Shown: piece by piece, positions 1 through 52,077 of the stretch
How positions within the stretch are numbered: position 1 is the first letter of the stretch
Layout of the letters: each line of letters starts with the position of its first letter
Source: Candidatus Bathyarchaeota archaeon
GTDB taxonomy: Archaea > Thermoproteota > Bathyarchaeia > Bathyarchaeales > Bathycorpusculaceae
Assembly: GCA_903901015.1 (NCBI GenBank)
Contig: CAIUPH010000082.1
Span: 1-52,077 of the forward strand
Length of the DNA stretch: 52,077 nt
Direction of reading: 5' to 3'
Notes under the pieces: generated by a model
Database searches by the model: none
What the model saw: the letters and a program-made list of their open reading frames with translations, nothing else
What the model was told of the DNA's origin: nothing
Position numbers and translations under genes: made by a program

Positions 1-1212
1 CTCTCTATTGCTCCCAGTTCCACCCAGAACTAACCCAACTGAAGCGTCGGGCACATCCACCCCCTCGTCCAGAACCTGAGAGGTAACAACAACGGGGTAT
101 TTGTCGTTCCCAAAGTTTGATAGTATTTCTCGGCGCTCCTCCCTTGAAGTTTGATACGTTATGGCTGGAATTAGGAAACGCAAACTAATCCTGTAGACCA
201 GGTCATTGTAGAGAGTGAAAATGAGGATTTTCTCATTTTTGTAAGTTTCAAGCTGTTGGGATAGCACGTTTAATTTTGCTTCTGAGTTGACTGCAACTCT
301 TATGGCTCGGTTTCTTGCGAGTAGTGCTTCACGTGCTTTTGGGTCTCTTCCTGTAGTCATTATGAACTTTTGGAAGTCAGCAGCACTCTTCAGGGTAATT
401 TTTCGCTGCTGAAGAAAGCTTCTAAAAATGCTCATTTGAGATTTGTATATTTGCTGTTCTTGGGGTGTTAGTTCAACTGATATTTTTTCATATGTGTATG
501 GCGAAAGATGCCCAGCAATTTCTTCGATGCCAACGGAATAGACTGGGTCGCCGACGAGTTGCGAAAGCAAAGAGTGTCTTTGATCGCTTCTTTCGTAAGT
601 TGCTGTTAAACCCATGCGGTATGGCGCAGTGTACATTTCTGCTATCTGTATGTAGCCTGTGGAGGCTAAATGATGTACTTCGTCGAAGACTATTAGCAAG
701 AATTTGTTGCCAAGCTGTTCTGCATGTATGTAGGCTGAATCATAAGTTGTAACAGTTACCATGCGCAGAGTATTTTCGCCCCCGCCTACAGCGCCCGCTT
801 CCAAGTTGAGGTAGTCTTTGATGCGTTTTTTCCATTGATCAATCAGGTCTAAGGTGGGAACCACAATGAGCGTTTGAACTTTCAACTGTTGAATTGCTTT
901 TAGGGCGATGAAAGTTTTTCCAGCGGCAGTGGGCAATACTAGAACTCCCCTGTTGCGTGCTTTGCACCAATTGTTCAAAGCCTCGTTTTGGTAATCTCTT
1001 AGCTCAACATTACTTTTGAGGTGTTCAAGTGGCGGTAACATCGGAACATCATCTTCAACTTGAAGTTTACTTTCAGCCAAGTACTCTAAAACGTCTCGGT
1101 AATGGTATGCCTTAATTCTGTAGCAGCCCACTCTTGTGTCCCATTTTCCGTATGGAGTTCCCGCTTCGCCCTTCAAGAGAAGGGTGCCTTTGTCAAACCA
1201 CAAACGAAGCAT
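1..1212 (-). CDS. XPB/Rad25-like DNA helicase (3' end cut off by the window)
   Basis: Superfamily 2 DNA helicase of the archaeal XPB type, expected to unwind or open DNA in repair or transcription. The 404 visible codons begin with an ATG at 1212 and stay open to the window edge. Residues 1-65 look like the N-terminal damage-recognition-like domain. Then come the Q-like region (LRDYQNEAL), Walker A PTAAGKT at about 94-100, the Walker B box DEVHH at about 177-181, the SAT-type motif GLTATYER, and a second RecA domain with SQVLDEGVDVPDA and GTGSNRE. The last helicase motif lies beyond the window. A T/A-rich TATA-like stretch about 25-30 nt upstream suggests a leaderless mRNA. XPB is distinguished from Hef and RecQ by the DEVHH box and the N-terminal domain. 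The identification is solid; the precise cellular role is inferred. Confidence 0.85.
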   Translation of the reverse strand, partial: MLRLWFDKGTLLLKGEAGTPYGKWDTRVGCYRIKAYHYRDVLEYLAESKLQVEDDVPMLPPLEHLKSNVELRDYQNEALNNWCKARNRGVLVLPTAAGKTFIALKAIQQLKVQTLIVVPTLDLIDQWKKRIKDYLNLEAGAVGGGENTLRMVTVTTYDSAYIHAEQLGNKFLLIVFDEVHHLASTGYIQIAEMYTAPYRMGLTATYERSDQRHSLLSQLVGDPVYSVGIEEIAGHLSPYTYEKISVELTPQEQQIYKSQMSIFRSFLQQRKITLKSAADFQKFIMTTGRDPKAREALLARNRAIRVAVNSEAKLNVLSQQLETYKNEKILIFTLYNDLVYRISLRFLIPAITYQTSREERREILSNFGNDKYPVVVTSQVLDEGVDVPDASVGLVLGGTGSNRE

Positions 1213-1620
1213 AACACTGAATCAATTCCAAACCAATTAAACTTGTCTTAAAAACAATCAACATAAAAACACTTTTCCAAAAATGGCGCCTAATCGAATC
1301 TTCGGTAAATATCTTTGCTCATTACTGTGAAGTTTCCAGGGGAATGCTGCCTGGCTTTTGCTTAGTTCTGCACAACAAAAAGAAATAGACTTCACTTACA
1401 AAGCTTTTAAAATCTTCAGAACACTCAAAGCATTTTGGCATAATCTGGATTATACTAAATTAGCGCCAATCTAACGTGCTAATTCTCCTCTTTCAAGTTT
1501 TAGGCTATTTCTAAGCTATGCAGATTTAAAACTTATTAATATCCAAAAACTAAGAATCTATGTTCTGAATTCATAAAACCCAAATTAAAATCTTGACAAG
1601 AGACCTCGAGGAGACAACCT
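1213..1620. other. Intergenic stretch without a recognisable gene
   Basis: AT-rich DNA with no open frame that reads like a protein. It holds the probable promoter of the leftward helicase gene near 1227-1248 and an imperfect copy of a short motif at 1384-1404 that recurs at 4404-4424. Nothing else could be supported. Confidence 0.5.
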
Positions 1621-1698
1621 AGCATCAAAAGCTTCCCGATCAGGCCTACGCAAAGCCCTCGCAAAACCACTCCACCGGCAAATCTCACCCTCTAAAGC
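1621..1698 (-). pseudogene. Truncated fragment of a small conserved protein family (paralogue of 3011-3345)
   Basis: About 26 codons translate to a peptide closely matching the N-terminus of the gene at 3011-3345: both contain SGFA, a run of basic residues, then PDR and AFD. The reading frame has lost its initiating ATG (GGT precedes the GCT codon) and similarity stops abruptly at 1620. It is best explained as a truncated, dead copy. Its value is that it keeps the intact codons GATCGGGAAGCT, which show where the other copy lost a base. Confidence rests on the clear local match; no full-length function is known to me. Confidence 0.6.
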
Positions 1699-1733
1699 AC
1701 CTTGAAAGATTCAACAGTCTTTTCCATAATCTG

Positions 1734-1922
1734 CTAAGCCCCCAGCCAATCTGAAATCTCAACCACAGCTAATCCCTTGGGGCTCAAGCATCGCTCAAAT
1801 AACATATAAAACAAATGGATAAACGACTTTGGCGGGCAGTAGAGGGTATAGTAAAAGGGAAAAGAAGCAAAAATAGTGTTAAACAGCAACACAAAGAATA
1901 ACAAGATATAGTTAAAGAACAT
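1734..1922 (-). pseudogene. Possible fragment of a methyltransferase-like gene
   Basis: A 62-codon frame starts in AT-rich sequence but its C-terminal half (CPPKSF, then ERCLSPKGLAVVE) has the feel of the post-motif region of class I methyltransferases, where an LKPGG-like loop is followed by a beta strand. There is no SAM-binding motif and no ribosome binding site. It lies immediately beside the truncated fragment at 1621-1698, in a zone of decayed genes. It may equally be a chance open frame. Confidence 0.2.
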
Positions 1923-1951
1923 TCTAGATAGCGGTGTTTATTTTGATCAGC

Positions 1952-2098
1952 GTGAGTTTAAACGACGACATAATTTTATTTCAATTTGAGGAGCCGCCTC
2001 CATATCCGCAGCCAAACCCTGAGCCAGGTCGAAATCCAGAGCCAGAACCTGAACCGCAACCATCTCCTGAGCCGCAACCCGAGAGCAGACTCAGCTAA
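1952..2098 (+). CDS. Possible small proline/glutamate-rich protein
   Basis: A GTG-initiated frame of 48 codons has an ordinary N-terminus (about 14 residues) followed by a low-complexity tail of alternating Pro and Glu/Gln (repeated PEP, PQP and NPEP units), ending at a TAA at 2096-2098. The strict codon-periodic Pro-x-Pro pattern suggests selection on the protein rather than random DNA. No convincing ribosome binding site is visible, and an upstream in-frame GTG at 1934 would give 54 residues. Function unknown; it could be the tail of a degraded surface protein. Confidence 0.3.
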   Translation: MSLNDDIILFQFEEPPPYPQPNPEPGRNPEPEPEPQPSPEPQPESRLS

Positions 2099-2249
2099 GT
2101 CAGTGTATTCTGCAACCGTTAAACCACATTCTTTTTAAGAATAGGTAAGACTAATGCAATTAGCGAGATTTGTTAATTAAAATAAGTGAGTGACGTATAG
2201 GGGCTGTTGGCTTTTTTCCAAGTTGTGCCAGAACTAATAACATCGACGA

Positions 2250-2269
2250 AGCTTGTGGCGCCACAAGCT
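2250..2269. repeat. Perfect 20-bp palindrome
   Basis: The sequence AGCTTGTGGCGCCACAAGCT equals its own reverse complement. It lies about 190 bp upstream of the ribbon-helix-helix gene start. It falls inside the secreted-protein remnant on the other strand, so it is either a fortuitous product of that coding region or a binding site for a dimeric regulator. Confidence 0.6.
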
Positions 2270-2305
2270 GTTGCTGTAACATAGAACATTGTGCATAGCA
2301 ACAGC
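2267..2305. repeat. Inverted repeat, 9-bp arms with 21-nt loop
   Basis: GCTGTTGCT at 2267-2275 is repeated in inverted orientation as AGCAACAGC at 2297-2305. It abuts the palindrome at 2250-2269. It could form a hairpin or a paired operator; no function is established. Confidence 0.55.
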
Positions 2306-2455
2306 GCGATTAATCCAGCGTTTAATAGACATTTCGTTTATATGCCCCCTAAATTCCTAATAGATACGTTAGTTTATGCTTGCCCATCTTCACCCTCGCG
2401 AAGACAGAAAAGAAGGCTGCAAACTACTCGACATCCAAACCAAGAAGGCCAACAT

Positions 2456-2851
2456 ATGTCCGAAAAAACAAAAGACGAAAAATGCAGCAAAGAAGACGAT
2501 TACGTCACAGTAAAAATACCAAAAGAACTCTCCGAAGAAGCAGACAAACTAATCGGCAAAAAAGGGTTCCGAAGCAAGGCAGAAATCGTTCAAGAAGCAC
2601 TCAGAGAGCTACTCGACCATTACGGGGCAGACAAACACTTTCAAATGCTAAATCGCACCAGTGATGGCGTAAAAGTCAGAGACATAAAACTAGGCCAAGT
2701 AGCAGACATCAAAATCACCCCCGAAGGAATTTACTGCCCAATATGTGATGGAAGCAACTGCGAACACATCCGCTTTGCCTTAGATCAAACTGACGTAAAA
2801 AACCTTATCCGCAGGAAGAAAAAGGAAGGCTGGAAATTACCCGACGCTTGA
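2456..2851 (+). CDS. Ribbon-helix-helix DNA-binding protein with C-terminal zinc motif
   Basis: A 131-residue likely transcription regulator. Residues 15-52 (VTVKIPKELSEEADKLI, then FRSKAEIVQEALRELL) match the CopG/RHH_1 fold: a short beta strand for DNA contact and two helices for dimerisation. The C-terminal half carries CPICDGSNCEH at 94-104, a Cys-x2-Cys-x4-Cys-x-His set that may bind a metal. The start at 2456 is chosen because AGAAGG lies just upstream and the longer frame back to 2291 encodes unconserved-looking sequence. Two inverted repeats at 2250-2305 lie upstream and are candidate operator sites. Target genes are unknown; a metal- or redox-sensing role is only inference. Confidence 0.75.
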   Translation: MSEKTKDEKCSKEDDYVTVKIPKELSEEADKLIGKKGFRSKAEIVQEALRELLDHYGADKHFQMLNRTSDGVKVRDIKLGQVADIKITPEGIYCPICDGSNCEHIRFALDQTDVKNLIRRKKKEGWKLPDA

Positions 2852-3010
2852 GACAAGCGCCTGCCGCAAAACGAACAGTAAAAATAGCGCCCAATACGAG
2901 TATTATTTTGTTGCATTCTTTGGGCAAAGCAAACTCTATGTCTTCAAGCTGAGTAAACCACTCATCCGAATTTGCTCCTTTAACAGGCTTCCGCAGGGTT
3001 CTTCTTACAA

Positions 3011-3345
3011 TCAGAACAGCCGCGATTGCCCACCTCTGCTTGGAGCTGTTTGAACGCTATTTTCCGGCTTAGCTTCAGCTGCATCGTTATGCTCTTGGCT
3101 TTCTTTGGAAACTGTTATGTCCAGTTTGATTTCTTGCGCTTTCGCCTCCAGCCTGCTTATCCGCTTTTGCTGAAAGAGCAGAATAGACATAACCATGAGG
3201 TCAAGGACCTCAGGATTCGCCGCATTGCCGCCCTCCGAAGCATAACTCCTGCAAATATCCATGAGATCATCAAACGCTTCCGATCCGGCTTACGCAAAAC
3301 CTTGGCAAATCCACTATACCGACTAATTTCCGATTCCAAAGCCAT
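3011..3345 (-). pseudogene. Small conserved archaeal protein broken by a single-base deletion
   Basis: The ATG at 3345 opens a frame reading MALESEISRYSGFAKVLRKPDR. A switch of frame at about 3279-3282 is then needed to continue as AFDDLMDICRSYASEGGNAA, followed by a coiled-coil-like stretch (SILLFQQKRISRLEAK) and a variable tail ending at 3011. The paralogous fragment at 1621-1698 keeps an extra G at this site (GATCGGGAA versus GATCGGAA), so one G was lost here. The family looks like a small archaeal protein of about 100 residues with acidic and helical parts; function unknown to me. Either a recent inactivation or a sequencing/assembly error. Confidence 0.65.
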
Positions 3346-3406
3346 CCTATAAAAAAACAATGAAAAATACGTACTGATTGAGAAAGGTCATGATGTTTTA
3401 TATGCG

Positions 3407-3844
3407 ATGATATCTTTCCCAGAACTTAAATCTAAATATTACAAGCAGAAGCTTAAGCCAAAATGGTTTACGCCATATTGGGTATCCATATTCGCTTGAA
3501 CGTTAGTAATAATTGGAATTGTAATTCCAGTTTTTGGTCATCAGCCATTTGAAACAGCAATATTCTACTTAGCTATCGCCTTACTACTTGAAGGGATTGG
3601 CTTTTATGCACGAGTTAAAACGCCTTCCATGAAAACAAACAGAGTAATGTATATCGTTTTGTTTGGCGGATTCTTTGGGTGTTGGTTTTCAATTGCGGCA
3701 TGGGTATTTTTGGCTAGAATATTTGCTGAGTTCAAGGTTTATGTGCTTCTTACTTTTATTGGATGCTTTGTTCTTTGCGGGTTAATCGGCGATTCAATAG
3801 GGAAAATGAGGCACTACAAAGGCCCAGAACAGTACCAACCGTAG
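3407..3844 (+). pseudogene. Small multi-pass membrane protein interrupted by an in-frame TGA
   Basis: From an ATG at 3407 the frame encodes 30 residues (ending WFTPYWVSIFA), then TGA at 3497-3499, then continues without any stop through TLVIIGIVIPVF, several hydrophobic helices and FVLCGLIGDSIGKMRHY to the stop at 3842-3844. No ATG, GTG or TTG occurs between the TGA and the ATG at 3629, so the second and third helices are orphaned if translation stops. The TGA falls inside a membrane helix where Trp (TGG) would fit. A pseudogene or base error is the simplest reading; the intact tail 3629-3844 (71 residues, two or three helices) could still be made. Confidence 0.5.
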
Positions 3845-4003
3845 GGAACTTCAGTCGTGCGCACAAATCAACACGTGCCGACAGCCTAATTTCACTTTTT
3901 GCGCCTAAAACCAACGCAAAATCGCAAATTTAACCATACAAAAACGGTAATAGAGTGAAGGCTTTTTATGCTCAAACCAACAAATATGTAATAGGTTAAA
4001 TTC

Positions 4004-4252
4004 ATGAAGTTCGCCGAAATCGCAATCTTGCTAAGAGAAATAGTGGATAGGTGTCCAAGTTTGGACGGAGCCACCATCACGTTGGTACCCCAGAAAGCCA
4101 TGTATCCACTCTACAACGGATACCACATCAACATTAAAGCCAACCTTTCGAAAGAAAGCATGGGTAACTTGCGGAAAATTGTTGAGGGACATGACTTGGT
4201 GATGCAGATTAAAAGTGATGCGGTTATAGTCTACGAAACTAGGTCAGGCTAA
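4004..4252 (+). CDS. Hypothetical protein, distant paralogue of the gene at 20564-20815
   Basis: An 82-residue soluble protein with alternating helix and strand character: an N-terminal helix (AEIAILLREIVDRCP), strands (ATITLVP, YHINIKAN), a second helix (MGNLRKIVEGHDL) and a final strand (DAVIVYET). The order and spacing, including LL near residue 9, AT near 23 and KIV near 60, resemble the 83-residue protein at 20564-20815. A small alpha/beta fold is likely. Neighbours give no functional hint. A T-rich terminator-like tract follows. Confidence 0.6.
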   Translation: MKFAEIAILLREIVDRCPSLDGATITLVPQKAMYPLYNGYHINIKANLSKESMGNLRKIVEGHDLVMQIKSDAVIVYETRSG

Positions 4253-4276
4253 ACCTCAGTAAATCGCAAGTTACCT

Positions 4277-4293
4277 GTTTGGGTTTTTTCTTA
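4277..4293 (+). terminator. T-rich transcription terminator
   Basis: The run GTTTGGGTTTTTTCTT lies about 25 nt after the stop of the small gene ending at 4252, consistent with archaeal U-tract termination. Confidence 0.4.
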
Positions 4294-4385
4294 TAATTTA
4301 AAAAACTTCTTCTTCGATTAATTTAGGCACATTAAGTATTTTTTAAAAATGAAAATGCCCCGAACCAACATAAAAGCTGCCAACC

Positions 4386-4399
4386 AGAGAGTACTCTCT
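4386..4399. repeat. Perfect 14-bp palindrome 3' of the RNA polymerase operon
   Basis: AGAGAGTACTCTCT is self-complementary. It lies about 70 bp past the end of nusA, in the gap between convergent transcription units, so a short hairpin or a protein site are both possible. Confidence 0.45.
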
Positions 4400-4467
4400 A
4401 AACAATAGACTTCGTTTACAAGCCAGACGACTTTTTCATCGCCTAATAGCCGTTGTTTGCGGACTGC

Positions 4468-4872
4468 TTAGGTGATGCTGACGTTCTGAATGTCGAAGTA
4501 ACGTTTTGCCAAAAAGCGCAAACGTTCGGCGTTCTTGCCGTTTTTACCTATCGCGACGCCCTTATCTTTGGGGTTGACGGTTATGACTGCCATTTTTTTG
4601 CCATCAGTGCGTTCGGTTACGCGGATTTCTCTTACTGTAGCTGGTTTCAACGCGTTTTTCATGAATGTCACTGGGTCTTCGCTGTACTCGATGATTTCGT
4701 GTTTTTTGCCTGTCATGCGTTCGAGTGTGTGGATGTTTCGTCCGCCTTTTCCTATGGCGACGCCCACTTGGCCTTGGTTCACGATGAATATTGCCCGCTG
4801 CTCTACTTCGTCGACTATGCAGTCTTTTACGCTTGCGCCGCTGACGCTTTCAAACAATGCAATGTACCGCAT
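4468..4872 (-). CDS. nusA: Archaeal NusA (KH-domain transcription factor)
   Basis: Archaeal NusA, a two-KH-domain RNA-binding protein that acts with RNA polymerase. The two GXXG loops are visible (AIGKGGRN near residue 40 and AIGKNGKN near 107), with IALFESVSGA at the N-terminus. It is the last gene of the rpoB-rpoA-eL30-nusA operon, the usual place. The ATG at 4872 gives 134 residues, but conserved-looking residues (ITTGIKITCDE) precede it in the same frame and no ribosome site serves this ATG. A strong GGAGG at 4913-4917 sits 7 nt before an ATA codon (4903-4905). An ATG at 4919 is out of frame only by the length of an eight-A run. The true start is therefore probably upstream; see findings. 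Confidence 0.88.
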   Translation of the reverse strand: MRYIALFESVSGASVKDCIVDEVEQRAIFIVNQGQVGVAIGKGGRNIHTLERMTGKKHEIIEYSEDPVTFMKNALKPATVREIRVTERTDGKKMAVITVNPKDKGVAIGKNGKNAERLRFLAKRYFDIQNVSIT

Positions 4873-4922
4873 TTCGTCGCAGGTAATTTTTATGCCGGTT
4901 GTTATTTTTTTTCCTCCATTTT

Positions 4923-5240
4923 TTATTCTTTACTTGGGTTTTCTTCAGTTATTTTGAGAATGTCTGAGTCCCCTGTTTCGCGGATGCTTAAAGCAGATAT
5001 AATGAAGAGTTTCTTGCAGACTTCAGCTAAATCCATTGAGCCACCTTTGTAGGTTATGACGGGAACTTTAGAGAGTTCTCCATAGTATTCGATTTGTTCT
5101 TTTATGTCTTTTGGACAGTTGCTGGCTAAAACTATCATCTTAGCTTTACCGGTTTTGGCGTTTTGCAATGCAACATTGGTTCCGAATGATACCTTTCCTG
5201 TTTTCACTGCGGACGCTAACGATTTATCTATGTCTATCAT
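4923..5240 (-). CDS. rpl30e: Ribosomal protein eL30
   Basis: A 105-residue large-subunit ribosomal protein of the L7Ae/L30e fold. The sequence shows SLASAVKTGKVSFGTNVALQNAKTG, then KMIVLASNCPKD and a C-terminal core LSIRETGDSDIL. Its ATG overlaps the stop of rpoA in an ATGA arrangement, indicating translational coupling. Position between the RNA polymerase large subunit and NusA matches the conserved archaeal order. Length is typical of the family. Confidence 0.93.
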   Translation of the reverse strand: MIDIDKSLASAVKTGKVSFGTNVALQNAKTGKAKMIVLASNCPKDIKEQIEYYGELSKVPVITYKGGSMDLAEVCKKLFIISALSIRETGDSDILKITEENPSKE

Positions 5241-8200
5241 GCTTCTGTTTTTCCTCCATCTTTTTCTTGTGTTTCGAATGTTGACATGTACAGTTCAACT
5301 AAGCCTGTGCCGATTGGTATTGATTGCCCAACTATAACGTTTTCTGTTACACCGGCTAAAGGATCACTTTCACCCTTCACGGCTGCTTCAACTATGTTTG
5401 GAACTGTGATTTCGAATGCGGCGCGCGCGAGGACACTGGCTTTTTTGCCGCTGATTCCGTGTCTGCCGATTTGCTGGACATCGCCTGTGGTGGTCATCAT
5501 GTCTGCTACGAGCATTACGTGGCGTACGTCTACGTCTAAGCCTTGGTCTTCCAAGACTCCTTTTGCTTCGTGTATGAGTGCGTTTCTGGAGGCTTCGACG
5601 CCGAGGGTTTTAGCGATTTCATGGATGTTGTTGGTGGTTGTTCTTGAGGTGTCGACGCCTATGACTTCGAGGACTTTAGATAGGTTTGAGCCGTCAGTGC
5701 GGATAACCCATTCGCCGTTCTCTTCAGTAACCAAGACGCGTTTGATGTCTGGGACACCTTTAACTTGGAATCCTGGAACCTTGGCAAGCATTCGTTTAAG
5801 CTGCTCAGCTTTCTTAGGTTTAATCTCAACTGTGTTATCGGTGATTGTGACGGTTGCGTTCTGCAGTTCCATGCGCTCTTTAAGTTCATCCATCGTTATG
5901 GCGCGGTCATCCATCATCTGTTTATTGAGTTCGACGATGATTTCTTCGCGGACTGGATCCTCGTAGATTGCTGAAGCCAAGTTTTCAACTGAAGTGTAGA
6001 TGATGTTGCGGGCTACTTCAACGGCGCCTTCTTTGCTCTTTGCATAGTCGCCCTTGAGATAGATGGTCATGATTGGAGTTGAGGGAATTTTGCGTGCATC
6101 GACGATTTCGATTAGTCTGGGTAAGCCTAAGGTGACGTTTTGTTCTTTGACACCAGCGTAGTGGAAGGTTCTAAGGGTCATCTGTGTGCCTGGTTCACCG
6201 ATTGATTGGGCGGCTACTATGCCGACTGCTTCTCCCGGCTCCATGAGGGCACGTTTGTACTGTTCAGCTGTTTGAGTTGCGGCTTTAGTTACGCCTTTGG
6301 CTGTGAGCTTATTCTTTGCAAAGTTCGCTTTAAGCTGGCTTAGCAGGATGGGTGTTAACTGGTTTTCTACGCCTTTGAGTTGCTTTTTGATGTGATCTGC
6401 AGAGGCCATTTCGCCTTTTTCGTCGCCGAGTTTTATCTGGTCGATTAATCGGTTGACGTTGACTGCTTTGCCGTGGTCGCTCTTTGCTGGGTCAACGCCG
6501 TCTTCTCCATACCTGAATTGGACGATATCACCCGCTGAGTCACGTACTGTGCTGTCGTATTCTAAGCGAATGTGCTCTAACGCGTTGATTAAACGTCTTT
6601 GCATGTAACCGCTCTGTTGTGTTCGGACGGCTGTGTCGACTAGACCTTCTCTGCCTCCCATAGCATGGAAGAAGAATTCAATCGCGTCAAGTCCACTCTG
6701 GTAAGAGTTGTAGACGAATCCTCTTGCTCTTGGGCGTGGGTCGCCATCAACGAAGTGCGGTAGTGCTCTTCCTGCGTAGCCTCTAAGGATACGTTTACCT
6801 CGGACTGATTGCTGCCCAACGCAAGCGGCCATTTGACCGATGTTTAAGCTTGAACCTCTTGCACCAGCTCTTGTCATGACGATGCCTGCGTTTTCCAATG
6901 TGAAGTCTTCGTCTGCTATTTTGCCTGATTCGTCTCGGGCAACTGCAAGTTCATGCATAACGTAGATTTCGAATGATTCCTCTAGGGTTTGTCCTGGCAG
7001 ACGCGGCAGAGTCCCGTTGCGGAAGTTTTCGATGTGTTCATCGATTTTCTTTTGGATGCGATCCATTGTTTTTGCCATTCGGTTGCGCGCTCTTGGTGAG
7101 AGAACGAGTTCGTCGTAGGTGTAGCTGAAGCCGCGCATGGAGATAAATTGTTTGAGCAGGTGGGTGACTTTGTTTAGGAATTCTCTTCCTGCCTGGGTGC
7201 CGTAGTCTTTAATGATTCTGTGAAGTAAGCTTTCTGATTGTTCAGAGCCGATTGAGCGTCTGTCGATTACACCTGAAACAAGTTGACCGTTCTTAACGAC
7301 GACGTATGCGTCGTGTTTGCATGCTTCTTCTTCGCATTTGGTACAGCCTTGACAGATGTTGGCTTTTAGTGAGTAGTTGAGTGTTTTTGGCAGGTATAAG
7401 CTGAAGATTTGTTTGCCTGACCACAAGGGTTCGGGGTCTGTTTTTTCTGGTTCTGGAACTGGACCAGTATAGTTAGTTGCCGTTAAGAGCCTGTTAACTT
7501 GGCTTCTGTTTACGTAGTTACCTGTTCTTGTAAAGTAGTATGCGCTTGTAACGAAGTCTCTGATGGCGCCGATGATTGGTCCGCCGAATCTGGGTGAGAG
7601 AATCTGGTCTTGAACCTGCATGAGTAATAGTGCTTCGGTTCGGGCTTCTTCGCTCTGTGGAACGTGCAAGTTCATTTCGTCGCCGTCAAAGTCTGCGTTG
7701 TAGGGTGGACAAACACAGAGATGTAATCTGAAAGTTTTGTATGGCAAAACCCGTACGTAGTGAGCCATGATGGACATGCGGTGAAGTGAAGGCTGTCTGT
7801 TGAAGATTGCGATGTCGCCGTTTTTGAGGTGGCGTTCAACCACGAATCCTAATTCGACTGCTTCCGCGATTTTTGTGCGGTCAACGACGAATTCGAGTCG
7901 GATACGTTTGCCGTCGGGGCGAATGATGTAGAGTGCGCCTGGATAGTTTTCGGGTCCGTTTATGACGAATTTCTTCATCTCTTCAATGTTCCAAGCCGTA
8001 ACCTTTTCTGGGACGGATAAGCGCATTGCGACGTCTTGCGGAACACCAACTTCGTTTATGTCTAGGTTAGGGTCTGGTGAAATGACTGTACGTGCGGAGA
8101 AGTCGACACGTTTGCCTGATAAGTTGCTTCTGAAACGTCCTTCTTTGCCCTTCAAACGCTGCGAGAGAGTTTTGAGTGCTCTGCCGCTGCGGTGGCGTGC

Positions 8201-9070
8201 CGGAGGAATGCCTGATGCTTCGTTGTTGAAGTAAGTGGTAACGTGGTACTGCAAGAGTTCAGAGAGGTCTTGGATGATGAGGGTTGGTGCGCCTGCTTCC
8301 ATGTTTTCTTTGAGACGCTGGTTGATGCGGATGATGTCTACGAGTTTGTGGGTTAAGTCGTCTTCGGAGCGGATACCTGATTCAAGCGTGATTGAGGGAC
8401 GAACGTAAACTGGCGGAACTGGCAGTACTTGGAGAACCATCCATTCTGGGCGGGCGACCTTGGGGTTGAAACCCAAAATTTCGAGGTCTTCGTCTGAGAC
8501 ACGTTCGAGTCTTTCTCGTATCATGCTGGGTGTTAGGGGTTCTGAGCCTGCTTCAGTTTGCTCTATGAACTTGGTTGGTTTCTCGAAGGTTATTTTGAAT
8601 TGTGCAGCGGCGCAGTAGGGGCATTGTTTTGCTTTTATGTCGGTTAGGATTTCTTTGTAAATTTCATCTGGGATGGTTCCTAATAGTTCGTTGAAGCGTT
8701 CGAGTCTTTGGCGTGCTTTTTTGGATGCGTCTTCTGAGAGGAGAATGCGACCGCAGGTGCGGCATGTTGCTTTTAGGAGATCGAAGATAATTTTGGTGAA
8801 TTCGATGTGGACGATTGGTACGGCGAGTTCGATGTGGCCGAAGTGTCCTGGGCAGCGGATGGCGGTGTTGCCGCATGTTTTGCATCTTTGTCTTGGTTCA
8901 AGAGTGCCTAGTCTGCCGTCCATTAAGCCTGCTGTGATTGGAGCGCCGTCTTCGTCGTATGTATCTGGTGTCTGGACTTCTACGACTGATTGTTTGCGGA
9001 GGTCTTTAGGTGAGATTAGTCCGAATGAGATTTCATCCACTATTTTATGAATCAATTCTTCCTGTGACAT
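5237..9070 (-). CDS. rpoA: DNA-directed RNA polymerase subunit A, unsplit (A' plus A'')
   Basis: The largest catalytic subunit of RNA polymerase in one 1277-residue chain. The N-terminal zinc region (CKTCGNTAIRCPGHFGH) is at about 62-78. The catalytic magnesium loop NADFDGDEM is at about 457. The bridge/trigger region (GEAVGIVAAQSIGEPGTQMT, then TFHYAGV) starts near 940 and belongs to the part that forms the separate A'' subunit in most Euryarchaeota and Crenarchaeota. There is no stop or restart between the two parts. Unsplit A subunits are known from Thaumarchaeota and relatives, which supports a TACK placement. It starts one base after rpoB ends, with GGAG inside the rpoB tail as ribosome site. 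Confidence 0.97.
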   Translation of the reverse strand: MSQEELIHKIVDEISFGLISPKDLRKQSVVEVQTPDTYDEDGAPITAGLMDGRLGTLEPRQRCKTCGNTAIRCPGHFGHIELAVPIVHIEFTKIIFDLLKATCRTCGRILLSEDASKKARQRLERFNELLGTIPDEIYKEILTDIKAKQCPYCAAAQFKITFEKPTKFIEQTEAGSEPLTPSMIRERLERVSDEDLEILGFNPKVARPEWMVLQVLPVPPVYVRPSITLESGIRSEDDLTHKLVDIIRINQRLKENMEAGAPTLIIQDLSELLQYHVTTYFNNEASGIPPARHRSGRALKTLSQRLKGKEGRFRSNLSGKRVDFSARTVISPDPNLDINEVGVPQDVAMRLSVPEKVTAWNIEEMKKFVINGPENYPGALYIIRPDGKRIRLEFVVDRTKIAEAVELGFVVERHLKNGDIAIFNRQPSLHRMSIMAHYVRVLPYKTFRLHLCVCPPYNADFDGDEMNLHVPQSEEARTEALLLMQVQDQILSPRFGGPIIGAIRDFVTSAYYFTRTGNYVNRSQVNRLLTATNYTGPVPEPEKTDPEPLWSGKQIFSLYLPKTLNYSLKANICQGCTKCEEEACKHDAYVVVKNGQLVSGVIDRRSIGSEQSESLLHRIIKDYGTQAGREFLNKVTHLLKQFISMRGFSYTYDELVLSPRARNRMAKTMDRIQKKIDEHIENFRNGTLPRLPGQTLEESFEIYVMHELAVARDESGKIADEDFTLENAGIVMTRAGARGSSLNIGQMAACVGQQSVRGKRILRGYAGRALPHFVDGDPRPRARGFVYNSYQSGLDAIEFFFHAMGGREGLVDTAVRTQQSGYMQRRLINALEHIRLEYDSTVRDSAGDIVQFRYGEDGVDPAKSDHGKAVNVNRLIDQIKLGDEKGEMASADHIKKQLKGVENQLTPILLSQLKANFAKNKLTAKGVTKAATQTAEQYKRALMEPGEAVGIVAAQSIGEPGTQMTLRTFHYAGVKEQNVTLGLPRLIEIVDARKIPSTPIMTIYLKGDYAKSKEGAVEVARNIIYTSVENLASAIYEDPVREEIIVELNKQMMDDRAITMDELKERMELQNATVTITDNTVEIKPKKAEQLKRMLAKVPGFQVKGVPDIKRVLVTEENGEWVIRTDGSNLSKVLEVIGVDTSRTTTNNIHEIAKTLGVEASRNALIHEAKGVLEDQGLDVDVRHVMLVADMMTTTGDVQQIGRHGISGKKASVLARAAFEITVPNIVEAAVKGESDPLAGVTENVIVGQSIPIGTGLVELYMSTFETQEKDGGKTEA

Positions 9071-9071
9071 G

Positions 9072-12000
9072 TTATGCCTTCTCCTTTAGTCTTAATTTTG
9101 GTGTGATGCATAAGCTCTGCAGTTCTTGCAGCAACAGCTTGAAAGCGTAAGACACGATGACGGGTGAAATCTTGGCTTTCTCGTCGCATATCTTGCAAAC
9201 ATAGCGCCTTTGCTTCATGTCGAAGTAAGCGATTTGTCCACAGCTCTCGCAGATGTAGAGCGTGTACTTGTCAGATTCTTCCAGCAGCCTGTCTCTTAGC
9301 AGCATGGCGGCTCCGTGTCCAATGAGGCAGTCTCGCTCCATTTCTCCGAACCTGAGACCACCACCACGAGCGCGTCCTTCAGTTGGCTGGCGTGTGAGCA
9401 TTTGCACTTGACCTCTGGCTCTGGCGTGTATTTTGTCAGCAACCATGTGATGAAGTTTCTGGTAGTAGACTATGCCAACGAAAACGTCTGCGATGAATTT
9501 TTCGCCTGTAGCGCCACTGTAGAAGACTTCGCTTCCTGTTTGGCTGAATCCGAGTTTGACTAGGTTCTTGCGTACTTCGTCTGGTCCTTCGTTTGAGAAG
9601 GGTGTGCCGTCTCCTGGTTTGCCTCTTGCGCATGCGGCTTTGCCTGAGAGTGATTCGATGAACTGCCCGATGGTCATTCTTGAGGGGATTGCGTGCGGGT
9701 TAATTATTAGGTCTGGAACCATGCCGTCGTCTGTAAATGGCAGGTCTTCTTGGGGAACGATTAAGCCGATTACTCCTTTCTGTCCGTGGCGTGAAGCGAA
9801 TTTGTCTCCGAGTTCAGGTACTCTTTGGTCGCGTACGCGGACTTTAACGAGTTGACTTCCTTCGCCCGACATCGTAACGAATATGCCATCTACGATGCCT
9901 GTTTCGGATGGGCGCATGTCAACGGATGTGTCGCGCATTGAGGGTCCTTTAACTTCGAATTCTTTGTATTCTTCAAGGAATCTTGGAGGGCTGATTCTGC
10001 CGATTAAGACGTCTCCGCCGACCACTTGGGATTCTAAGCCGATTATTCCGTCAGGTTCAAGAAGCCTGTAGTATTGTTCGCCTCGGTAGCCGCGGGTTCC
10101 TGGTTCTGGAACGGTAAATTTGTCTTTTAAGCCACCTAAGTATTGTCTGCATTCTGCTTCGTAGATGCGGTAGAATGTTGATCTAGCTAAGCCACGTTCG
10201 ATGGATGCTTTGTTGAATATGATTGCGTCTTCCATGTTGTAGCCTTCGAAGCTGAGCACGGCGACGACGCAGTTTTGTCCTGTTGGGCGTTGTTTGTAGC
10301 CCATGACATCCATGTTTTCGGTTTGAACCATAGGTACCTGTGGATAGTGTAGGATGTGTGAGCGTGAGTCGACGCGGTGATGGAAGTTTGTGCTGTAAAC
10401 GCCCAAGGCTTGTTTAGCCATGGCTGCTTGGTATGAGTTTCTTGGTGACTGGTTGTGTTCTGGATAGGGGATAGTTGATGCGCAGATTCCAAGGATTGTG
10501 AATGTTGCGATTTCTACGTGGGTATTGGTGGGTTCGATTGCGTCATAGGTTAACGCAATGAATGCGTTTTCTTCTTCTTCAGCATCCAAATACTCGACTA
10601 AGCCGTTTTTGACGACGTCTTCCCATGTCCATTCGCCTGAACCGACTTTTTCGAAGTGTTTTGAGCCGAGTTTTGCAACGCCGTTTTCAACGATTATGAG
10701 TGGGCGTCTGACTCTGCCTTCGTCGCAGTTTGCATGGACTTCTTCGGTTTCGGTCTGGGCTTTGGAGAAGTAGGTTACGTTGACTTCGGTTGAGATTTCG
10801 CCTGCTCTTCGTTTCTGGCGGAACGATTGCACCATATCCTGCGGGTTGTTGCAGTAACCGATGATGTTGCCGTCGACGAAAACTTTGGCGCCTGAAATGC
10901 GCAGTTCAATCGAGGCTTCGTAGGCTGGCACGGTTCCCATTTCGAAGAGGAGCTGCTTTATTTTGTCTGGGTTTACTCCTACGGCGATGGAGGCTGATAA
11001 TGCGAGGTTTTTGACAAGCCCGCAGTTTGAGCCTTCAGGGGTTTCGTTGGGGCATAATCGTCCCCAGTGGGTTGGGTGTAAGTCTCGGGCTTCGAAGTTA
11101 GGTTGACTTCTGCTCAATGGTGATTGGAGCCTGCGTAGGTGGCTGAGCGTTGAGATGTAGTTGGTGCGGTCGAGTAGCTGTGTGATTCCGACTCTGCCTC
11201 TGCCCCAGTTGCCCGTTGCCAGTGCATGCTGGAAACGTTCAGTGATGATTCCCGGGCGAACAGCTGCCGAGACAGTTATGATTGGGCCTTTAACGCCGAT
11301 GCGTTCAAGCTGGTATTTTATGTCCCGTGTTAAGTTGCGGAATGAAACGCGGAAAAGGTCTGCTAACAGTGGACCGCCGAGTCGCAGACGTTTGTTCTTG
11401 AAGTGGTCTTTGTCGTCTGGTTGACGTCTGCCTGTTTTCAGTTGGATAACGCGGTATGCCATTTCACCTAGGAAAATGGCTTTTTCTTTGCGGTTTTTGT
11501 CGCTTCTTCCAAGATGTGGGAGGAAGTTTTTGTCGAGTGCAGTTTCTGCTTTTTGAAGTCGGTATTCTTCGACTTGTCCGTGGGCAACGCGGTTGCCGAT
11601 GAATAGGATTGCGTCTGCTGGTGTGTCTACGCCGATGGCTTTTTCGAATGATGCGGACAGTTGGGTTTGGGTGTCGCTGTCGAGGGAGACTGCTTCTGCG
11701 ATGTCCTTGTCTTTTTCCATGGTTAATGCGCGCATGATGACGACGAATGGGATTTCTGTTGGGACGCCGGGCATGGTGACGTAGATTGCGTCGTCTGATT
11801 TTAGTTTAAGTTCGATTCTGGCTCTGAAGCCAACTGTTGTTGAGAAGATTTTTGCTTGGTAAACTGGAGATGTTCCTTTCTCGTCGATGTCGACGATGAC
11901 GCGGTTTGGAGCCAAGTCTTCCATGGCAACGATGACACGTTCGGATCCGTTAACGACGAAGTATCCGCCTGGGTCATCTGGGTCTTCTGTTGCCGCAATT

Positions 12001-12437
12001 AGTTCTTCTTTAGAAAGCTGGCTGAGGAAGCAAAGTTTGCTCTTCAGCATAACTGGGATATTGCCGATGTAAACCAGTTCGGTGTCCTGTTCTCGTCCGT
12101 CTACGACGGGGGTCATTTCGAGGGCGATGGGGGCGCTGTACGCTAAGTTTCTTAGGCGTGCTTCCATCGGGTAAATTTCATGTTTTGTTCCATCCACTTC
12201 AGTGGCATATGGACCGGTGATTCTGGATTGAGGGTCGATTACCCAGATTTGTCCGAGTTTAACTTTGTATGGGCTCTCAGGAACTTCTATGGGGATTTCA
12301 GCTACTTCATCCACGACTTCTTGGAGTCCGTGGTCGATGAATTCGTTGTAGCTGTCAAGGTGCTGGCGAACTAGGCCTTTTTCGTTGAAGAAAGTTTTCA
12401 AAAGATAATGAATATCTTCTTTTTGTACGTTAGTCAA
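9072..12437 (-). CDS. rpoB: DNA-directed RNA polymerase subunit B, unsplit
   Basis: The second catalytic subunit, 1121 residues, in one chain (split into B' and B'' in many methanogens). Recognisable parts are the lobe region (GGYFVVNGSERVIVA), the fork/hybrid-binding region (THWGRLCPNETPEGSNCGLVKNLAL), NQSPRNSYQ, the active-site lysine block (GDKFASRHGQKGV near 874) and a C-terminal zinc ribbon (CESCGQIAY, CKICDE). The start codon is TTG at 12437, with GGGAG about 10 nt upstream. The usual archaeal partner rpoH was not found just upstream. A TATA-like box at 12593-12602 could drive the whole four-gene operon. Confidence 0.97.
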   Translation of the reverse strand: MTNVQKEDIHYLLKTFFNEKGLVRQHLDSYNEFIDHGLQEVVDEVAEIPIEVPESPYKVKLGQIWVIDPQSRITGPYATEVDGTKHEIYPMEARLRNLAYSAPIALEMTPVVDGREQDTELVYIGNIPVMLKSKLCFLSQLSKEELIAATEDPDDPGGYFVVNGSERVIVAMEDLAPNRVIVDIDEKGTSPVYQAKIFSTTVGFRARIELKLKSDDAIYVTMPGVPTEIPFVVIMRALTMEKDKDIAEAVSLDSDTQTQLSASFEKAIGVDTPADAILFIGNRVAHGQVEEYRLQKAETALDKNFLPHLGRSDKNRKEKAIFLGEMAYRVIQLKTGRRQPDDKDHFKNKRLRLGGPLLADLFRVSFRNLTRDIKYQLERIGVKGPIITVSAAVRPGIITERFQHALATGNWGRGRVGITQLLDRTNYISTLSHLRRLQSPLSRSQPNFEARDLHPTHWGRLCPNETPEGSNCGLVKNLALSASIAVGVNPDKIKQLLFEMGTVPAYEASIELRISGAKVFVDGNIIGYCNNPQDMVQSFRQKRRAGEISTEVNVTYFSKAQTETEEVHANCDEGRVRRPLIIVENGVAKLGSKHFEKVGSGEWTWEDVVKNGLVEYLDAEEEENAFIALTYDAIEPTNTHVEIATFTILGICASTIPYPEHNQSPRNSYQAAMAKQALGVYSTNFHHRVDSRSHILHYPQVPMVQTENMDVMGYKQRPTGQNCVVAVLSFEGYNMEDAIIFNKASIERGLARSTFYRIYEAECRQYLGGLKDKFTVPEPGTRGYRGEQYYRLLEPDGIIGLESQVVGGDVLIGRISPPRFLEEYKEFEVKGPSMRDTSVDMRPSETGIVDGIFVTMSGEGSQLVKVRVRDQRVPELGDKFASRHGQKGVIGLIVPQEDLPFTDDGMVPDLIINPHAIPSRMTIGQFIESLSGKAACARGKPGDGTPFSNEGPDEVRKNLVKLGFSQTGSEVFYSGATGEKFIADVFVGIVYYQKLHHMVADKIHARARGQVQMLTRQPTEGRARGGGLRFGEMERDCLIGHGAAMLLRDRLLEESDKYTLYICESCGQIAYFDMKQRRYVCKICDEKAKISPVIVSYAFKLLLQELQSLCITPKLRLKEKA

Positions 12438-12441
12438 GTTT

Positions 12442-12588
12442 TCAGTTCTCCCATAAATTTAACATATAATGATAACTATGAATTTTTGTTAAGCGTGTTT
12501 TCACTTTTTCATTTCCTCCGATGCTGGATAGGTCCAACTCGAAAAAGGGTTCAACTAACTTTTCTAAGAGCACAAACACAAGCCGCAT
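12442..12588 (-). CDS. Doubtful 48-codon ORF upstream of rpoB
   Basis: An ATG at 12588 opens a frame ending five bases before the rpoB TTG; the rpoB ribosome site lies in its last codons. It occupies the place where rpoH is found in other archaea, but the translation (MRLVFVLLEKLVEPFF, later YHYMLNLWEN) does not resemble RpoH. The predicted transcription start (about 12570) falls inside it, which argues against translation from this ATG; a GTG at 12507 with GGAGG upstream would make a still shorter peptide. Probably not a gene. Confidence 0.15.
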   Translation of the reverse strand: MRLVFVLLEKLVEPFFELDLSSIGGNEKVKTRLTKIHSYHYMLNLWEN

Positions 12589-12592
12589 AGCT

Positions 12593-12602
12593 TGAATATA
12601 AA
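12593..12602 (-). promoter_or_regulatory. TATA box, likely promoter of the rpoB operon
   Basis: Read leftward the sequence is GTTTATATTC, a good archaeal TATA element. It predicts transcription starting near 12570 and a 5' leader of about 130 nt before rpoB. A second, weaker TATA-like element (ATTATATGTT, about 12459-12468) would give an almost leaderless message. Confidence 0.4.
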
Positions 12603-12868
12603 CATTTTTATGCCCAGAGAGTCTAAACTGAATGCCTATTAAACGTTACTAGAGTCCGCAGTATAAAAAAACTTTGGGATGCGGCGTAGCACAAAGCAAA
12701 ACAGGAAAAGAAGAAAAAATCGCCCCCTAACACGTAAACAGCATAAAATAACGTCGACTAAACATGCTGAACTAAAGAGCACACGTTTATTATCGAAATA
12801 ACCCTCCCTACCAATTTGGTTCTTTTTTGCCTTTGCCCGAATTTTACCATGCTAATGGCTTAGAAGAA
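12603..12868. other. Intergenic stretch without a recognisable gene
   Basis: Together with 12443-12602 this leaves about 500 bp between rpoB and the next gene. No coding frame, tRNA-like T-arm (GTTCRAATC) or hairpin could be supported. A copy of the 60-nt dispersed repeat begins at its right edge. Confidence 0.4.
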
Positions 12869-12928
12869 CGCCAATACCGACCTACCCCTTAGGTTTCTGC
12901 AATGAGTTTCTAATAGGATCCAAATATG
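12869..12928 (-). repeat. 60-nt dispersed repeat, copy 1
   Basis: Read leftward it runs from CATATTTGGATCCTA through a 27-nt core containing GCAGAAACCTAAGGGGTAGG to TGGCG. It matches copy 3 (28700-28759) at 53 of 60 positions without gaps. It begins 16 nt past the stop codon of the leftward gene at 12945 and is oriented with that gene. Inside it, ACCTA-AGGGG-TAGGT can form a five-base-pair hairpin with a five-base loop, and GGATCC is a palindrome. Confidence 0.85.
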
Positions 12929-12944
12929 CGCAAACAGATGGTTA

Positions 12945-13265
12945 CTAATACCTAGCGATTTTGTAGTGGTTCCTTCCCAGTTGCCGCTGCCTCTTCTCCT
13001 GAGCCTCAGTCAACTGCGTTTTACCCGTCTTAACCTCATAAGTTGTGGGTTCGCCAACTTTGTTCCCGAAGAAATCGCGTTTCTGAACCACAAAGTCGCC
13101 GTTTTCACGGATTTTTTTGCAGTCATGTCCCTGCATGGCTTGGTCAAACGCGAAGCGGTCTTTGGCAATGTTGCCTTTAGCGCGGTTGGTGGATAGGTTG
13201 AATCTTTTTGAAACTTTGCCCGATTTTAAGGGGTCATCCTTTGAAATTCTTTTAACCAACTGCAC
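12945..13265 (-). CDS. Small protein with a possible PD-(D/E)xK nuclease core
   Basis: A 106-residue basic protein. The N-terminal half is rich in Lys and Arg; the C-terminal half has GDFVVQKRDFFGN (Asp57), then YEVKTGKTQLTEAQ (Glu77-Val-Lys79) and a final RQLGRNHYKIARY. The Asp-x19-Glu-x-Lys arrangement followed by a Gln-containing helix resembles the core of restriction-endonuclease-like folds such as small Holliday-junction or Vsr-type nucleases. Active-site Glu on the first helix is not certain. No neighbour in an operon supports the call; the 60-nt repeat lies directly 3'. Function is therefore a suggestion, not an assignment. Confidence 0.55.
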   Translation of the reverse strand: MQLVKRISKDDPLKSGKVSKRFNLSTNRAKGNIAKDRFAFDQAMQGHDCKKIRENGDFVVQKRDFFGNKVGEPTTYEVKTGKTQLTEAQEKRQRQLGRNHYKIARY

Positions 13266-13440
13266 TAACCTTTGGCTGCAATATGTTACAAAGAATATTT
13301 CAACCTTTAGAGGATTTATCTCAAGTTGTTTTTGCCATTTGAAAACGCGAATTTGCCCTCCTCTATAGGTTCAGCGCAACATTGGATACTAAGATTCCAA
13401 ATAGATTGTGCGTTTAGAGGCGGCAAACGTAAGGTGAAAT

Positions 13441-14049
13441 TTAGGCATCCCATTCGGGCGTTGACCGCTTAAAGTTTTTTCTTTCACCAATCCAATACCC
13501 CACAAAACCGCCGATTACCGGCGCAACAAAAAGAGCAAAGGCAAAGAAAACCCAAGGCTCCATAAAGCTGCCCCAGCCATGACCATGAAACAAATCCACA
13601 GAAATAATACCAAGCAATCCCCCGCCAAATAACCAGATGCAGTATCCCGCCGCTGCTCCGCCAAGGATATACGCTAATTTGCGTCGAGTAAGCGCGTTTT
13701 TGCTAAAATATTGCTGGGTTACTTTTTCTGTATAGTTTTCAGCGGTGATTTCTGGGAAAGCCAGCATCTCGTCGACAGCGTCGCGGCCTTTTTCAGTTAG
13801 CGTGTATTGTCCACCTGGTCGTTTAGAGACCCCTGCCTCAGTGAGCAAAAACTCGTCATCTCGAGATTGTGTGACTAAATCCGCAAGAATCTTCAATTGC
13901 TTTTCGAGTTCTTCTGCGTTTACAGTTTTAAGTTGTCCTTTCAAGTCTTCAAAGCTCAGGTGTTCATGGCTACTGAGTTTTAGCAGTATTTTTCGTCGTA
14001 CGGGGTCTTTTAAGAGGGCGTTTAGTTTAGCAAGATTGTCCTGGCTCAT
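13441..14049 (-). CDS. Winged-helix regulator anchored in the membrane
   Basis: About 202 residues from the ATG at 14049, preceded by AGAGGTTG as ribosome site (a longer frame starts at 14112). The N-terminal part (LNALLKDPVRRKILLKLSSHEHLSFEDL, read in pieces) is an ArsR-like winged helix; GGQYTLTEKGRDAVDEML marks its wing and last helix. Two hydrophobic helices follow (AYILGGAAAGYCIWLFGG and VFFAFALFVAPVIGGFVGYWI) before a short basic tail. It should be a DNA-binding protein tethered to the membrane, a common archaeal architecture of unknown signals. A perfect palindrome at 14111-14126, between promoter and gene, suggests autoregulation. It is divergent from metG. Confidence 0.75.
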   Translation of the reverse strand: MSQDNLAKLNALLKDPVRRKILLKLSSHEHLSFEDLKGQLKTVNAEELEKQLKILADLVTQSRDDEFLLTEAGVSKRPGGQYTLTEKGRDAVDEMLAFPEITAENYTEKVTQQYFSKNALTRRKLAYILGGAAAGYCIWLFGGGLLGIISVDLFHGHGWGSFMEPWVFFAFALFVAPVIGGFVGYWIGERKNFKRSTPEWDA

Positions 14050-14110
14050 GTCAACCTCTATGTCTCTATTGCGGATTTGAGTCTTTCCCAAAACCCGAAA
14101 ATTTTGAAGC

Positions 14111-14126
14111 ATTGCCTTTAGGCAAT
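14111..14126. promoter_or_regulatory. Palindromic operator candidate upstream of the winged-helix gene
   Basis: ATTGCCT-TT-AGGCAAT, two 7-bp arms with a 2-bp spacer, is the size and symmetry bound by winged-helix dimers. It lies 62 bp before the chosen start of the winged-helix gene and about 20 bp from the TATA-like GTATATTTAT at 14141-14150, in the shared region with metG. Confidence 0.5.
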
Positions 14127-14214
14127 ATACTAAGTATGGGGTATATTTATTCTGGAAGCACCCTGTTACACGCCTTAGTAATTTTAAATAAGGACGCTAC
14201 TAAACGATTTGTTG

Positions 14215-15918
14215 ATGATTACTTTGCCTGAAAAAGTTTTAGTTACATCCGCTTGGCCATACATCAACGTTACCCCGCACCTTGGCAATCTCGTCGGCTC
14301 CGTCTTATCCGCCGATGTTACAGCGCGCTATTACAGGTTGAAAGGCAGCGATGTTTTGATGGTGAGCGGTTCCGACACACATGGCACACCCATAGAGGTG
14401 GAAGCCATCAGACAGGGCATCAAGCCTAAAGAGTTAACTGACCGCAACCACGCCAAAGTTTCCGAGCTATTTCGCCGATGGGACGCCTCTTTTGACAACT
14501 ACACCAGCACCGAAAGCCCCATCCACAAAGAATTCGTCCAAAAAACCCTCTTGGAAATCCAGAAGAACGGCTTCATCTTTGAGCAGGACACCCAGATGCT
14601 CTACTGCGAACACGACCAGCGTTTCCTGCCCGACCGATTCGTCGAAGGCAAATGCCCCTACTGCGGCTGCGAAAAAGCCCGCGGCGACCAATGCGACGCC
14701 TGCGGAAAGCTTCTGGAGCCAACTTTGCTAGTGGAACCTTACTGCGTAATTTGCAAGAGCAAACCAACAGTGAAAACTACAAGGCACTGGTACATCGACC
14801 TCTCCAAACTCGCAGACCCCCTAACCGAGTACCTGAAAGAAAACCCGCAGTTGCCATCCAATGTCAAAAACTTTAGTTTAAACTGGATAAAAGAAGGCTT
14901 AAAACCCCGAGCAGTCACACGCGACATAGAATGGGGAATCCCAGCGCCGTTTGTGGGCGCGGAGGGCAAAACCATCTATGTTTGGGTGGACGCGGTGCTC
15001 GGCTACGTTTCGGCAACCATCGAGCAGTGCCAGCGTTTGGGGCAGCCTGAGAAGTGGCGTGAATTCTGGTTTGATAAACAGGCTAAAACGCTCTACTTCG
15101 TGGGCAAAGACAACATCCCCTTTCACACCATCATCCTGCCAGCCCTGCTGCTCGCATCGGGTCAAGGCTACAACCTCCCATGGAACGTTTCAGCAACAGA
15201 ATTTCTCCAGTTCAAAGGACAAAAAGCCTCCAAAAGCCAACGCGTCGGCATCTGGATAGACGAAGCTTTAGAGATGTTCCCGGTGGATTACTGGCGTTTC
15301 TTCCTCATCGCAACAAGACCCGAAAGCAAAGACACCAACTTCACGTGGACCGCGTTCATGGAGAAAATCAACGCCGACTTAAACGACACATTCGGCAACT
15401 TCATCCACCGAACCCTCTCCTTCATAAACAGCAAGTTCGACGGGCAAATACCCCCGCCAACCAAACTCGACAAAGACGACGAATCAGTCCTGCAAGCAAT
15501 AAAGGAGAAAGTGGAGCAGGCGGCGAAAGAGATCGAGGATTCGTGGCTGCAATCCGCCTCAAACACGCTCATCTCCATCAGTCGCATAGGCAACCAGTAC
15601 CTGAACACGAAGGAGCCGTGGAACCTGATGAAAACCGACAAAGAGAAGGCAGGCACCATCTTTTACGTGGCGGCGCAGGTTGTTAAGGCAATTGCGGTGG
15701 TTTCGGAGGCTTTCATGCCTCAGACTGCACAGCAACTTTGGCAAACACTAAACCTTCCCGAAACCGTCGAAAAAAGCAACTGGAACGACGCATTAAAACC
15801 CATAGAGGCAGGGCACAAAATCAACAAGCCAACGCCGCTGTTCCATAAAATCGATTCTGACGAAGCAAAACTCGAAGAAATGCTGGCTCAGATAAGAGCG
15901 AAGGCACCTCCAAAATAG
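14215..15918 (+). CDS. metG: Methionyl-tRNA synthetase
   Basis: Class I aminoacyl-tRNA synthetase that charges tRNA-Met. The nucleotide-binding HIGH-type motif is in PYINVTPHLGN (residues about 17-27); the zinc-knuckle insertion shows CPYCGC and CDACG pairs near 145-165; the KMSKS-type loop is GQKASKSQ near 340. The C-terminal helical bundle has WNLMKTDKEKAGT. The 567-residue length lacks the extra C-terminal EMAP-like domain, as in many archaea. The ATG at 14215 is preferred; two in-frame TTGs lie just before it. A TATA-like AATTTTAAATAAGG about 30 nt upstream points to a leaderless message. It is followed 10 nt later by the PHP gene, probably in one transcript. Confidence 0.95.
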   Translation: MITLPEKVLVTSAWPYINVTPHLGNLVGSVLSADVTARYYRLKGSDVLMVSGSDTHGTPIEVEAIRQGIKPKELTDRNHAKVSELFRRWDASFDNYTSTESPIHKEFVQKTLLEIQKNGFIFEQDTQMLYCEHDQRFLPDRFVEGKCPYCGCEKARGDQCDACGKLLEPTLLVEPYCVICKSKPTVKTTRHWYIDLSKLADPLTEYLKENPQLPSNVKNFSLNWIKEGLKPRAVTRDIEWGIPAPFVGAEGKTIYVWVDAVLGYVSATIEQCQRLGQPEKWREFWFDKQAKTLYFVGKDNIPFHTIILPALLLASGQGYNLPWNVSATEFLQFKGQKASKSQRVGIWIDEALEMFPVDYWRFFLIATRPESKDTNFTWTAFMEKINADLNDTFGNFIHRTLSFINSKFDGQIPPPTKLDKDDESVLQAIKEKVEQAAKEIEDSWLQSASNTLISISRIGNQYLNTKEPWNLMKTDKEKAGTIFYVAAQVVKAIAVVSEAFMPQTAQQLWQTLNLPETVEKSNWNDALKPIEAGHKINKPTPLFHKIDSDEAKLEEMLAQIRAKAPPK

Positions 15919-15928
15919 GGGTTAGTCG

Positions 15929-16591
15929 ATGCAGATAAAAGCGGACCTCCACGTTCACACGACCTATTCCAAAGATTCACTGATAACCCCAAAAGACCTC
16001 ATCTACTACGCAAAGAAACGCGGGTTAAACGCCGTCGCTGTCACTGACCACAACCAGCTTGAAGGCGCATGGAAAATCGCTAAAGAAACCGACTTCCTCG
16101 TCATTCCAGGCATGGAAATCTCAAGCGCCGACGGACACATCACCGCACTCAACATAAAAGAACTCATTCCCCGAGGTCTCAGCGCGGTTGAAACTGTGGA
16201 GCGCATCCACAGGGCAGGCGGAGTTGCAATCGCATGCCACCCCTACGTGCTGTTCAAGGGATGCCTCAGGGATAATGTCTGCGCAACCTTCGACGCCATA
16301 GAAGTCATAAATGCACGGGCTTTCCCATACAAAAGAAGCATGAAGAAGGCTGAGGAAGCCGCAGAGCATTTCAAACTCTCACGTGTCGCTGGAACCGACG
16401 CTCATTATGGTCCCCAAATCGGCTACGGCTACACCGCAATCGAAGCGGCTGAGCCCACTGTTGAAGCCATCGCAAAAGCCATAGTTGATGGCCACTGCCA
16501 ACCTTTCGGGCAGCCTGTACCAGCCTTCATAAACTTAACCCAGCAGATGTTGAGGTTGAAGCGTATGGCTAAAAAATTCAGCCACACTTAA
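15929..16591 (+). CDS. PHP-domain metal-dependent phosphoesterase
   Basis: A 220-residue PHP (polymerase and histidinol phosphatase) protein. Metal ligands typical of the fold are visible: DLHVHT at 6-11, a Glu/His region AVAVTDHNQ near 36-44, EISSADGHI near 64-72, CHPY near 107 and GTDAHY near 155. Such stand-alone proteins hydrolyse phosphoesters such as nucleoside phosphates; the substrate here cannot be read from sequence. It follows metG closely on the same strand. Its stop overlaps the stop of the convergent glycosyltransferase by four bases. Confidence 0.85.
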   Translation: MQIKADLHVHTTYSKDSLITPKDLIYYAKKRGLNAVAVTDHNQLEGAWKIAKETDFLVIPGMEISSADGHITALNIKELIPRGLSAVETVERIHRAGGVAIACHPYVLFKGCLRDNVCATFDAIEVINARAFPYKRSMKKAEEAAEHFKLSRVAGTDAHYGPQIGYGYTAIEAAEPTVEAIAKAIVDGHCQPFGQPVPAFINLTQQMLRLKRMAKKFSHT

Positions 16592-17418
16592 ACATTAAGC
16601 CTAAAAGCCAACAGTTCCAACCCAATCTTCTTGGCGTCCCTGACGGGATTAACTTTTGAGGCGCCCTTTCCCCGTTCCGTCCATTGAACCGCCACTTCAG
16701 CCACTGGAAAACCCAGTTTTTTGCACCGCACAATCATTTCAGTATCGAAGAAGTACCCGTCTGACTTGGACACGTTGAGGACTGCCTCTGCAACTGGGCG
16801 GCTCATAGTTTTGAAGCCGCATTGGTGGTCATGGATGCCATCGAGAAAAAGCAACCTAACGGCGAGGTTGTAGGTTAAGCTGAATAGGGTTCTTGAGATA
16901 CCGCGTTGCACCCGTGAACCCGCAACATGCCGCGAGCCGATTGCCATTCCGCCGTTTTCTTTAACTATTTTTAGAAGTTGGGGTAGGCATTCGAGGTTAG
17001 TTGCTAAATCCACATCCATGAACGCTATGATTTTGCCTCTGGAATTTTGAAGGGCGTTTTTGATGCCTTTACCCTTACCCAACCGAGTTGGGGAATGCAG
17101 CAGAACAATGTTCGGGTTTTTTTTAGCCATTTTTGCAACTATGACGTCTGTGCCGTCGGTGCTGCCGTCCTCAGACACAATTATCTCATACGACTTAGAG
17201 AAAACCCTAACAGCCGCTTCCACTTCACGCACGCACCTCTCAATCTGCTCTGCCTCGTTGAAAGCTGGCAGCAAGATTGAAATTTCCCTGTTAGATTCCC
17301 CAATCTTCAAGCCGATTTCACTGGTTCCCAAACTGGGAAAACAAACGATGCATTGCCATAAATGAATTGTGTATTTCCCCAAAAATTCGGTGGATGCGGA
17401 TTTTGTGGGGATTCGCAA
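16588..17418 (-). CDS. Family 2 glycosyltransferase (polyprenyl-phosphate sugar synthase-like)
   Basis: A GT-A fold glycosyltransferase resembling dolichyl-phosphate mannose/glucose synthases. ILLPAFNEAEQIERCV begins the catalytic domain near residue 48, VSEDGSTDGT is the nucleotide-binding acidic loop, FMDVDLATN the DxD-like metal site, and DHQCGFKTM with WTERGKGASKVN the acceptor-side motifs typical of Dpm1-like enzymes. It lacks C-terminal membrane helices. The first 40 or so residues of the open frame (TTG at 17418) do not look conserved and the true start may be a TTG at 17310. It lies head-to-head with a GT39-like membrane transferase, which would use polyprenyl-linked sugars, so both may act in protein or lipid glycosylation. 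Confidence 0.88.
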   Translation of the reverse strand: MRIPTKSASTEFLGKYTIHLWQCIVCFPSLGTSEIGLKIGESNREISILLPAFNEAEQIERCVREVEAAVRVFSKSYEIIVSEDGSTDGTDVIVAKMAKKNPNIVLLHSPTRLGKGKGIKNALQNSRGKIIAFMDVDLATNLECLPQLLKIVKENGGMAIGSRHVAGSRVQRGISRTLFSLTYNLAVRLLFLDGIHDHQCGFKTMSRPVAEAVLNVSKSDGYFFDTEMIVRCKKLGFPVAEVAVQWTERGKGASKVNPVRDAKKIGLELLAFRLNV

Positions 17419-17553
17419 ACTCTTTTTAGATGCCGCCGCTAATTCTCATTCCATACAGGGGCGCTAACTATAATCCAAACATCCAGCACCAGCGAACAAT
17501 CCACGCAAATTAAAGTTGGGTTCGCCAAAAAACACCAGTATACACTGGCTCTG

Positions 17554-19107
17554 ATGGTTTTCCTAATCATCTTCGCTGCGGCTGCCCTATACAATTTGGG
17601 TTACATGTCGGTGCAGTGGGATGAAATGCCCCATTTGATGGGCGGCGTAATGCTGACTCATGGGCAAACATGGGATTACATGAAGGTCTACGGCTACTAC
17701 CCGCCGGTCTTTGACTTCATCACTACGGCGTATTTTCAGATATTTGGGGCATCCCAAGTTGCGGGGCGACTAGTCGCTGTTACTTTTTCGCTTTTGGCAA
17801 TCGCGGTTTTGTTTGCGTTAACCAAGAAAACCTACGGAGCCAAGAACGCACTAATCGCAAGTGTCCTTTTGGGCACCATGCCCGGCTTTTTTTGGCTCAC
17901 AAGAGTAACGATGATAGAAACCATGCTCATCTTCTTCTTCACCCTAGTAATGTTCGCGTTTTACTCGTGGATAACTAAGGACACTTACAAAACCCTGATT
18001 TTTAGCGGCTTAGTCTTGGGGATTGGTGTTTTGGCAAAGTATCAGATCATCGTAGCCGCAATCGCGATGCTTTTGAGCATTCTGTTTTTGTGCAGAAAAC
18101 GCTTAAAGATCAGCCTCGCAAAGTTCCTCGTCATCATTTTAATCGTGGTTTTAATCGTTGTGCCATGGCTTTTTATGGTTTACCAGTACAACGGAGCCAC
18201 CAAATTCCAAACCCTCCAATACGTTATGACCGAAGGCGGCCAAGACCGACCAGCCTACAGCAACCGATTCCAGCCCATCCCCATATTCTACCTCATCGAA
18301 ATGACCTGGCCCTTCAACGACATCCCCGTCAACCCGGTTTCGCTGCCGATTCTGGCTCTGGGCCTATGCGGCTTGGGATTGTTTGCTTACCGAAGAAAAA
18401 AACAAGACATATTTTTCCTCACGTGGTTCATGGTAATCTATGTTTTCTTCACGTTCATCCCCAACCGGCAATGGCGTTATGTGACCCCTCTTTTCCCGAT
18501 TTTAGCAATGTCCGCGGCATGCTTCATCATGTTCCTCTACGGCAGAGTCAGCATGTGGAAACCAAAACAAATCGGATTCAAGGGGAACCGCCAAAAGAAA
18601 CTTGCGTCAGCCTTCTTCATCTTCATTATTGCGTCGTTGGTTGCTTACGCGAGCTATGACACTTATGAGATGACTGCCCGCGACCAAATCCACATTCCCG
18701 TCCAAGAAGCAACAAACTACTTGGCGACGCACTTGGACCAGAACCAATCCGCCGTGCTGGTCTGCAGTTTTAACCTTCTCAGCGAAGACATGTTCAGGTT
18801 CTACCTGCCCTCTAACATGTCAAGGGACCAAGTCTGGCAGTACCCCGAATTAGCCGTCGACGCCTTCACACCCAACTTTAACATCACAGAATTCCTGAGT
18901 CTATGCCAAGAACGCAACGTAAAATACATCATACTCTTCGACTACGGAATCCACACCCAGTTCTTCAACACCACCCTGGACTACACACAGGTAGAAACCA
19001 TGATTTACTCTACTGGAAGATTCGGTGACCCCAAGGACCAACCGTTCTGGGGCGACTTCTACGGCAACATGGGCTACAGAATTTTCTTGGTTCGATTTTT
19101 AGGTTAG
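17554..19107 (+). CDS. GT39-like membrane glycosyltransferase (PMT/ArnT type)
   Basis: A 517-residue integral membrane protein. The first extracytoplasmic loop carries QWDEMPHL, the acidic pair position characteristic of the PMT/ArnT/GT39 family, followed by a YYPPVFDF loop and about ten hydrophobic helices; a soluble C-terminal part (about 360-517) is rich in aromatic residues. It should transfer sugar from a polyprenyl phosphate carrier. The ATG at 17554 lies within a hydrophobic helix; the same frame is open upstream (GFAKKHQYTLAL) but offers no ATG, GTG or TTG, so the start is uncertain. It is divergent from the GT2 gene, a natural donor-maker, and its stop overlaps DUF296 by four bases. 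Confidence 0.85.
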   Translation: MVFLIIFAAAALYNLGYMSVQWDEMPHLMGGVMLTHGQTWDYMKVYGYYPPVFDFITTAYFQIFGASQVAGRLVAVTFSLLAIAVLFALTKKTYGAKNALIASVLLGTMPGFFWLTRVTMIETMLIFFFTLVMFAFYSWITKDTYKTLIFSGLVLGIGVLAKYQIIVAAIAMLLSILFLCRKRLKISLAKFLVIILIVVLIVVPWLFMVYQYNGATKFQTLQYVMTEGGQDRPAYSNRFQPIPIFYLIEMTWPFNDIPVNPVSLPILALGLCGLGLFAYRRKKQDIFFLTWFMVIYVFFTFIPNRQWRYVTPLFPILAMSAACFIMFLYGRVSMWKPKQIGFKGNRQKKLASAFFIFIIASLVAYASYDTYEMTARDQIHIPVQEATNYLATHLDQNQSAVLVCSFNLLSEDMFRFYLPSNMSRDQVWQYPELAVDAFTPNFNITEFLSLCQERNVKYIILFDYGIHTQFFNTTLDYTQVETMIYSTGRFGDPKDQPFWGDFYGNMGYRIFLVRFLG

Positions 19108-19547
19108 CATTCTAAGAATTCAAACCCAGTTGCTTCATTCTTTTTTCGTTTAGCTGAGCTGCCTGCCAACTCCAAAACGACAACTTCACCAATCTGCCAA
19201 ACCTCAACTCCCGCTCGCACGCACCCCGTGACCGCGTTGTCGTTTCTTCCAAAACTCGCATGCATATGCAGTTTGGGTTTGCCTTCTTCGTCGGTGAAGA
19301 TTGTTCCTACGCCGCAGCCTTCATGGACGCCCCTCAAAAGGGTCATCATGGGTTCGGGGGGCATGGCGTTTCCGTCTTTTGGTCCAACGATAACTTTGCT
19401 CTTGTCTTGAGCGCCGCCGAGGAAGAAGCAGAGCGCGCTTTTTACTTTTTTTTCTGCTGCGAATTTCTCTACGACTTCATGGAGAGTTTCGCCGTGGTGG
19501 AGTCTTAGGATAAAGATTCTTCCAAGTTTAGCTTCAGTGAAATTCAA
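19104..19547 (-). CDS. DUF296/PPC-domain protein
   Basis: A 147-residue protein with the PPC (plant and prokaryote conserved) fold: FILRLHHGETLHEVVEKFA, GGAQDKSKVIVGP, GVGTIFTDEEGKPKLHMHASFGRND and GEVVVLEL. The HxHxxxG segment is the conserved putative metal-binding signature. Members are trimeric; in bacteria they are single-domain proteins of unclear role, in plants they form part of AT-hook proteins. The four-base overlap with the upstream small gene at 19544-19804 suggests one transcript. Confidence 0.85.
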   Translation of the reverse strand: MNFTEAKLGRIFILRLHHGETLHEVVEKFAAEKKVKSALCFFLGGAQDKSKVIVGPKDGNAMPPEPMMTLLRGVHEGCGVGTIFTDEEGKPKLHMHASFGRNDNAVTGCVRAGVEVWQIGEVVVLELAGSSAKRKKNEATGFEFLEC

Positions 19548-19804
19548 AGGAGTTGCCTCTTAGGTAAAATTGAGAATGACAAATATAAAAGAGTTGAATT
19601 GATGCAAAAATTTTCTTCTTGAAAGAAGAACGTTCTGCGGTTTATACTCTGTTTAAGTATAGTGTTTGGTTTGCGTCTTCTTTTCTGTTCTGCGAAGGCA
19701 TCTTTGGTGCTGCGGAAACCGTTGTTTTGGCGGTTATCTGGCAGTTTACGCGGTGCCTTACTGCATTTTTCTGTGACATATTTTTCGACCTCTTGAAGAG
19801 CCAA
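19544..19804 (-). CDS. Possible small basic protein upstream of the DUF296 gene
   Basis: An 86-codon frame begins with TTG at 19804 and overlaps the DUF296 start by four bases. The first 60 residues are strongly basic (EQKRRRKPNTILKQ); the last 20 are hydrophobic and AT-rich. A TATA-like TTTATAAG lies about 25 nt before the TTG, fitting a leaderless start. I recognise no family. It could instead be the 5' leader of the DUF296 message. Confidence 0.35.
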   Translation of the reverse strand: MALQEVEKYVTEKCSKAPRKLPDNRQNNGFRSTKDAFAEQKRRRKPNTILKQSINRRTFFFQEENFCINSTLLYLSFSILPKRQLL

Positions 19805-19925
19805 TGAAATATTAGATTATACTTATAAACATTATCCCGCTTTTAAAACTGCACTTTAGAAACTATATACAATGTATAACATGCAAAAAACCCAAGCGAA
19901 TGACTGAATCTAAACAGCCCCGAAG

Positions 19926-20519
19926 TCAGCGCCTGTAACGGTCGTTTCTCCATACATCCGCGCTGTCACTGTAGCCACGCCGTTCCCAGAAACCCAACTC
20001 CTTATTTCGTGTAAACCGCAAACCTACCACCCACAACGCGCTCTTGTACGCGTACTTGCTGGGCACTATAAGGCGCAAAGGAAACCCCAACCCCTCATCC
20101 AACGCTTCACCGTTAAGCTTATACGCCAAAAGCACATCGTCACCCTCGAGTTCCTCATGAAAAAGCGAAGTCGTATAGCTGTCAGCGCACTCAAACGTCA
20201 CAGCTCTTGCGACGTCCCGAGGTTTAACGAGTTTTTCGATGTCTCTGATTTTGACGCCTTCCCACTTGCAATCCAGAACGCTCCAGCCTTCCACGCAGTG
20301 AAAATCGCTAACGGAAACAGTTTTGGGCAAAGCCATAAAATCGTTCCAGCTGAGTTTCACGGAGTTTTCGACTTCGCCGCCGACTGTCAACGTGTAGGTT
20401 TCCAGCTTCAGTTGTGGATTGGTTGATGCGATGCCCGGGTGGTCTGTACCCCAACGTAAGATACGGTCTGTAGCCTGCTGGTCAGGAGGCAATCGTTTCT
20501 TTTGTTTAGAAGCTGACAA
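19926..20519 (-). CDS. Molybdopterin-dependent oxidoreductase, sulfite oxidase family
   Basis: A 197-residue protein made of just the sulfite-oxidase-type molybdopterin domain. DFHCVEGWSVLDCKWEGV near 75-92 contains the cysteine that ligates molybdenum (HCVEGW). TFECADSYTTSL, PLRLIVPSKYAYKSALWV and GFWERRGYSDSADVW follow the MsrP/YedY pattern. It has no twin-arginine signal and no membrane helix, so it is predicted to be cytoplasmic, unlike exported MsrP. The start is TTG at 20519. The substrate is unknown; methionine sulfoxide or another oxo-anion is a guess. Neighbouring genes do not encode an obvious electron partner. Confidence 0.88.
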   Translation of the reverse strand: MSASKQKKRLPPDQQATDRILRWGTDHPGIASTNPQLKLETYTLTVGGEVENSVKLSWNDFMALPKTVSVSDFHCVEGWSVLDCKWEGVKIRDIEKLVKPRDVARAVTFECADSYTTSLFHEELEGDDVLLAYKLNGEALDEGLGFPLRLIVPSKYAYKSALWVVGLRFTRNKELGFWERRGYSDSADVWRNDRYRR

Positions 20520-20563
20520 AAAGAACCCTATAGAGAATTTGTTAACAGTCGAAATAAACGTTG

Positions 20564-20815
20564 CTAATGCTCAGTTCTAGATAAGTCAAGTGTTCGAAAA
20601 ACTGTGTACCCATCTGCTGTTACAGTTGCCCTTAAACCTCTAGCATGAACAATCTTTTCCAGGTAACCTGTAGAATCTGTGTTATCCCATTTAACGTTCA
20701 ACGTCCAGTCTCCATTACTAAAAGTCGGCGTTAAAGAAACAACAGTCGCAAAACGCATAGACTCACATGCAACCATCAAATCCTGCAGCAGTGACAACGC
20801 TTCTTCTCTTTTCAT
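20564..20815 (-). CDS. Hypothetical protein, distant paralogue of the gene at 4004-4252
   Basis: An 83-residue protein starting MKREEALSLLQDLMVACESM, with strands VVSLTPTF and WTLNVKWD, a helix YLEKIVHARGL and a final strand DGYTVFRTL. The secondary-structure order and several matched positions resemble the protein at 4004-4252, suggesting a small archaeal alpha/beta family present in more than one copy. No function can be given. It sits alone between the molybdoenzyme and DinB genes on the same strand. Confidence 0.6.
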   Translation of the reverse strand: MKREEALSLLQDLMVACESMRFATVVSLTPTFSNGDWTLNVKWDNTDSTGYLEKIVHARGLRATVTADGYTVFRTLDLSRTEH

Positions 20816-20901
20816 AGTCTCAGCTCAAGATTATTTCATTTAAAAAACCTCCGCCATTGGTTTAAGGTTTCTTAACTGAAAAACCATAACATCTTTATAG
20901 T

Positions 20902-22011
20902 TTAGATGCTTTGGAAAAAACTCGACAGTTGCTTCTGCTTAGGCTCCTCTCTGCTGAACCCTGAAACTTTGACGCCGACCCTTCGGATTTCAAGCGTGGA
21001 TTCAGCAAGGTATTTTTCGAATAGCAAACGGACATTTGTTTCGATTGCTGCTTTGCTTTTAGCGGGTTGCTCGAGAGTGATGGAGCGGGTTTTGCTGCTT
21101 AAATCAACCATAACCATGTAGATCGCGACTGTTTTGAAGCTAAGGTTTTTCTCTGAAACCTCCCTGTACACGTCCGCAGTTAATTCGGTGGTTTTCTGCA
21201 GAATAAACTCGAGGTCGCGGGTGTCCTGCTTTAGGGTGCCGATGCGGCTGATGGATTCGGCTTCGCCCTGCTCCACCACGGCTTCGTTATCGACTGCGTT
21301 TGCAGCGTTATGAAAGTATATGCCTATAACTTTGCCGAAGACTTCGATGAGCCTTTGACAATCATACTTTGCGAGGTCGCCGATTGTTTTTATCCCCATC
21401 TGCTCCATCCGCACCATGGTTTTCTTGCCTACACCCAACAGTCGATCAACATCAAGGGGCGCGAGGAAAAACCGTGCTTCTTCAGGTCTAACGATGGTTA
21501 ATCCGTCTGGTTTTTGGCTGTCGCAAGCGATTTTTGCCACGAGTTTGTTTGGTCCCACGCCGATGGTGAAGGAGATTCCGACCTGTGTTTTCACGTCTGC
21601 CTTGATTTTCTGCGCGTATTCCCTTGCCTTTTCAAAGCTGCCCTCCACCTGCTCGGTTACGTCGAGGTAGGCCTCGTCCACGCTGACTTGTTCGAGGCTG
21701 GTGGCGTATCCGCGGAAAATCTGCATTATGCGGTCGCTGATTTGGTCGTAGTATTCGTGGTCAACGTGGAAGAAGACGGCGTCGGTACCTTCGAGTTTGC
21801 GCTTCGCCAAGAAAAGGGGCATGCCTGATTTGACGGCGTATTTGCGGGCTACATAATTGCTGGTGGATACTGCTCCGCTTTCCTCGGTGCGCCCTGAATA
21901 AACGCCGACCACGATTGGTTTGTCTTTTATCGCTGGGTCGCGCAGTTCTTCGCATTGAGCGTAGAAGTAGTCGAAGTCGGCGAGCATAACTATGCGGTTC
22001 TGCATCAGCAC
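20902..22011 (-). CDS. dinB: DNA polymerase IV (Y family, Dpo4/DinB)
   Basis: A 369-residue translesion DNA polymerase. The metal-binding ADFDYFYAQCEE at 11-22, YVARKYAVKSGMP, SVDEAYLDVT with the two catalytic acidic residues, and GVGPNKLVAKIA are the standard palm and finger motifs; VDRLLGVGKKT marks the helix-hairpin-helix thumb, and a little-finger domain follows. The last 11 residues, QKQLSSFFQSI, form a textbook PCNA-interacting box (Q-x2-L-x2-FF), tying it to the archaeal sliding clamp. The gene overlaps the upstream radical SAM gene by seven bases, so the two are translationally coupled. Confidence 0.95.
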   Translation of the reverse strand: MLMQNRIVMLADFDYFYAQCEELRDPAIKDKPIVVGVYSGRTEESGAVSTSNYVARKYAVKSGMPLFLAKRKLEGTDAVFFHVDHEYYDQISDRIMQIFRGYATSLEQVSVDEAYLDVTEQVEGSFEKAREYAQKIKADVKTQVGISFTIGVGPNKLVAKIACDSQKPDGLTIVRPEEARFFLAPLDVDRLLGVGKKTMVRMEQMGIKTIGDLAKYDCQRLIEVFGKVIGIYFHNAANAVDNEAVVEQGEAESISRIGTLKQDTRDLEFILQKTTELTADVYREVSEKNLSFKTVAIYMVMVDLSSKTRSITLEQPAKSKAAIETNVRLLFEKYLAESTLEIRRVGVKVSGFSREEPKQKQLSSFFQSI

Positions 22012-22877
22012 AACCTTCCCTTTGCTTTAGGCATCAACCATGAACCGTCGCATGCGGCAGTGTTGAGTTGCGCTAAGCCTTCGCGGCAAACCCCAAACTG
22101 CAACCCATGCGCCACCGCCACATCCCGCACGCCCTTGAGGATTTTGAAGCGGTAATCCCGTGGCAAAAGTGCGCTGCCGCCGATTCGCTCGCCCTCCTGA
22201 AAGTACAATGGTTTAAGCTGCTCCATTACCTTCGGCAGGGCTTTTGAGAGCCGCATCCAATTGTCCGCTTTTGCCTTGTAGGTTGAGCAAGTTACATGTT
22301 TCACGCCGATGCTTGCGAGGGTCGCTATGAGTTTTTGGGGTTGGTCGTTTACGGTTGGGATGATGGGGTCGATGCGCACGGAAACGGGGATGTCTGCTTT
22401 GGTGAGGTCTTGGGCGGCTCTTATGCGTTGGCTGGGTGAAGGCGCGTTGGGCTCGAGGATTCTGGCGAGGTTATCGTCTTCGGTTGTGATGGTTAACGCA
22501 ACCGTGGCTGGAATCCTGCTGAGCAAATCGTCATCTCGGGTTACGAGGTTGCTTTTGGTGATTATTTGGATTCTGCAATTGCTTTCCGCAAGAATTTCGA
22601 GGCAGCGCCGCGTTAAGCCCTCGGTTGCTTCGATTCGGGGGTATGGGTCGGATGAGTTGGAGATCGAAATGGTTTCGCCGTTGAGTTTGGCGGCTTCCCG
22701 CTTGAGCATTGTCAATGCGTCTTTTTTGGGGTGGCAATCCTTGAAGTTGGGAATGTAGCTGGATGCGTAGCAGTAGGTGCATTGGTGATCGCATCCCGTG
22801 TAAGGGTTAAACGTGAGTTTGGATGGGCATGTGCAGAGGCCTGAACGCCAAGGGTCAAAGCTTGAAATCAGCAGCAC
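22005..22877 (-). CDS. Radical SAM protein, spore photoproduct lyase-like (SplB/Rv2578c type)
   Basis: A 290-residue radical S-adenosylmethionine enzyme. NPYTGCDHQCTYCYASSY near 24-40 holds the CxxxCxxC iron-sulfur motif in the context typical of the SPL/Rv2578c-like family; ISNSSDPYPRIEA, IITKSNLVTRD and VALTITTED follow the family pattern of TIM-barrel strands. Bona fide SPL repairs a UV-induced thymine dimer, but most non-spore-former homologues are uncharacterised. The seven-base overlap with the translesion polymerase DinB downstream suggests a DNA-damage role. It starts with GTG at 22877. Exact lesion or substrate is unknown. Confidence 0.85.
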   Translation of the reverse strand: MLLISSFDPWRSGLCTCPSKLTFNPYTGCDHQCTYCYASSYIPNFKDCHPKKDALTMLKREAAKLNGETISISNSSDPYPRIEATEGLTRRCLEILAESNCRIQIITKSNLVTRDDDLLSRIPATVALTITTEDDNLARILEPNAPSPSQRIRAAQDLTKADIPVSVRIDPIIPTVNDQPQKLIATLASIGVKHVTCSTYKAKADNWMRLSKALPKVMEQLKPLYFQEGERIGGSALLPRDYRFKILKGVRDVAVAHGLQFGVCREGLAQLNTAACDGSWLMPKAKGRLC

Positions 22878-23032
22878 CGAACATTCACTACTCCAATTAT
22901 GAGTTGCAGGCAGACAAAAACCATTCGCAACAAAAACCGTAATTACTCGTTAGTCTGTGAACTTTGGATTCTGTTGTTTTTCGGTAATGCTTAAATTTTG
23001 TTAACGCATTCCTCGTACCATGAGGTTTCAGT

Positions 23033-23410
23033 TTGCCTTACTGTCATAGATGCGGAACACTGCTTGATGTGGACGCACATTTCTGCCATAAATGCGGAAC
23101 GCCAGTGGCATCATTCGCCCCTTACGCTTATGTTCCTCCTGCACCTTCAGCTCCACAGCCTCAAGTACATTCTTCGAGAAAAGACCCTACCTTATTAATC
23201 GTCGGAATTCTAATCGCCGTTGTCGTTGTTGCGGTAATCATAATTGCCGTCTTCGCCATATTGTACCCGATTAACTTTAGCTCAAGCCAGAACAACGGCA
23301 ACCTCAACCAGATAAGCCAGATTTTGCAATGGAGCAACACACACGCAAACGGCATAGTTCAAGGCGCATCAGCCAAAACCGCGGCAATCAGTCCTCCCAC
23401 AATGGGTTAA
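23033..23410 (+). CDS. Zinc-ribbon membrane protein with type-IV-pilin-like topology
   Basis: A 125-residue protein. An N-terminal double-Cys zinc ribbon (CHRCG at 4-8, CHKCG at 18-22) is followed by a Pro-rich linker, one membrane helix (LLIVGILIAVVVVAVIIIAVFAILY at about 54-78, given here as a span) and a short polar tail. Such 'zinc-ribbon plus one helix' proteins are frequent in archaea and have no assigned role. The start is TTG at 23033 with GAGGT about 8 nt upstream. The stop codon lies in the first arm of a terminator-like inverted repeat. Confidence 0.7.
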   Translation: MPYCHRCGTLLDVDAHFCHKCGTPVASFAPYAYVPPAPSAPQPQVHSSRKDPTLLIVGILIAVVVVAVIIIAVFAILYPINFSSSQNNGNLNQISQILQWSNTHANGIVQGASAKTAAISPPTMG

Positions 23411-23433
23411 CGAGGATTTTCTTTTTTAACCCA
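23403..23433 (+). terminator. Inverted repeat with T-rich loop at the end of the zinc-ribbon gene
   Basis: TGGGTTAA at 23403-23410 pairs with TTAACCCA at 23426-23433, enclosing a T-rich 15-nt loop. The first arm contains the stop codon. Position and T content suggest transcription termination. Confidence 0.45.
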
Positions 23434-23500
23434 AATTAGCACGCCCTAAAAGTTTAAAACCATCCTCAAACTCTTACAAAGCAAAGAACAGGTGAATTTT

Positions 23501-23740
23501 TTGTCACAACCCAAAAAAGTAACAAAACAAGAATTAACCCAGAACAACGGAAAAAACGGCAAACCAGCGTTCATAGCCTACCAAGGCAAAGTCTACGATG
23601 TCACCGACAGCAGTTTCTGGATGGAAGGCGACCACATGGGCATGCATGATGCGGGGAAAGATTTAACTGATGAGCTTGAGATGGCGCCTCACCGGGACGA
23701 AAACTTTAAGCATGTAAAGTTTGTGGGCGACTTAGTTTAA
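23501..23740 (+). CDS. Cytochrome b5-like heme-binding domain protein
   Basis: A small stand-alone cytochrome-b5-like domain of about 79 residues. FIAYQGKVYDVTDSSFWMEGDHMGMHDAGKDLTDEL and HRDENFKHVKFVG (read in pieces) follow the b5 pattern of a 'GKVYDV' strand, a loop with the first His, then a distal His. The classic HPGG is changed to HMGMHDAG, as in many prokaryotic b5-like and steroid-binding relatives, so heme binding is plausible but not certain. TTG at 23501 is preferred because GGTG lies 5-8 nt upstream; a GTG at 23492 is in frame. It is convergent with the CysRS-like gene. Confidence 0.8.
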   Translation: MSQPKKVTKQELTQNNGKNGKPAFIAYQGKVYDVTDSSFWMEGDHMGMHDAGKDLTDELEMAPHRDENFKHVKFVGDLV

Positions 23741-23744
23741 GCGC

Positions 23745-24980
23745 TTAAAAGATGAATTGCAGCACGCTATCAACCCTGCACAGGCAGGTTAACGTGTGTT
23801 TTATGTCCTGAGCGCCAAGCGACTGGCGCATTTCATGGATTTGCCCAACTGTATCGTTTAAGTTGTCGAAGGCAGATTTCACGTCTAAATCGCTGTTCAT
23901 GCAGGCTTCAAAAGCCACGGTTATTTTGCTGATCAGCCCATGATGGTTTTCGGCTTTACTTGACGGTTTTGTCTCCTGCAATTCTGCAACCATTTGCTTG
24001 AAAGAACCTAGTTTTTGAGCGGTCTGGTTGATTTTTTCAAAGGTGAAGTCCAGTTTTTTCCTGTACAGACCATAGACAAGGAAGAACCTTAACTGCGCAC
24101 CGCTAAAGCCCTTCGCCAACAGGTCTCGCGGATAGTACACATTGCCCTTGCTCTTAGACATTTTTTTACCCTCCACAAACAAATGACCGCCATGCAACCA
24201 ATACTTCGAAAACTGCTTCCCCGAAACCGCCTCAGCAACCGCAAGCGTGTAGTCGTGGTGGCGCACCAAATTGTCGATTCCCCCGCATCCAACGTCAACT
24301 GTGAATCCGAGGGTTTTGGTTACTATGGATGCATCCTGAATGTTCCATGCTGGACGACCTTTACCTATGGATGTTTGGTAGCAGACGCCGTCTTGTTCGC
24401 AGCCATGCCAGAGCACAAAATCCCCGCGGTTCCACGGCGTGCCTGGATAGGTGTCTTTGTGGAAACGCCGCTTCTTCTTTGGCCACTTACTCATGTCGAG
24501 GTGGGCGAGTTTGCCGAAACCCTCGAATTTAAATGGGTCAAAATAAACGTTGTCTGCGCCTTCATAAGTGAACCTGTAGGCGATGCCTTTCTCCGTGAGT
24601 GCCTGAATTAGTTTTGTCGCCTGATCCACCGCCGCTGAAGCTCGAACGGGGTAATCGGGCTTCTTGATTTTCAACAGCTCAAAATCCGCGAAGAAAACCG
24701 CTTCGTTCTTTTGCGTTAACTCTTCCACGGTGAGGTTTTGTTTTTTTGCCTGCGAAAGCGCTTTGTCCTCCACATCGGTGAGAGTCATCACCCGCTTGAC
24801 GCTGTAGCCCAAGTATTCGAGGTAGCGTTGGAGGATGTCTTCGAAGAGGAAGGTGCGGTAGTTTCCGATGTGGGCTGGTTGGTAGGTTGAGGGTCCACAG
24901 GTGTACATTTTGACGGTTTTTTCTTCTGCGGGTTGGAACAGCTCAGTTTTTTGCGTTAACGTGTTGTATACGTTGAGCAT
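23745..24980 (-). CDS. Cysteinyl-tRNA synthetase-like protein with altered zinc site
   Basis: A class I synthetase-fold protein of 411 residues, clearly related to CysRS: MYTCGPSTYQPAHIGN at 25-40, TDVEDKALSQA, GKGRPAWNI near 206-214, and KMSKSKGN at 273-280. Of the four zinc ligands of E. coli CysRS (C28, C209, H234, E238), only C28 and H241 remain; the positions of C209 and E238 are Asp216 and Thr245. The C-terminal anticodon-binding domain is essentially absent, as in MshC, a CysRS-derived ligase of mycothiol synthesis that has similar length. It starts 12 nt after the peroxiredoxin gene on the same strand. It may be a CysRS variant or a paralogue that ligates a different amino acid or acceptor; it should not be taken as proven CysRS. 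Confidence 0.85.
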   Translation of the reverse strand: MLNVYNTLTQKTELFQPAEEKTVKMYTCGPSTYQPAHIGNYRTFLFEDILQRYLEYLGYSVKRVMTLTDVEDKALSQAKKQNLTVEELTQKNEAVFFADFELLKIKKPDYPVRASAAVDQATKLIQALTEKGIAYRFTYEGADNVYFDPFKFEGFGKLAHLDMSKWPKKKRRFHKDTYPGTPWNRGDFVLWHGCEQDGVCYQTSIGKGRPAWNIQDASIVTKTLGFTVDVGCGGIDNLVRHHDYTLAVAEAVSGKQFSKYWLHGGHLFVEGKKMSKSKGNVYYPRDLLAKGFSGAQLRFFLVYGLYRKKLDFTFEKINQTAQKLGSFKQMVAELQETKPSSKAENHHGLISKITVAFEACMNSDLDVKSAFDNLNDTVGQIHEMRQSLGAQDIKHTLTCLCRVDSVLQFIF

Positions 24981-24992
24981 TTCAGGTTCTCC

Positions 24993-25469
24993 TTATGCGG
25001 GGGTTTTTTCTTCTTCTTCAAGTTCCATGAGCGTTATCTTTGCTTCTTCCATATGCCGCTTTGTTTGGGTTTGGGAATTGAAGATGTGGCGCACTACGCC
25101 TTTCTTGTCGATGATGTAGGTAACTCTGCCCGGAAAGATACCCATGCTTGACGGCACTCCATACAGTTCCCTGAGCTTATTGCCTTCGTCGCTCAGAAGA
25201 ATAAACGGCAATCCATAATGGGTAGCGAAGGACATGTGTGATTCCACGCTTTGCCCACTAACGCCCAAAACTTCCGCGCCCAGCTTGGTTAGTTCTTCAT
25301 AGTTATCTCTGAATGTGCAGGCTTCTTTTGTGCAGCCGATTGTTTCATCTTTCGGATAGAAATAGAGCACAATGTTCTTTTTGCCCAGGAATTCTGAGAG
25401 CGTCACGTTGTCGCCCATTTGAGATGGAAGCGTGAAATCAGGGGCTTTATCGCCGACTTTAATTGTCAA
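24993..25469 (-). CDS. bcp: Peroxiredoxin of the Bcp/PrxQ type
   Basis: A 158-residue thiol peroxidase that reduces hydrogen and organic peroxides. VGDKAPDFTLPSQ opens the thioredoxin fold, YFYPKDETIGCTKEACTFRD holds the peroxidatic Cys and, five residues on, the resolving Cys typical of PrxQ; GVSGQSVESHMSFATHYGLPF and VTYIIDKKGVVRHIF complete it. The TTG at 25469, preceded by AGGTGA, is chosen over upstream codons because it gives the family length and lies about 35 nt from a TATA box. It appears to be the first gene of an operon with the CysRS-like gene. Confidence 0.93.
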   Translation of the reverse strand: MTIKVGDKAPDFTLPSQMGDNVTLSEFLGKKNIVLYFYPKDETIGCTKEACTFRDNYEELTKLGAEVLGVSGQSVESHMSFATHYGLPFILLSDEGNKLRELYGVPSSMGIFPGRVTYIIDKKGVVRHIFNSQTQTKRHMEEAKITLMELEEEEKTPA

Positions 25470-25502
25470 AAAATCACCTTGAACTAGTGGCTTTTGTGGG
25501 CT

Positions 25503-25513
25503 ATTATATTTTT
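25503..25513 (-). promoter_or_regulatory. TATA box of the peroxiredoxin operon
   Basis: Read leftward, AAAAATATAAT lies about 35-45 nt before the TTG start at 25469, predicting transcription near 25484 and a very short leader. Confidence 0.4.
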
Positions 25514-25544
25514 CGCAATCATGCAACCACATTGAAAAATTAAC

Positions 25545-25553
25545 CATTATAAA
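25545..25553 (+). promoter_or_regulatory. TATA box of the alpha/beta hydrolase gene
   Basis: CATTATAAAG lies about 40 nt before the TTG at 25589 and predicts transcription near 25575. This supports 25589, rather than the upstream codon at 25559, as the start. Confidence 0.4.
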
Positions 25554-25588
25554 GGGCTGTGTACATAGGAAAATATGGAGAGTTTGTT

Positions 25589-26188
25589 TTGGAGAAAACA
25601 CTTCAAGTTTTAGGTTACAAATGCAACGCATTGTACTACACTGCTTCTGGCGTCCCGATTGTTTTCCTGCATGGCTTATCTTACACCTGCGAAATTTGGC
25701 AGCAAATAGGCGTTACAGATTTATTGATGAAGAAACGGATTCCATTCTTGGCTGTAGATATGCCCTATGGCTTGAAAGGCGTGTGCCAACCCAAAACACG
25801 CGACCCAGAAAAAAACATAGCTTACGCCAATGAAGCTGTTAAATCTGTTTTCGGTTCAGCGGTGCCCGTTGTCGTAGGCGCCAGCATAGGCGGAAACATG
25901 GCGATAAGATATGCAGCCAGGTTCCCCGTGAAGGCGCTTTTGTTGGTTGCGCCCGCAAGAGCACAGGAACCAGACTTAGTGCCGTTGTTTGACAAGCTCA
26001 AGTTTTCCACGACTATAATTTGGGGTTCCCAAGACAACATCATAGCAAACGAAGACATGCGCGCCTTAGCCAGCAAACTGCCCGACGCTAAACTTGTCGT
26101 CTACGATGGCGCAGGACACTCCGCTTACAAAGACGAACCTGAAAAGTTCAAGCGGGACCTACTTGAGCTCTACGCAAACGCCGAGTAA
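25589..26188 (+). CDS. Alpha/beta hydrolase
   Basis: A roughly 200-residue serine hydrolase-fold protein. PIVFLHGLSYTCEIW is the oxyanion-hole strand, VVVGASIGGNMAIRYAARFP contains the nucleophile elbow G-x-S-x-G, IIWGSQDNI the acidic residue and GAGHSAY the catalytic His. All three catalytic positions are present, so it should be an active esterase or related hydrolase; the substrate is unknown. The TTG at 25589 fits the TATA box. It is convergent with the methyltransferase gene, separated by five bases. Confidence 0.88.
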   Translation: MEKTLQVLGYKCNALYYTASGVPIVFLHGLSYTCEIWQQIGVTDLLMKKRIPFLAVDMPYGLKGVCQPKTRDPEKNIAYANEAVKSVFGSAVPVVVGASIGGNMAIRYAARFPVKALLLVAPARAQEPDLVPLFDKLKFSTTIIWGSQDNIIANEDMRALASKLPDAKLVVYDGAGHSAYKDEPEKFKRDLLELYANAE

Positions 26189-26193
26189 ACCCA

Positions 26194-26748
26194 TTATGGT
26201 TTAGCCGTTATCACATAATGGTGCGGTCCAGCATCCTTAACTTTTGCCACAGTAAAACCCGCGGACTCCATCAGTTCCGACGCTTTCTCTTCACTGAACC
26301 TGATGGCAACGGGCGGACCAAACGGTTCCGCTTGCTTTTTCCAGTCCAAATCAATCAGTTGCCCCGTCGGCTTTAGCATTTGCTTGGTGTTCTTGAGCAC
26401 TTTAACTGGGTCGTTGAAATCATGCAAATCCATACTGAAGAAAACTATATCGGCGCATTTTGTGCAGAAAACTGTATCCTCACCCGATCCAACTTTCGCA
26501 GTTATGTTTTTTAAGTCTTCAGCCTGGGCTTTCTGCTTGACCTTCTCCACTGCTGAAGCGTCAATGTCCACGGCGTAGACTTTACCTGTTTCGCCGACTT
26601 TTTTAGCTGCTAAAATAGTGAAGAATCCGTCTCCGCAGCCTATGTCCATGAAAACCATGCCCGCACTCAAATCTTTGAGGATGGCGTCTGGATTGTACCA
26701 TGACCGACGTGTTGCTTCGTCGAGGCTAAAACCGCCGTGGCAACCCAT
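26194..26748 (-). CDS. Class I SAM-dependent methyltransferase
   Basis: A 184-residue small-molecule-type methyltransferase. Motif I is MDIGCGDGFFTILAAKKVG near 34-52, followed by VYAVDIDASAVEKV (motif II), DIVFFSMDLHDF (post-I) and LKPTGQLIDLDWKK (the LKPGG-like loop). It resembles the UbiE/Methyltransf_11 group. The acceptor cannot be inferred. It begins two bases after the small gene at 26750-27064 ends, on the same strand, and the two are likely co-transcribed. Confidence 0.88.
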   Translation of the reverse strand: MGCHGGFSLDEATRRSWYNPDAILKDLSAGMVFMDIGCGDGFFTILAAKKVGETGKVYAVDIDASAVEKVKQKAQAEDLKNITAKVGSGEDTVFCTKCADIVFFSMDLHDFNDPVKVLKNTKQMLKPTGQLIDLDWKKQAEPFGPPVAIRFSEEKASELMESAGFTVAKVKDAGPHHYVITAKP

Positions 26749-26749
26749 G

Positions 26750-27064
26750 TTAGAAACCTGCTTCTTGCTTTGGCTGGAGGAGTTCGCGGATTTGTTTTTC
26801 GTGTGTTTGGCGTGTGGTTAAGGGGTAGATTTCGCGTTCTGAATCGAAGAACATGGGGTCTTGACCGATGATTTTTGAGAGTTTCTCGTCTGAGTCAACG
26901 TTAACGATGAGCATGCTGCCCTGCTGCCCGATGAGGTGGTAGGTGACTTCGAGGGCTTTTTCTTTTTCCAGATTTTCAAAATACTTGAATTGCAACGGAA
27001 GCATCCTTGCCCATTGCTCTATGTGGACTTCCCGCTTGATTTTTTGTATGATTAAAAATTTCAT
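26750..27064 (-). CDS. Small protein, probable dimeric alpha/beta barrel
   Basis: A 104-residue protein beginning MKFLIIQKIKREVHIEQW, with alternate strands and helices (ALEVTYHLIGQQGSMLIVNVDSDEKLSKII, read in pieces) and ending EIYPLTTRQTHEKQIREL. The pattern, one strand, one long helix, two strands with a Gly-x-x-Gly turn and a DPMFFDSEREIYPL tail, is that of muconolactone-isomerase-like or ABM-like ferredoxin folds. No catalytic residues can be named. First gene of a two-gene unit with the methyltransferase. Confidence 0.7.
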   Translation of the reverse strand: MKFLIIQKIKREVHIEQWARMLPLQFKYFENLEKEKALEVTYHLIGQQGSMLIVNVDSDEKLSKIIGQDPMFFDSEREIYPLTTRQTHEKQIRELLQPKQEAGF

Positions 27065-27186
27065 AGTTATCCTTGTTAGAGATTATTTGTTTTAAGTATA
27101 AAATCTTTCTTAACCATTTTTTTCGGCTCTTTGAATAGAGAAATTTGGCGAGATTCAAGGCAAAAGGTATGACTTTGGAAATAAAC

Positions 27187-27196
27187 CTTTATAAAA
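27187..27196 (+). promoter_or_regulatory. TATA box for the 27226-27479 transcript
   Basis: CTTTATAAAA lies about 30-39 nt before the ATG at 27226, an ideal archaeal distance, and predicts transcription near 27217. Confidence 0.5.
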
Positions 27197-27225
27197 CGTT
27201 TACATGGTACGTGGGATAAAAAGGG

Positions 27226-27291
27226 ATGTTGAATATGTTGATGGTTCAGGGTTTTAAGAAAAAATTGGAAGCGACAAAGGTTTGCCCATGA
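27226..27291 (+). CDS. Possible 21-residue leader peptide
   Basis: The first ATG after the predicted transcription start opens a 21-codon frame (MLNMLMVQGFKKKLEATKVC and a final Pro). Its TGA at 27289-27291 overlaps the ATG of the next gene (ATGA), the signature of translational coupling. AAGGG directly precedes the ATG. It may be a true small protein, a coupling leader, or an artefact. Confidence 0.35.
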   Translation: MLNMLMVQGFKKKLEATKVCP

Positions 27292-27479
27292 TTAGATATT
27301 CCACTTGCGGGGCAGTGCTGATGTTAGTTCCCAACGTTAAGCTCATGAGCCAAGTCATCGAAACACACGTTGAGGAGCATAAGCGAAAAATCAGGGACCC
27401 TAAAACTGCGGAAGCTGAAGTAGAACGGGTAAGGGAAGATTTAATTGCTCAAGTACTCAAGAAAGCGAGTAGTGAATAG
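27288..27479 (+). CDS. Small hypothetical protein
   Basis: A 63-residue protein starting MIRYSTCGAVLMLVPNVKLM and continuing as a strongly charged helix (ETHVEEHKRKIRDPKTAEAEVERVREDLIAQ, seen in two pieces). The ATG at 27288 is preferred over a TTG at 27282, with AAAGG about 9 nt upstream. The N-terminus may be a short hydrophobic helix. No family is recognised. Confidence 0.5.
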   Translation: MIRYSTCGAVLMLVPNVKLMSQVIETHVEEHKRKIRDPKTAEAEVERVREDLIAQVLKKASSE

Positions 27480-27527
27480 GGTTCTCTAAAAAAATAAGAG
27501 AAAAAATTTTGGAAAAAACGGTTTACT

Positions 27528-27680
27528 CTATTGTTTGTTTTCTCCGCTGTGCCGCATCATCTCAGGAATCTTGGTGGAAGCCTTAGACATCGCGTCTTTA
27601 ATTACCGCCATCAATTCCTCGTTAACTTCGAGTTCAACTGTAACCTTCAACTTGCCTTTTTTCTCTGCCATATCACTCAT
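27528..27680 (-). CDS. Small 50-residue hypothetical protein with strong ribosome site
   Basis: Too short for most gene callers but well supported: GGAGGTG lies 6 nt before the ATG at 27680, and the ATG overlaps the stop of the upstream gene. The protein (MSDMAEKKGKLKVTVELEVN, then an amphipathic helix with MAVIKDAM and a polar tail) is predicted to be a beta strand followed by helices, similar in feel to small ribbon-helix-helix-like or chaperone-like proteins. Function unknown. Confidence 0.6.
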   Translation of the reverse strand: MSDMAEKKGKLKVTVELEVNEELMAVIKDAMSKASTKIPEMMRHSGENKQ

Positions 27681-27975
27681 GGAACCACCTCCTGTACCTG
27701 CTTAATTGCTTAGGAAATATGTTACCCAGAAGATGGATTGCCTGCATACCCGTTAGGTCTAAGTCGATTGTGATGCGGTAGTGGAATTTGCCGAGGCGTT
27801 TGGTGTGGGTTTTGTAGTTTCCGATTTTGCCTGCTTCCTTGTAGCGGTGCAACTGCTGATTCATAAGTGCCGTGATAGCTGTGGGCGCTAAGGGTTCGAA
27901 AACGAAAGCAACCCTCATCAACACGCGCACAGCGCTGCTGACTAAAGATTCCGAAACCGTTTCTTCGTTTGCCAT
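27673..27975 (-). CDS. Hypothetical protein coupled to the 50-residue gene
   Basis: A 100-residue protein: an N-terminal helix (SESLVSSAVRVLMRVAFVFEP), LAPTAITALMNQQLHRYKEAG, then strands LGKFHYRITIDLDLTGMQ and a basic tail SRYRRWFHE. The strand-turn-strand element (KTHTKRLGKFHYRI) is unusual. Its stop overlaps the ATG of the 50-residue gene, so the two probably act together. No family recognised. Confidence 0.6.
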   Translation of the reverse strand: MANEETVSESLVSSAVRVLMRVAFVFEPLAPTAITALMNQQLHRYKEAGKIGNYKTHTKRLGKFHYRITIDLDLTGMQAIHLLGNIFPKQLSRYRRWFHE

Positions 27976-28078
27976 TTGTTTTCCTCATAAAATTAGCCTA
28001 AAACCTATCGAGTCTGCCCTTGTTTTTAGCAGACAAAACATGATAGAGTATTAGTTAGGCGGCATTTTTTAAGGTTGC

Positions 28079-28615
28079 GTGTCTGTTAATACCCAACAAC
28101 AGGCGGTCACTATGGCAATGGAAGAGTTGAACATGCAAATCTACGGCTGCAAGAAATGCCGCTTGTGGAAGGACGCTAAACACGTCGTGCCAGGCGAAGG
28201 ACCCCTAAACGCCAAGGTCATGTTTGTGGGACAGAACCCCGGGGCAGACGAAGACGAGTCGGGCAGACCGTTTGTGGGCAGAGCAGGAAAATACCTAACT
28301 AAAACCCTCGCTGAATTCGGCATAAAACGCGAAGACATCTACATAACCAACATTGTCAAGCATATTTCGCCGAAAAACCGCGCGCCGTACCCAGATGAAC
28401 TTGCATCTTGCTTGCCGTATGTGACTGCCCAAATCAAATTTATCCAACCAAAAATCATCGTGCTTCTGGGCGCCTCTGCAAAGGAAACTCCGAGGGTAGA
28501 CGGCATTGAATACATCCAAGTCATTCATCCTTCGGCGGCGATGCGGTTCACGCAGATGCGACTAAAATTCAGGGTGCAAATCGCTGAATTGGCAAAGAGA
28601 ATCCAGCAAAACTAA
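28079..28615 (+). CDS. Uracil-DNA glycosylase, family 4-like, with an altered Fe-S ligand
   Basis: A 178-residue UDG-superfamily base-excision enzyme. It follows family 4: YGCKKCRLW (Cys24, Cys27), GEGPLNAKVMFVGQNPG, DESGRPFVGRAGKYL, IYITNIVKH, PKNRAPYPDELASC (Cys111) and IHPSAAM. Family 4 enzymes bind a 4Fe-4S cluster through four cysteines; here the third ligand, in the usual VKCRPP context, is His95. The motif GE(A/G)PG is GQNPG. The region before the catalytic His is shorter than in Thermus UDGa. It may still be active, but lesion specificity is unclear. The start may be GTG at 28079 or ATG at 28112. Two tandem copies of the 60-nt repeat follow its stop. Confidence 0.85.
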   Translation: MSVNTQQQAVTMAMEELNMQIYGCKKCRLWKDAKHVVPGEGPLNAKVMFVGQNPGADEDESGRPFVGRAGKYLTKTLAEFGIKREDIYITNIVKHISPKNRAPYPDELASCLPYVTAQIKFIQPKIIVLLGASAKETPRVDGIEYIQVIHPSAAMRFTQMRLKFRVQIAELAKRIQQN

Positions 28616-28636
28616 ACCGTTTTTGGATTACACAAG

Positions 28637-28694
28637 CATATTTGGATCCTATTAGTGGTTCTATGTTGAAACTATAGGAGGGTAGGCTGCGTTC
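28637..28694 (+). repeat. 60-nt dispersed repeat, copy 2 (diverged)
   Basis: It begins with the same CATATTTGGATCCTATTAG as copy 1, then diverges, regaining similarity as TTGAAACTATAGGAGGGTAGGCTG where copies 1 and 3 have GCAGAAACCTAAGGGGTAGG. Two small indels are needed. It starts 21 nt after the stop of the glycosylase gene and 63 nt before copy 3. Confidence 0.7.
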
Positions 28695-28699
28695 ACGAA

Positions 28700-28759
28700 C
28701 ATATTTGGATCCTAATATCATATCATTGCAGAAACCTAAGGGGTAGGTCGCTAATGGCG
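28700..28759 (+). repeat. 60-nt dispersed repeat, copy 3
   Basis: Gapless match to copy 1 (12869-12928, opposite strand) at 53 of 60 positions, including an unbroken 27-nt core. It is arranged head-to-tail with copy 2. Like copy 1 it sits in 3' intergenic sequence, here between convergent genes. Confidence 0.85.
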
Positions 28760-28785
28760 ATTCTTAATGCCATTGAATGGTGGGA

Positions 28786-29400
28786 TTACTTTATGGGTTG
28801 CCTTATGACCGTTTTCAGTTTTTCTGGTGCCGTTGTAGCGGGGTTGTTTAAGTAGATTTCATGGTGCTTTCCGCTCAGTGTGTGTCCGCTGCTTTGGATT
28901 TGCCCGTGGATTTTCTGTATGGTTGTTACTTCAGCTGAAAAGGGTCCAACATACATTATTTGGGCTGCTGCGCCTTCTTTGAAGCTTTCAAACCGCACTT
29001 TGGATAATGCAGCGGGATTTTTTTTCTTCTTCACTGCTTCAACCGCCATCTTGAAGTCTTCAGCTGCGACATATTTGGGCTGCATAATCATGGCGGTCCA
29101 TTTCCATCCGTCTTTTTTGTCCGCGTCAAACTTTGTCATGTCGTCCATCCACCATAAGCCCTCAAGTGGCATAACCGCGTAGTCGATGCCTTTGCTTTTT
29201 TTCACCATGAATTTGAGAGTGTAAGCAATACTGAATAACGCTTCAATTGCCGCGCTGTACTGCGGTGATGTTGGTGCCCCCTCTCCGTCGACCAAAAGGA
29301 AGTTCATGTCTGGAACATCCACAACCGACACTTCTTCGGATGAAGGATTATAGAGGTTCTTGAGTTCTTTCTTTAAATCAATTTTATCCATTAAACCCAA
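28786..29400 (-). CDS. GyrI-like small-molecule-binding domain protein
   Basis: A 204-residue protein of the GyrI-like/SOUL-type effector-binding fold. KIDLKKELKNLYNPSSEEVSVVDVP leads to MNFLLVDGEGAPTS, a segment highly characteristic of the stand-alone GyrI-like group; YAVMPLEGLWWMDD and EIYLNNPATTAPEKLKTVIRQPI close the second repeat. Relatives act as effector domains of regulators or as hydrolases of small toxic compounds. There is no DNA-binding domain. It is convergent with the glycosylase across the repeat-bearing gap. Confidence 0.85.
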   Translation of the reverse strand: MGLMDKIDLKKELKNLYNPSSEEVSVVDVPDMNFLLVDGEGAPTSPQYSAAIEALFSIAYTLKFMVKKSKGIDYAVMPLEGLWWMDDMTKFDADKKDGWKWTAMIMQPKYVAAEDFKMAVEAVKKKKNPAALSKVRFESFKEGAAAQIMYVGPFSAEVTTIQKIHGQIQSSGHTLSGKHHEIYLNNPATTAPEKLKTVIRQPIK

Positions 29401-29542
29401 CCTTGCACAATAATCTACTCAGCAGTTTCCGAATAAAAAACTAGTTGCATCCCAACTAGCAATCACCAAACAGCTTACCACCTAAAAATGCCAACGTTAA
29501 GCTATAAATGAAAGAAGCCACAATCTGTTTTAGGTGAATTGT

Positions 29543-29857
29543 GTGGTTTTAGCCAGAATGACTTTTTGGAGTTTCAAACAGGGAAAACGCGAAGAGGGCT
29601 TTGCGGAACTCGACAAAATTCTCAATACTTTAGCGCAGGAAGTAAAGGGTTTTCGCGGTTACATGTCGCTACTCTCTTACGACGACCAGAACGCAGTAAC
29701 TATTCTGACGCTTTGGCAGGATGAAGACGTCTTAAAAAAATCTGAGCAAGACGTTTTCGCAAGGGCAACCCAAAAAGTTCAAGAAGTACTCGATAAACCG
29801 CCAAAACTCGAGAATTATAGGGTGTACTCGACAGAGCTGTTCCAGCGTCCACAGTAA
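29543..29857 (+). CDS. Antibiotic-biosynthesis-monooxygenase-like (ABM) protein
   Basis: A roughly 104-residue dimeric ferredoxin-fold protein: VVLARMTFWSFKQGKREEGFAEL, FRGYMSLLSYDDQNAVTILTLWQDED and LENYRVYSTEL match the ABM pattern of strand, helix, paired strands with Gly-Tyr, and a final strand. Members include heme-degrading and quinol monooxygenases and many uncharacterised proteins. The GTG at 29543 is chosen because GGTGA lies five bases upstream; GTG at 29534 is also in frame. No functional context. Confidence 0.75.
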   Translation: MVLARMTFWSFKQGKREEGFAELDKILNTLAQEVKGFRGYMSLLSYDDQNAVTILTLWQDEDVLKKSEQDVFARATQKVQEVLDKPPKLENYRVYSTELFQRPQ

Positions 29858-29898
29858 ACAACTCTTTTTTCATTTTAAGTGAATCATTCAACTCTGAA

Positions 29899-32016
29899 TC
29901 AGGCAGCTTTCAGGTTTAGCATTCCCTTCGTGTAGGGCACGAACTCGCGAATCTGCTCAATCGAGGTTTTGCCTGCTTTTTCCCGCTGTTCCTTGTTCAA
30001 TTTCAGCATGAGGGCTTTGAGGATTTGTTTAAGCAGTTCTTTTCCCTCTGAATCGCCAGGCTGGATAACGAGGTATATTTTGGTTTTTGCCTTCACCGCA
30101 TCCACCGATCCGCCGACGAAACTGGTTTCTTCCCCAACGATTATGCCTACTGCAACCCGAAGAGGCGTGTTGCGCATCCAGTTGCGTTTGCCCACTACAA
30201 AGAAGGCGCCATGGGGAACCGACTCTCCGCTGGGACCGCTCTTAGCTAACTGATCCACTTTAACCCAGTAAACATCCGCCGTCCCAAGGTTTTCCCGCCA
30301 AGCCCTCGAAAAAGAAGCTGCAAACTCGCCCGCTTCACGCAGCGCCTGCTCACTTATCACTCTGCCCTCTGCTTTAACAATGACGAAGGGTGAACCAGTG
30401 ATTTCAGCGTGAAAAACCACGTCCTCCTGGGACGTATACTTTTTTACGAGCACTTCGTTGCTTACTGTATCTTTGCCCGCAACCACCAAGAAACCGTCGG
30501 ATGTGGTGAACCACCGGAATTTCTCATACCACTCCTTGTTCTCCAACGCAACTTTTCGTTTGGAGAGTGCTTCCATGATTTCTGCAGGTTTAAGGTTCTT
30601 GAGAGCTTCGGCTTCTGATAGTTCACGTTCGATTCTTGCGAGTTTCCGTTTGGAATCCTGGAGGGCTGAGAGGGCACCTTGAGATTTTTCTTTTGCGCGT
30701 TTGCCGTGTTCGTAGTATCTGTTGGCGTTGTCGAAGAGGGAATCGCGCAGGTTAAAACTGAAATGGAAACTATCAATGCCGAGGTTTAGGGCAAGGTTTT
30801 TTCCGTCGAAGGATTCAACGTAGGCAGCGGGGTATTTTCCTGTTTTCTTTGCATCCAAGACCGCTGTAACGATTGCGTCCCATTCGTGTCCCTGCTGGTT
30901 GGCTTTGATCAGCTGTTCTTGGAATGTTTGGAGTTCGTTGAAGTGGGCGTAGATGGTGTTGCCGACTATTTTGTCGCGTTCTGCTTTGGCTTCGTCTTCA
31001 CTGATGGATTTTTCCTGTTCCGCCACCATACGGCGCATGCGTTCGGCTTCTTTCGTTATCTTGTCGACTTCAACGCGGTTAATCGCCCGCTCAGCCACTG
31101 TGACCCGTAGGTAAAATTCGTCTAAAGCCTGATTGAAAGAAGGGTAAGCCTGCGTTTTGAACCCTTCATAACGCCTAAGCTTTAGGGATACAACATCCAA
31201 AAATTCACCGTCTTCACCCAAAACTATGCAAGGCTCCAAATTGCCCCCTGAAACCGCCGCCAGCAAGGTCTGCAAGGCTTCAAAAATCCCCTTAACTTCG
31301 TCGCCTGTGAGCGCGCTGCAATGCTTGGTTTTATCCACATTGGCTCTAAGCAGGATTTCCTCAGCGTAAACGCCGCCGACTCCCAAAAACCGCACTGTTG
31401 ACCTGACAACTTCGGTTTCGCCAGCGTTCCTGAACGCTTCCTCCAACTCCTCCAAGATTACTTTGAAAGGGTTTTTGCCGCTTGAAGGCGGAAGCTCCAA
31501 AATCACGTTGTGGAGGATGTCGCGGTCACGCATTTTTTTGAAGGCTAAAGCATGGATGATTACGTTGTTGTCGTTTGTAAGTATGATGTTGCCGTCGCCG
31601 AAGAGCTCCACTACCAATTTTAACACGCCAGTTTTTGTGCGGAAACTGACGGTTACGATTCTTTCAAACTCGTACTGGTCGATTCCCGCTACCCAGGCGT
31701 TACGCAGGTATTTTCTCAGCGCCATACAGAACGCTGGGGGTTCCGCCGGGTTCTCCTCTGCGTAGCTGGTTGCATGCAGCCTTCTGCCAGCCTCCACCAC
31801 AAGGCGAATTGGCGACATATCAGTTTTGTGAAGTTTGAAAATCACGGTTTTCTCGTCAAGCTGGTAGATGTTGTTCACTCGGCAGTCAGCTAACGTTGTT
31901 TTCAGTTCTTTGATTGCTGCAACAATGTCGAAGCTTGAGAACTCTTTCTTGCGCAAGTCATCCACCAGTCGTTTGGAATCTATATTGGAGTTGGCTATAA
32001 CATAACCGTTTTCCAA
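29899..32016 (-). CDS. rqcH: RqcH/NFACT-family ribosome quality-control protein
   Basis: A 705-residue NFACT protein, the archaeal counterpart of bacterial RqcH and eukaryotic NEMF. FSSFDIVAAIKELKTTLADCRVNNIYQ (in pieces) starts the NFACT-N domain near residue 27; the middle has paired coiled-coil helices (EAERMRRMVAEQEKSISEDEAKAE region and KRKLARIERELSEAEAL); FRWFTTSDGFLVVAGKD begins the NFACT-R (DUF814) RNA-binding domain, with DVVFHAEITGSPFVIVK. It is expected to bind 60S/50S-peptidyl-tRNA complexes and act in stalled-nascent-chain tailing. The first 20 residues are poorly conserved. It is divergent from the EMC6-like gene. Confidence 0.93.
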   Translation of the reverse strand: MENGYVIANSNIDSKRLVDDLRKKEFSSFDIVAAIKELKTTLADCRVNNIYQLDEKTVIFKLHKTDMSPIRLVVEAGRRLHATSYAEENPAEPPAFCMALRKYLRNAWVAGIDQYEFERIVTVSFRTKTGVLKLVVELFGDGNIILTNDNNVIIHALAFKKMRDRDILHNVILELPPSSGKNPFKVILEELEEAFRNAGETEVVRSTVRFLGVGGVYAEEILLRANVDKTKHCSALTGDEVKGIFEALQTLLAAVSGGNLEPCIVLGEDGEFLDVVSLKLRRYEGFKTQAYPSFNQALDEFYLRVTVAERAINRVEVDKITKEAERMRRMVAEQEKSISEDEAKAERDKIVGNTIYAHFNELQTFQEQLIKANQQGHEWDAIVTAVLDAKKTGKYPAAYVESFDGKNLALNLGIDSFHFSFNLRDSLFDNANRYYEHGKRAKEKSQGALSALQDSKRKLARIERELSEAEALKNLKPAEIMEALSKRKVALENKEWYEKFRWFTTSDGFLVVAGKDTVSNEVLVKKYTSQEDVVFHAEITGSPFVIVKAEGRVISEQALREAGEFAASFSRAWRENLGTADVYWVKVDQLAKSGPSGESVPHGAFFVVGKRNWMRNTPLRVAVGIIVGEETSFVGGSVDAVKAKTKIYLVIQPGDSEGKELLKQILKALMLKLNKEQREKAGKTSIEQIREFVPYTKGMLNLKAA

Positions 32017-32086
32017 TAAAAAATCTAAAACTGTGGGTTTAGGGGGCAGAAACGATTAATACTTAGGCATCTTTTTTAAGTAAGGA

Positions 32087-32096
32087 CAAAATATAC
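32087..32096 (+). promoter_or_regulatory. TATA box of the EMC6-like gene
   Basis: ACAAAATATAC lies about 25 nt before the ATG at 32116, predicting a leaderless transcript. Confidence 0.45.
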
Positions 32097-32115
32097 TCAC
32101 AAGGATTCGGTTTAC

Positions 32116-32418
32116 ATGACACCTGTAGTTCAGCTTTACTGGATAAGAGTCGTATTGGGCATTGTTGCAGGAGCAATAACAGCGGCACTAGCAGCTTTCT
32201 TTGGAAGCACAAGCGACATAACTACTCTGGTAAACAGCATAACAGTAGCCTTACTCATCTACTTCATAACATACTACATCCTAAGAAGCTATTACAAAGA
32301 GAAAATAGAGAAACAATCAAAAATCCTCAGCACAGCCATCGGAATGTACTTCTTCTCGTGGCTATCGTTCTTTGTGCTTTTCTACACAATAATCCGAGCA
32401 GCACTCGGAACAATTTAA
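32116..32418 (+). CDS. EMC6-like small membrane protein
   Basis: A 100-residue protein with three membrane helices: YWIRVVLGIVAGAITAALAA (7-26), ITVALLIYFITYYIL and MYFFSWLSFFVLFYTIIRAA. The first helix carries an Arg within an 'R-x5-GxxAGxxxA' pattern and the helices are joined by a basic loop (YYKEKIEKQSK), as in EMC6, a subunit of the eukaryotic ER membrane protein complex, for which archaeal homologues are described in Pfam. A role in membrane-protein insertion is inferred. It is transcribed divergently from rqcH, from its own TATA box. Confidence 0.55.
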   Translation: MTPVVQLYWIRVVLGIVAGAITAALAAFFGSTSDITTLVNSITVALLIYFITYYILRSYYKEKIEKQSKILSTAIGMYFFSWLSFFVLFYTIIRAALGTI

Positions 32419-32423
32419 AAAAA

Positions 32424-32894
32424 CTATTCTTCTTCTTTATCTGGCTGCGTCTTTAGAAAATTAGCTATAGTCGCTTGACTCTTATCGCTGCGCAATGTTT
32501 CGATTTTTTCTTCTTCGCCATCTGCCTTGCCATTAACGGTTGGACTTGGAACATCCATTCGGGCTATGATACGCATGCAATCTGCCCAAGCTGAAAAGAA
32601 CCCGCGGTCAAAATCACCGTGCAAACCGTTGCCCATGTGCTCGAGGAATTCTTTACGGTAGTTATGCAGGTTGACTTTGTCGGTTAAATCGAGTTTAGAA
32701 AAGAAAGCGTAGTCGTCTGTGGCGCTGTTTTTGCGTGAAAGATACATGCCGTAGAGTGCGCGGAAGTATCCTCTGTTCCATTCGGTCTTCTGCATTTTCT
32801 GTTTGACTCGTTCCAGCTCGCGTTCAGCTTCTGTGAACTGCCTTGTAACTAGAAGCTGGAAGTACCGGGTGACTAAGGCTTGTGAAATCGGCAT
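32424..32894 (-). CDS. Hypothetical protein encoded with RadA, possible PCNA-binding tail
   Basis: A 156-residue largely helical protein. Helices (ALVTRYFQLLVTRQFTEAERELERV, EWNRGYFRALYGMYLSRK) form the N-terminal two thirds; the tail is acidic and ends SQATIANFLKTQPDKEEE. QATIANFL fits the PCNA-interacting consensus Q-x2-(I/L)-x2-F-(F/L). It starts three bases after the radA stop, so the two genes form one operon. Co-expression with the recombinase and a sliding-clamp box suggest a repair or replication accessory role; no family is recognised. Confidence 0.7.
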   Translation of the reverse strand: MPISQALVTRYFQLLVTRQFTEAERELERVKQKMQKTEWNRGYFRALYGMYLSRKNSATDDYAFFSKLDLTDKVNLHNYRKEFLEHMGNGLHGDFDRGFFSAWADCMRIIARMDVPSPTVNGKADGEEEKIETLRSDKSQATIANFLKTQPDKEEE

Positions 32895-32897
32895 ACT

Positions 32898-33965
32898 TTA
32901 GCGTCCACGAGGTTTAGTTGCTTTCTCCTCTTCAGAGACATCTTCTATTCCGTTCTCGGTTACTTTAAGGATTTCCTCGCCTTCTGGCAGATATGGACTT
33001 GAAACCAGCCGTGCGATGCGGATTGGTCCATGGGATGCGCGTCTGAGGTAGATTCTTGTGGCGCTCGTGTGGCCAACGATGTTTCCGCCGATGGGGTGGA
33101 TGGCGTCGCCGAAGAATTGGTCGGGTTTCGACATAACCTGGTTAGTTACGACTGCTACAGCATTGAATGCCCTTGCCAATGCGATGAGCTTGTGCATGTG
33201 TTTGTTTAGTTTCTGCTGTCTTGGCGCAAGCATTTCTCTTCCAATGTACTCGCTCCTAAAGTGGGCAGTCAAAGAATCCACTATGATTAGTTTAATGTTG
33301 TTTGCCTTGATTATTTCATCAGCGTTTTCCAAAAGGAACATCTGATGATCTGAAGTGTAGGCTTCAGCGTAAATGATTTTTTTAACAGCTTCTGCAGGGT
33401 CAATGCCTGCGCCCTTCGCCATCTGCACTATGCGTTCAAGCCTGAAAGTGTTCTCTGTATCGATGTATAATGCGGCGCCGTTTAATCCTCCTCTTTCCGG
33501 CGGCAACTGGACGTTGATGCAAAGTTGATGACACATTTGGCTTTTGCCGCTGCCGTATTCACCGTAGAACTCTGTGATGGTTTGGGTTTCTAAGCCGCCG
33601 TCTACAATTTTGTCTAAGGCTTTGCTGCCTGTTGTGATTCGCAGGACGGTTTGGCGCATCTTGAAGAGTTCGTCTGCTCGGATAAATGAGATACCGATGG
33701 ATGAACGTGCTGCTTCGATAACTTGGAAAGCTTTTTTCTCGCTCACTCCGACTGGTTCAAGCTCGCGGCTGGTTGCCATGGCTAAGGATTCCACGGTATG
33801 GTAGCCGAGTTCCTTGAGTTTTTGAGCGGTGGCTGGACCAACTCCCGGCAGGTCTTCTATGAACTGGTATTTTTTTCTGTTTGTTTCCAGTATGGATTCT
33901 TCTGGTTCTTCGGTGTTTTCCTGTGCTTCTTCTTCAACGTCGGAGTCTTCAGTCATTAACTTCAC
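32898..33965 (-). CDS. radA: DNA repair and recombination protein RadA
   Basis: The archaeal RecA/Rad51 recombinase, 355 residues. An acidic N-terminus precedes the helix-hairpin-helix domain (IEDLPGVGPATAQKLKELGY at about 36-55). ISFIRADEL contains the FxxA polymerisation motif; GEYGSGKSQ (about 134-142) is Walker A; LIIVDSLTAHF is Walker B, and the L2 region includes FFGDAIHPIGGNIVGH. The start is GTG at 33965 or ATG at 33956; a TATA-like TTTTAAATATC near 33994-34004 supports a short leader. Its partner gene follows immediately. Confidence 0.97.
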   Translation of the reverse strand: MKLMTEDSDVEEEAQENTEEPEESILETNRKKYQFIEDLPGVGPATAQKLKELGYHTVESLAMATSRELEPVGVSEKKAFQVIEAARSSIGISFIRADELFKMRQTVLRITTGSKALDKIVDGGLETQTITEFYGEYGSGKSQMCHQLCINVQLPPERGGLNGAALYIDTENTFRLERIVQMAKGAGIDPAEAVKKIIYAEAYTSDHQMFLLENADEIIKANNIKLIIVDSLTAHFRSEYIGREMLAPRQQKLNKHMHKLIALARAFNAVAVVTNQVMSKPDQFFGDAIHPIGGNIVGHTSATRIYLRRASHGPIRIARLVSSPYLPEGEEILKVTENGIEDVSEEEKATKPRGR

Positions 33966-34088
33966 ACTTTTAGGATGATGTATGATTGGGAGATATTTAA
34001 AACACGCGAGTAAACATAGTTTGAGGGCAGCGGAGGGGTAGGTGAAAGTGAAGAAAAGAAAATTAGTTGTTGCCTACGCAACCTATGG

Positions 34089-34985
34089 TTATGGTATTAT
34101 GCCCATACGTGAGAGTTCTTCTTTGAGGCTGTCTCTGATGTTTTTAAGCGTCTGATGTTTATGAACGAAGTCTTCGCACTCGATTTTCTCAGTACGGAAA
34201 TCACTCTCCAACTGCGCCATTTCCACATTTATCTCGTTGATTCGGGCTTTAATCTGATCCACATAGGAAACCGCTTTTTCCCTAACAATAACTTCGGAGG
34301 GTGCCAAAGCGGTTTTTATGATGCCGTCTTCAATGCGCAAAATTCTGGTTGATACACGGGCAACACTGGGGTCGTGGGTAACCATTATGATGGTTTTTCC
34401 GAGTTCACGGTTGATTTTGACAAGGTACTCCGCAATGAGTCTTGCGTTCGCGGTATCCAACTCGCCCGTCGGCTCGTCCGCTAACAGGATTGGCGCGTCG
34501 TTGGCTAAGGCTGAGGCTATAGCGATTCGCTGCTGTTCTCCACCGCTGAGTTCTTCAGGTTTATGGTGAGCACGGTCTTGCAAGCCAACGGTTGAGAGGA
34601 GTTCTTGAACACGCAGTTTTCTTTTGCTGCGTGAGACTCCTGAGGCAACCATGGCGAACTCGATGTTTTCCTGAGCGGACAATGTTGGGATCAAGTTTAG
34701 GTTTTGGAATATGTGGCCAACTACTTTGCGTCGGTAATCGACGAGTTGTCGAACAGAGAGGTTGGTTACGGTTTTTTCTCCGACCACTACGCTGCCTGCA
34801 GTGGCTTTGTCTATGCCGCCGATTATGTTTAGCAGGGTGGATTTGCCGCTTCCGCTGGGTCCAATGATTGATACTAATTCGCCCGAGGTTATGTCTAGGT
34901 TTAAGCCGCGGAGGGCTTGTACTTCGATTTTGCCTGTATGGTGCACTTTAACTAGGTCTCTGATTTTTACGTTAAGTCCGCTCAT
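34089..34985 (-). CDS. ABC transporter ATP-binding protein (LolD/MacB type)
   Basis: A 298-residue ABC ATPase. GPSGSGKSTLLNIIGGIDKA (about 41-60) is Walker A with the LolD-type context; LSGGEQQRIAIASALAND is the signature; ILLADEPTGELDTANA is Walker B; MVTHDPSVA the switch His. A C-terminal extension of about 70 residues (MAQLESDFRTEKIECEDFVHK) is predicted to be coiled coil and is not part of the usual core. It overlaps the start of the permease region by four bases and works with it as an exporter or envelope-maintenance machine. Confidence 0.93.
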   Translation of the reverse strand: MSGLNVKIRDLVKVHHTGKIEVQALRGLNLDITSGELVSIIGPSGSGKSTLLNIIGGIDKATAGSVVVGEKTVTNLSVRQLVDYRRKVVGHIFQNLNLIPTLSAQENIEFAMVASGVSRSKRKLRVQELLSTVGLQDRAHHKPEELSGGEQQRIAIASALANDAPILLADEPTGELDTANARLIAEYLVKINRELGKTIIMVTHDPSVARVSTRILRIEDGIIKTALAPSEVIVREKAVSYVDQIKARINEINVEMAQLESDFRTEKIECEDFVHKHQTLKNIRDSLKEELSRMGIIP

Positions 34986-37885
34986 CTTGTTCTAACCATC
35001 TTTTCAAGTTTTGTTACGTATTGACTTGTCATTACCAGGATTGCGCCTATCGTGGAGGCGTATATGAGGGCGATGTAGGTGCCTATTGTGGCTAAGGCGT
35101 TGGATGGATAAATCAGGCGTTGCATCACCAACTGGGATGTGTAGAGGGAAGAGTTGGCTGAGGCTACGGTGCCATAGACGATTATCACTCCCACGACTAA
35201 GCCAAGGATTACTGAGAAAGTTATGGTTGCCATGCTCTCAGTGAGGAACATCCAGACCAGTTGCTTGTAGGATAAGCCTCGAACACTCATCAATGTGGCT
35301 TCTCGGGTGCGTTCTTTTAAGCTGACTATAGCTATGAGGGCTGTTCCAACGGATGCTGAGATGACTGCAAATACGAGTCCTAAGCCTTGTATATCCAGGA
35401 TTTGCAGGTTGCTAAACGTGTTGACGTTGTTGTTTTGGGCTGATTGCTGCCATTCCTGGTCGAAAGAATCCACAGAGTAAATTTCTGTAGGGTCTACGTT
35501 TTGTATTTGGTTTGAAACGTCGGTTCCGTTAACTCCAGGTTTTAGATGGATTAGGAATTGGGTTTGGAACGACTCTACTGTGTAGACGTCGCTACCGTTG
35601 GCCATGTTGAAGAGGTCTCTTGGCACATACGAGTAGTACTGAGAGTACACGTTGATTGAAGTTGGAATGTAATTAGAGCCGCCTGGACCACTGCTGGTAA
35701 AGATGCCTGTGACGCTGGTAGTTGTTGGTTCAGGACCGAAGAACCCGACTATGCGCAGTTTACGGGAAACCGAGTTGAAATCGATGCCTACTTCATCGTA
35801 GAGTTTAAGGTTTAATTGGCTAGCGAGGGTTCGATCGATGATGATGGTGTTGTTGCTCGCCTTCAAATCGTGCATCATCTTGCTTACGCTTGCTCCCGTG
35901 AACCATCCTGGTTCATAGTAAGCGGCTGACGCCCACGTATCGGGGTCTATTGTTCTGATTTGAATCTGATTGTAGCTTTGGCTTCCGCTAACTGGCGCCG
36001 ACAGTGACCGCTGTATGGTTGCGTTCTGAATCCCGGAAACGTTACCTAAAATATCATTTAAGATAACTTGGGCTTTTGAAGCGTTAACTACGCCGACTGT
36101 AACATCGGCTCCGACTTGGGTGTGGACACTCCGGACTATGTAGTCTTGTTGGCTTGCAACTTGCCCAGTGACTTGGACACTGAAGCCGATTATGAAGGCA
36201 ATCAGGAAAGCTATGGCGGCTAACCGTGCGGGGTTTCTTCGAACGTTCTTTGCAGCTAATGCACCTAAATCACCCATTAAAGAGGAAATTTTTGATGCTA
36301 CAACCTGGAATTTTGAAGAGTCGCGAATCACGATTTTGGTGAGTCCCCAGAAGAACAGGAAAGGACCGATGTAAGTCATTATTCCGTCGAAGGTTATCAG
36401 CGGGGCGGCGACGAAGGATGCGAAGATGTTTCCACCTGTGTACGTCCATTGATAAACCAGTGTTTGCACGTTTAAGCCAAGCAGGAACACCGCTATCTTG
36501 TAGCTTCCAAGAATGAGCGCTATCCAAGAAATGAACCTATAACGGGACTTGTTTTCCATGGGATTATAGTCCCTGAGGGCATCAACCGCTGGGATGCGTG
36601 AGGCTTTGCGTGATGACCAGAACACGGAGGAAAGCGACAATACCACGCCGAACACAACGGTGACTAATGCGATTGTTGGGTTGAATAGTTCACTTGAAAA
36701 AAGTTTGTTAAAGTTTACTGCTCCGAGGTAGTATTGGTTTAAGATTAAGCCGCCAACCACACCTAATGCGCCGCCGATTAAACCTATCACCAACGCTTCT
36801 GTTAGGAACATCCGCTGTATTTGTCCGCTTGAGAGCCCTTTAGTGGACAAGAGCCCGATTTCTCGTCTGCGGATGTTGAAGGAGACGTCGGACACTGTTA
36901 AGCCAAGGTACCAGGCGACGAAGAAAACTGGGATTGAAACCACGATGAAGTTAATCAGCATACCTTGGAAGTTGTTTTGGTACCCACCCAAGGCGCTGCC
37001 TAACATGTTGTTAACGTAGGTGTTTGCGTGGTAGTTGGCCATAATCTGGTTCTGGATGTTATCGGAGATTTTGTTAATGGTAGCTATGGAGGCTTCAACG
37101 TTCCAGGGGCTGATGAGTTTTTGGCGGTCCAAGCTTACTGAAAAAGCAATACTAGCGGTGCTGCTGTCAAGGGTGCTGTTCCAGAGCTTCTGCAGCGTAT
37201 TATTCCAACTGATAATCATTATGTCGCTTCGGTAACTACTGGAGGAGCCGCCGAAAATTGGTGGAGACGCAAAGCCAGAGCCGCCGTAATAGACTATGCC
37301 ACCGTTGTTATTGGTGAGGTATGAGTATCCCGTGTCGGTTAATTCTGCAAAACCAGCCACGGTAAAGTTAACGAAAATTAAAGATACGTTATAGTATTTT
37401 GGTTGTGGGAACTGAATCATCGCTGTGATGTTGTCGCCGACATGGACTCTTTGTGCAAGAGCGCTGCCCGCGAGGATGAAAGTGTAGTTTTCGGGGATGC
37501 CCCCAACAGGGTTGTTTAACCATTCACTGGAGATTCGTGAATCACTTGGAAAACTATCCACCGTCGTATAATCCGAAGTAGAGTAATTATCGCTGGACAA
37601 GCTGATGGGCATGGAGAAGCTTGCAACCATATCGACTTTTTTAACACCCGGAATACTTGTGATATTATGGTAAGCTAAGGGAAGGTTTGACTGATTTAAG
37701 TCAGTTTGAAAACTGAGGTCAGTTATTACGCCGCTGACCTGTTTGTCCAGGGTTTGTTCAGCGGATAGATTGGTTTTTTCGCCTATCGCTGCACAGAAGG
37801 TTGCTGCCAGAGTTATGCCGATTAGGAGGGCGGTGAAGAGTTTCCAGTTGCGGAATACATGTTTTAACGGATACATTAGGGGCAA
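34982..37885 (-). CDS. ABC transporter permease with two FtsX domains
   Basis: A 967-residue MacB/FtsX-type permease. An N-terminal helix (LFTALLIGITLAATFCAAIG) is followed by a large extracytoplasmic MacB_PCD-like domain, a first FtsX block (LISFIVVSIPVFFVAWYLGL, IGLLSTKGLSSGQIQRMFL, EALVIGLIGGALGVVGG), a second external domain rich in Ser, Thr and Asn, and a second FtsX block near the C-terminus (TREATLMSVRGLSYKQLVWMFL). The double layout is the LolCE-like full-length fusion seen in many archaea. Substrate unknown: peptides, lipids or mechanical signalling. It is upstream of its ATPase. ATG at 37876 is a good alternative to TTG at 37885. Confidence 0.92.
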   Translation of the reverse strand: MPLMYPLKHVFRNWKLFTALLIGITLAATFCAAIGEKTNLSAEQTLDKQVSGVITDLSFQTDLNQSNLPLAYHNITSIPGVKKVDMVASFSMPISLSSDNYSTSDYTTVDSFPSDSRISSEWLNNPVGGIPENYTFILAGSALAQRVHVGDNITAMIQFPQPKYYNVSLIFVNFTVAGFAELTDTGYSYLTNNNGGIVYYGGSGFASPPIFGGSSSSYRSDIMIISWNNTLQKLWNSTLDSSTASIAFSVSLDRQKLISPWNVEASIATINKISDNIQNQIMANYHANTYVNNMLGSALGGYQNNFQGMLINFIVVSIPVFFVAWYLGLTVSDVSFNIRRREIGLLSTKGLSSGQIQRMFLTEALVIGLIGGALGVVGGLILNQYYLGAVNFNKLFSSELFNPTIALVTVVFGVVLSLSSVFWSSRKASRIPAVDALRDYNPMENKSRYRFISWIALILGSYKIAVFLLGLNVQTLVYQWTYTGGNIFASFVAAPLITFDGIMTYIGPFLFFWGLTKIVIRDSSKFQVVASKISSLMGDLGALAAKNVRRNPARLAAIAFLIAFIIGFSVQVTGQVASQQDYIVRSVHTQVGADVTVGVVNASKAQVILNDILGNVSGIQNATIQRSLSAPVSGSQSYNQIQIRTIDPDTWASAAYYEPGWFTGASVSKMMHDLKASNNTIIIDRTLASQLNLKLYDEVGIDFNSVSRKLRIVGFFGPEPTTTSVTGIFTSSGPGGSNYIPTSINVYSQYYSYVPRDLFNMANGSDVYTVESFQTQFLIHLKPGVNGTDVSNQIQNVDPTEIYSVDSFDQEWQQSAQNNNVNTFSNLQILDIQGLGLVFAVISASVGTALIAIVSLKERTREATLMSVRGLSYKQLVWMFLTESMATITFSVILGLVVGVIIVYGTVASANSSLYTSQLVMQRLIYPSNALATIGTYIALIYASTIGAILVMTSQYVTKLEKMVRTR

Positions 37886-38017
37886 TGGGTATCAAATTCT
37901 TGATTGTGCAAACTGCTTTTAAACCTACTTGTTAGAACACCAAAATTCAGGTAAAACAAGAAAAGTGATCTTTCAAAGCTAGAAACAATTAAATCCACTT
38001 CACCTTAACTATTAGCC

Positions 38018-39415
38018 ATGAAAGGTTTTCTCGGCTTTCTCAAACCGCAAAACATGAGCTTATTCACCGACTACTACGAATTAACGATGTGCGCCAGCTA
38101 CTTTGACAACAAAAACTTTGAACCCGCCACATTCGACCTCTTCATTAGGCGATTACCGGAAAACCGCTCATACTTCCTCTTCGCAGGCTTAGAAGAAGCC
38201 CTTCAGTACCTCCACAACATCGAATTCACAGATGAGCATCTGTCTTACTTGAAAAAGCAGGGTTTCAGCCAAGATTTCCTCGATTACCTTGGCGGCTTCA
38301 AGTTTACGGGTGATGTGTGGGCTGTTCCAGAGGGCACGGTGGCTTTTCCCAATGAACCCTTAATCAGGGTTACAGCACCCATCATCGAAGCGCAGTTACT
38401 TGAGACGTTTCTGTTAAACACCATCAACCTCCAGACTATGATTGCGACCAAAGCCTCGCGTGTGGTGCATGCGGCTAAAGGGAAATCAGTGATTGAATTT
38501 GGCTTAAGACGTGAACACGGAATCGACGCCGGAATGAAGGCGGCAAGGTCAAGCTACATCGCGGGGTGCCAGGGAACAAGCAACGTTCTAGCAGGCGCAG
38601 CATACGGCATACCAGTCTTCGGAACCATGGCGCACTCATTCATCATGTCTTACCCCAAAGAAATCGACGCTTTCCGCGCCTTCGCCAAAACCTTCCCCGA
38701 CAAATCCACCCTGCTCATTGACACATACGATGAAATGGCAGGTGCAGAAAAAGCCGTCATAGTCGCCAAAGAACTCGAAGCACAAGGCTACAAACTCGGT
38801 GGCGTTCGATTGGACAGCGGTGACTTAACGAAAACAAGCAAGAAAATCAGGAAACTCTTGGATGCCAAGGATTTGGGGTACGTGAAGATTTTTGTCAGCG
38901 ACGACTTGGATGAATTCAAAATCGCGCAGTTACTCAACGAAGGCGCCAAGATTGATTCTTTTGGCGTCGGCACCAAGATGGGCACCTCAGCCGACCGACC
39001 CTACTTAGACGTAATCTATAAGCTCTGCGAAACCATGGCGGCGAACGGCAGTTTCTCGCCCATCATGAAGTTGAGCCAAGACAAAATCACGTTACCGGGA
39101 AGAAAACAGGTTTACCGCTTCAAAGAATCTGATGGCAACATCAAAAAAGATGTCATTGCCTTGGCAAACGAACATGCGAATGGGGAGCCGCTGCTTGTGA
39201 AAGTTATGGAAAAAGGCACACTAACTTACCGTTTGCCAACGCTTGAGCAAATCCGAGCTGAGGCTTTTGAAAACCTGTCTAAGCTTCCAGAAGAATACAA
39301 GGCGTTGACGAATGCTCCAACTTATCCCGTGGAACTTAGCCAAAAACTTCAGAACCTGATAGAAACCACAAAGACGCAATTAACTAAAAATGAGATAAAT
39401 AATGGAGTCCAATAA
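38018..39415 (+). CDS. pncB: Nicotinate phosphoribosyltransferase
   Basis: A 465-residue enzyme of NAD salvage: nicotinate plus PRPP and ATP give nicotinate mononucleotide. SLFTDYYELTMCASYF at about 14-29 is the classical N-terminal signature; EFGLRREHGIDAGMKAARSSYIAG, FGTMAHSFIMSY and GVRLDSGDL give the phosphoribosyl-binding loops; FGVGTKMGTS binds phosphate. ATG at 38018 fits a TATA-like element 25-30 nt upstream. The right end of the window also encodes aspartate dehydrogenase, the first enzyme of de novo NAD synthesis in many archaea. Confidence 0.96.
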   Translation: MKGFLGFLKPQNMSLFTDYYELTMCASYFDNKNFEPATFDLFIRRLPENRSYFLFAGLEEALQYLHNIEFTDEHLSYLKKQGFSQDFLDYLGGFKFTGDVWAVPEGTVAFPNEPLIRVTAPIIEAQLLETFLLNTINLQTMIATKASRVVHAAKGKSVIEFGLRREHGIDAGMKAARSSYIAGCQGTSNVLAGAAYGIPVFGTMAHSFIMSYPKEIDAFRAFAKTFPDKSTLLIDTYDEMAGAEKAVIVAKELEAQGYKLGGVRLDSGDLTKTSKKIRKLLDAKDLGYVKIFVSDDLDEFKIAQLLNEGAKIDSFGVGTKMGTSADRPYLDVIYKLCETMAANGSFSPIMKLSQDKITLPGRKQVYRFKESDGNIKKDVIALANEHANGEPLLVKVMEKGTLTYRLPTLEQIRAEAFENLSKLPEEYKALTNAPTYPVELSQKLQNLIETTKTQLTKNEINNGVQ

Positions 39416-39716
39416 ACGGGTTTAAGCTAACTTTTTTGTTGCTTCGCTTTTTGTATTCGCCGCAGTAGCTGTTTCCGCCGTGTCGGCATTGTGGAGAACC
39501 CTTTTAACAATCCTTCAAGTACTCGCACTTGTAGAAGAACCCGTCAAACCTGTCTTGCAGTCTACTCAACAATCCTTTTTTCCTCCCCATCAAGCGTCCG
39601 TTCCCTATTCTGCTGTTTTGGCATATACAATAATCGCTTATTTCGTGGGGTGAATTGGCAAACACTTAATAGTTCTTTTAGAAAACGTGTATGGCTATCC
39701 AAAAAGGGAGAATGCT
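39416..39716. other. Intergenic stretch with T-rich terminator-like DNA
   Basis: T-rich runs right after pncB (CTTTTTTGTTGC and TTTTTG near 39429-39452) suggest termination. The remainder to the next ATG holds an open frame that overlaps the thiolase gene in another frame and does not read like a protein. The thiolase ribosome site AAAGGGAG is at 39702-39710. Confidence 0.4.
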
Positions 39717-40913
39717 ATGCAAAACCGCCCAGCTATCGTTGCTGTTGGCCGCACCAAGTTTGGAGAGCACTACGGCAAAGAACCAGAGAAACTAATCGAG
39801 GAAGCTTGGCTTGCCGCTTCAAACGAATGCAGCATTGAACGCAAAGATTTACAGGCATGTTACATGTCGGATTGTTTTCTTCCCATCACCAACAAGCTGG
39901 GACTCGAAGAGGGCTTTCTCTCAGAACTAACCGAGCTCCACGTTCCCATGGAAGTTACCCGTTCCTTCAGCGCCGCATTGTTGACGGCTTGCCACGCAAT
40001 TCAAGCAGGGGTTTACGAGCGTGTGCTGGTCGGCGGCATAGAGAAGATGACGGATCGCTGGGACAAAATCCGCGACGACCTCATGCTCCTCGACGACCCC
40101 TGGAGTTACTACGCAGGCGGCACCCCTGAGTCCAACCATGAACTCATGCTCCGCGCATACATCAAAAAACACCACATCACAGGCGAAAACCTCGACAAAC
40201 TCAACATGGCACTAGCAGAAGTAACCGTTAAGAACCATGCGAACGCAACCAAAAACAAATACGCCCAGTACCAAAGAAAAATCACCATCGAACAAGTTTT
40301 AAGCGCCAGAAAAGCCGAGCACAAGCCGCTGGGACTCTACGATTTTGCACCAATATCCGACGGTGCATCAGCCCTAATCTTAACAAGCGAGGCTGTAGCT
40401 AAAAAAAAGACGGACAGCGCAATTCCCGTTTTAGCCATCGGCGCTGCAACTGACTACCTGAACTATCCCGCACGGGAAGACCTATCACATTTCGTCGCCG
40501 CTGAACTCGCCATGAAAAACGCTTCCCAAATGTCAAAGATAACGCCATCAGACTTGCAAATCATCGAAGTCTACGACCAATCTACCGTGATGGAGATGAT
40601 TGCTCTCGAAGACATGGGCTTCTGCAAGCCTGGAACCGCATGGCAAAGCATCCACGGCTGCCAAAACTGCTACGACATAGGCGGCAAACCCCTCTACGTC
40701 AACACAGACGGCGGCTTAAAGGCAAACGGCAACCCATTGGGCGCAACTGGGGGCGCACAGATTTTTGAGATTTACCGTCAACTCCGCAGTGAAGCAGGAG
40801 AAAGGCAAGTTCACATCGGAACCGATGCACCTAAACACGGCGGCGTGCTGGAGTTTGAGGGCTTCGGAACAAAAGCCTACGTAACCATCTTGGGGGAGCA
40901 GAAGAATGAGTAG
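39717..40913 (+). CDS. Thiolase-fold protein lacking the usual catalytic residues
   Basis: A 398-residue thiolase-superfamily protein of the archaeal acetyl-CoA acetyltransferase/SCP2 type that normally condenses acetyl-CoA for HMG-CoA synthase. The fold is clear (LVGGIEKMTD, DFAPISDGASALIL, ALEDMGFCKPG, GGLKANGNPLGATGGAQ). Yet aligned against ACASGG the nucleophile position is Thr81 (VTRSFSAAL); the His of EVHD is Tyr286 (EVYDQST); the His of GHPxGATG is Asn339. So the standard Cys-His machinery is gone. The nearest cysteine, Cys92, sits one helix turn region away and would not align. ATG at 39717 has AAAGGGAG upstream. It overlaps the HMG-CoA synthase gene by eight bases. It may be a structural partner or catalyse something else. 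Confidence 0.85.
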   Translation: MQNRPAIVAVGRTKFGEHYGKEPEKLIEEAWLAASNECSIERKDLQACYMSDCFLPITNKLGLEEGFLSELTELHVPMEVTRSFSAALLTACHAIQAGVYERVLVGGIEKMTDRWDKIRDDLMLLDDPWSYYAGGTPESNHELMLRAYIKKHHITGENLDKLNMALAEVTVKNHANATKNKYAQYQRKITIEQVLSARKAEHKPLGLYDFAPISDGASALILTSEAVAKKKTDSAIPVLAIGAATDYLNYPAREDLSHFVAAELAMKNASQMSKITPSDLQIIEVYDQSTVMEMIALEDMGFCKPGTAWQSIHGCQNCYDIGGKPLYVNTDGGLKANGNPLGATGGAQIFEIYRQLRSEAGERQVHIGTDAPKHGGVLEFEGFGTKAYVTILGEQKNE

Positions 40914-42414
40914 TGAACCGATAGAGCGGCGGGTTTCTTATTTAGGCGACCGCTTAAAGGCGAGTCAGTGCCAGTGCTGCGGCAAAGAATACTTTGAAAT
41001 ACGCGATTACTGCAGCAACTGCGGCAGAAAAAGCTATGGAAAAATGAGCAGCGTCGACTTGTTCTATGATAAGGGCAAACTGGAACTATGTACATTCATC
41101 AATGAACCCACGAACAAATTTAGTAAACTCGCCAACTTCGTCTACGGCATCGTTTCTTTCCACGACGGCAAAATCCGCGTGCCCGCAAGGCTCACAGACC
41201 AATTGATCTGCGGCGGCGACGAAGTGGATTTATCCAGCCTCGAAGGCAGAGAAGTAATTCCACGTTTCCGAAGACGCTACTCAGTTGGCAAAAGCGAGGT
41301 GGTTCCAACGATTTCTTTGGCATTCACTTTAGCAGACGAATATTACCCGCACCAGGAATACAAAATTATTGAACCAACCAAAGAGTATGAACTGCCCGGC
41401 ATCGTGGGCTACGGCGCGTACGCTTCACGGTTCCGCATAAAAGAAGGCGGCATAGAACGCGCCGTTCCATTCATCGACGAAGACGCTGTGACAGCGGCGG
41501 TGGAAGCAGGCAAACTCGCGCTTATCCATTCAGGCTTAGACAGCGCATGGATAGGAAAAGTCTATGTTGGCTCCGAATCAAACCCCTACGCCGTCAAACC
41601 CATCGCGTCGAAGGTTGCTCAGGTTCTTAAGCTGGGCGAAGAAGAAGGCGACGTTCAAGGAGTGGACGCCGTTGATACAGAGTTTGCGTGCAAAGCAGCC
41701 GCAAGCATGTTCAAAGACGCATGCGCACTTGTCAGTTACCCCCGTTCAGGCATAAAATACGCTATGGTTACTGGCGCAGACAATTCGCAGGCTGCACCAA
41801 GAGGCTGCCCAGGCGGAGAACTGGATGCTTTCGTCGGCTACGGCGGCGCCTCCTTCATCTACGGCAAACACGACGTCATAGCCGAAATGGAAGGCTGGTA
41901 CTCCTGCACTTCGGATACTCCTGATTTCTGGCGCAGAGACGGCGAACAATACCCAATGCATGGCGGACGCTTCACAGGCGACCCCGCTTACTTCAAGCAC
42001 GTGCGTAAATCAGCCACTAAACTTATGGAGCGCCTAAACGTTAAGGCGTCGGACTTGAACTATTTCGTGCCCCACCAACCCAACCCAACTTTCCCAGTGC
42101 GCATCGCCAAGGAACTGGGCTTCAAAGACGAACAGTATTTGCCTGCAATTCAGATTAACAAGTTCGGCAACACCTACTCGGGCTGCGCTCTTGTCGGTTT
42201 AGCCGCGGTACTTGACGTGGCGAAGCCCGATGAACGAATTTTAGTGGCAAGCTACGGTTCAGGCGCAGGCAGCGACGCATACATGCTCAGAACCACAAGC
42301 CAGCTTCTTGACAAACGCAAACGCCAAAAAATCAACGTTAAATTCCAAGCCGACAACCCATTCGCCGAATACGTAGACTACACGACCTATCGACGGCTCA
42401 AAACAGGAATGTAG
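40906..42414 (+). CDS. Natural fusion of a DUF35 protein and HMG-CoA synthase
   Basis: A 502-residue two-domain protein. Residues about 18-150 are DUF35: a zinc ribbon (Cys22, Cys25, Cys36, Cys39 in CQCCGKEYF and YCSNCG) and an OB-fold strand set (LELCTFINEP, YGIVSFHDGKIRVPARL). Residues about 165-500 are archaeal HMG-CoA synthase: GIVGYGAYASRFRI, VGSESNPYAVKP with the catalytic Glu, FACKAA with nucleophile Cys262, VPHQPN with His390 and GNTYSGCALVGLAAVLD. In other archaea thiolase, DUF35 and HMG-CoA synthase are separate proteins forming one channelling complex with DUF35 as scaffold. Here scaffold and synthase are joined. It should make HMG-CoA for the mevalonate pathway to archaeal lipids. 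ATG coupling with the upstream thiolase is tight. Confidence 0.92.
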   Translation: MSSEPIERRVSYLGDRLKASQCQCCGKEYFEIRDYCSNCGRKSYGKMSSVDLFYDKGKLELCTFINEPTNKFSKLANFVYGIVSFHDGKIRVPARLTDQLICGGDEVDLSSLEGREVIPRFRRRYSVGKSEVVPTISLAFTLADEYYPHQEYKIIEPTKEYELPGIVGYGAYASRFRIKEGGIERAVPFIDEDAVTAAVEAGKLALIHSGLDSAWIGKVYVGSESNPYAVKPIASKVAQVLKLGEEEGDVQGVDAVDTEFACKAAASMFKDACALVSYPRSGIKYAMVTGADNSQAAPRGCPGGELDAFVGYGGASFIYGKHDVIAEMEGWYSCTSDTPDFWRRDGEQYPMHGGRFTGDPAYFKHVRKSATKLMERLNVKASDLNYFVPHQPNPTFPVRIAKELGFKDEQYLPAIQINKFGNTYSGCALVGLAAVLDVAKPDERILVASYGSGAGSDAYMLRTTSQLLDKRKRQKINVKFQADNPFAEYVDYTTYRRLKTGM

Positions 42415-42428
42415 CGCGAACTCGCCAA

Positions 42429-42436
42429 TTTTTTTT
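42429..42436 (+). terminator. T8 terminator after HMG-CoA synthase
   Basis: A run of eight T about 15 nt after the stop codon, the usual archaeal termination signal. Confidence 0.4.
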
Positions 42437-42499
42437 CCCATATTTGGTTTTCTCTCTTTATGTGGGTAAAACGGTTTACAGGGTACCACAAGACTGCAA

Positions 42500-42688
42500 G
42501 TGGATGCGATTGTTTTTTGTGTTTGCAACCTGCATGGGTCCATGTTGAAAGCTCCGCGGTGTGGATGTGAATCCATGTATAGCGTACTTTTTTTTCCACA
42601 AGAATCAATGACAGCACAATGCATTCGGGCACTAAGCAAGGAATTGATTGAAAGCGGGGTTATTGGAGAAGCGTCTGGAGGAACTTGA
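42500..42688 (+). CDS. Possible small cysteine-rich protein coupled to a radical SAM gene
   Basis: A 62-codon frame from a GTG at 42500 (MDAIVFCVCNLHGSMLKAPR, then CGCESMYSVLFF and a helix TAQCIRALSKELIESGVI). Its stop overlaps the TTG start of the next gene by four bases, and GGAGG lies inside its end to serve that gene. The five cysteines and a folded-looking helix hint at a real product. No family is recognised, and no good ribosome site precedes the GTG. Confidence 0.35.
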   Translation: MDAIVFCVCNLHGSMLKAPRCGCESMYSVLFFPQESMTAQCIRALSKELIESGVIGEASGGT

Positions 42689-43389
42689 TTGCTGACCATG
42701 TGGCAAGGGCGGGGCGAACGTCTATAGGGAAAAAGGCTGTTTCATTTGATGGAAAGAACATGGTTCCAAACGACAGGCCCAAAACCGTCTACTGGCTAGA
42801 CAACACACTTTACCTGAACATTACCAACCAGTGTTCGAACAACTGCTACTTTTGCCTTAAAAGGTTCAGGCGGGGCGTGGGCGGCTTTAACCTTAAATTG
42901 GCAAAGGAACCGACTGTTGCAGAAGTCACGGCTGAACTCGCGGAGGTTTTGCAAATGCGCAGCTGGGATGGCTTGGTTTTCTGCGGCTTCGGCGAACCCA
43001 CCATGCGGCTGGGTGTCTTGCTGGAGGTTGCGCGTTGGGTAAGGCAGCATTATGGACGACCGCTGCAAATTCGCTTGGACACCAACGGACACGGATATGC
43101 GCTGAATAGTGGCAGGGACGTGGCGGCTGAGTTGAAGGCGGCGGGGGTGGACAGGGTCAGCGTGAGCTTGAACGCGGGTGATAGGGAAACCTACAGTGAG
43201 ATTTGCAAGCCCACATTGCCCGATGCGTATGAGGCAGTTGTGGATTTTATCAGCAAAGCCAAGGTGGTGCTCAATGGTGAAGCTTCGGCGGTGCGTTTGC
43301 CCGAGGTGGATTTATCGAAGGCTCAGATGGTTGCGGAGGGTTTGGGCGTATCATTTAAGGTCCGCGAGTACATTCCCTGCTTCTACTGA
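42685..43389 (+). CDS. Radical SAM protein, TatD-associated type
   Basis: A 234-residue radical SAM enzyme. CSNNCYFCLKRFRRGVGGF near residues 52-70 has the CxxxCxxC motif with the aromatic residue preceding the last Cys; LVFCGFGEPTMRLGVLLEVA and IRLDTNGHGYALN form the next strands, and REYIPCFY ends the chain, as in the TatD-linked radical SAM group found widely in archaea. No TatD gene is present here. Starts with TTG at 42685, GGAGG four bases upstream. Substrate unknown. Confidence 0.85.
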   Translation: MIADHVARAGRTSIGKKAVSFDGKNMVPNDRPKTVYWLDNTLYLNITNQCSNNCYFCLKRFRRGVGGFNLKLAKEPTVAEVTAELAEVLQMRSWDGLVFCGFGEPTMRLGVLLEVARWVRQHYGRPLQIRLDTNGHGYALNSGRDVAAELKAAGVDRVSVSLNAGDRETYSEICKPTLPDAYEAVVDFISKAKVVLNGEASAVRLPEVDLSKAQMVAEGLGVSFKVREYIPCFY

Positions 43390-43747
43390 CCATAAAAACC
43401 CCAAAGCAACATCGAAAATGTTTTAAACAAACCTCACACAAGCCCTTGAAAGAGAGATAATCAATGCAGAAAACATCGCTCTTTGAATACGACGTGCCCA
43501 CATACCGAAAACGCTCCGTCGGGCTCGCAGCAAACAATAAACACCCAAGATAAACCGATCCTTGAGGCGCATCAAACCTGAGGTCTGTTTAAGTAGACGT
43601 TTTCTTCAACCGCAAAACAAAATGAATCAGCGGAAACGTCCAGGATGGGATATTTGGGCGGTTTTTTAAGTTAGGTTTAATTTGCTGTGTGATTTTTTAT
43701 TTATTAGTTGAAGCTTCATTATTTTTTATAGGCTCTGGGATTGACAG
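43390..43747. other. Intergenic stretch before the metal ATPase
   Basis: Contains one possible 29-codon gene (43464-43553) and, at 43719-43731, the TATA-like TATTTTTTATAGG about 20-25 nt before the ATPase ATG, predicting a leaderless message. Nothing else supported. Confidence 0.4.
43464..43553 (+). CDS. Possible 29-residue peptide
   Basis: An ATG at 43464 with purine-rich AGAGAG upstream opens a short frame (MQKTSLFEYDVPTYRKRSVG and a polar tail). The composition is protein-like and basic. Without homologues this is a weak call. Confidence 0.3.
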   Translation: MQKTSLFEYDVPTYRKRSVGLAANNKHPR

Positions 43748-45703
43748 ATGGGTACTTTTAAAGAGAAACCGGAAAAATCCGCGGATGGAGAGGAACGCAG
43801 TAGGCGAGTGCTGGTTGCGTTTGCTGTTTGGCTGGGAGTAACTATCCTTGTCAGCGGCTTACTGGACCTGTTTGCGAAGGGTGCCCCGCTTGGCTTCAAT
43901 ATGCCCATCCTGAACTTGCCCGCCACGGCATCCATGGTTCTCTACTACGTTGCAGTCCTCACGGCGGCGGTCTACATTGGAGCTGTGGGATTGAAGGAAC
44001 TGGTTTTGGAGAGGCGCTTTAGCGTTGAGTTCCTGATGGCGGTTGCAGGTTTAGGCGCGCTGTTCCTGGATTACCATTTCGAAGCCGCCACCGTGCTGTT
44101 CCTCTATTGCTTAGCCGAGTACTTCGAAGGCTACATCCAAGACAGGGCAAAACGGACCGTGGACAAAATTTCGAAGGTTATTCCTGAAAACGCCCGTGTC
44201 ATAGTCGGCGGCGTTGAGAAAAGCATCAGCGTAAACGAAGTTGAAGTAGGCGCAGTTCTCCTTGTTAAGCCGGGCGAAAGAATTCCCTTGGACGGCAACG
44301 TCATCGATGGGTTCTCGCATGTTGACCAAGCATTGGTTACAGGCGAGTCGGTGCCTGTGCCCAAAAAAGTGAACGACTGCGTCTTCGCAGGCACCCTAAA
44401 CGCAAGCGGCGTACTCAAGATAACCGTCACCAAAAAAGCCACCGAAACGCTGGTTTCCCGCATCGTTCAGCTTGTGGTGGAATCACAGAAAAGAAAAGCC
44501 TCCATCGAAGGGTTAGTAGATAGGTTTGCCAAGATTTATGTGCCCATCGTCATCGCCCTCGCCGTCTTCACCGCTGCTGTCTTGCCGTACCTTGTCGGTG
44601 GAGGCTTCCGAACATGGTTCTACCGCTCCCTCATCCTGCTCGTGGTCTCATGCCCAAGTGCATTTATCATTTCAGTTCCAGCCACAATCTTCATCGCAAT
44701 AACAATCGCGGCGAAAAGAGGAGTCATAATCAAAGGCGGAATCTTCATCGAAAAACTCGCAAAAGTAAAAACCGTGGTCTTCGACAAGACGGGCACGTTG
44801 ACTCTTGGGCGCCAAGCGGTTCATGAAGTTAGGAAAGTTGAGATTTCCCAAGCTGAAGACGAAGCCATAACCTACGCGGCGGCACTTGACCAGTACTCCA
44901 ACCACCCCATCGCACAGGCCATAGTTCGCAGGGCCATGGAACGCGGCGTAGACCTTAGCAAAATCACTGTAACCGACGTCGTTGAGGTTCCAGGCAAAGG
45001 CATCGTGGGCTTAGTGAACGGCAAACATGTAGCCATCGGTAACCCGGAGTTGATGCGGGAACTGGGATGCGACTGCACCGAAGCGTTCGAAATTATAGCT
45101 GGCGACATCCACACCGCCGTCTGCGTCTCCGTGGGCAAAGTGGGTTTAGCCGCGGTCTGTGTTGTTGACCAGGTCCGCGAAGACGCATTAGCAGCCATCA
45201 GCCAACTCAAAAAGGCAAACATCGAAACCGCCATGTTAACAGGCGACAAAACCGATATCGCCGAGGACACCGCAAAGGCACTGGGCATCACCAACGTGTA
45301 CTCGGAGCTTTTGCCCGAGGACAAACTCAACTGCATCGAAGGTATGAAGGGCAAAAGGGGACTAGTCGCGATGGTTGGCGACGGCGTTAACGATGCACCT
45401 GCACTGGCGGCTTCAGATGTGGGAATAGCCATGGGTGCACGCGGTGTCGATGTCGCGTTGGAATCCGCGGATGTGGTGCTGGTGAAGGATGAATTGGCCC
45501 AGATTCCTTACTTGCTAAAGTTGAGCGACAAGACCATGGTTATTGCGAAGCAGAACATTGCCGCGTCGCTTGTGGTTAAGTTGATTTTGGGCGCGTTGGG
45601 TCTTTTGGGGTTGACGCCGCTGTGGTTTACGGTTGCTTCAGGCGACGACGGTGTAACTTTGCTGCTGCTTTTGAATACGCTTCGTCTTGAAAGAATAAAA
45701 TAG
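43748..45703 (+). CDS. P1B-type heavy-metal ATPase (Zn/Cd/Pb-like) with a CPS motif
   Basis: A 651-residue metal-exporting P-type ATPase. No N-terminal metal-binding domain. TGES at 198-201 (actuator), SCPSAF at 301-306 (membrane metal site), FDKTGTLT with phospho-Asp346, SNHPIAQAI (HP locus) and GDGVNDAPALAASDVG are all present. The last two helices have VVK and GDDGVTLLLL, matching the Lys and Asp that mark Zn/Cd P1B-2 pumps. The membrane motif is CPS in place of the usual CPC, which is uncommon. Metal specificity is therefore uncertain. The ATG at 43748 is consistent with a leaderless transcript. Confidence 0.93.
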   Translation: MGTFKEKPEKSADGEERSRRVLVAFAVWLGVTILVSGLLDLFAKGAPLGFNMPILNLPATASMVLYYVAVLTAAVYIGAVGLKELVLERRFSVEFLMAVAGLGALFLDYHFEAATVLFLYCLAEYFEGYIQDRAKRTVDKISKVIPENARVIVGGVEKSISVNEVEVGAVLLVKPGERIPLDGNVIDGFSHVDQALVTGESVPVPKKVNDCVFAGTLNASGVLKITVTKKATETLVSRIVQLVVESQKRKASIEGLVDRFAKIYVPIVIALAVFTAAVLPYLVGGGFRTWFYRSLILLVVSCPSAFIISVPATIFIAITIAAKRGVIIKGGIFIEKLAKVKTVVFDKTGTLTLGRQAVHEVRKVEISQAEDEAITYAAALDQYSNHPIAQAIVRRAMERGVDLSKITVTDVVEVPGKGIVGLVNGKHVAIGNPELMRELGCDCTEAFEIIAGDIHTAVCVSVGKVGLAAVCVVDQVREDALAAISQLKKANIETAMLTGDKTDIAEDTAKALGITNVYSELLPEDKLNCIEGMKGKRGLVAMVGDGVNDAPALAASDVGIAMGARGVDVALESADVVLVKDELAQIPYLLKLSDKTMVIAKQNIAASLVVKLILGALGLLGLTPLWFTVASGDDGVTLLLLLNTLRLERIK

Positions 45704-45822
45704 TTAACGAACAAAATGCGGCAGATTTTATTGGCAGGTGCTTGTTTTTCTGCTGGTTGATTGAACAGTTAAGGCAGTATGCTGTGAAATCTTAATAAGT
45801 GCAAAACAACGACTTAAACTCC

Positions 45823-46365
45823 ATGCCTAAGACTCAGCCGAAGCCTCGTTCAAAAGACCAGCAAAAGAGCAAACCAAAAGAGAAAACGGCTAAGGCTCAA
45901 CTAAAAACCTCAAGCATATTCAGGAGCAAAAATTACTGGATATTCCTGTCGATACTGATTCTTGTTTTAACCGTTGCATTCGGTTACTTGGCGCAGATTC
46001 CCGTGGGAAAAGAACTGTTGACGTTAGCCACCATCTTCACGTTGATAGGTTTCGCATTCTACCTTACGTATAAACCGTCTGAGACTGACAAGAGAAGAAT
46101 ACTTTTGATGCTTATTGGTGCATCCATCATCGGCTTCGTCATCTGGGCAATCTTGGTGCTTTTCCTTAATGCAGGCGGGTTGTTGCAACAAATTTCAAGT
46201 TTAATAGGCATAGACTTCTTTGCCGTAGCGAGCCTGATTATCTGCTTGGTTACTGGAGCATTCATCGGCGATTTGATACACAAAAACATGGAAAAAATAC
46301 TTGCCCTCGCCCACAGCTTCAGAAACCGCGTGTCCAGCTCCGCTCCGAAGAGGGTAAAGCGGTAA
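45823..46365 (+). CDS. Membrane protein with basic N-terminus and four helices
   Basis: A 180-residue protein. The first 45 residues are hydrophilic and Lys/Pro/Gln rich (KTQPKPRSKDQQKSKPKEKT), then four hydrophobic helices (YWIFLSILILVLTVAFGYL, LATIFTLIGFAFYLTY, MLIGASIIGFVIWAILVLF, FFAVASLIICLVTGAFIGDLI) and a basic tail. The ATG at 45823 fits a TATA-like CTTAATAAG about 27 nt before it; a GTG at 45799 is in frame. No family recognised. Confidence 0.65.
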   Translation: MPKTQPKPRSKDQQKSKPKEKTAKAQLKTSSIFRSKNYWIFLSILILVLTVAFGYLAQIPVGKELLTLATIFTLIGFAFYLTYKPSETDKRRILLMLIGASIIGFVIWAILVLFLNAGGLLQQISSLIGIDFFAVASLIICLVTGAFIGDLIHKNMEKILALAHSFRNRVSSSAPKRVKR

Positions 46366-46442
46366 TTTTGGTGTTTGCCGCGGAAACTTTAAGAGCATAA
46401 TCCCTCAGCATGTTCTAAGACCACAGCAAGGATAGACCAACG

Positions 46443-47321
46443 TTGAAATTTGGAATAATGACGCGGAACATGGAAGCATGGAGCTCCACACAAGTCAGAG
46501 AAGCATTAACCAGACACGGCATTCCATACGAATGCTTCACTTTTCCCAAGCTTGTTGCGCGCCTCGCGTACAAGCCTTACTTTAAAGTTAACGGTATAAG
46601 CATCCTTGACGATTTAGATGCACTCATCATCCGTCCCATCGGACGGGGGTCGCTTGAGGAACTGGTTTTCCGCATGGACATGCTCTACAAACTGGAGCGC
46701 CAAGGATTCTACATGGTGAATCCGCCCACAGCCATCGAACACTGCGTGGACAAATACGATATTTTAGCCATCCTCGAAGACCAAGGCGTGCCAGTACCAC
46801 GCACCTTAGCCACAGAGAGCGTTAACGAAGCCATAAAAGCCTTCAACGAACTCGGCGGCGACGTCGTCGTCAAACCCATCTTCGGCAGCCGCGGGCAAGG
46901 AGCCACACGCGTAAACGACATCGACATCGCCGACACCGTTTTCAAAGCCATCACCTTCCACCATGGCGTAATCTACATGCAGGAATTCGTTGAACATGGA
47001 CACTCAGACATACGCGCGTTCGTTTTAGGCGACCAAGTCATCGCATCAATGAGACGCGTAGCACAGGGCTGGAAAACAAACTATAGTCAGGGAGCCAAAC
47101 CGGCGCCAACAGAAATCAGCGATGAATTCAAAGAATTAGCCGTAAAAGCATCTCAAGCTGTGGGCTGCAAAGTTGCGGGAGTCGATATTTTGGAGGGTCC
47201 TGAAGGTCCACGAATCGTCGATGTAAACAGCCAGCCGGGTTGGAAGGGTCTGCAGATGGTTGCGAAAGTTAACATCGCCGAAGAAATAGTTAACTTCGTG
47301 TTGAAGGAACTGAAAAAATAG
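46443..47321 (+). CDS. mptN: RimK-family ATP-grasp ligase, probable tetrahydromethanopterin glutamate ligase
   Basis: A 292-residue ATP-grasp enzyme of the RimK group that adds glutamate to an acceptor. The sequence has FKVNGISILDDLDALIIRPIGRGS, PTAIEHCVDKYDILAILEDQGVPVPRT (read in pieces), DVVVKPIFGSRGQGATRV (ATP lysine and glycine loop), MQEFVEHGHSDIRAFV and VDVNSQPGWKGLQ. The closest described functions are MptN (tetrahydromethanopterin alpha-L-glutamate ligase) and CofF; the MptN name is my best guess from family resemblance. The start is TTG at 46443. It is convergent with the AIR-synthase-like gene with no gap between stops. Confidence 0.82.
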   Translation: MKFGIMTRNMEAWSSTQVREALTRHGIPYECFTFPKLVARLAYKPYFKVNGISILDDLDALIIRPIGRGSLEELVFRMDMLYKLERQGFYMVNPPTAIEHCVDKYDILAILEDQGVPVPRTLATESVNEAIKAFNELGGDVVVKPIFGSRGQGATRVNDIDIADTVFKAITFHHGVIYMQEFVEHGHSDIRAFVLGDQVIASMRRVAQGWKTNYSQGAKPAPTEISDEFKELAVKASQAVGCKVAGVDILEGPEGPRIVDVNSQPGWKGLQMVAKVNIAEEIVNFVLKELKK

Positions 47322-48320
47322 TTATTTCCCAGAAAGAATCCTTGTGTATGGGTCGTCGGCGACTTGCGGGAAAGGCGTTTCTTTTCCTTTTCTAACCAAT
47401 ATTTTTTCTTTACTTTCTGTGAATTCTCCGATGAAAGACGCGGTTAACCCAAGTTTGTTTAAAATGGCTTCGACTTTTGCTTTTGCGTCAGGCTTAACCG
47501 CAGCTAAAATCGTACCCGTTGAAGACATCGCCAAAAGCTGTTCATCGGTTAGTTTAAAGTAGCTCTGCAATGCCAAGAGTTCAGTGCTAAGTGGAAGTTT
47601 TTCCCAATCCACCCTAAACCCCATCTTCGACGCGTCAGCCAACTCGTTTAGCGCCGCCACAAACCCGCCTTCAGTGGCATCATGCATCGCGTATACGCCG
47701 CCTACCTGCGCGAGCTCAATCGCTTCGTTGACACAGCTCTGCATCGGGACTTGAGCGGCTAGCTTCTTTTGCTGGTCTGCCCCGAAGAGCATTTGCGCCA
47801 GCGCGGGGTAAGTTAACGACAGGTTCGTGAGTGTTTCTAGTCCAAGCGGCTTAGTGCATAAAATCAAGTCTCCTGCTTTGGCGTTTCCGGGCGTAATCAA
47901 TCGTTCAGGTTCCACAGTTCCATAAACTGTGCAGACCCCCAGCATGCCTGAAAGGCTGTCGTACATACCTGTGTGTCCCCGAACGATAGCAATGCCCAAT
48001 TCGCCGGCGGCGCCGCAGGTTTGCTTCATGATTTTCTGGAAAACCTCTGGTTTTGTACCTATTGGTCCAAGGAGGTTTATGGTGCAGAATTCTGGTTTAG
48101 CCCCAAACAGCGCCACATCAGAAGCGGAATAGTTGATGAGCAGCCACCCAAACCACTCCTCAGGAACCCCAGTACATGGATCCGTTGCAACCGCCACATA
48201 CTTGCCGTCTAAAAGGTGCACTCCCGCATCATACCCAATCATAGGTGGAACTATAACTCGAGCATCAGTCTTTATGCAATCCAACATTTTTTGGAGTTCT
48301 TTAGAGGCAAGTTTTCCCAA
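47322..48320 (-). CDS. AIR-synthase/HypE-ThiL superfamily protein under thiamine control
   Basis: A 332-residue member of the PurM-like ATP-binding superfamily (AIR synthase, HypE, SelD, ThiL). GYDAGVHLLDGKYVAVATDPC is the first nucleotide/metal-binding block, SASDVALFGAKPEFCTINLLGP the second, and MHDATEGGFVAALNELA the GG-containing C-terminal-domain block that is closer to HypE/PurM than to classical ThiL. Its TTG start immediately follows the thiT stop, so it is read from the same TPP-controlled message. That suggests a thiamine-related function such as thiamine-phosphate kinase, but this is inference; it is not a canonical ThiL by sequence. Confidence 0.82.
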   Translation of the reverse strand: MGKLASKELQKMLDCIKTDARVIVPPMIGYDAGVHLLDGKYVAVATDPCTGVPEEWFGWLLINYSASDVALFGAKPEFCTINLLGPIGTKPEVFQKIMKQTCGAAGELGIAIVRGHTGMYDSLSGMLGVCTVYGTVEPERLITPGNAKAGDLILCTKPLGLETLTNLSLTYPALAQMLFGADQQKKLAAQVPMQSCVNEAIELAQVGGVYAMHDATEGGFVAALNELADASKMGFRVDWEKLPLSTELLALQSYFKLTDEQLLAMSSTGTILAAVKPDAKAKVEAILNKLGLTASFIGEFTESKEKILVRKGKETPFPQVADDPYTRILSGK

Positions 48321-48869
48321 TCACATATACGCTCGCAGTACATTGCTTTTCTGCAACAGGTAAAGTATGAATCCGCTTATTACCAGTTCGGGCAATATGT
48401 AACTGCCATTGTAGACTGCTGAGTAAACAAACGGGTTTAGGGTTGGAGCTTCTATTGGTGCCCAGTAAACTACGCCTGCAATAAAATGCATAACGAACCG
48501 CCCAGAAATCCCCACAGCTGCACCTGCCACAGGATACTTTTGGAATAGCCCCGCTACGCCTAGAACGCCAAAAGCTAATGGATAATCAAGCAACAACTGC
48601 ACAGGATTAATCACATAGGGCAGCAGGCCAAGTTGAATAAATCCGTACAAAACGCCTGCAGCGATGCCTACTTTGGGTCCTCTTCTGAGGGCTAACCACA
48701 AAATCGGCACCATAGAAGCAGCAGTGATTGAGCCGCCCTGAGGCAAAGTGTATACGACAATTAAACTTAATGCGGTTGCCAACGCAACAAAAACCGCGGT
48801 TTCAGCTAAAACTTTAGGGTTTCTAAAGGAATTTGGGTTCTTATATTCACTTGTATAGGTAGTATTCAC
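48321..48869 (-). CDS. thiT: ThiT-like thiamine transporter (ECF substrate-binding protein)
   Basis: A 182-residue membrane protein with about six hydrophobic helices of the ECF S-component type. VFVALATALSLIVVYTLPQGGSITAASMVPILWLALRRG (in pieces) has the conserved GGSIT / PI-x-W features of ThiT, with aromatic residues (YWAPIEAPTL) in the binding region. ThiT binds thiamine and docks on an energising ECF module encoded elsewhere. The GTG start at 48869 is 9 nt past a TPP riboswitch whose 3' end contains GGAGGG, used as ribosome site. Confidence 0.9.
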   Translation of the reverse strand: MNTTYTSEYKNPNSFRNPKVLAETAVFVALATALSLIVVYTLPQGGSITAASMVPILWLALRRGPKVGIAAGVLYGFIQLGLLPYVINPVQLLLDYPLAFGVLGVAGLFQKYPVAGAAVGISGRFVMHFIAGVVYWAPIEAPTLNPFVYSAVYNGSYILPELVISGFILYLLQKSNVLRAYM

Positions 48870-48878
48870 TTATGTTTT

Positions 48879-48965
48879 CCCTCCGCCAGTATTACCTGGT
48901 TCAGGTTCCTAAGGGTCGACAGCAAATCAGCCGTCCTCTCAGCCAGGTCACTTTCCCAGCTCCCC
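48879..48965 (-). promoter_or_regulatory. TPP (THI-box) riboswitch
   Basis: Read leftward, the strand holds all hallmark blocks of the TPP aptamer: GGGGAGCTGG, CTGAGAGGACGG, ACCCTTAGGAACCTGAACC, GGTAATACTGGCGGAGGGAA (each block under the 20-base limit). The closing stem P1 can form from TTCTT (just 5' of GGGGAGC) and GGGAA. The 3' strand contains GGAGGG about 9 nt before the GTG of thiT, so ligand binding would hide the ribosome site. Known TPP aptamers all share these pieces; the identification is close to certain. Confidence 0.95.
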
Positions 48966-49040
48966 AAGAACTGAAAAGGAAATCTCGCTTGGTGCATATT
49001 AGCTTTGCTTTGCGGTTGTTGGTAAGTTTTCGTTTGTGTG

Positions 49041-49050
49041 AAAATATAAG
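49041..49050 (-). promoter_or_regulatory. TATA box of the thiT operon
   Basis: CTTATATTTT read leftward, about 75 nt before the riboswitch. It predicts transcription near 49015-49020. Confidence 0.35.
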
Positions 49051-49129
49051 TCTTCGAGCTCGATAGGGTAATGTTTTTAGGTGATTTTCTTGTTTTCCCT
49101 AAGCCATCACACTAACGAGGACTAAATGC

Positions 49130-51592
49130 ATGCAACCTATGCCTAAAGAATACAATTTTACAGAGATAGAGCAGAAGTGGCAGCAGAAATGGGAAGAGAT
49201 GGCTATTTACCATTACGACTGGAACGACAAAGTCCGCGTGCCCTTCAGCATCGACACTCCGCCGCCTTACCCATCTGGCGAGCTACACATGGGCAACGTC
49301 CTCAACTGGACCTACTTTGACATGGTTGCACGCTACAAACGCATGCAGGGCTTCAACGTGCTGTTTCCGCAGGGCTGGGACTGCCACGGTCTTGGCATAG
49401 AAATCCAGGTGGAGAAAGCCAGAAACATCCGCAAACGCGACGTGCCCCCTGACCAGTTCCGCGCATGGTGCATTGAACTTGTCGAGAAATACATTGCAAT
49501 GATGAAGGAAGGCATCCTCAAGATGGGTGCAAGCATCGACTGGACCACCGAATACAAAACCATGGACCCCGACTACTGGCGCCGCACCCAGCTTAGCTTC
49601 GTGCTGCTCCACAGGAAAGGCTACATGTACCGGGGTACGCACCCGGTGAATTGGTGTCCACGCGACGAAACCGCCATCGCCGACGCCGAAGTTGACCACA
49701 TAAAAAAAGATGGCGCCCTCCACTACATCCGCTTCAACCTTGAAGGAAGCAGCGAATACCTCTTAATCGCCACTTCACGCCCTGAATTCATCCCTGCCTG
49801 CGTCGCGGTCGAGGTTAACCCGAAAGACGAACGCTACAACAAATACATTGGCAGAAAAATCTCTGTTCCCCTCATGAACCGCGAAGTAACCATCATCCCC
49901 GAAGAATCAGTGGACCCCTGCTTTGGCACGGGCGTGGTGCAAATCTGTACTTACGGCGATAAAGAAGACGTGAAAACCGTCATAAAACACAAGCTCCCAG
50001 TCATCAGGCTGCTAACGACAAGCGGGCAAATCAGCGAGGCAGGCTGCAAATACGCTGGCTTATACGTTAACCAGGCGCGTGCAGCAATCGTCGCCGACTT
50101 AACCACGGCGGGACTGCTTGAGAAAACCGAGAAGATCCAGCAGGAAGTCGGCGTATGCGACCGCTGCAAAGCCCAAGTCGAAATCCTCGAAGTTAAACAG
50201 TGGTTTATGAAAGTTCTACCATTATCCGACGCCGTGGTGAAAAACGCCAACGAAATTCCCTGGTACCCCGACTACATGAAAAACCGCCTCATCGACTGGA
50301 CACGGGCGTTGGATTGGGACTGGGTTGTGAGCCGCCAGCGCCTATTCGCTACGCCGATTCCAGTTTGGTATTGCAAGAGATGCGGCGAAGTCATCGTTGC
50401 CCATGAGGATTGGGTGCCGATTGACCCTCGAATGGAGAAACCCCGAATCGAGCGGTGCCCCAAATGCGGCGGAACCGAATTCACGGGCGAAACCGACGTG
50501 CTCGACACCTGGATGGATTCCTCAATCACCTGCGCTGTCCACGCAGGTTGGCCCGACCGCCCCGACTGGAAACACCTGTTCCCAGCAAGCATGCATCCCT
50601 CAGGCACTGACATCATCCGCACATGGGCATACTACCTCATGGTACGCCACCTCGCACTCTTCGATGAGCGCCCATTTAACAGCGTCCTCATAAACGGCAT
50701 GGTGCTTGGTGCCGACGGACGGAAAATGAGCAAATCACTCAAAAACTACGCAGCGGCCCCCGAAGTCCTCAACAAAAGCGGCGCTGACGCCACACGCCAG
50801 TGGGCAGCAGGCGGAGGAGCAACAGGCTCAGACATACCCTTCCGCGCCCAAGACGTCGAATACGGCAGACGCTTCCTTACCAAGCTCTGGAACGTTGCGG
50901 GGTTCGCAAGCAACCTCTTAGCCGACTACAAACCCCAAGACAGCGCTGACATGGAACTCGAACTTCTCGACAAATGGATACTGAGCAAAACCGAAAAACT
51001 AACCCAGAAAGTCACTGAAGCCTTCGAGAAATGCCAGTTCAACATAGCAGTCGAAGAAATCCGCAACTTCACCTGGCACGTCTTCTGCGATTTCTACGTG
51101 GAAGCCGTCAAAGACAGGCTCTACAAATCTGAGGTCTACGGCGCAGCCAACCGCGCAGCCGCCCAGCATACACTCTACGAAGTCCTCTACCGACTCCTGC
51201 AGTTACTGGCGCCCGTGACTCCGCATTTAACTGAGGAAATCTACCAGCACATGTACCTTGACGGTAAAGGCTTTCAAAGCATCCAAGTTTCGCCCTGGCC
51301 AAAAACTAGCGCGGCACTCATCGACGAAGCCGCTGAGAAAGATGGCGACTTAATCACCGCCATCATGAGCGAAGCCCGCCGCGACAAAGCAGAACGCAAA
51401 CTCCCCCTAAACGCCCCCATCAAAAACCTGGTCGTCTACGCTGGAAACGCAGAAACCGCAGTCATCATCAGGCAGGGATGCGTGGACATCGCGGCGACGC
51501 TTAAGGCTGAAAACATCAAGGTACTCGCCGAAAAGACGCCTGAAGGCAGAAAAGTCGGAGCAACCGAAGTCTACATCAAAGCAGAATACTAG
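49130..51592 (+). CDS. valS: Valyl-tRNA synthetase
   Basis: An 820-residue class I synthetase charging tRNA-Val. The HIGH-type motif is YPSGELHMGNVLNWTYFD near residue 47-64, GWDCHGLGIEIQVEK follows; an editing domain (IATSRPEFIPACVAVEV, FGTGVVQICTYGD); zinc pairs CDRC near 344 and CKRC/CPKC near 420-450; DVLDTWMDSSIT; KMSKSLKN near 540. TWHVFCDFYVEAVKDRLY begins the anticodon-binding domain. Valine rather than isoleucine is favoured by the archaeal ValRS-like N-terminal and DTWMDSS context. ATG at 49130 has GAGG nine bases upstream. Confidence 0.93.
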   Translation: MQPMPKEYNFTEIEQKWQQKWEEMAIYHYDWNDKVRVPFSIDTPPPYPSGELHMGNVLNWTYFDMVARYKRMQGFNVLFPQGWDCHGLGIEIQVEKARNIRKRDVPPDQFRAWCIELVEKYIAMMKEGILKMGASIDWTTEYKTMDPDYWRRTQLSFVLLHRKGYMYRGTHPVNWCPRDETAIADAEVDHIKKDGALHYIRFNLEGSSEYLLIATSRPEFIPACVAVEVNPKDERYNKYIGRKISVPLMNREVTIIPEESVDPCFGTGVVQICTYGDKEDVKTVIKHKLPVIRLLTTSGQISEAGCKYAGLYVNQARAAIVADLTTAGLLEKTEKIQQEVGVCDRCKAQVEILEVKQWFMKVLPLSDAVVKNANEIPWYPDYMKNRLIDWTRALDWDWVVSRQRLFATPIPVWYCKRCGEVIVAHEDWVPIDPRMEKPRIERCPKCGGTEFTGETDVLDTWMDSSITCAVHAGWPDRPDWKHLFPASMHPSGTDIIRTWAYYLMVRHLALFDERPFNSVLINGMVLGADGRKMSKSLKNYAAAPEVLNKSGADATRQWAAGGGATGSDIPFRAQDVEYGRRFLTKLWNVAGFASNLLADYKPQDSADMELELLDKWILSKTEKLTQKVTEAFEKCQFNIAVEEIRNFTWHVFCDFYVEAVKDRLYKSEVYGAANRAAAQHTLYEVLYRLLQLLAPVTPHLTEEIYQHMYLDGKGFQSIQVSPWPKTSAALIDEAAEKDGDLITAIMSEARRDKAERKLPLNAPIKNLVVYAGNAETAVIIRQGCVDIAATLKAENIKVLAEKTPEGRKVGATEVYIKAEY

Positions 51593-51601
51593 GGATTAAC
51601 T

Positions 51602-52077
51602 ATGGCAAAAAAAGTGGGTTTGATCGGATGCGGCGCAATCGGCACCGTTCTCGCTGAAGCCATCGAGCGCAAGCTGGTGGTTTGCGATGAACTCGTCGTC
51701 TTCGACGTTGACGCATCCAAAGCCCAGAAACTTAAGGCTTCGCTTGATTTCCCCGTCAAGATAGCTGGAAGCGTCGATGAATTGCTTGCCTCCAAACCCA
51801 GGATAGTTGTGGAAGCAGCAGGTCAGCAGGCAGTAAAAGAATACTACGGTAAACTTTTGGCGGCAAACGTCGACTTCATCATCATGAGCACAGGCGCACT
51901 TTTAGATTTAGACACAAATACCTCTAAACTTCATTTTCCCTCAGGCGCCATCGGAGGACTAGATGCACTCTCACCCGCCGCTTTAGCAGGAATCGACGAG
52001 ATTACACTCACCTCACGCAAAAACCCCAAAGCCCTCGGAAAAAACAACAGCCAAGAAGAAACCGTGTATGAGGGTTA
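51602..52077 (+). CDS. nadX: L-aspartate dehydrogenase (cut off by the window)
   Basis: 158 codons visible. GLIGCGAIGTVLAEAI is a Rossmann dinucleotide-binding motif at 6-21; VVFDVDASKAQKL and VEAAGQQAVKEYY follow, and FPSGAIGGLDALSPAAL with EITLTSRKNP is characteristic of NadX. The enzyme forms iminoaspartate for de novo NAD synthesis. ATG at 51602 begins 9 nt after valS, likely in one transcript. The catalytic His lies beyond the window. Confidence 0.9.
   Translation, partial: MAKKVGLIGCGAIGTVLAEAIERKLVVCDELVVFDVDASKAQKLKASLDFPVKIAGSVDELLASKPRIVVEAAGQQAVKEYYGKLLAANVDFIIMSTGALLDLDTNTSKLHFPSGAIGGLDALSPAALAGIDEITLTSRKNPKALGKNNSQEETVYEG

Follow-up and report, generated by a model that had tools for sequence, protein, structure and literature searches.

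The window, a stretch of 52,077 nucleotides from a 2.05 Mb Bathyarchaeia MAG of 117 contigs (its own genome, G000), contains three copies of a short repeat. The first stands behind a short open reading frame and approximately 400 nt 5' of rpoB (12437-9072, minus strand; Pfam), and the second and third lie head-to-tail as a single array, with a uracil-DNA glycosylase gene on one side and a GyrI-like gene, convergent to it, on the other (Table 1). No tRNA genes were found in the window, and a TPP riboswitch located elsewhere in it (48860-48976, minus strand) scores 54.4 bits, just above the Rfam gathering score of 54.3.

The original prediction described a 60-nt sequence at 12869-12928 (minus strand), 28637-28694 and 28700-28759 (both plus strand), and all three copies are present at these positions; copies 1 and 3 are identical at 53/60 sites, and copies 1 and 2 begin 16 and 21 nt after stop codons, as it had claimed. 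Of the two parts said to be invariant, CATATTTGGATCCTA is exact in all three copies and the core GAAACCTAAGGGGTAGGTCG, for which dinucleotide shuffles give 0 expected matches, has a perfect match in copies 1 and 3. In these two copies the proposed ACCTA/TAGGT hairpin can pair, whereas across the family it is not kept, and many members read ACTATAGAGGGGTAGGT or ACGATAGAGGGGTAGGT. The observation is confirmed as real, but its scale was far too small. The conserved element is longer than 60 nt, reaching ~92 nt in its own genome and ~140 nt in relatives; copy 1 extends from a 5' end at 12929 through a 3' module, TATTGGC...GCCATTA, to ~12838.

Table 1. Coordinates of the repeat copies, their parts and neighbours in the window, and of related features in other contigs and genomes.
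Feature	Position	Strand	Evidence or remark
Copy 1, complete single element	12838..12929	-	Best R1 family profile match, 12838-12928, E=8.6e-24
Copy 2, first (internal) unit of two-unit array, ends ...GGGTAGGCTGCGTTCACGA	28636..28699	+	R1 28637-28686, E=4.5e-8; nhmmer
Copy 3, second (terminal) unit with 3' palindrome module CTAATGGC...GCCATTG	28700..28789	+	R1 28700-28789, E=3.7e-19
Conserved 5' box CATATTTGGATCCTA	28637..28651	+	GGATCC inside is the seat of a ~120-bp MITE in other copies
Uracil-DNA glycosylase superfamily gene (PF03167)	28079..28615	+	Pfam; stop 21 nt before copy 2
Convergent GyrI-like domain gene (PF06445)	28786..29400	-	Pfam; stop adjoins end of copy 3
ORF, 106 aa, without Pfam match	12945..13265	-	Stop 16 nt before copy 1
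MITE M copies	G000 C16:3450-3582, C114:26207-26338, C66:49278-49409 and others		L176-L186
3'-extended copies in G014/G029			L288, L289, L292-L294, L296, L297, L299-L301, L303, L306

Each unit of ~62 nt opens with CACGAAC or CACCAGC, followed by TATTTGG, A(T/G), CCTAATAG and a variable block of 6-8 nt; after this block come ATTGCAG, TATGTTG or TATGCAC with AAAC, then CTATAGGGG, CGATAGAGGGG or CCTAAGGGG, and finally TAGGTC. Terminal units carry an added GGTATTGGC-loop-GCCATTAGCATGTTGAAAATCAGTGCTTAAAATAAGG. Within arrays an internal unit closes with ...CTGCGTTCACGA or ...CTATGCGCCACGA, and units recur every ~62-64 nt; some copies have an additional GCAAATCACTAAGGGGG. Most loci in the window's own genome are single (59 of 83), with 22 double and 2 triple, and the units of an array run head-to-tail and do not alternate in orientation. 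Short palindromic boxes are conserved (TATTTGG-n2-CCTAATA and TATTGGC-loop-GCCATTA), but by inspection there are no terminal inverted repeats, the 5' end (CACGAACATATTTGG) and the 3' end (ATGTTGAAAATCAGTGCTTAAAATAAGG) being unrelated. Copies in G014 and G029 frequently extend 40 nt further 3', and in these two genomes the extension holds a strongly conserved, nearly invariant TATA-like stretch, CTTTATATAGGGGGATAGGGTCTATGGCAGAGCAACAAAC, which could be a promoter; in the window's genome the extension is degenerate. In L288 and L299, CTATATATAGGGGGGCTATAGAAAAAA comes after the TATA-like stretch. Judged visually, the 3' part follows the same plan as the unit (palindrome, ATGTTGAAA, TATA-GGGG, TAGG), which would make the full element a composite of two or three diverged units.

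A nucleotide search of its own genome returned 53 matches, and a sequence profile built from 35 copies returned 124 at E<=1 and ~113 at E<=0.01, in 83 loci; the longest exact stretch seen in common with copy 1 is 38 nt. Among 60 relatives examined, several congeneric species have the repeat in abundance, as does one other genus (30 hits); in others it is sparse, and about half of the genus lacks it. A search of 84,980 GTDB species genomes with the exact core pattern returned 31 loci, every one in a genome named Candidatus Bathyarchaeota, and no match to the repeat was found in IMG/VR viral contigs. The family is restricted to related Bathyarchaeia, at high copy number in some species and missing from others. 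Five G009 loci (L058, L158, L164, L170, L174) hold a diverged sister form with other 3' modules, for example CCTATAGAGGGGGTACC, which suggests further subfamilies in the genus. Literature searches found no published work on such repeats in Bathyarchaeia, and to our knowledge few repeat families have been well described in uncultured archaea.

Gene context in its own genome was called with a home-made hexamer gene finder. By this measure 82/83 loci are intergenic, 26 between convergent and 8 between divergent genes, and between co-directional genes the copies are split evenly, 20 on the strand of the genes and 20 on the other. The sister species G013 (~81% coding) was covered over 800 kb; there 45/46 clusters are intergenic and convergent spacers are over-represented (16 convergent versus 11 divergent clusters, against 79 and 142 such spacers; p=0.02), with 6 co-directional cases on the same strand and 12 on the opposite one. 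The gene 3' bias proposed as a check is thus present as an excess of convergent pairs, yet without a strand rule; set against the expectation of no further copies or of random placement and orientation, copies are many and their placement is non-random, but their orientation is random. One locus of its own genome (L105, C12:600-6200) has a 16S rRNA gene (~2415-3908, minus strand) between element copies of opposite orientation.

The position of copies 1 and 2 directly behind stop codons had led to the proposal of a transcribed 3'-UTR element or a processed small RNA. RNAalifold predicted no base pair in 35 copies; in the two visible palindromes, pair counts are at chance level, covariation does not exceed that of shuffles, and T.T mismatches are conserved. 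Rfam matched nothing in the window apart from the riboswitch, and gave no credible match for four full-length relatives. Because the strand is random between co-directional genes (20/20 and 6/12) and base pairs are not conserved, we set aside both RNA readings, which are almost certainly wrong. The third suggestion, a miniature mobile element, comes nearest to the dispersed, intergenic copies and their patchy number, and to this extent the interpretation was partly supported.

The repeat is itself the seat of a mobile element. A ~120-bp MITE-like sequence, M, with inverted ends GAGGGGTGTGCA...TGCACAGGGCTC, has 17 nearly complete occurrences in the window's own genome; it is flanked by RGATCY-like duplications, and 18/18 copies inspected (two of them partial) abut the repeat at GGATCC in the 5' box. 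M was not found in the repeat loci examined from other genomes. Insertion sequences of bacteria are known to target REP repeats (PMC1525189; ISPpu9, PMC8450116); like them M inserts at a repeat, but its target is an archaeal family, entered at the palindrome GGATCC of the 5' box. M is a second-order parasite, confined to another repeat. Two loci, L031 and L005 (G000 C46 and C31), have a tRNA-like 3' end, a MITE-end remnant and a terminal element unit in common, near related ~275-aa proteins, apparently as a duplicated block.

Transposition of M in trans in this genome lends some credit to the view that the repeat too is a classical non-autonomous element of MITE or REP type, mobilised by a transposase in trans, with synteny breaks as an ordinary side effect and shared sites partly the product of repeated insertion into preferred intergenic targets. 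High copy number that is patchy within one genus, and intergenic, 3'-end placement, are consistent with it, as is a copy on C98 whose site is empty in G013 and which has a candidate 11-nt direct repeat, ATAGAAAAACC, on both sides, a pattern that a transposase acting in trans could leave on insertion. This was the one candidate duplication among two G013 empty sites examined; in an empty-site comparison of G007 (L197) with the window at 18.2-19.6 kb, the spacer was not alignable. Against mobility of this kind stand the lack of terminal inverted repeats and the flanking direct repeats, which over 83 loci show no excess over shuffled pairing. Furthermore, no gene or protein family was found to recur beside the copies, recombinase genes included. 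The PF01797 Y1 (RAYT) transposase is absent from five high-copy genomes (G007, G013, G014, G019 and G023), for which reason a RAYT/IS200 transposase was rejected as the partner; the Y1 gene of the window's own genome has no repeat nearby. We regard the mobile-element explanation as possible but unlikely.

Comparison with sister genomes bears on the age of the copies. Our main comparison was between the window's own genome and the 800 kb of G013, at ~80% nucleotide identity, with simple scripts for the synteny rules. In the spacer between the uracil-DNA glycosylase and GyrI-like genes, G013 and G023 have the element in the same orientation, as one unit where the window has two, within a surrounding spacer that is no longer alignable. 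More generally, 32/55 element-facing gene sides with an orthologue in G013 still face an element there, against 13/105 control sides. Orientation to the neighbouring gene is kept at shared flanks in 32/32 cases, among them 22/22 from broken pairs (p=5e-7), which speaks against re-insertion at preferred targets.

Gene order is also disrupted at the repeat, more often than across similar spacers without it. Neighbouring pairs with an element between them, looked up in G013, are broken in 28 cases and conserved in 9 (28/37), as against 12 broken and 22 conserved (12/34) for element-free control pairs spaced 50 bp or more apart (p=8e-4); stratified by co-directionality and by gap net of the element, breakage has an OR of 5.9 (p=7e-4). 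Where both orthologues were found, 9 element pairs are apart and 9 together, versus 1 and 22 for controls (p=0.001). The excess weakens to suggestive (p=0.08-0.09) when only control gaps of 100 bp or more are admitted. In 5/9 'apart' pairs both flanks, now separated, still have an element in G013. Three elements of G013 (C8:3281, C8:36798 and C8:92979) each join the flanks of two different elements from the window's own genome. Had the break fallen beside the element, one flank alone would have kept it; its presence on both sides, together with the three joints, thus points to exchange within the element. When loci of other genomes were set against G013, the counts were 14/8 versus 18/21 (p=0.29), in the same direction but underpowered, with orientation kept in 14/16. 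The main breakpoint result comes from a single species pair and all of the genomes are MAGs; assembly errors at repeats are nevertheless unlikely, since the element is short and its copies diverged.

Copies retained in place have not retained their individual sequences. Mean identity is 0.69 within the window's own genome, 0.76 within G013 and 0.68 between the two, and positional orthologues are no closer to one another than random copies are (percentile 0.47-0.52 on the side of the orthologous flank). Linkage between variable positions has an r2 of 0.34 for neighbours, is near background by ~10 nt and falls to ~0.03 beyond 15 nt; in the window's own genome 96-100% of more distant site pairs show all four combinations. 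From these alignments, ectopic exchange with short tracts would best explain both the loss of linkage and the missing similarity of orthologues, although fast independent drift under a fixed motif or site-specific constraint could look similar.

The latter possibility leads to a regulatory or structural DNA element, such as a promoter with a TATA-like box, a boundary or a nucleoid-protein site, kept by selection while each copy evolves alone. Fixed positions that stay strongly conserved where flanks can no longer be aligned would be expected of it, as would the nearly invariant TATA-like stretch of the G014 and G029 extension, but the strand is random relative to genes, many related species do without the repeat, and the extension is degenerate in the window's genome. 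Nor does such a role by itself explain how one element comes to join two different pairs of flanks, and we think it rather improbable. Still less weight can be given to site-specific recombination, in which a dedicated recombinase would recognise the repeat and shuffle the chromosome. It would account for exchange that is in register and keeps orientation even though the copies have low overall identity, for the conserved short palindromic boxes and for the enrichment of breakpoints; however, no recombinase gene is linked to the copies, and linkage is lost everywhere and not at a single sharp point.

We therefore favour, as the probable explanation, an old REP/BIME-like intergenic family that is homogenised by ectopic exchange and acts as an in-register crossover site. 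The copies would be old and mostly inherited vertically while exchanging sequence ectopically; non-crossover exchange would homogenise them inside each genome, as concerted evolution, and crossovers between copies, in register and in the same orientation, would invert, delete or translocate segments of the chromosome. Purifying selection, acting against copies that strike genes or promoters, presumably keeps the family intergenic, with some retained benefit or ongoing homing perhaps also helping to hold them between genes. Against this model the copies are only ~69% identical on average, and such identity makes a poor substrate for ordinary homologous recombination.

Crossovers between dispersed copies are known to reorder the chromosome at rrn operons and IS elements. 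The same is proposed for the bathyarchaeal repeat, although the substrates here, at ~100 bp and ~69% mean identity, fall far below those usual for homologous recombination. With the REP/BIME repeats and their RAYT transposases (PMC2817692, PMC3116915) the family has in common its short length, more than 100 copies, extragenic position, palindromic boxes, composite arrays of diverged units and use as a target by other insertion elements. It differs in being archaeal, in its ~62-nt unit and head-to-tail, non-alternating arrays, in showing no clear sign of a stable conserved hairpin, and in the lack of a Y1/RAYT gene from several high-copy genomes. The MITEs of archaea and bacteria (reviewed in PMC10969869) are likewise small, non-coding, intergenic, numerous and patchy between relatives, but the repeat has neither terminal inverted repeats nor an overall target duplication signal, and is retained at orthologous sites across species.

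Taken together, the comparisons suggest that the copies are long-lived in place, would lose their individual sequence identity and may serve as crossover points of the chromosome. That a putative dedicated archaeal recombination system exchanges and homogenises dispersed copies of ~100 bp and low identity is a long shot; if true, such a system would continually reshuffle gene order in one Bathyarchaeia lineage. In practical terms, a difference in gene order between two such MAGs is not necessarily an assembly error. The short, diverged repeats, numerous and placed at orthologous sites of sister species, constitute a natural experiment, in which gene order seems to break at the repeat sites and the sequences seem to evolve in concert, and through which the manner in which archaea recombine short diverged repeats, and the drivers of gene-order turnover in Bathyarchaeia, may be tested from sequence alone.

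Follow-up and report, generated by a model that had tools for sequence, protein, structure and literature searches.

The gene under study encodes a protein of the AIRS superfamily and lies in the window, that is, the whole 52,077-nucleotide stretch of a Candidatus Bathyarchaeota contig that was analysed here. The coordinates of the gene and of the features around it are given in Table 1. It is preceded by thiT with no gap, the TGA stop codon of thiT (48321–48323) adjoining the TTG start codon, and both genes stand behind one TPP riboswitch on the minus strand. This is the arrangement that the initial annotation had described, namely an AIRS-synthase-like gene that directly follows thiT and falls under the same riboswitch; the one detail it had not given is the strand. 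In the gene product, the Pfam domains AIRS (PF00586, 41.5 bits) and AIRS_C (PF02769, 84.2 bits) are both found above cut-off. A RimK-family ligase gene (46443–47321) is convergent and lies outside the riboswitch-thiT-AIRS operon. The genome (G000) is a draft, 97% complete and in 117 contigs.

Table 1. Features of the riboswitch-thiT-AIRS locus, with positions counted from the first nucleotide of the window.
Feature	Position	Strand	Basis and remarks
AIRS-superfamily gene, 332 aa, TTG start (48318–48320)	47322–48320	-	ORF list, Pfam; putative thiamine kinase
thiT, S component of energy-coupling-factor (ECF) thiamine transporter	48321–48869	-	PF09515, 144.9 bits; TIGR02357, 127.4 bits (cut-off 108.45)
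TPP riboswitch aptamer, RF00059	48860–48976	-	cmscan, 54.4 bits (gathering score 54.3)
GGAGGG, probable ribosome-binding site of thiT	48879–48884	-	sequence read
GxDxG loop, residues 29–33, in place of ThiL GDD; first Asp lost	48222–48236	-	alignment and ThiL profile alignment
DPC, residues 47–49; D47 aligned to ThiL D55	48174–48182	-	alignment and ThiL profile alignment
GHTG, residues 115–118, in place of ThiL GGDT	47967–47978	-	alignment and ThiL profile alignment
HDATEGG block, residues 213–219, in place of ThiL DSSDGL	47664–47684	-	alignment and ThiL profile alignment
Codons of C49 and C196, AIRS gene	48174–48176 and 47733–47735	-	alignment

Control of the operon

Taken alone, the score of the window riboswitch is borderline (Table 1). 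The conserved 3' aptamer strand contains GGAGGG, and the GTG start codon of thiT (48867–48869) follows 9 nucleotides further on. Of the 12 archaeal aptamers compared, 11 have the sequence GGCGGAGGG and the remaining one (L121) has GGCGAAGGG, and at all ten archaeal riboswitch-thiT loci compared the 3' end of the aptamer overlaps the longest thiT reading frame. Since the GGAGGG is inside the 3' strand of the aptamer, binding of TPP would hide the ribosome-binding site, and we infer from these sequences that the archaeal riboswitch-thiT operon is controlled at the level of translation, through a masked GGAGGG.

Bacterial TPP riboswitch-thiT operons share the aptamer and the ThiT family with the window operon. 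The latter differs from them in being archaeal, in having the aptamer's own GGAGGG by the start codon, and in carrying the AIRS enzyme after thiT. We have also considered four bacterial loci (L220, L223, L225 and L227) in which a TPP riboswitch stands directly before a related AIRS gene. In at least three of these (L223, L225 and L227) a hairpin-like repeat followed by a run of T was seen by eye right behind the aptamer, which suggests control of transcription there.

Conservation among related genomes

The conservation was examined in a sample of 100 genomes, consisting of the window's own and its relatives, in which matches to the gene have E values of 3e-73 or better. With the window copy counted, 55 of the genomes carry the AIRS gene (called carriers below), and an RF00059 match is found in 70. 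By their coordinates, 54 of the 55 copies have a same-strand TPP riboswitch upstream, at a distance of 521–1484 nucleotides; the sole copy without one, in G022, is truncated by the end of its contig. As it is kept in 54 of 55 copies, the arrangement is not due to chance, and the conserved place in a predicted operon behind the riboswitch marks the gene as probably TPP-regulated. The reading frame is broken in two of the 55 copies (G005 and G035), which could reflect assembly errors or decay. Among the matches listed, relatives more than 50% identical belong mostly to Candidatus Bathyarchaeota or Bathycorpusculum.

The thiT gene, counted in 70 genomes at more than 100 bits (G097, at 27.2 bits and above the cut-off, was left out), is present in 54 of the 55 carriers against 16 of the 45 non-carriers, these being related species and not independent samples. 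In 18 of the 54 operons riboswitch and AIRS gene are more than 1.2 kb apart, and all 18 have a gene for a KaiC-like ATPase between thiT and the AIRS gene. The one copy of this P-loop protein that was tested belongs to PF06745. It is found at loci L009, L010, L016, L120–L125, L127–L134 and others. The operons of the window's genus lack it.

Sequence and structure of the protein

The protein belongs to the AIRS/PurM fold superfamily, as seen from the two Pfam domains and from its structural similarity to HypE, and it reaches none of the four NCBIfam equivalogs against which it was scored. The scores are 90.5 bits for thiL (TIGR01379, cut-off 184.15), 83.5 for selD (TIGR00476, cut-off 125), 73.9 for hypE (TIGR02124, cut-off 251.6) and 23.9 for purM (TIGR00878, cut-off 236.35). 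An AlphaFold2 model built from an alignment of 38 orthologues has a pLDDT of 95.1, and its structural matches (VIA-align) are HypE with a Z score of 35.1, SelD with 31.4 and ThiL with 29.9. This means that the fold cannot tell their functions apart.

Homology to ThiL, an ATP-dependent enzyme, is detected in profile-profile comparison with an E value of 1e-31, and the two share the PurM fold and the pathway, the AaThiL structures matching the window model at Z scores of about 30. The conserved Asp residues of ThiL, which we take to be metal ligands, align to Y30/D31 (for DD), D47, D68, H116 (for Asp), D214 and E217 (for Asp). Four of them are thus kept, namely D31, D47, D68 and D214, while one is changed to Glu, one to Tyr and one to His. 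The ThiL motifs are altered accordingly, with GYD for GDD, GHTG for GGDT and DATEGG for D-x-SDG (TEGG for SDGL). Across the larger clade, the active-site-like residues D31, D47, D68, H116, D214 and T216 are invariant in all 111 proteins, and E217 is found in 109 of them. All 16 window-clade proteins have two cysteines, C49 and C196, that none of 95 relatives has; they are perhaps linked to substrate choice or to redox control.

HypE is the best structural match (21% identity) and shares the DxTxGG block with the window protein. The HypE of the genome ends in PRIC and adjoins a HypD-like gene (L002; HypD recognised by eye), whereas the window protein lacks the C-terminal Cys, which in HypE is the carbamoylated residue. 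None of 57 distinct orthologue C-termini ends in Cys, with one (L042) having it second to last. SelD has in common with the window protein the fold and a Gly-His-Thr motif where ThiL has GDT. Among the differences, the genome's SelD (L007) carries GCSCK near its start and the window protein CIK at residues 15–17. The GHT of the window protein is similar to GGHT in the SelD of the genome, and its TEGG to TRGG in the HypE. The view that the HDATEGG block is more like HypE/PurM than ThiL holds as far as the latter likeness goes, but the thiL, selD and hypE scores are similarly weak and that of purM is by far the lowest.

Phylogeny

Of the loci matched in a scan of 84,980 species genomes, the best 80 were kept. 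Neighbourhoods were examined for the 57 of these that lie outside the closest group (L176–L232), together with 20 more loci from the phylum. A maximum-likelihood tree was then carefully calculated from 96 rows, with ThiL as the outgroup and with PurM, SelD and HypE left out; it supersedes an earlier quick tree that included these three and in which very long branches were joined. In the 96-row tree the window clade has support values of 100/100 and joins a Thermococcus clade at 100/99. These two together join, at 100/100, a clade named here after its member in genome G064, which itself is supported at 98/94. ThiL is split off at 100/100, so that the protein is not a member of ThiL by the tree.

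The G064-type clade, whose AIRS genes are linked or fused to ThiN, is homologous to the window clade over the full length (profile-profile E value 3e-75) and shares with it the thiamine context and the motifs GxDxG, DP, SD, GHT and HD.TE. It differs in that none of 54 members has C49 or C196, and the G064 member is only 28% identical to the window protein. The linkage also differs, being to TMP synthases in the G064-type clade and to ThiT in the window clade.

Thiamine genes

The window genome contains eight AIRS_C stretches in seven proteins, namely PurL (two stretches), PurM, HypE, SelD, ThiL, the window protein and a paralogue whose gene neighbours one for an ECF S component. PurL was recognised by sequence, and PurM, HypE, SelD and ThiL are each above an NCBIfam cut-off. 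The canonical ThiL (G000:C13:3118–4071) scores 258 bits (cut-off 184), and ThiL is above cut-off in 49 of the 55 carriers. The proposal that the window gene is a non-orthologous thiamine-phosphate kinase, for which a missing canonical ThiL was to be the check, therefore finds no support, and a replacement of ThiL in this genome was rejected. The companion check, on thiamine pyrophosphokinase (TPK), did find an absence. TPK (PF04263) is present in none of the 100 genomes, including all 45 non-carriers, while Sulfolobus and six other controls were positive, and it is not above cut-off in any of 30 further genomes of the phylum that lack family matches at the E 1e-50 level.

The same pattern is seen for the TMP synthases. 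No ThiE (PF02581) is above cut-off among the 55 carriers; three non-carriers have one (G064, G066 and G092), of which only that of G064 (158.6 bits) was counted as real, and weak matches of 18–33 bits in 31 genomes were excluded from the counts. ThiN (PF10120) is found in 25 of the 100 genomes, just three of them carriers. A search for ThiM (PF02110) in 41 Bathyarchaeota-type genomes, 22 of them carriers, gave nothing above 50 bits. The search for a source of TMP covered the families TPK, ThiM, ThiE and ThiN. In the draft of the window genome there is no match for TPK, ThiE or ThiN, and the genome combines a thiamine importer and a TMP kinase with none of the TMP-making enzymes in the search. 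In the absence of TMP synthase and TPK, the TMP for ThiL should derive from imported thiamine, and a ThiL without any TMP source would need a thiamine kinase.

A new step in thiamine salvage, the other suggestion of the initial annotation, is supported by this gene content (TPK in 0/100, ThiE in 0/55 and ThiN in 3/55 genomes) and by the position behind the riboswitch in 54 of 55 copies. Two findings together were to speak against it, a canonical ThiL elsewhere in the genome and a conserved linkage of the family to non-thiamine genes; the former is present, but the latter is contradicted.

Proposed function

Given that the AIRS gene directly follows the importer gene in a genome where no TMP-making enzyme was found, it is the natural candidate for the thiamine kinase. 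We therefore propose, at just short of an even chance, that it encodes an ATP-dependent kinase of the PurM/AIRS fold that converts thiamine to TMP. When TPP is scarce, the riboswitch would free the ribosome-binding site that its 3' strand contains, allowing joint translation of thiT and the AIRS gene. ThiT, with a presumed ECF module, would import thiamine, and the AIRS enzyme would phosphorylate its hydroxyethyl group, so that the product is trapped as TMP. The separate canonical ThiL of the genome would then turn TMP into TPP, which would shut the operon. ThiK, an APH-like thiamine kinase, and TPK would do the same job, the latter in one step to TPP, and their folds are unrelated to the AIRS fold.

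The kinship to the G064-type clade, which is linked to thiamine phosphate and stands apart from ThiL, speaks for a thiamine kinase, as do the linkage to the riboswitch and thiT, the gap in the pathway, the invariant active-site-like residues and the fold. Several observations speak against it. The metal shell differs from that of ThiL in that GDD has lost its first Asp and GGDT its only one to other residues, none of seven loci of the Thermococcus relatives, the nearest ones in the tree, has a thiamine neighbour, and the missing TPK is not specific to carriers, since all 45 non-carriers also lack it. Another is that 12 of the 100 genomes (G014, G031, G032, G053, G068, G078, G083, G089, G092, G095, G096 and G098) have thiT and neither the AIRS gene nor ThiN, nine of them with ThiL above cut-off. 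In none of the 12 does an AIRS gene stand behind thiT; nine have a convergent gene there, and G089, G095 and G096 an unrelated one on the same strand. In these genomes either something else activates thiamine or the AIRS gene is dispensable.

As substitutes in these 12 genomes, TPK and ThiM were considered and rejected, TPK being absent from all 100 genomes and no real ThiM being found in the 11 of the 12 that were tested (G068 was left out). Ten of these 11 have an open frame, some 500–580 amino acids long, that matches PF02110 at 21.9–42.7 bits and is presumably NAD(P)HX-dehydratase-like and not ThiM; G078 has none.

Alternative functions

The main alternative to a thiamine kinase is that the gene encodes a second TMP kinase (TMP to TPP), that is, a ThiL isozyme for salvage, with the TMP being imported or made from thiamine by another enzyme. 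This option can draw on the homology to ThiL (E value 1e-31), on thiL giving the highest NCBIfam score of the four, and on fusions of ThiN and AIRS in the sister (G064-type) clade, which could pair a TMP synthase with a TMP kinase. The sister clade bears on it in another way too. Canonical ThiL is above cut-off in 28 of 35 genomes with a G064-type gene and is present as a large fragment in one more, while neither was found in the other six (G451, G472, G473, G475, G476 and G478), so that the sister enzymes may be TMP kinases in some lineages. In two of the six (G451 and G472) TPK is missing as well, and a TMP kinase would seem the likelier role of the sister enzyme in these two; in the other four, which have TPK, a thiamine kinase would be superfluous. 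These observations count against the thiamine-kinase reading as well. For the window gene, a TMP kinase is nevertheless unlikely, because canonical ThiL coexists with the family in 49 of the 55 carriers, in those 28 sister-clade genomes and in three of four Thermococcus genomes (the fourth has fragments), the GDD and SDG motifs of ThiL are altered, and no enzyme would be left for the conversion of thiamine to TMP.

Another option is an ATP-dependent salvage enzyme that is not a simple kinase, performing a HypE/PurM-like dehydration or adenylation, the repair of damaged thiamine or the direct formation of TPP. The order of the closest structures by Z, with HypE and SelD ahead of ThiL, would fit such an enzyme, as would the SelD-like GHT and HypE-like TEGG motifs, the two cysteines found throughout the window clade and in none of its sisters, and the KaiC-like ATPase gene in 18 of 54 operons. 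With the exception of that gene, however, the neighbours suggest no partner or second substrate, the C-terminal Cys of the genome's HypE is missing, and a kinase simply closes the gap between thiamine and TMP. We consider this option rather improbable.

A ThiM-like thiazole (HET) kinase, salvaging the thiazole half of thiamine, was also considered. It would be in keeping with the sister-clade genes that lie beside ThiD and ThiE or beside ThiN, with the 23 of 35 sister-clade genomes that have no ThiM above 200 bits, and with the G064 riboswitch operon, in which ECF S, methyltransferase, AIRS and ThiE genes are combined. The other 12 of the 35, however, also have a real ThiM by the same threshold. 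In the window genome, which has neither ThiE nor ThiN, a thiazole kinase would be useless, as no TMP synthase was found to use HET phosphate; the same holds widely among the carriers, of which 52 of 55 are without ThiN and all are without ThiE above cut-off. A thiazole kinase was therefore judged very unlikely for the window gene.

Finally, that the gene is an ordinary ThiL, HypE, SelD or PurM, merely diverged, would agree with the two shared Pfam domains and the shared fold, and can be dismissed as highly improbable, since all four are separate genes in the genome, each above its NCBIfam cut-off, whereas the window gene is far below every one of these cut-offs and ThiL is split off in the tree at 100/100.

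Related clades

Of the 54 distinct members of the G064-type clade from the loci examined, 41 have a same-strand gene for ThiN, ThiE or ThiD no more than 1.5 kb away, five are fused to ThiN and eight have neither. As a control, a thiamine neighbour was found at one of 31 canonical ThiL loci, which are shorter, so that neighbours can be hidden. In the fusions, ThiN comes first in four archaea and AIRS first in one Firmicutes MAG (L186, L197, L201, L204 and L226); two of them, one for each order, were confirmed with Pfam. The hosts of the clade are methanogens, Archaeoglobus, other archaea, Dehalococcoidia, Clostridia and Spirochaetes. Nine of its loci were scanned for the riboswitch, which is present in five and directly before the AIRS gene in four. 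None of nine larger-clade proteins scanned reaches an NCBIfam equivalog with its AIRS part.

The ThiL survey of the wider clades covered 39 genomes, 35 with a G064-type gene and four of Thermococcus; a partial TPK match in G477 (34.8 bits) was not counted as TPK. The Thermococcus relatives at L178, L182, L183, L185 and L193 follow a gene for a TtuA-like PP-loop ATPase, with a weak score of 38.8 bits in L193, the only one tested.

A third branch, clade 1 (the L004/L118 type, from Bathyarchaeia), is not one side of a branch in the 96-row tree and may not be a single unit. An ECF S component of the PF07155 type adjoins 17 of its 34 members. The paralogue in the window genome (G000:C114:78200–79900; L118:4204–5797) is 34% identical to the window protein, and its start overlaps the end of a gene for a PF07155 ECF S component. 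An ECF S gene adjoins the paralogue in 14 of 20 loci (L099–L118), following a threonine-synthase-like gene in at least five of them. The ECF-S-linked paralogue is a candidate kinase for another imported vitamin.

Some further riboswitch operons were noted in the course of the analysis. A TPP riboswitch stands before a PF07155 ECF S gene and a class I methyltransferase gene at L138:1916–3186 (G012) and at L095:1292–2520 (G064), the order in G064 being riboswitch, ECF S, methyltransferase, AIRS and ThiE. A P-loop protein of 191 amino acids is encoded after ThiW at L090:4520–5095, L091:4557–5132 and L093:4142–4717, in riboswitch operons that also carry ThiC or CytX and ThiD-ThiN. In two clostridial riboswitch operons, a gene for a HAD-like phosphatase, recognised by eye, follows AIRS-ThiD-ThiE (L220:6516–7157 and L223:3352–4029). 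These two genomes have TPK and no ThiL above cut-off, and the HAD-like protein is perhaps a TMP phosphatase.

Taken more broadly, this unnamed branch of the PurM superfamily, apart from ThiL, might consist of thiamine-type kinases whose origin lies in a partnership with ECF vitamin importers and TMP synthases. The ThiT-linked members would act on thiamine, those linked or fused to ThiN or ThiE on thiamine, TMP or thiazole, and those of the PF07155-linked third branch in Bathyarchaeia on another imported vitamin. We regard this generalisation as tentative, with the balance somewhat against it.

Implications

The window gene is real, conserved and linked to thiamine, and no NCBIfam equivalog matches it. 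It adds a new branch to a known superfamily, and is neither a new fold nor a new kind of system. Searches of an open-licence library of papers gave nothing on a ThiT-linked AIRS family, which may have been published elsewhere.

Microbes that import vitamin B1 have to phosphorylate it, and in these archaea TPK, ThiM, ThiE and ThiN do not explain how this is done. A conserved, riboswitch-controlled candidate makes the missing phosphorylation step testable. The analysis also carries a warning, namely that an AIRS gene in a TPP operon is not always ThiL. If the reading as a family of kinases is true, a gap in the archaeal salvage of thiamine without TPK would be filled, and many sister-clade genes that have no NCBIfam equivalog and are easily confused with HypE or ThiL would gain a function.
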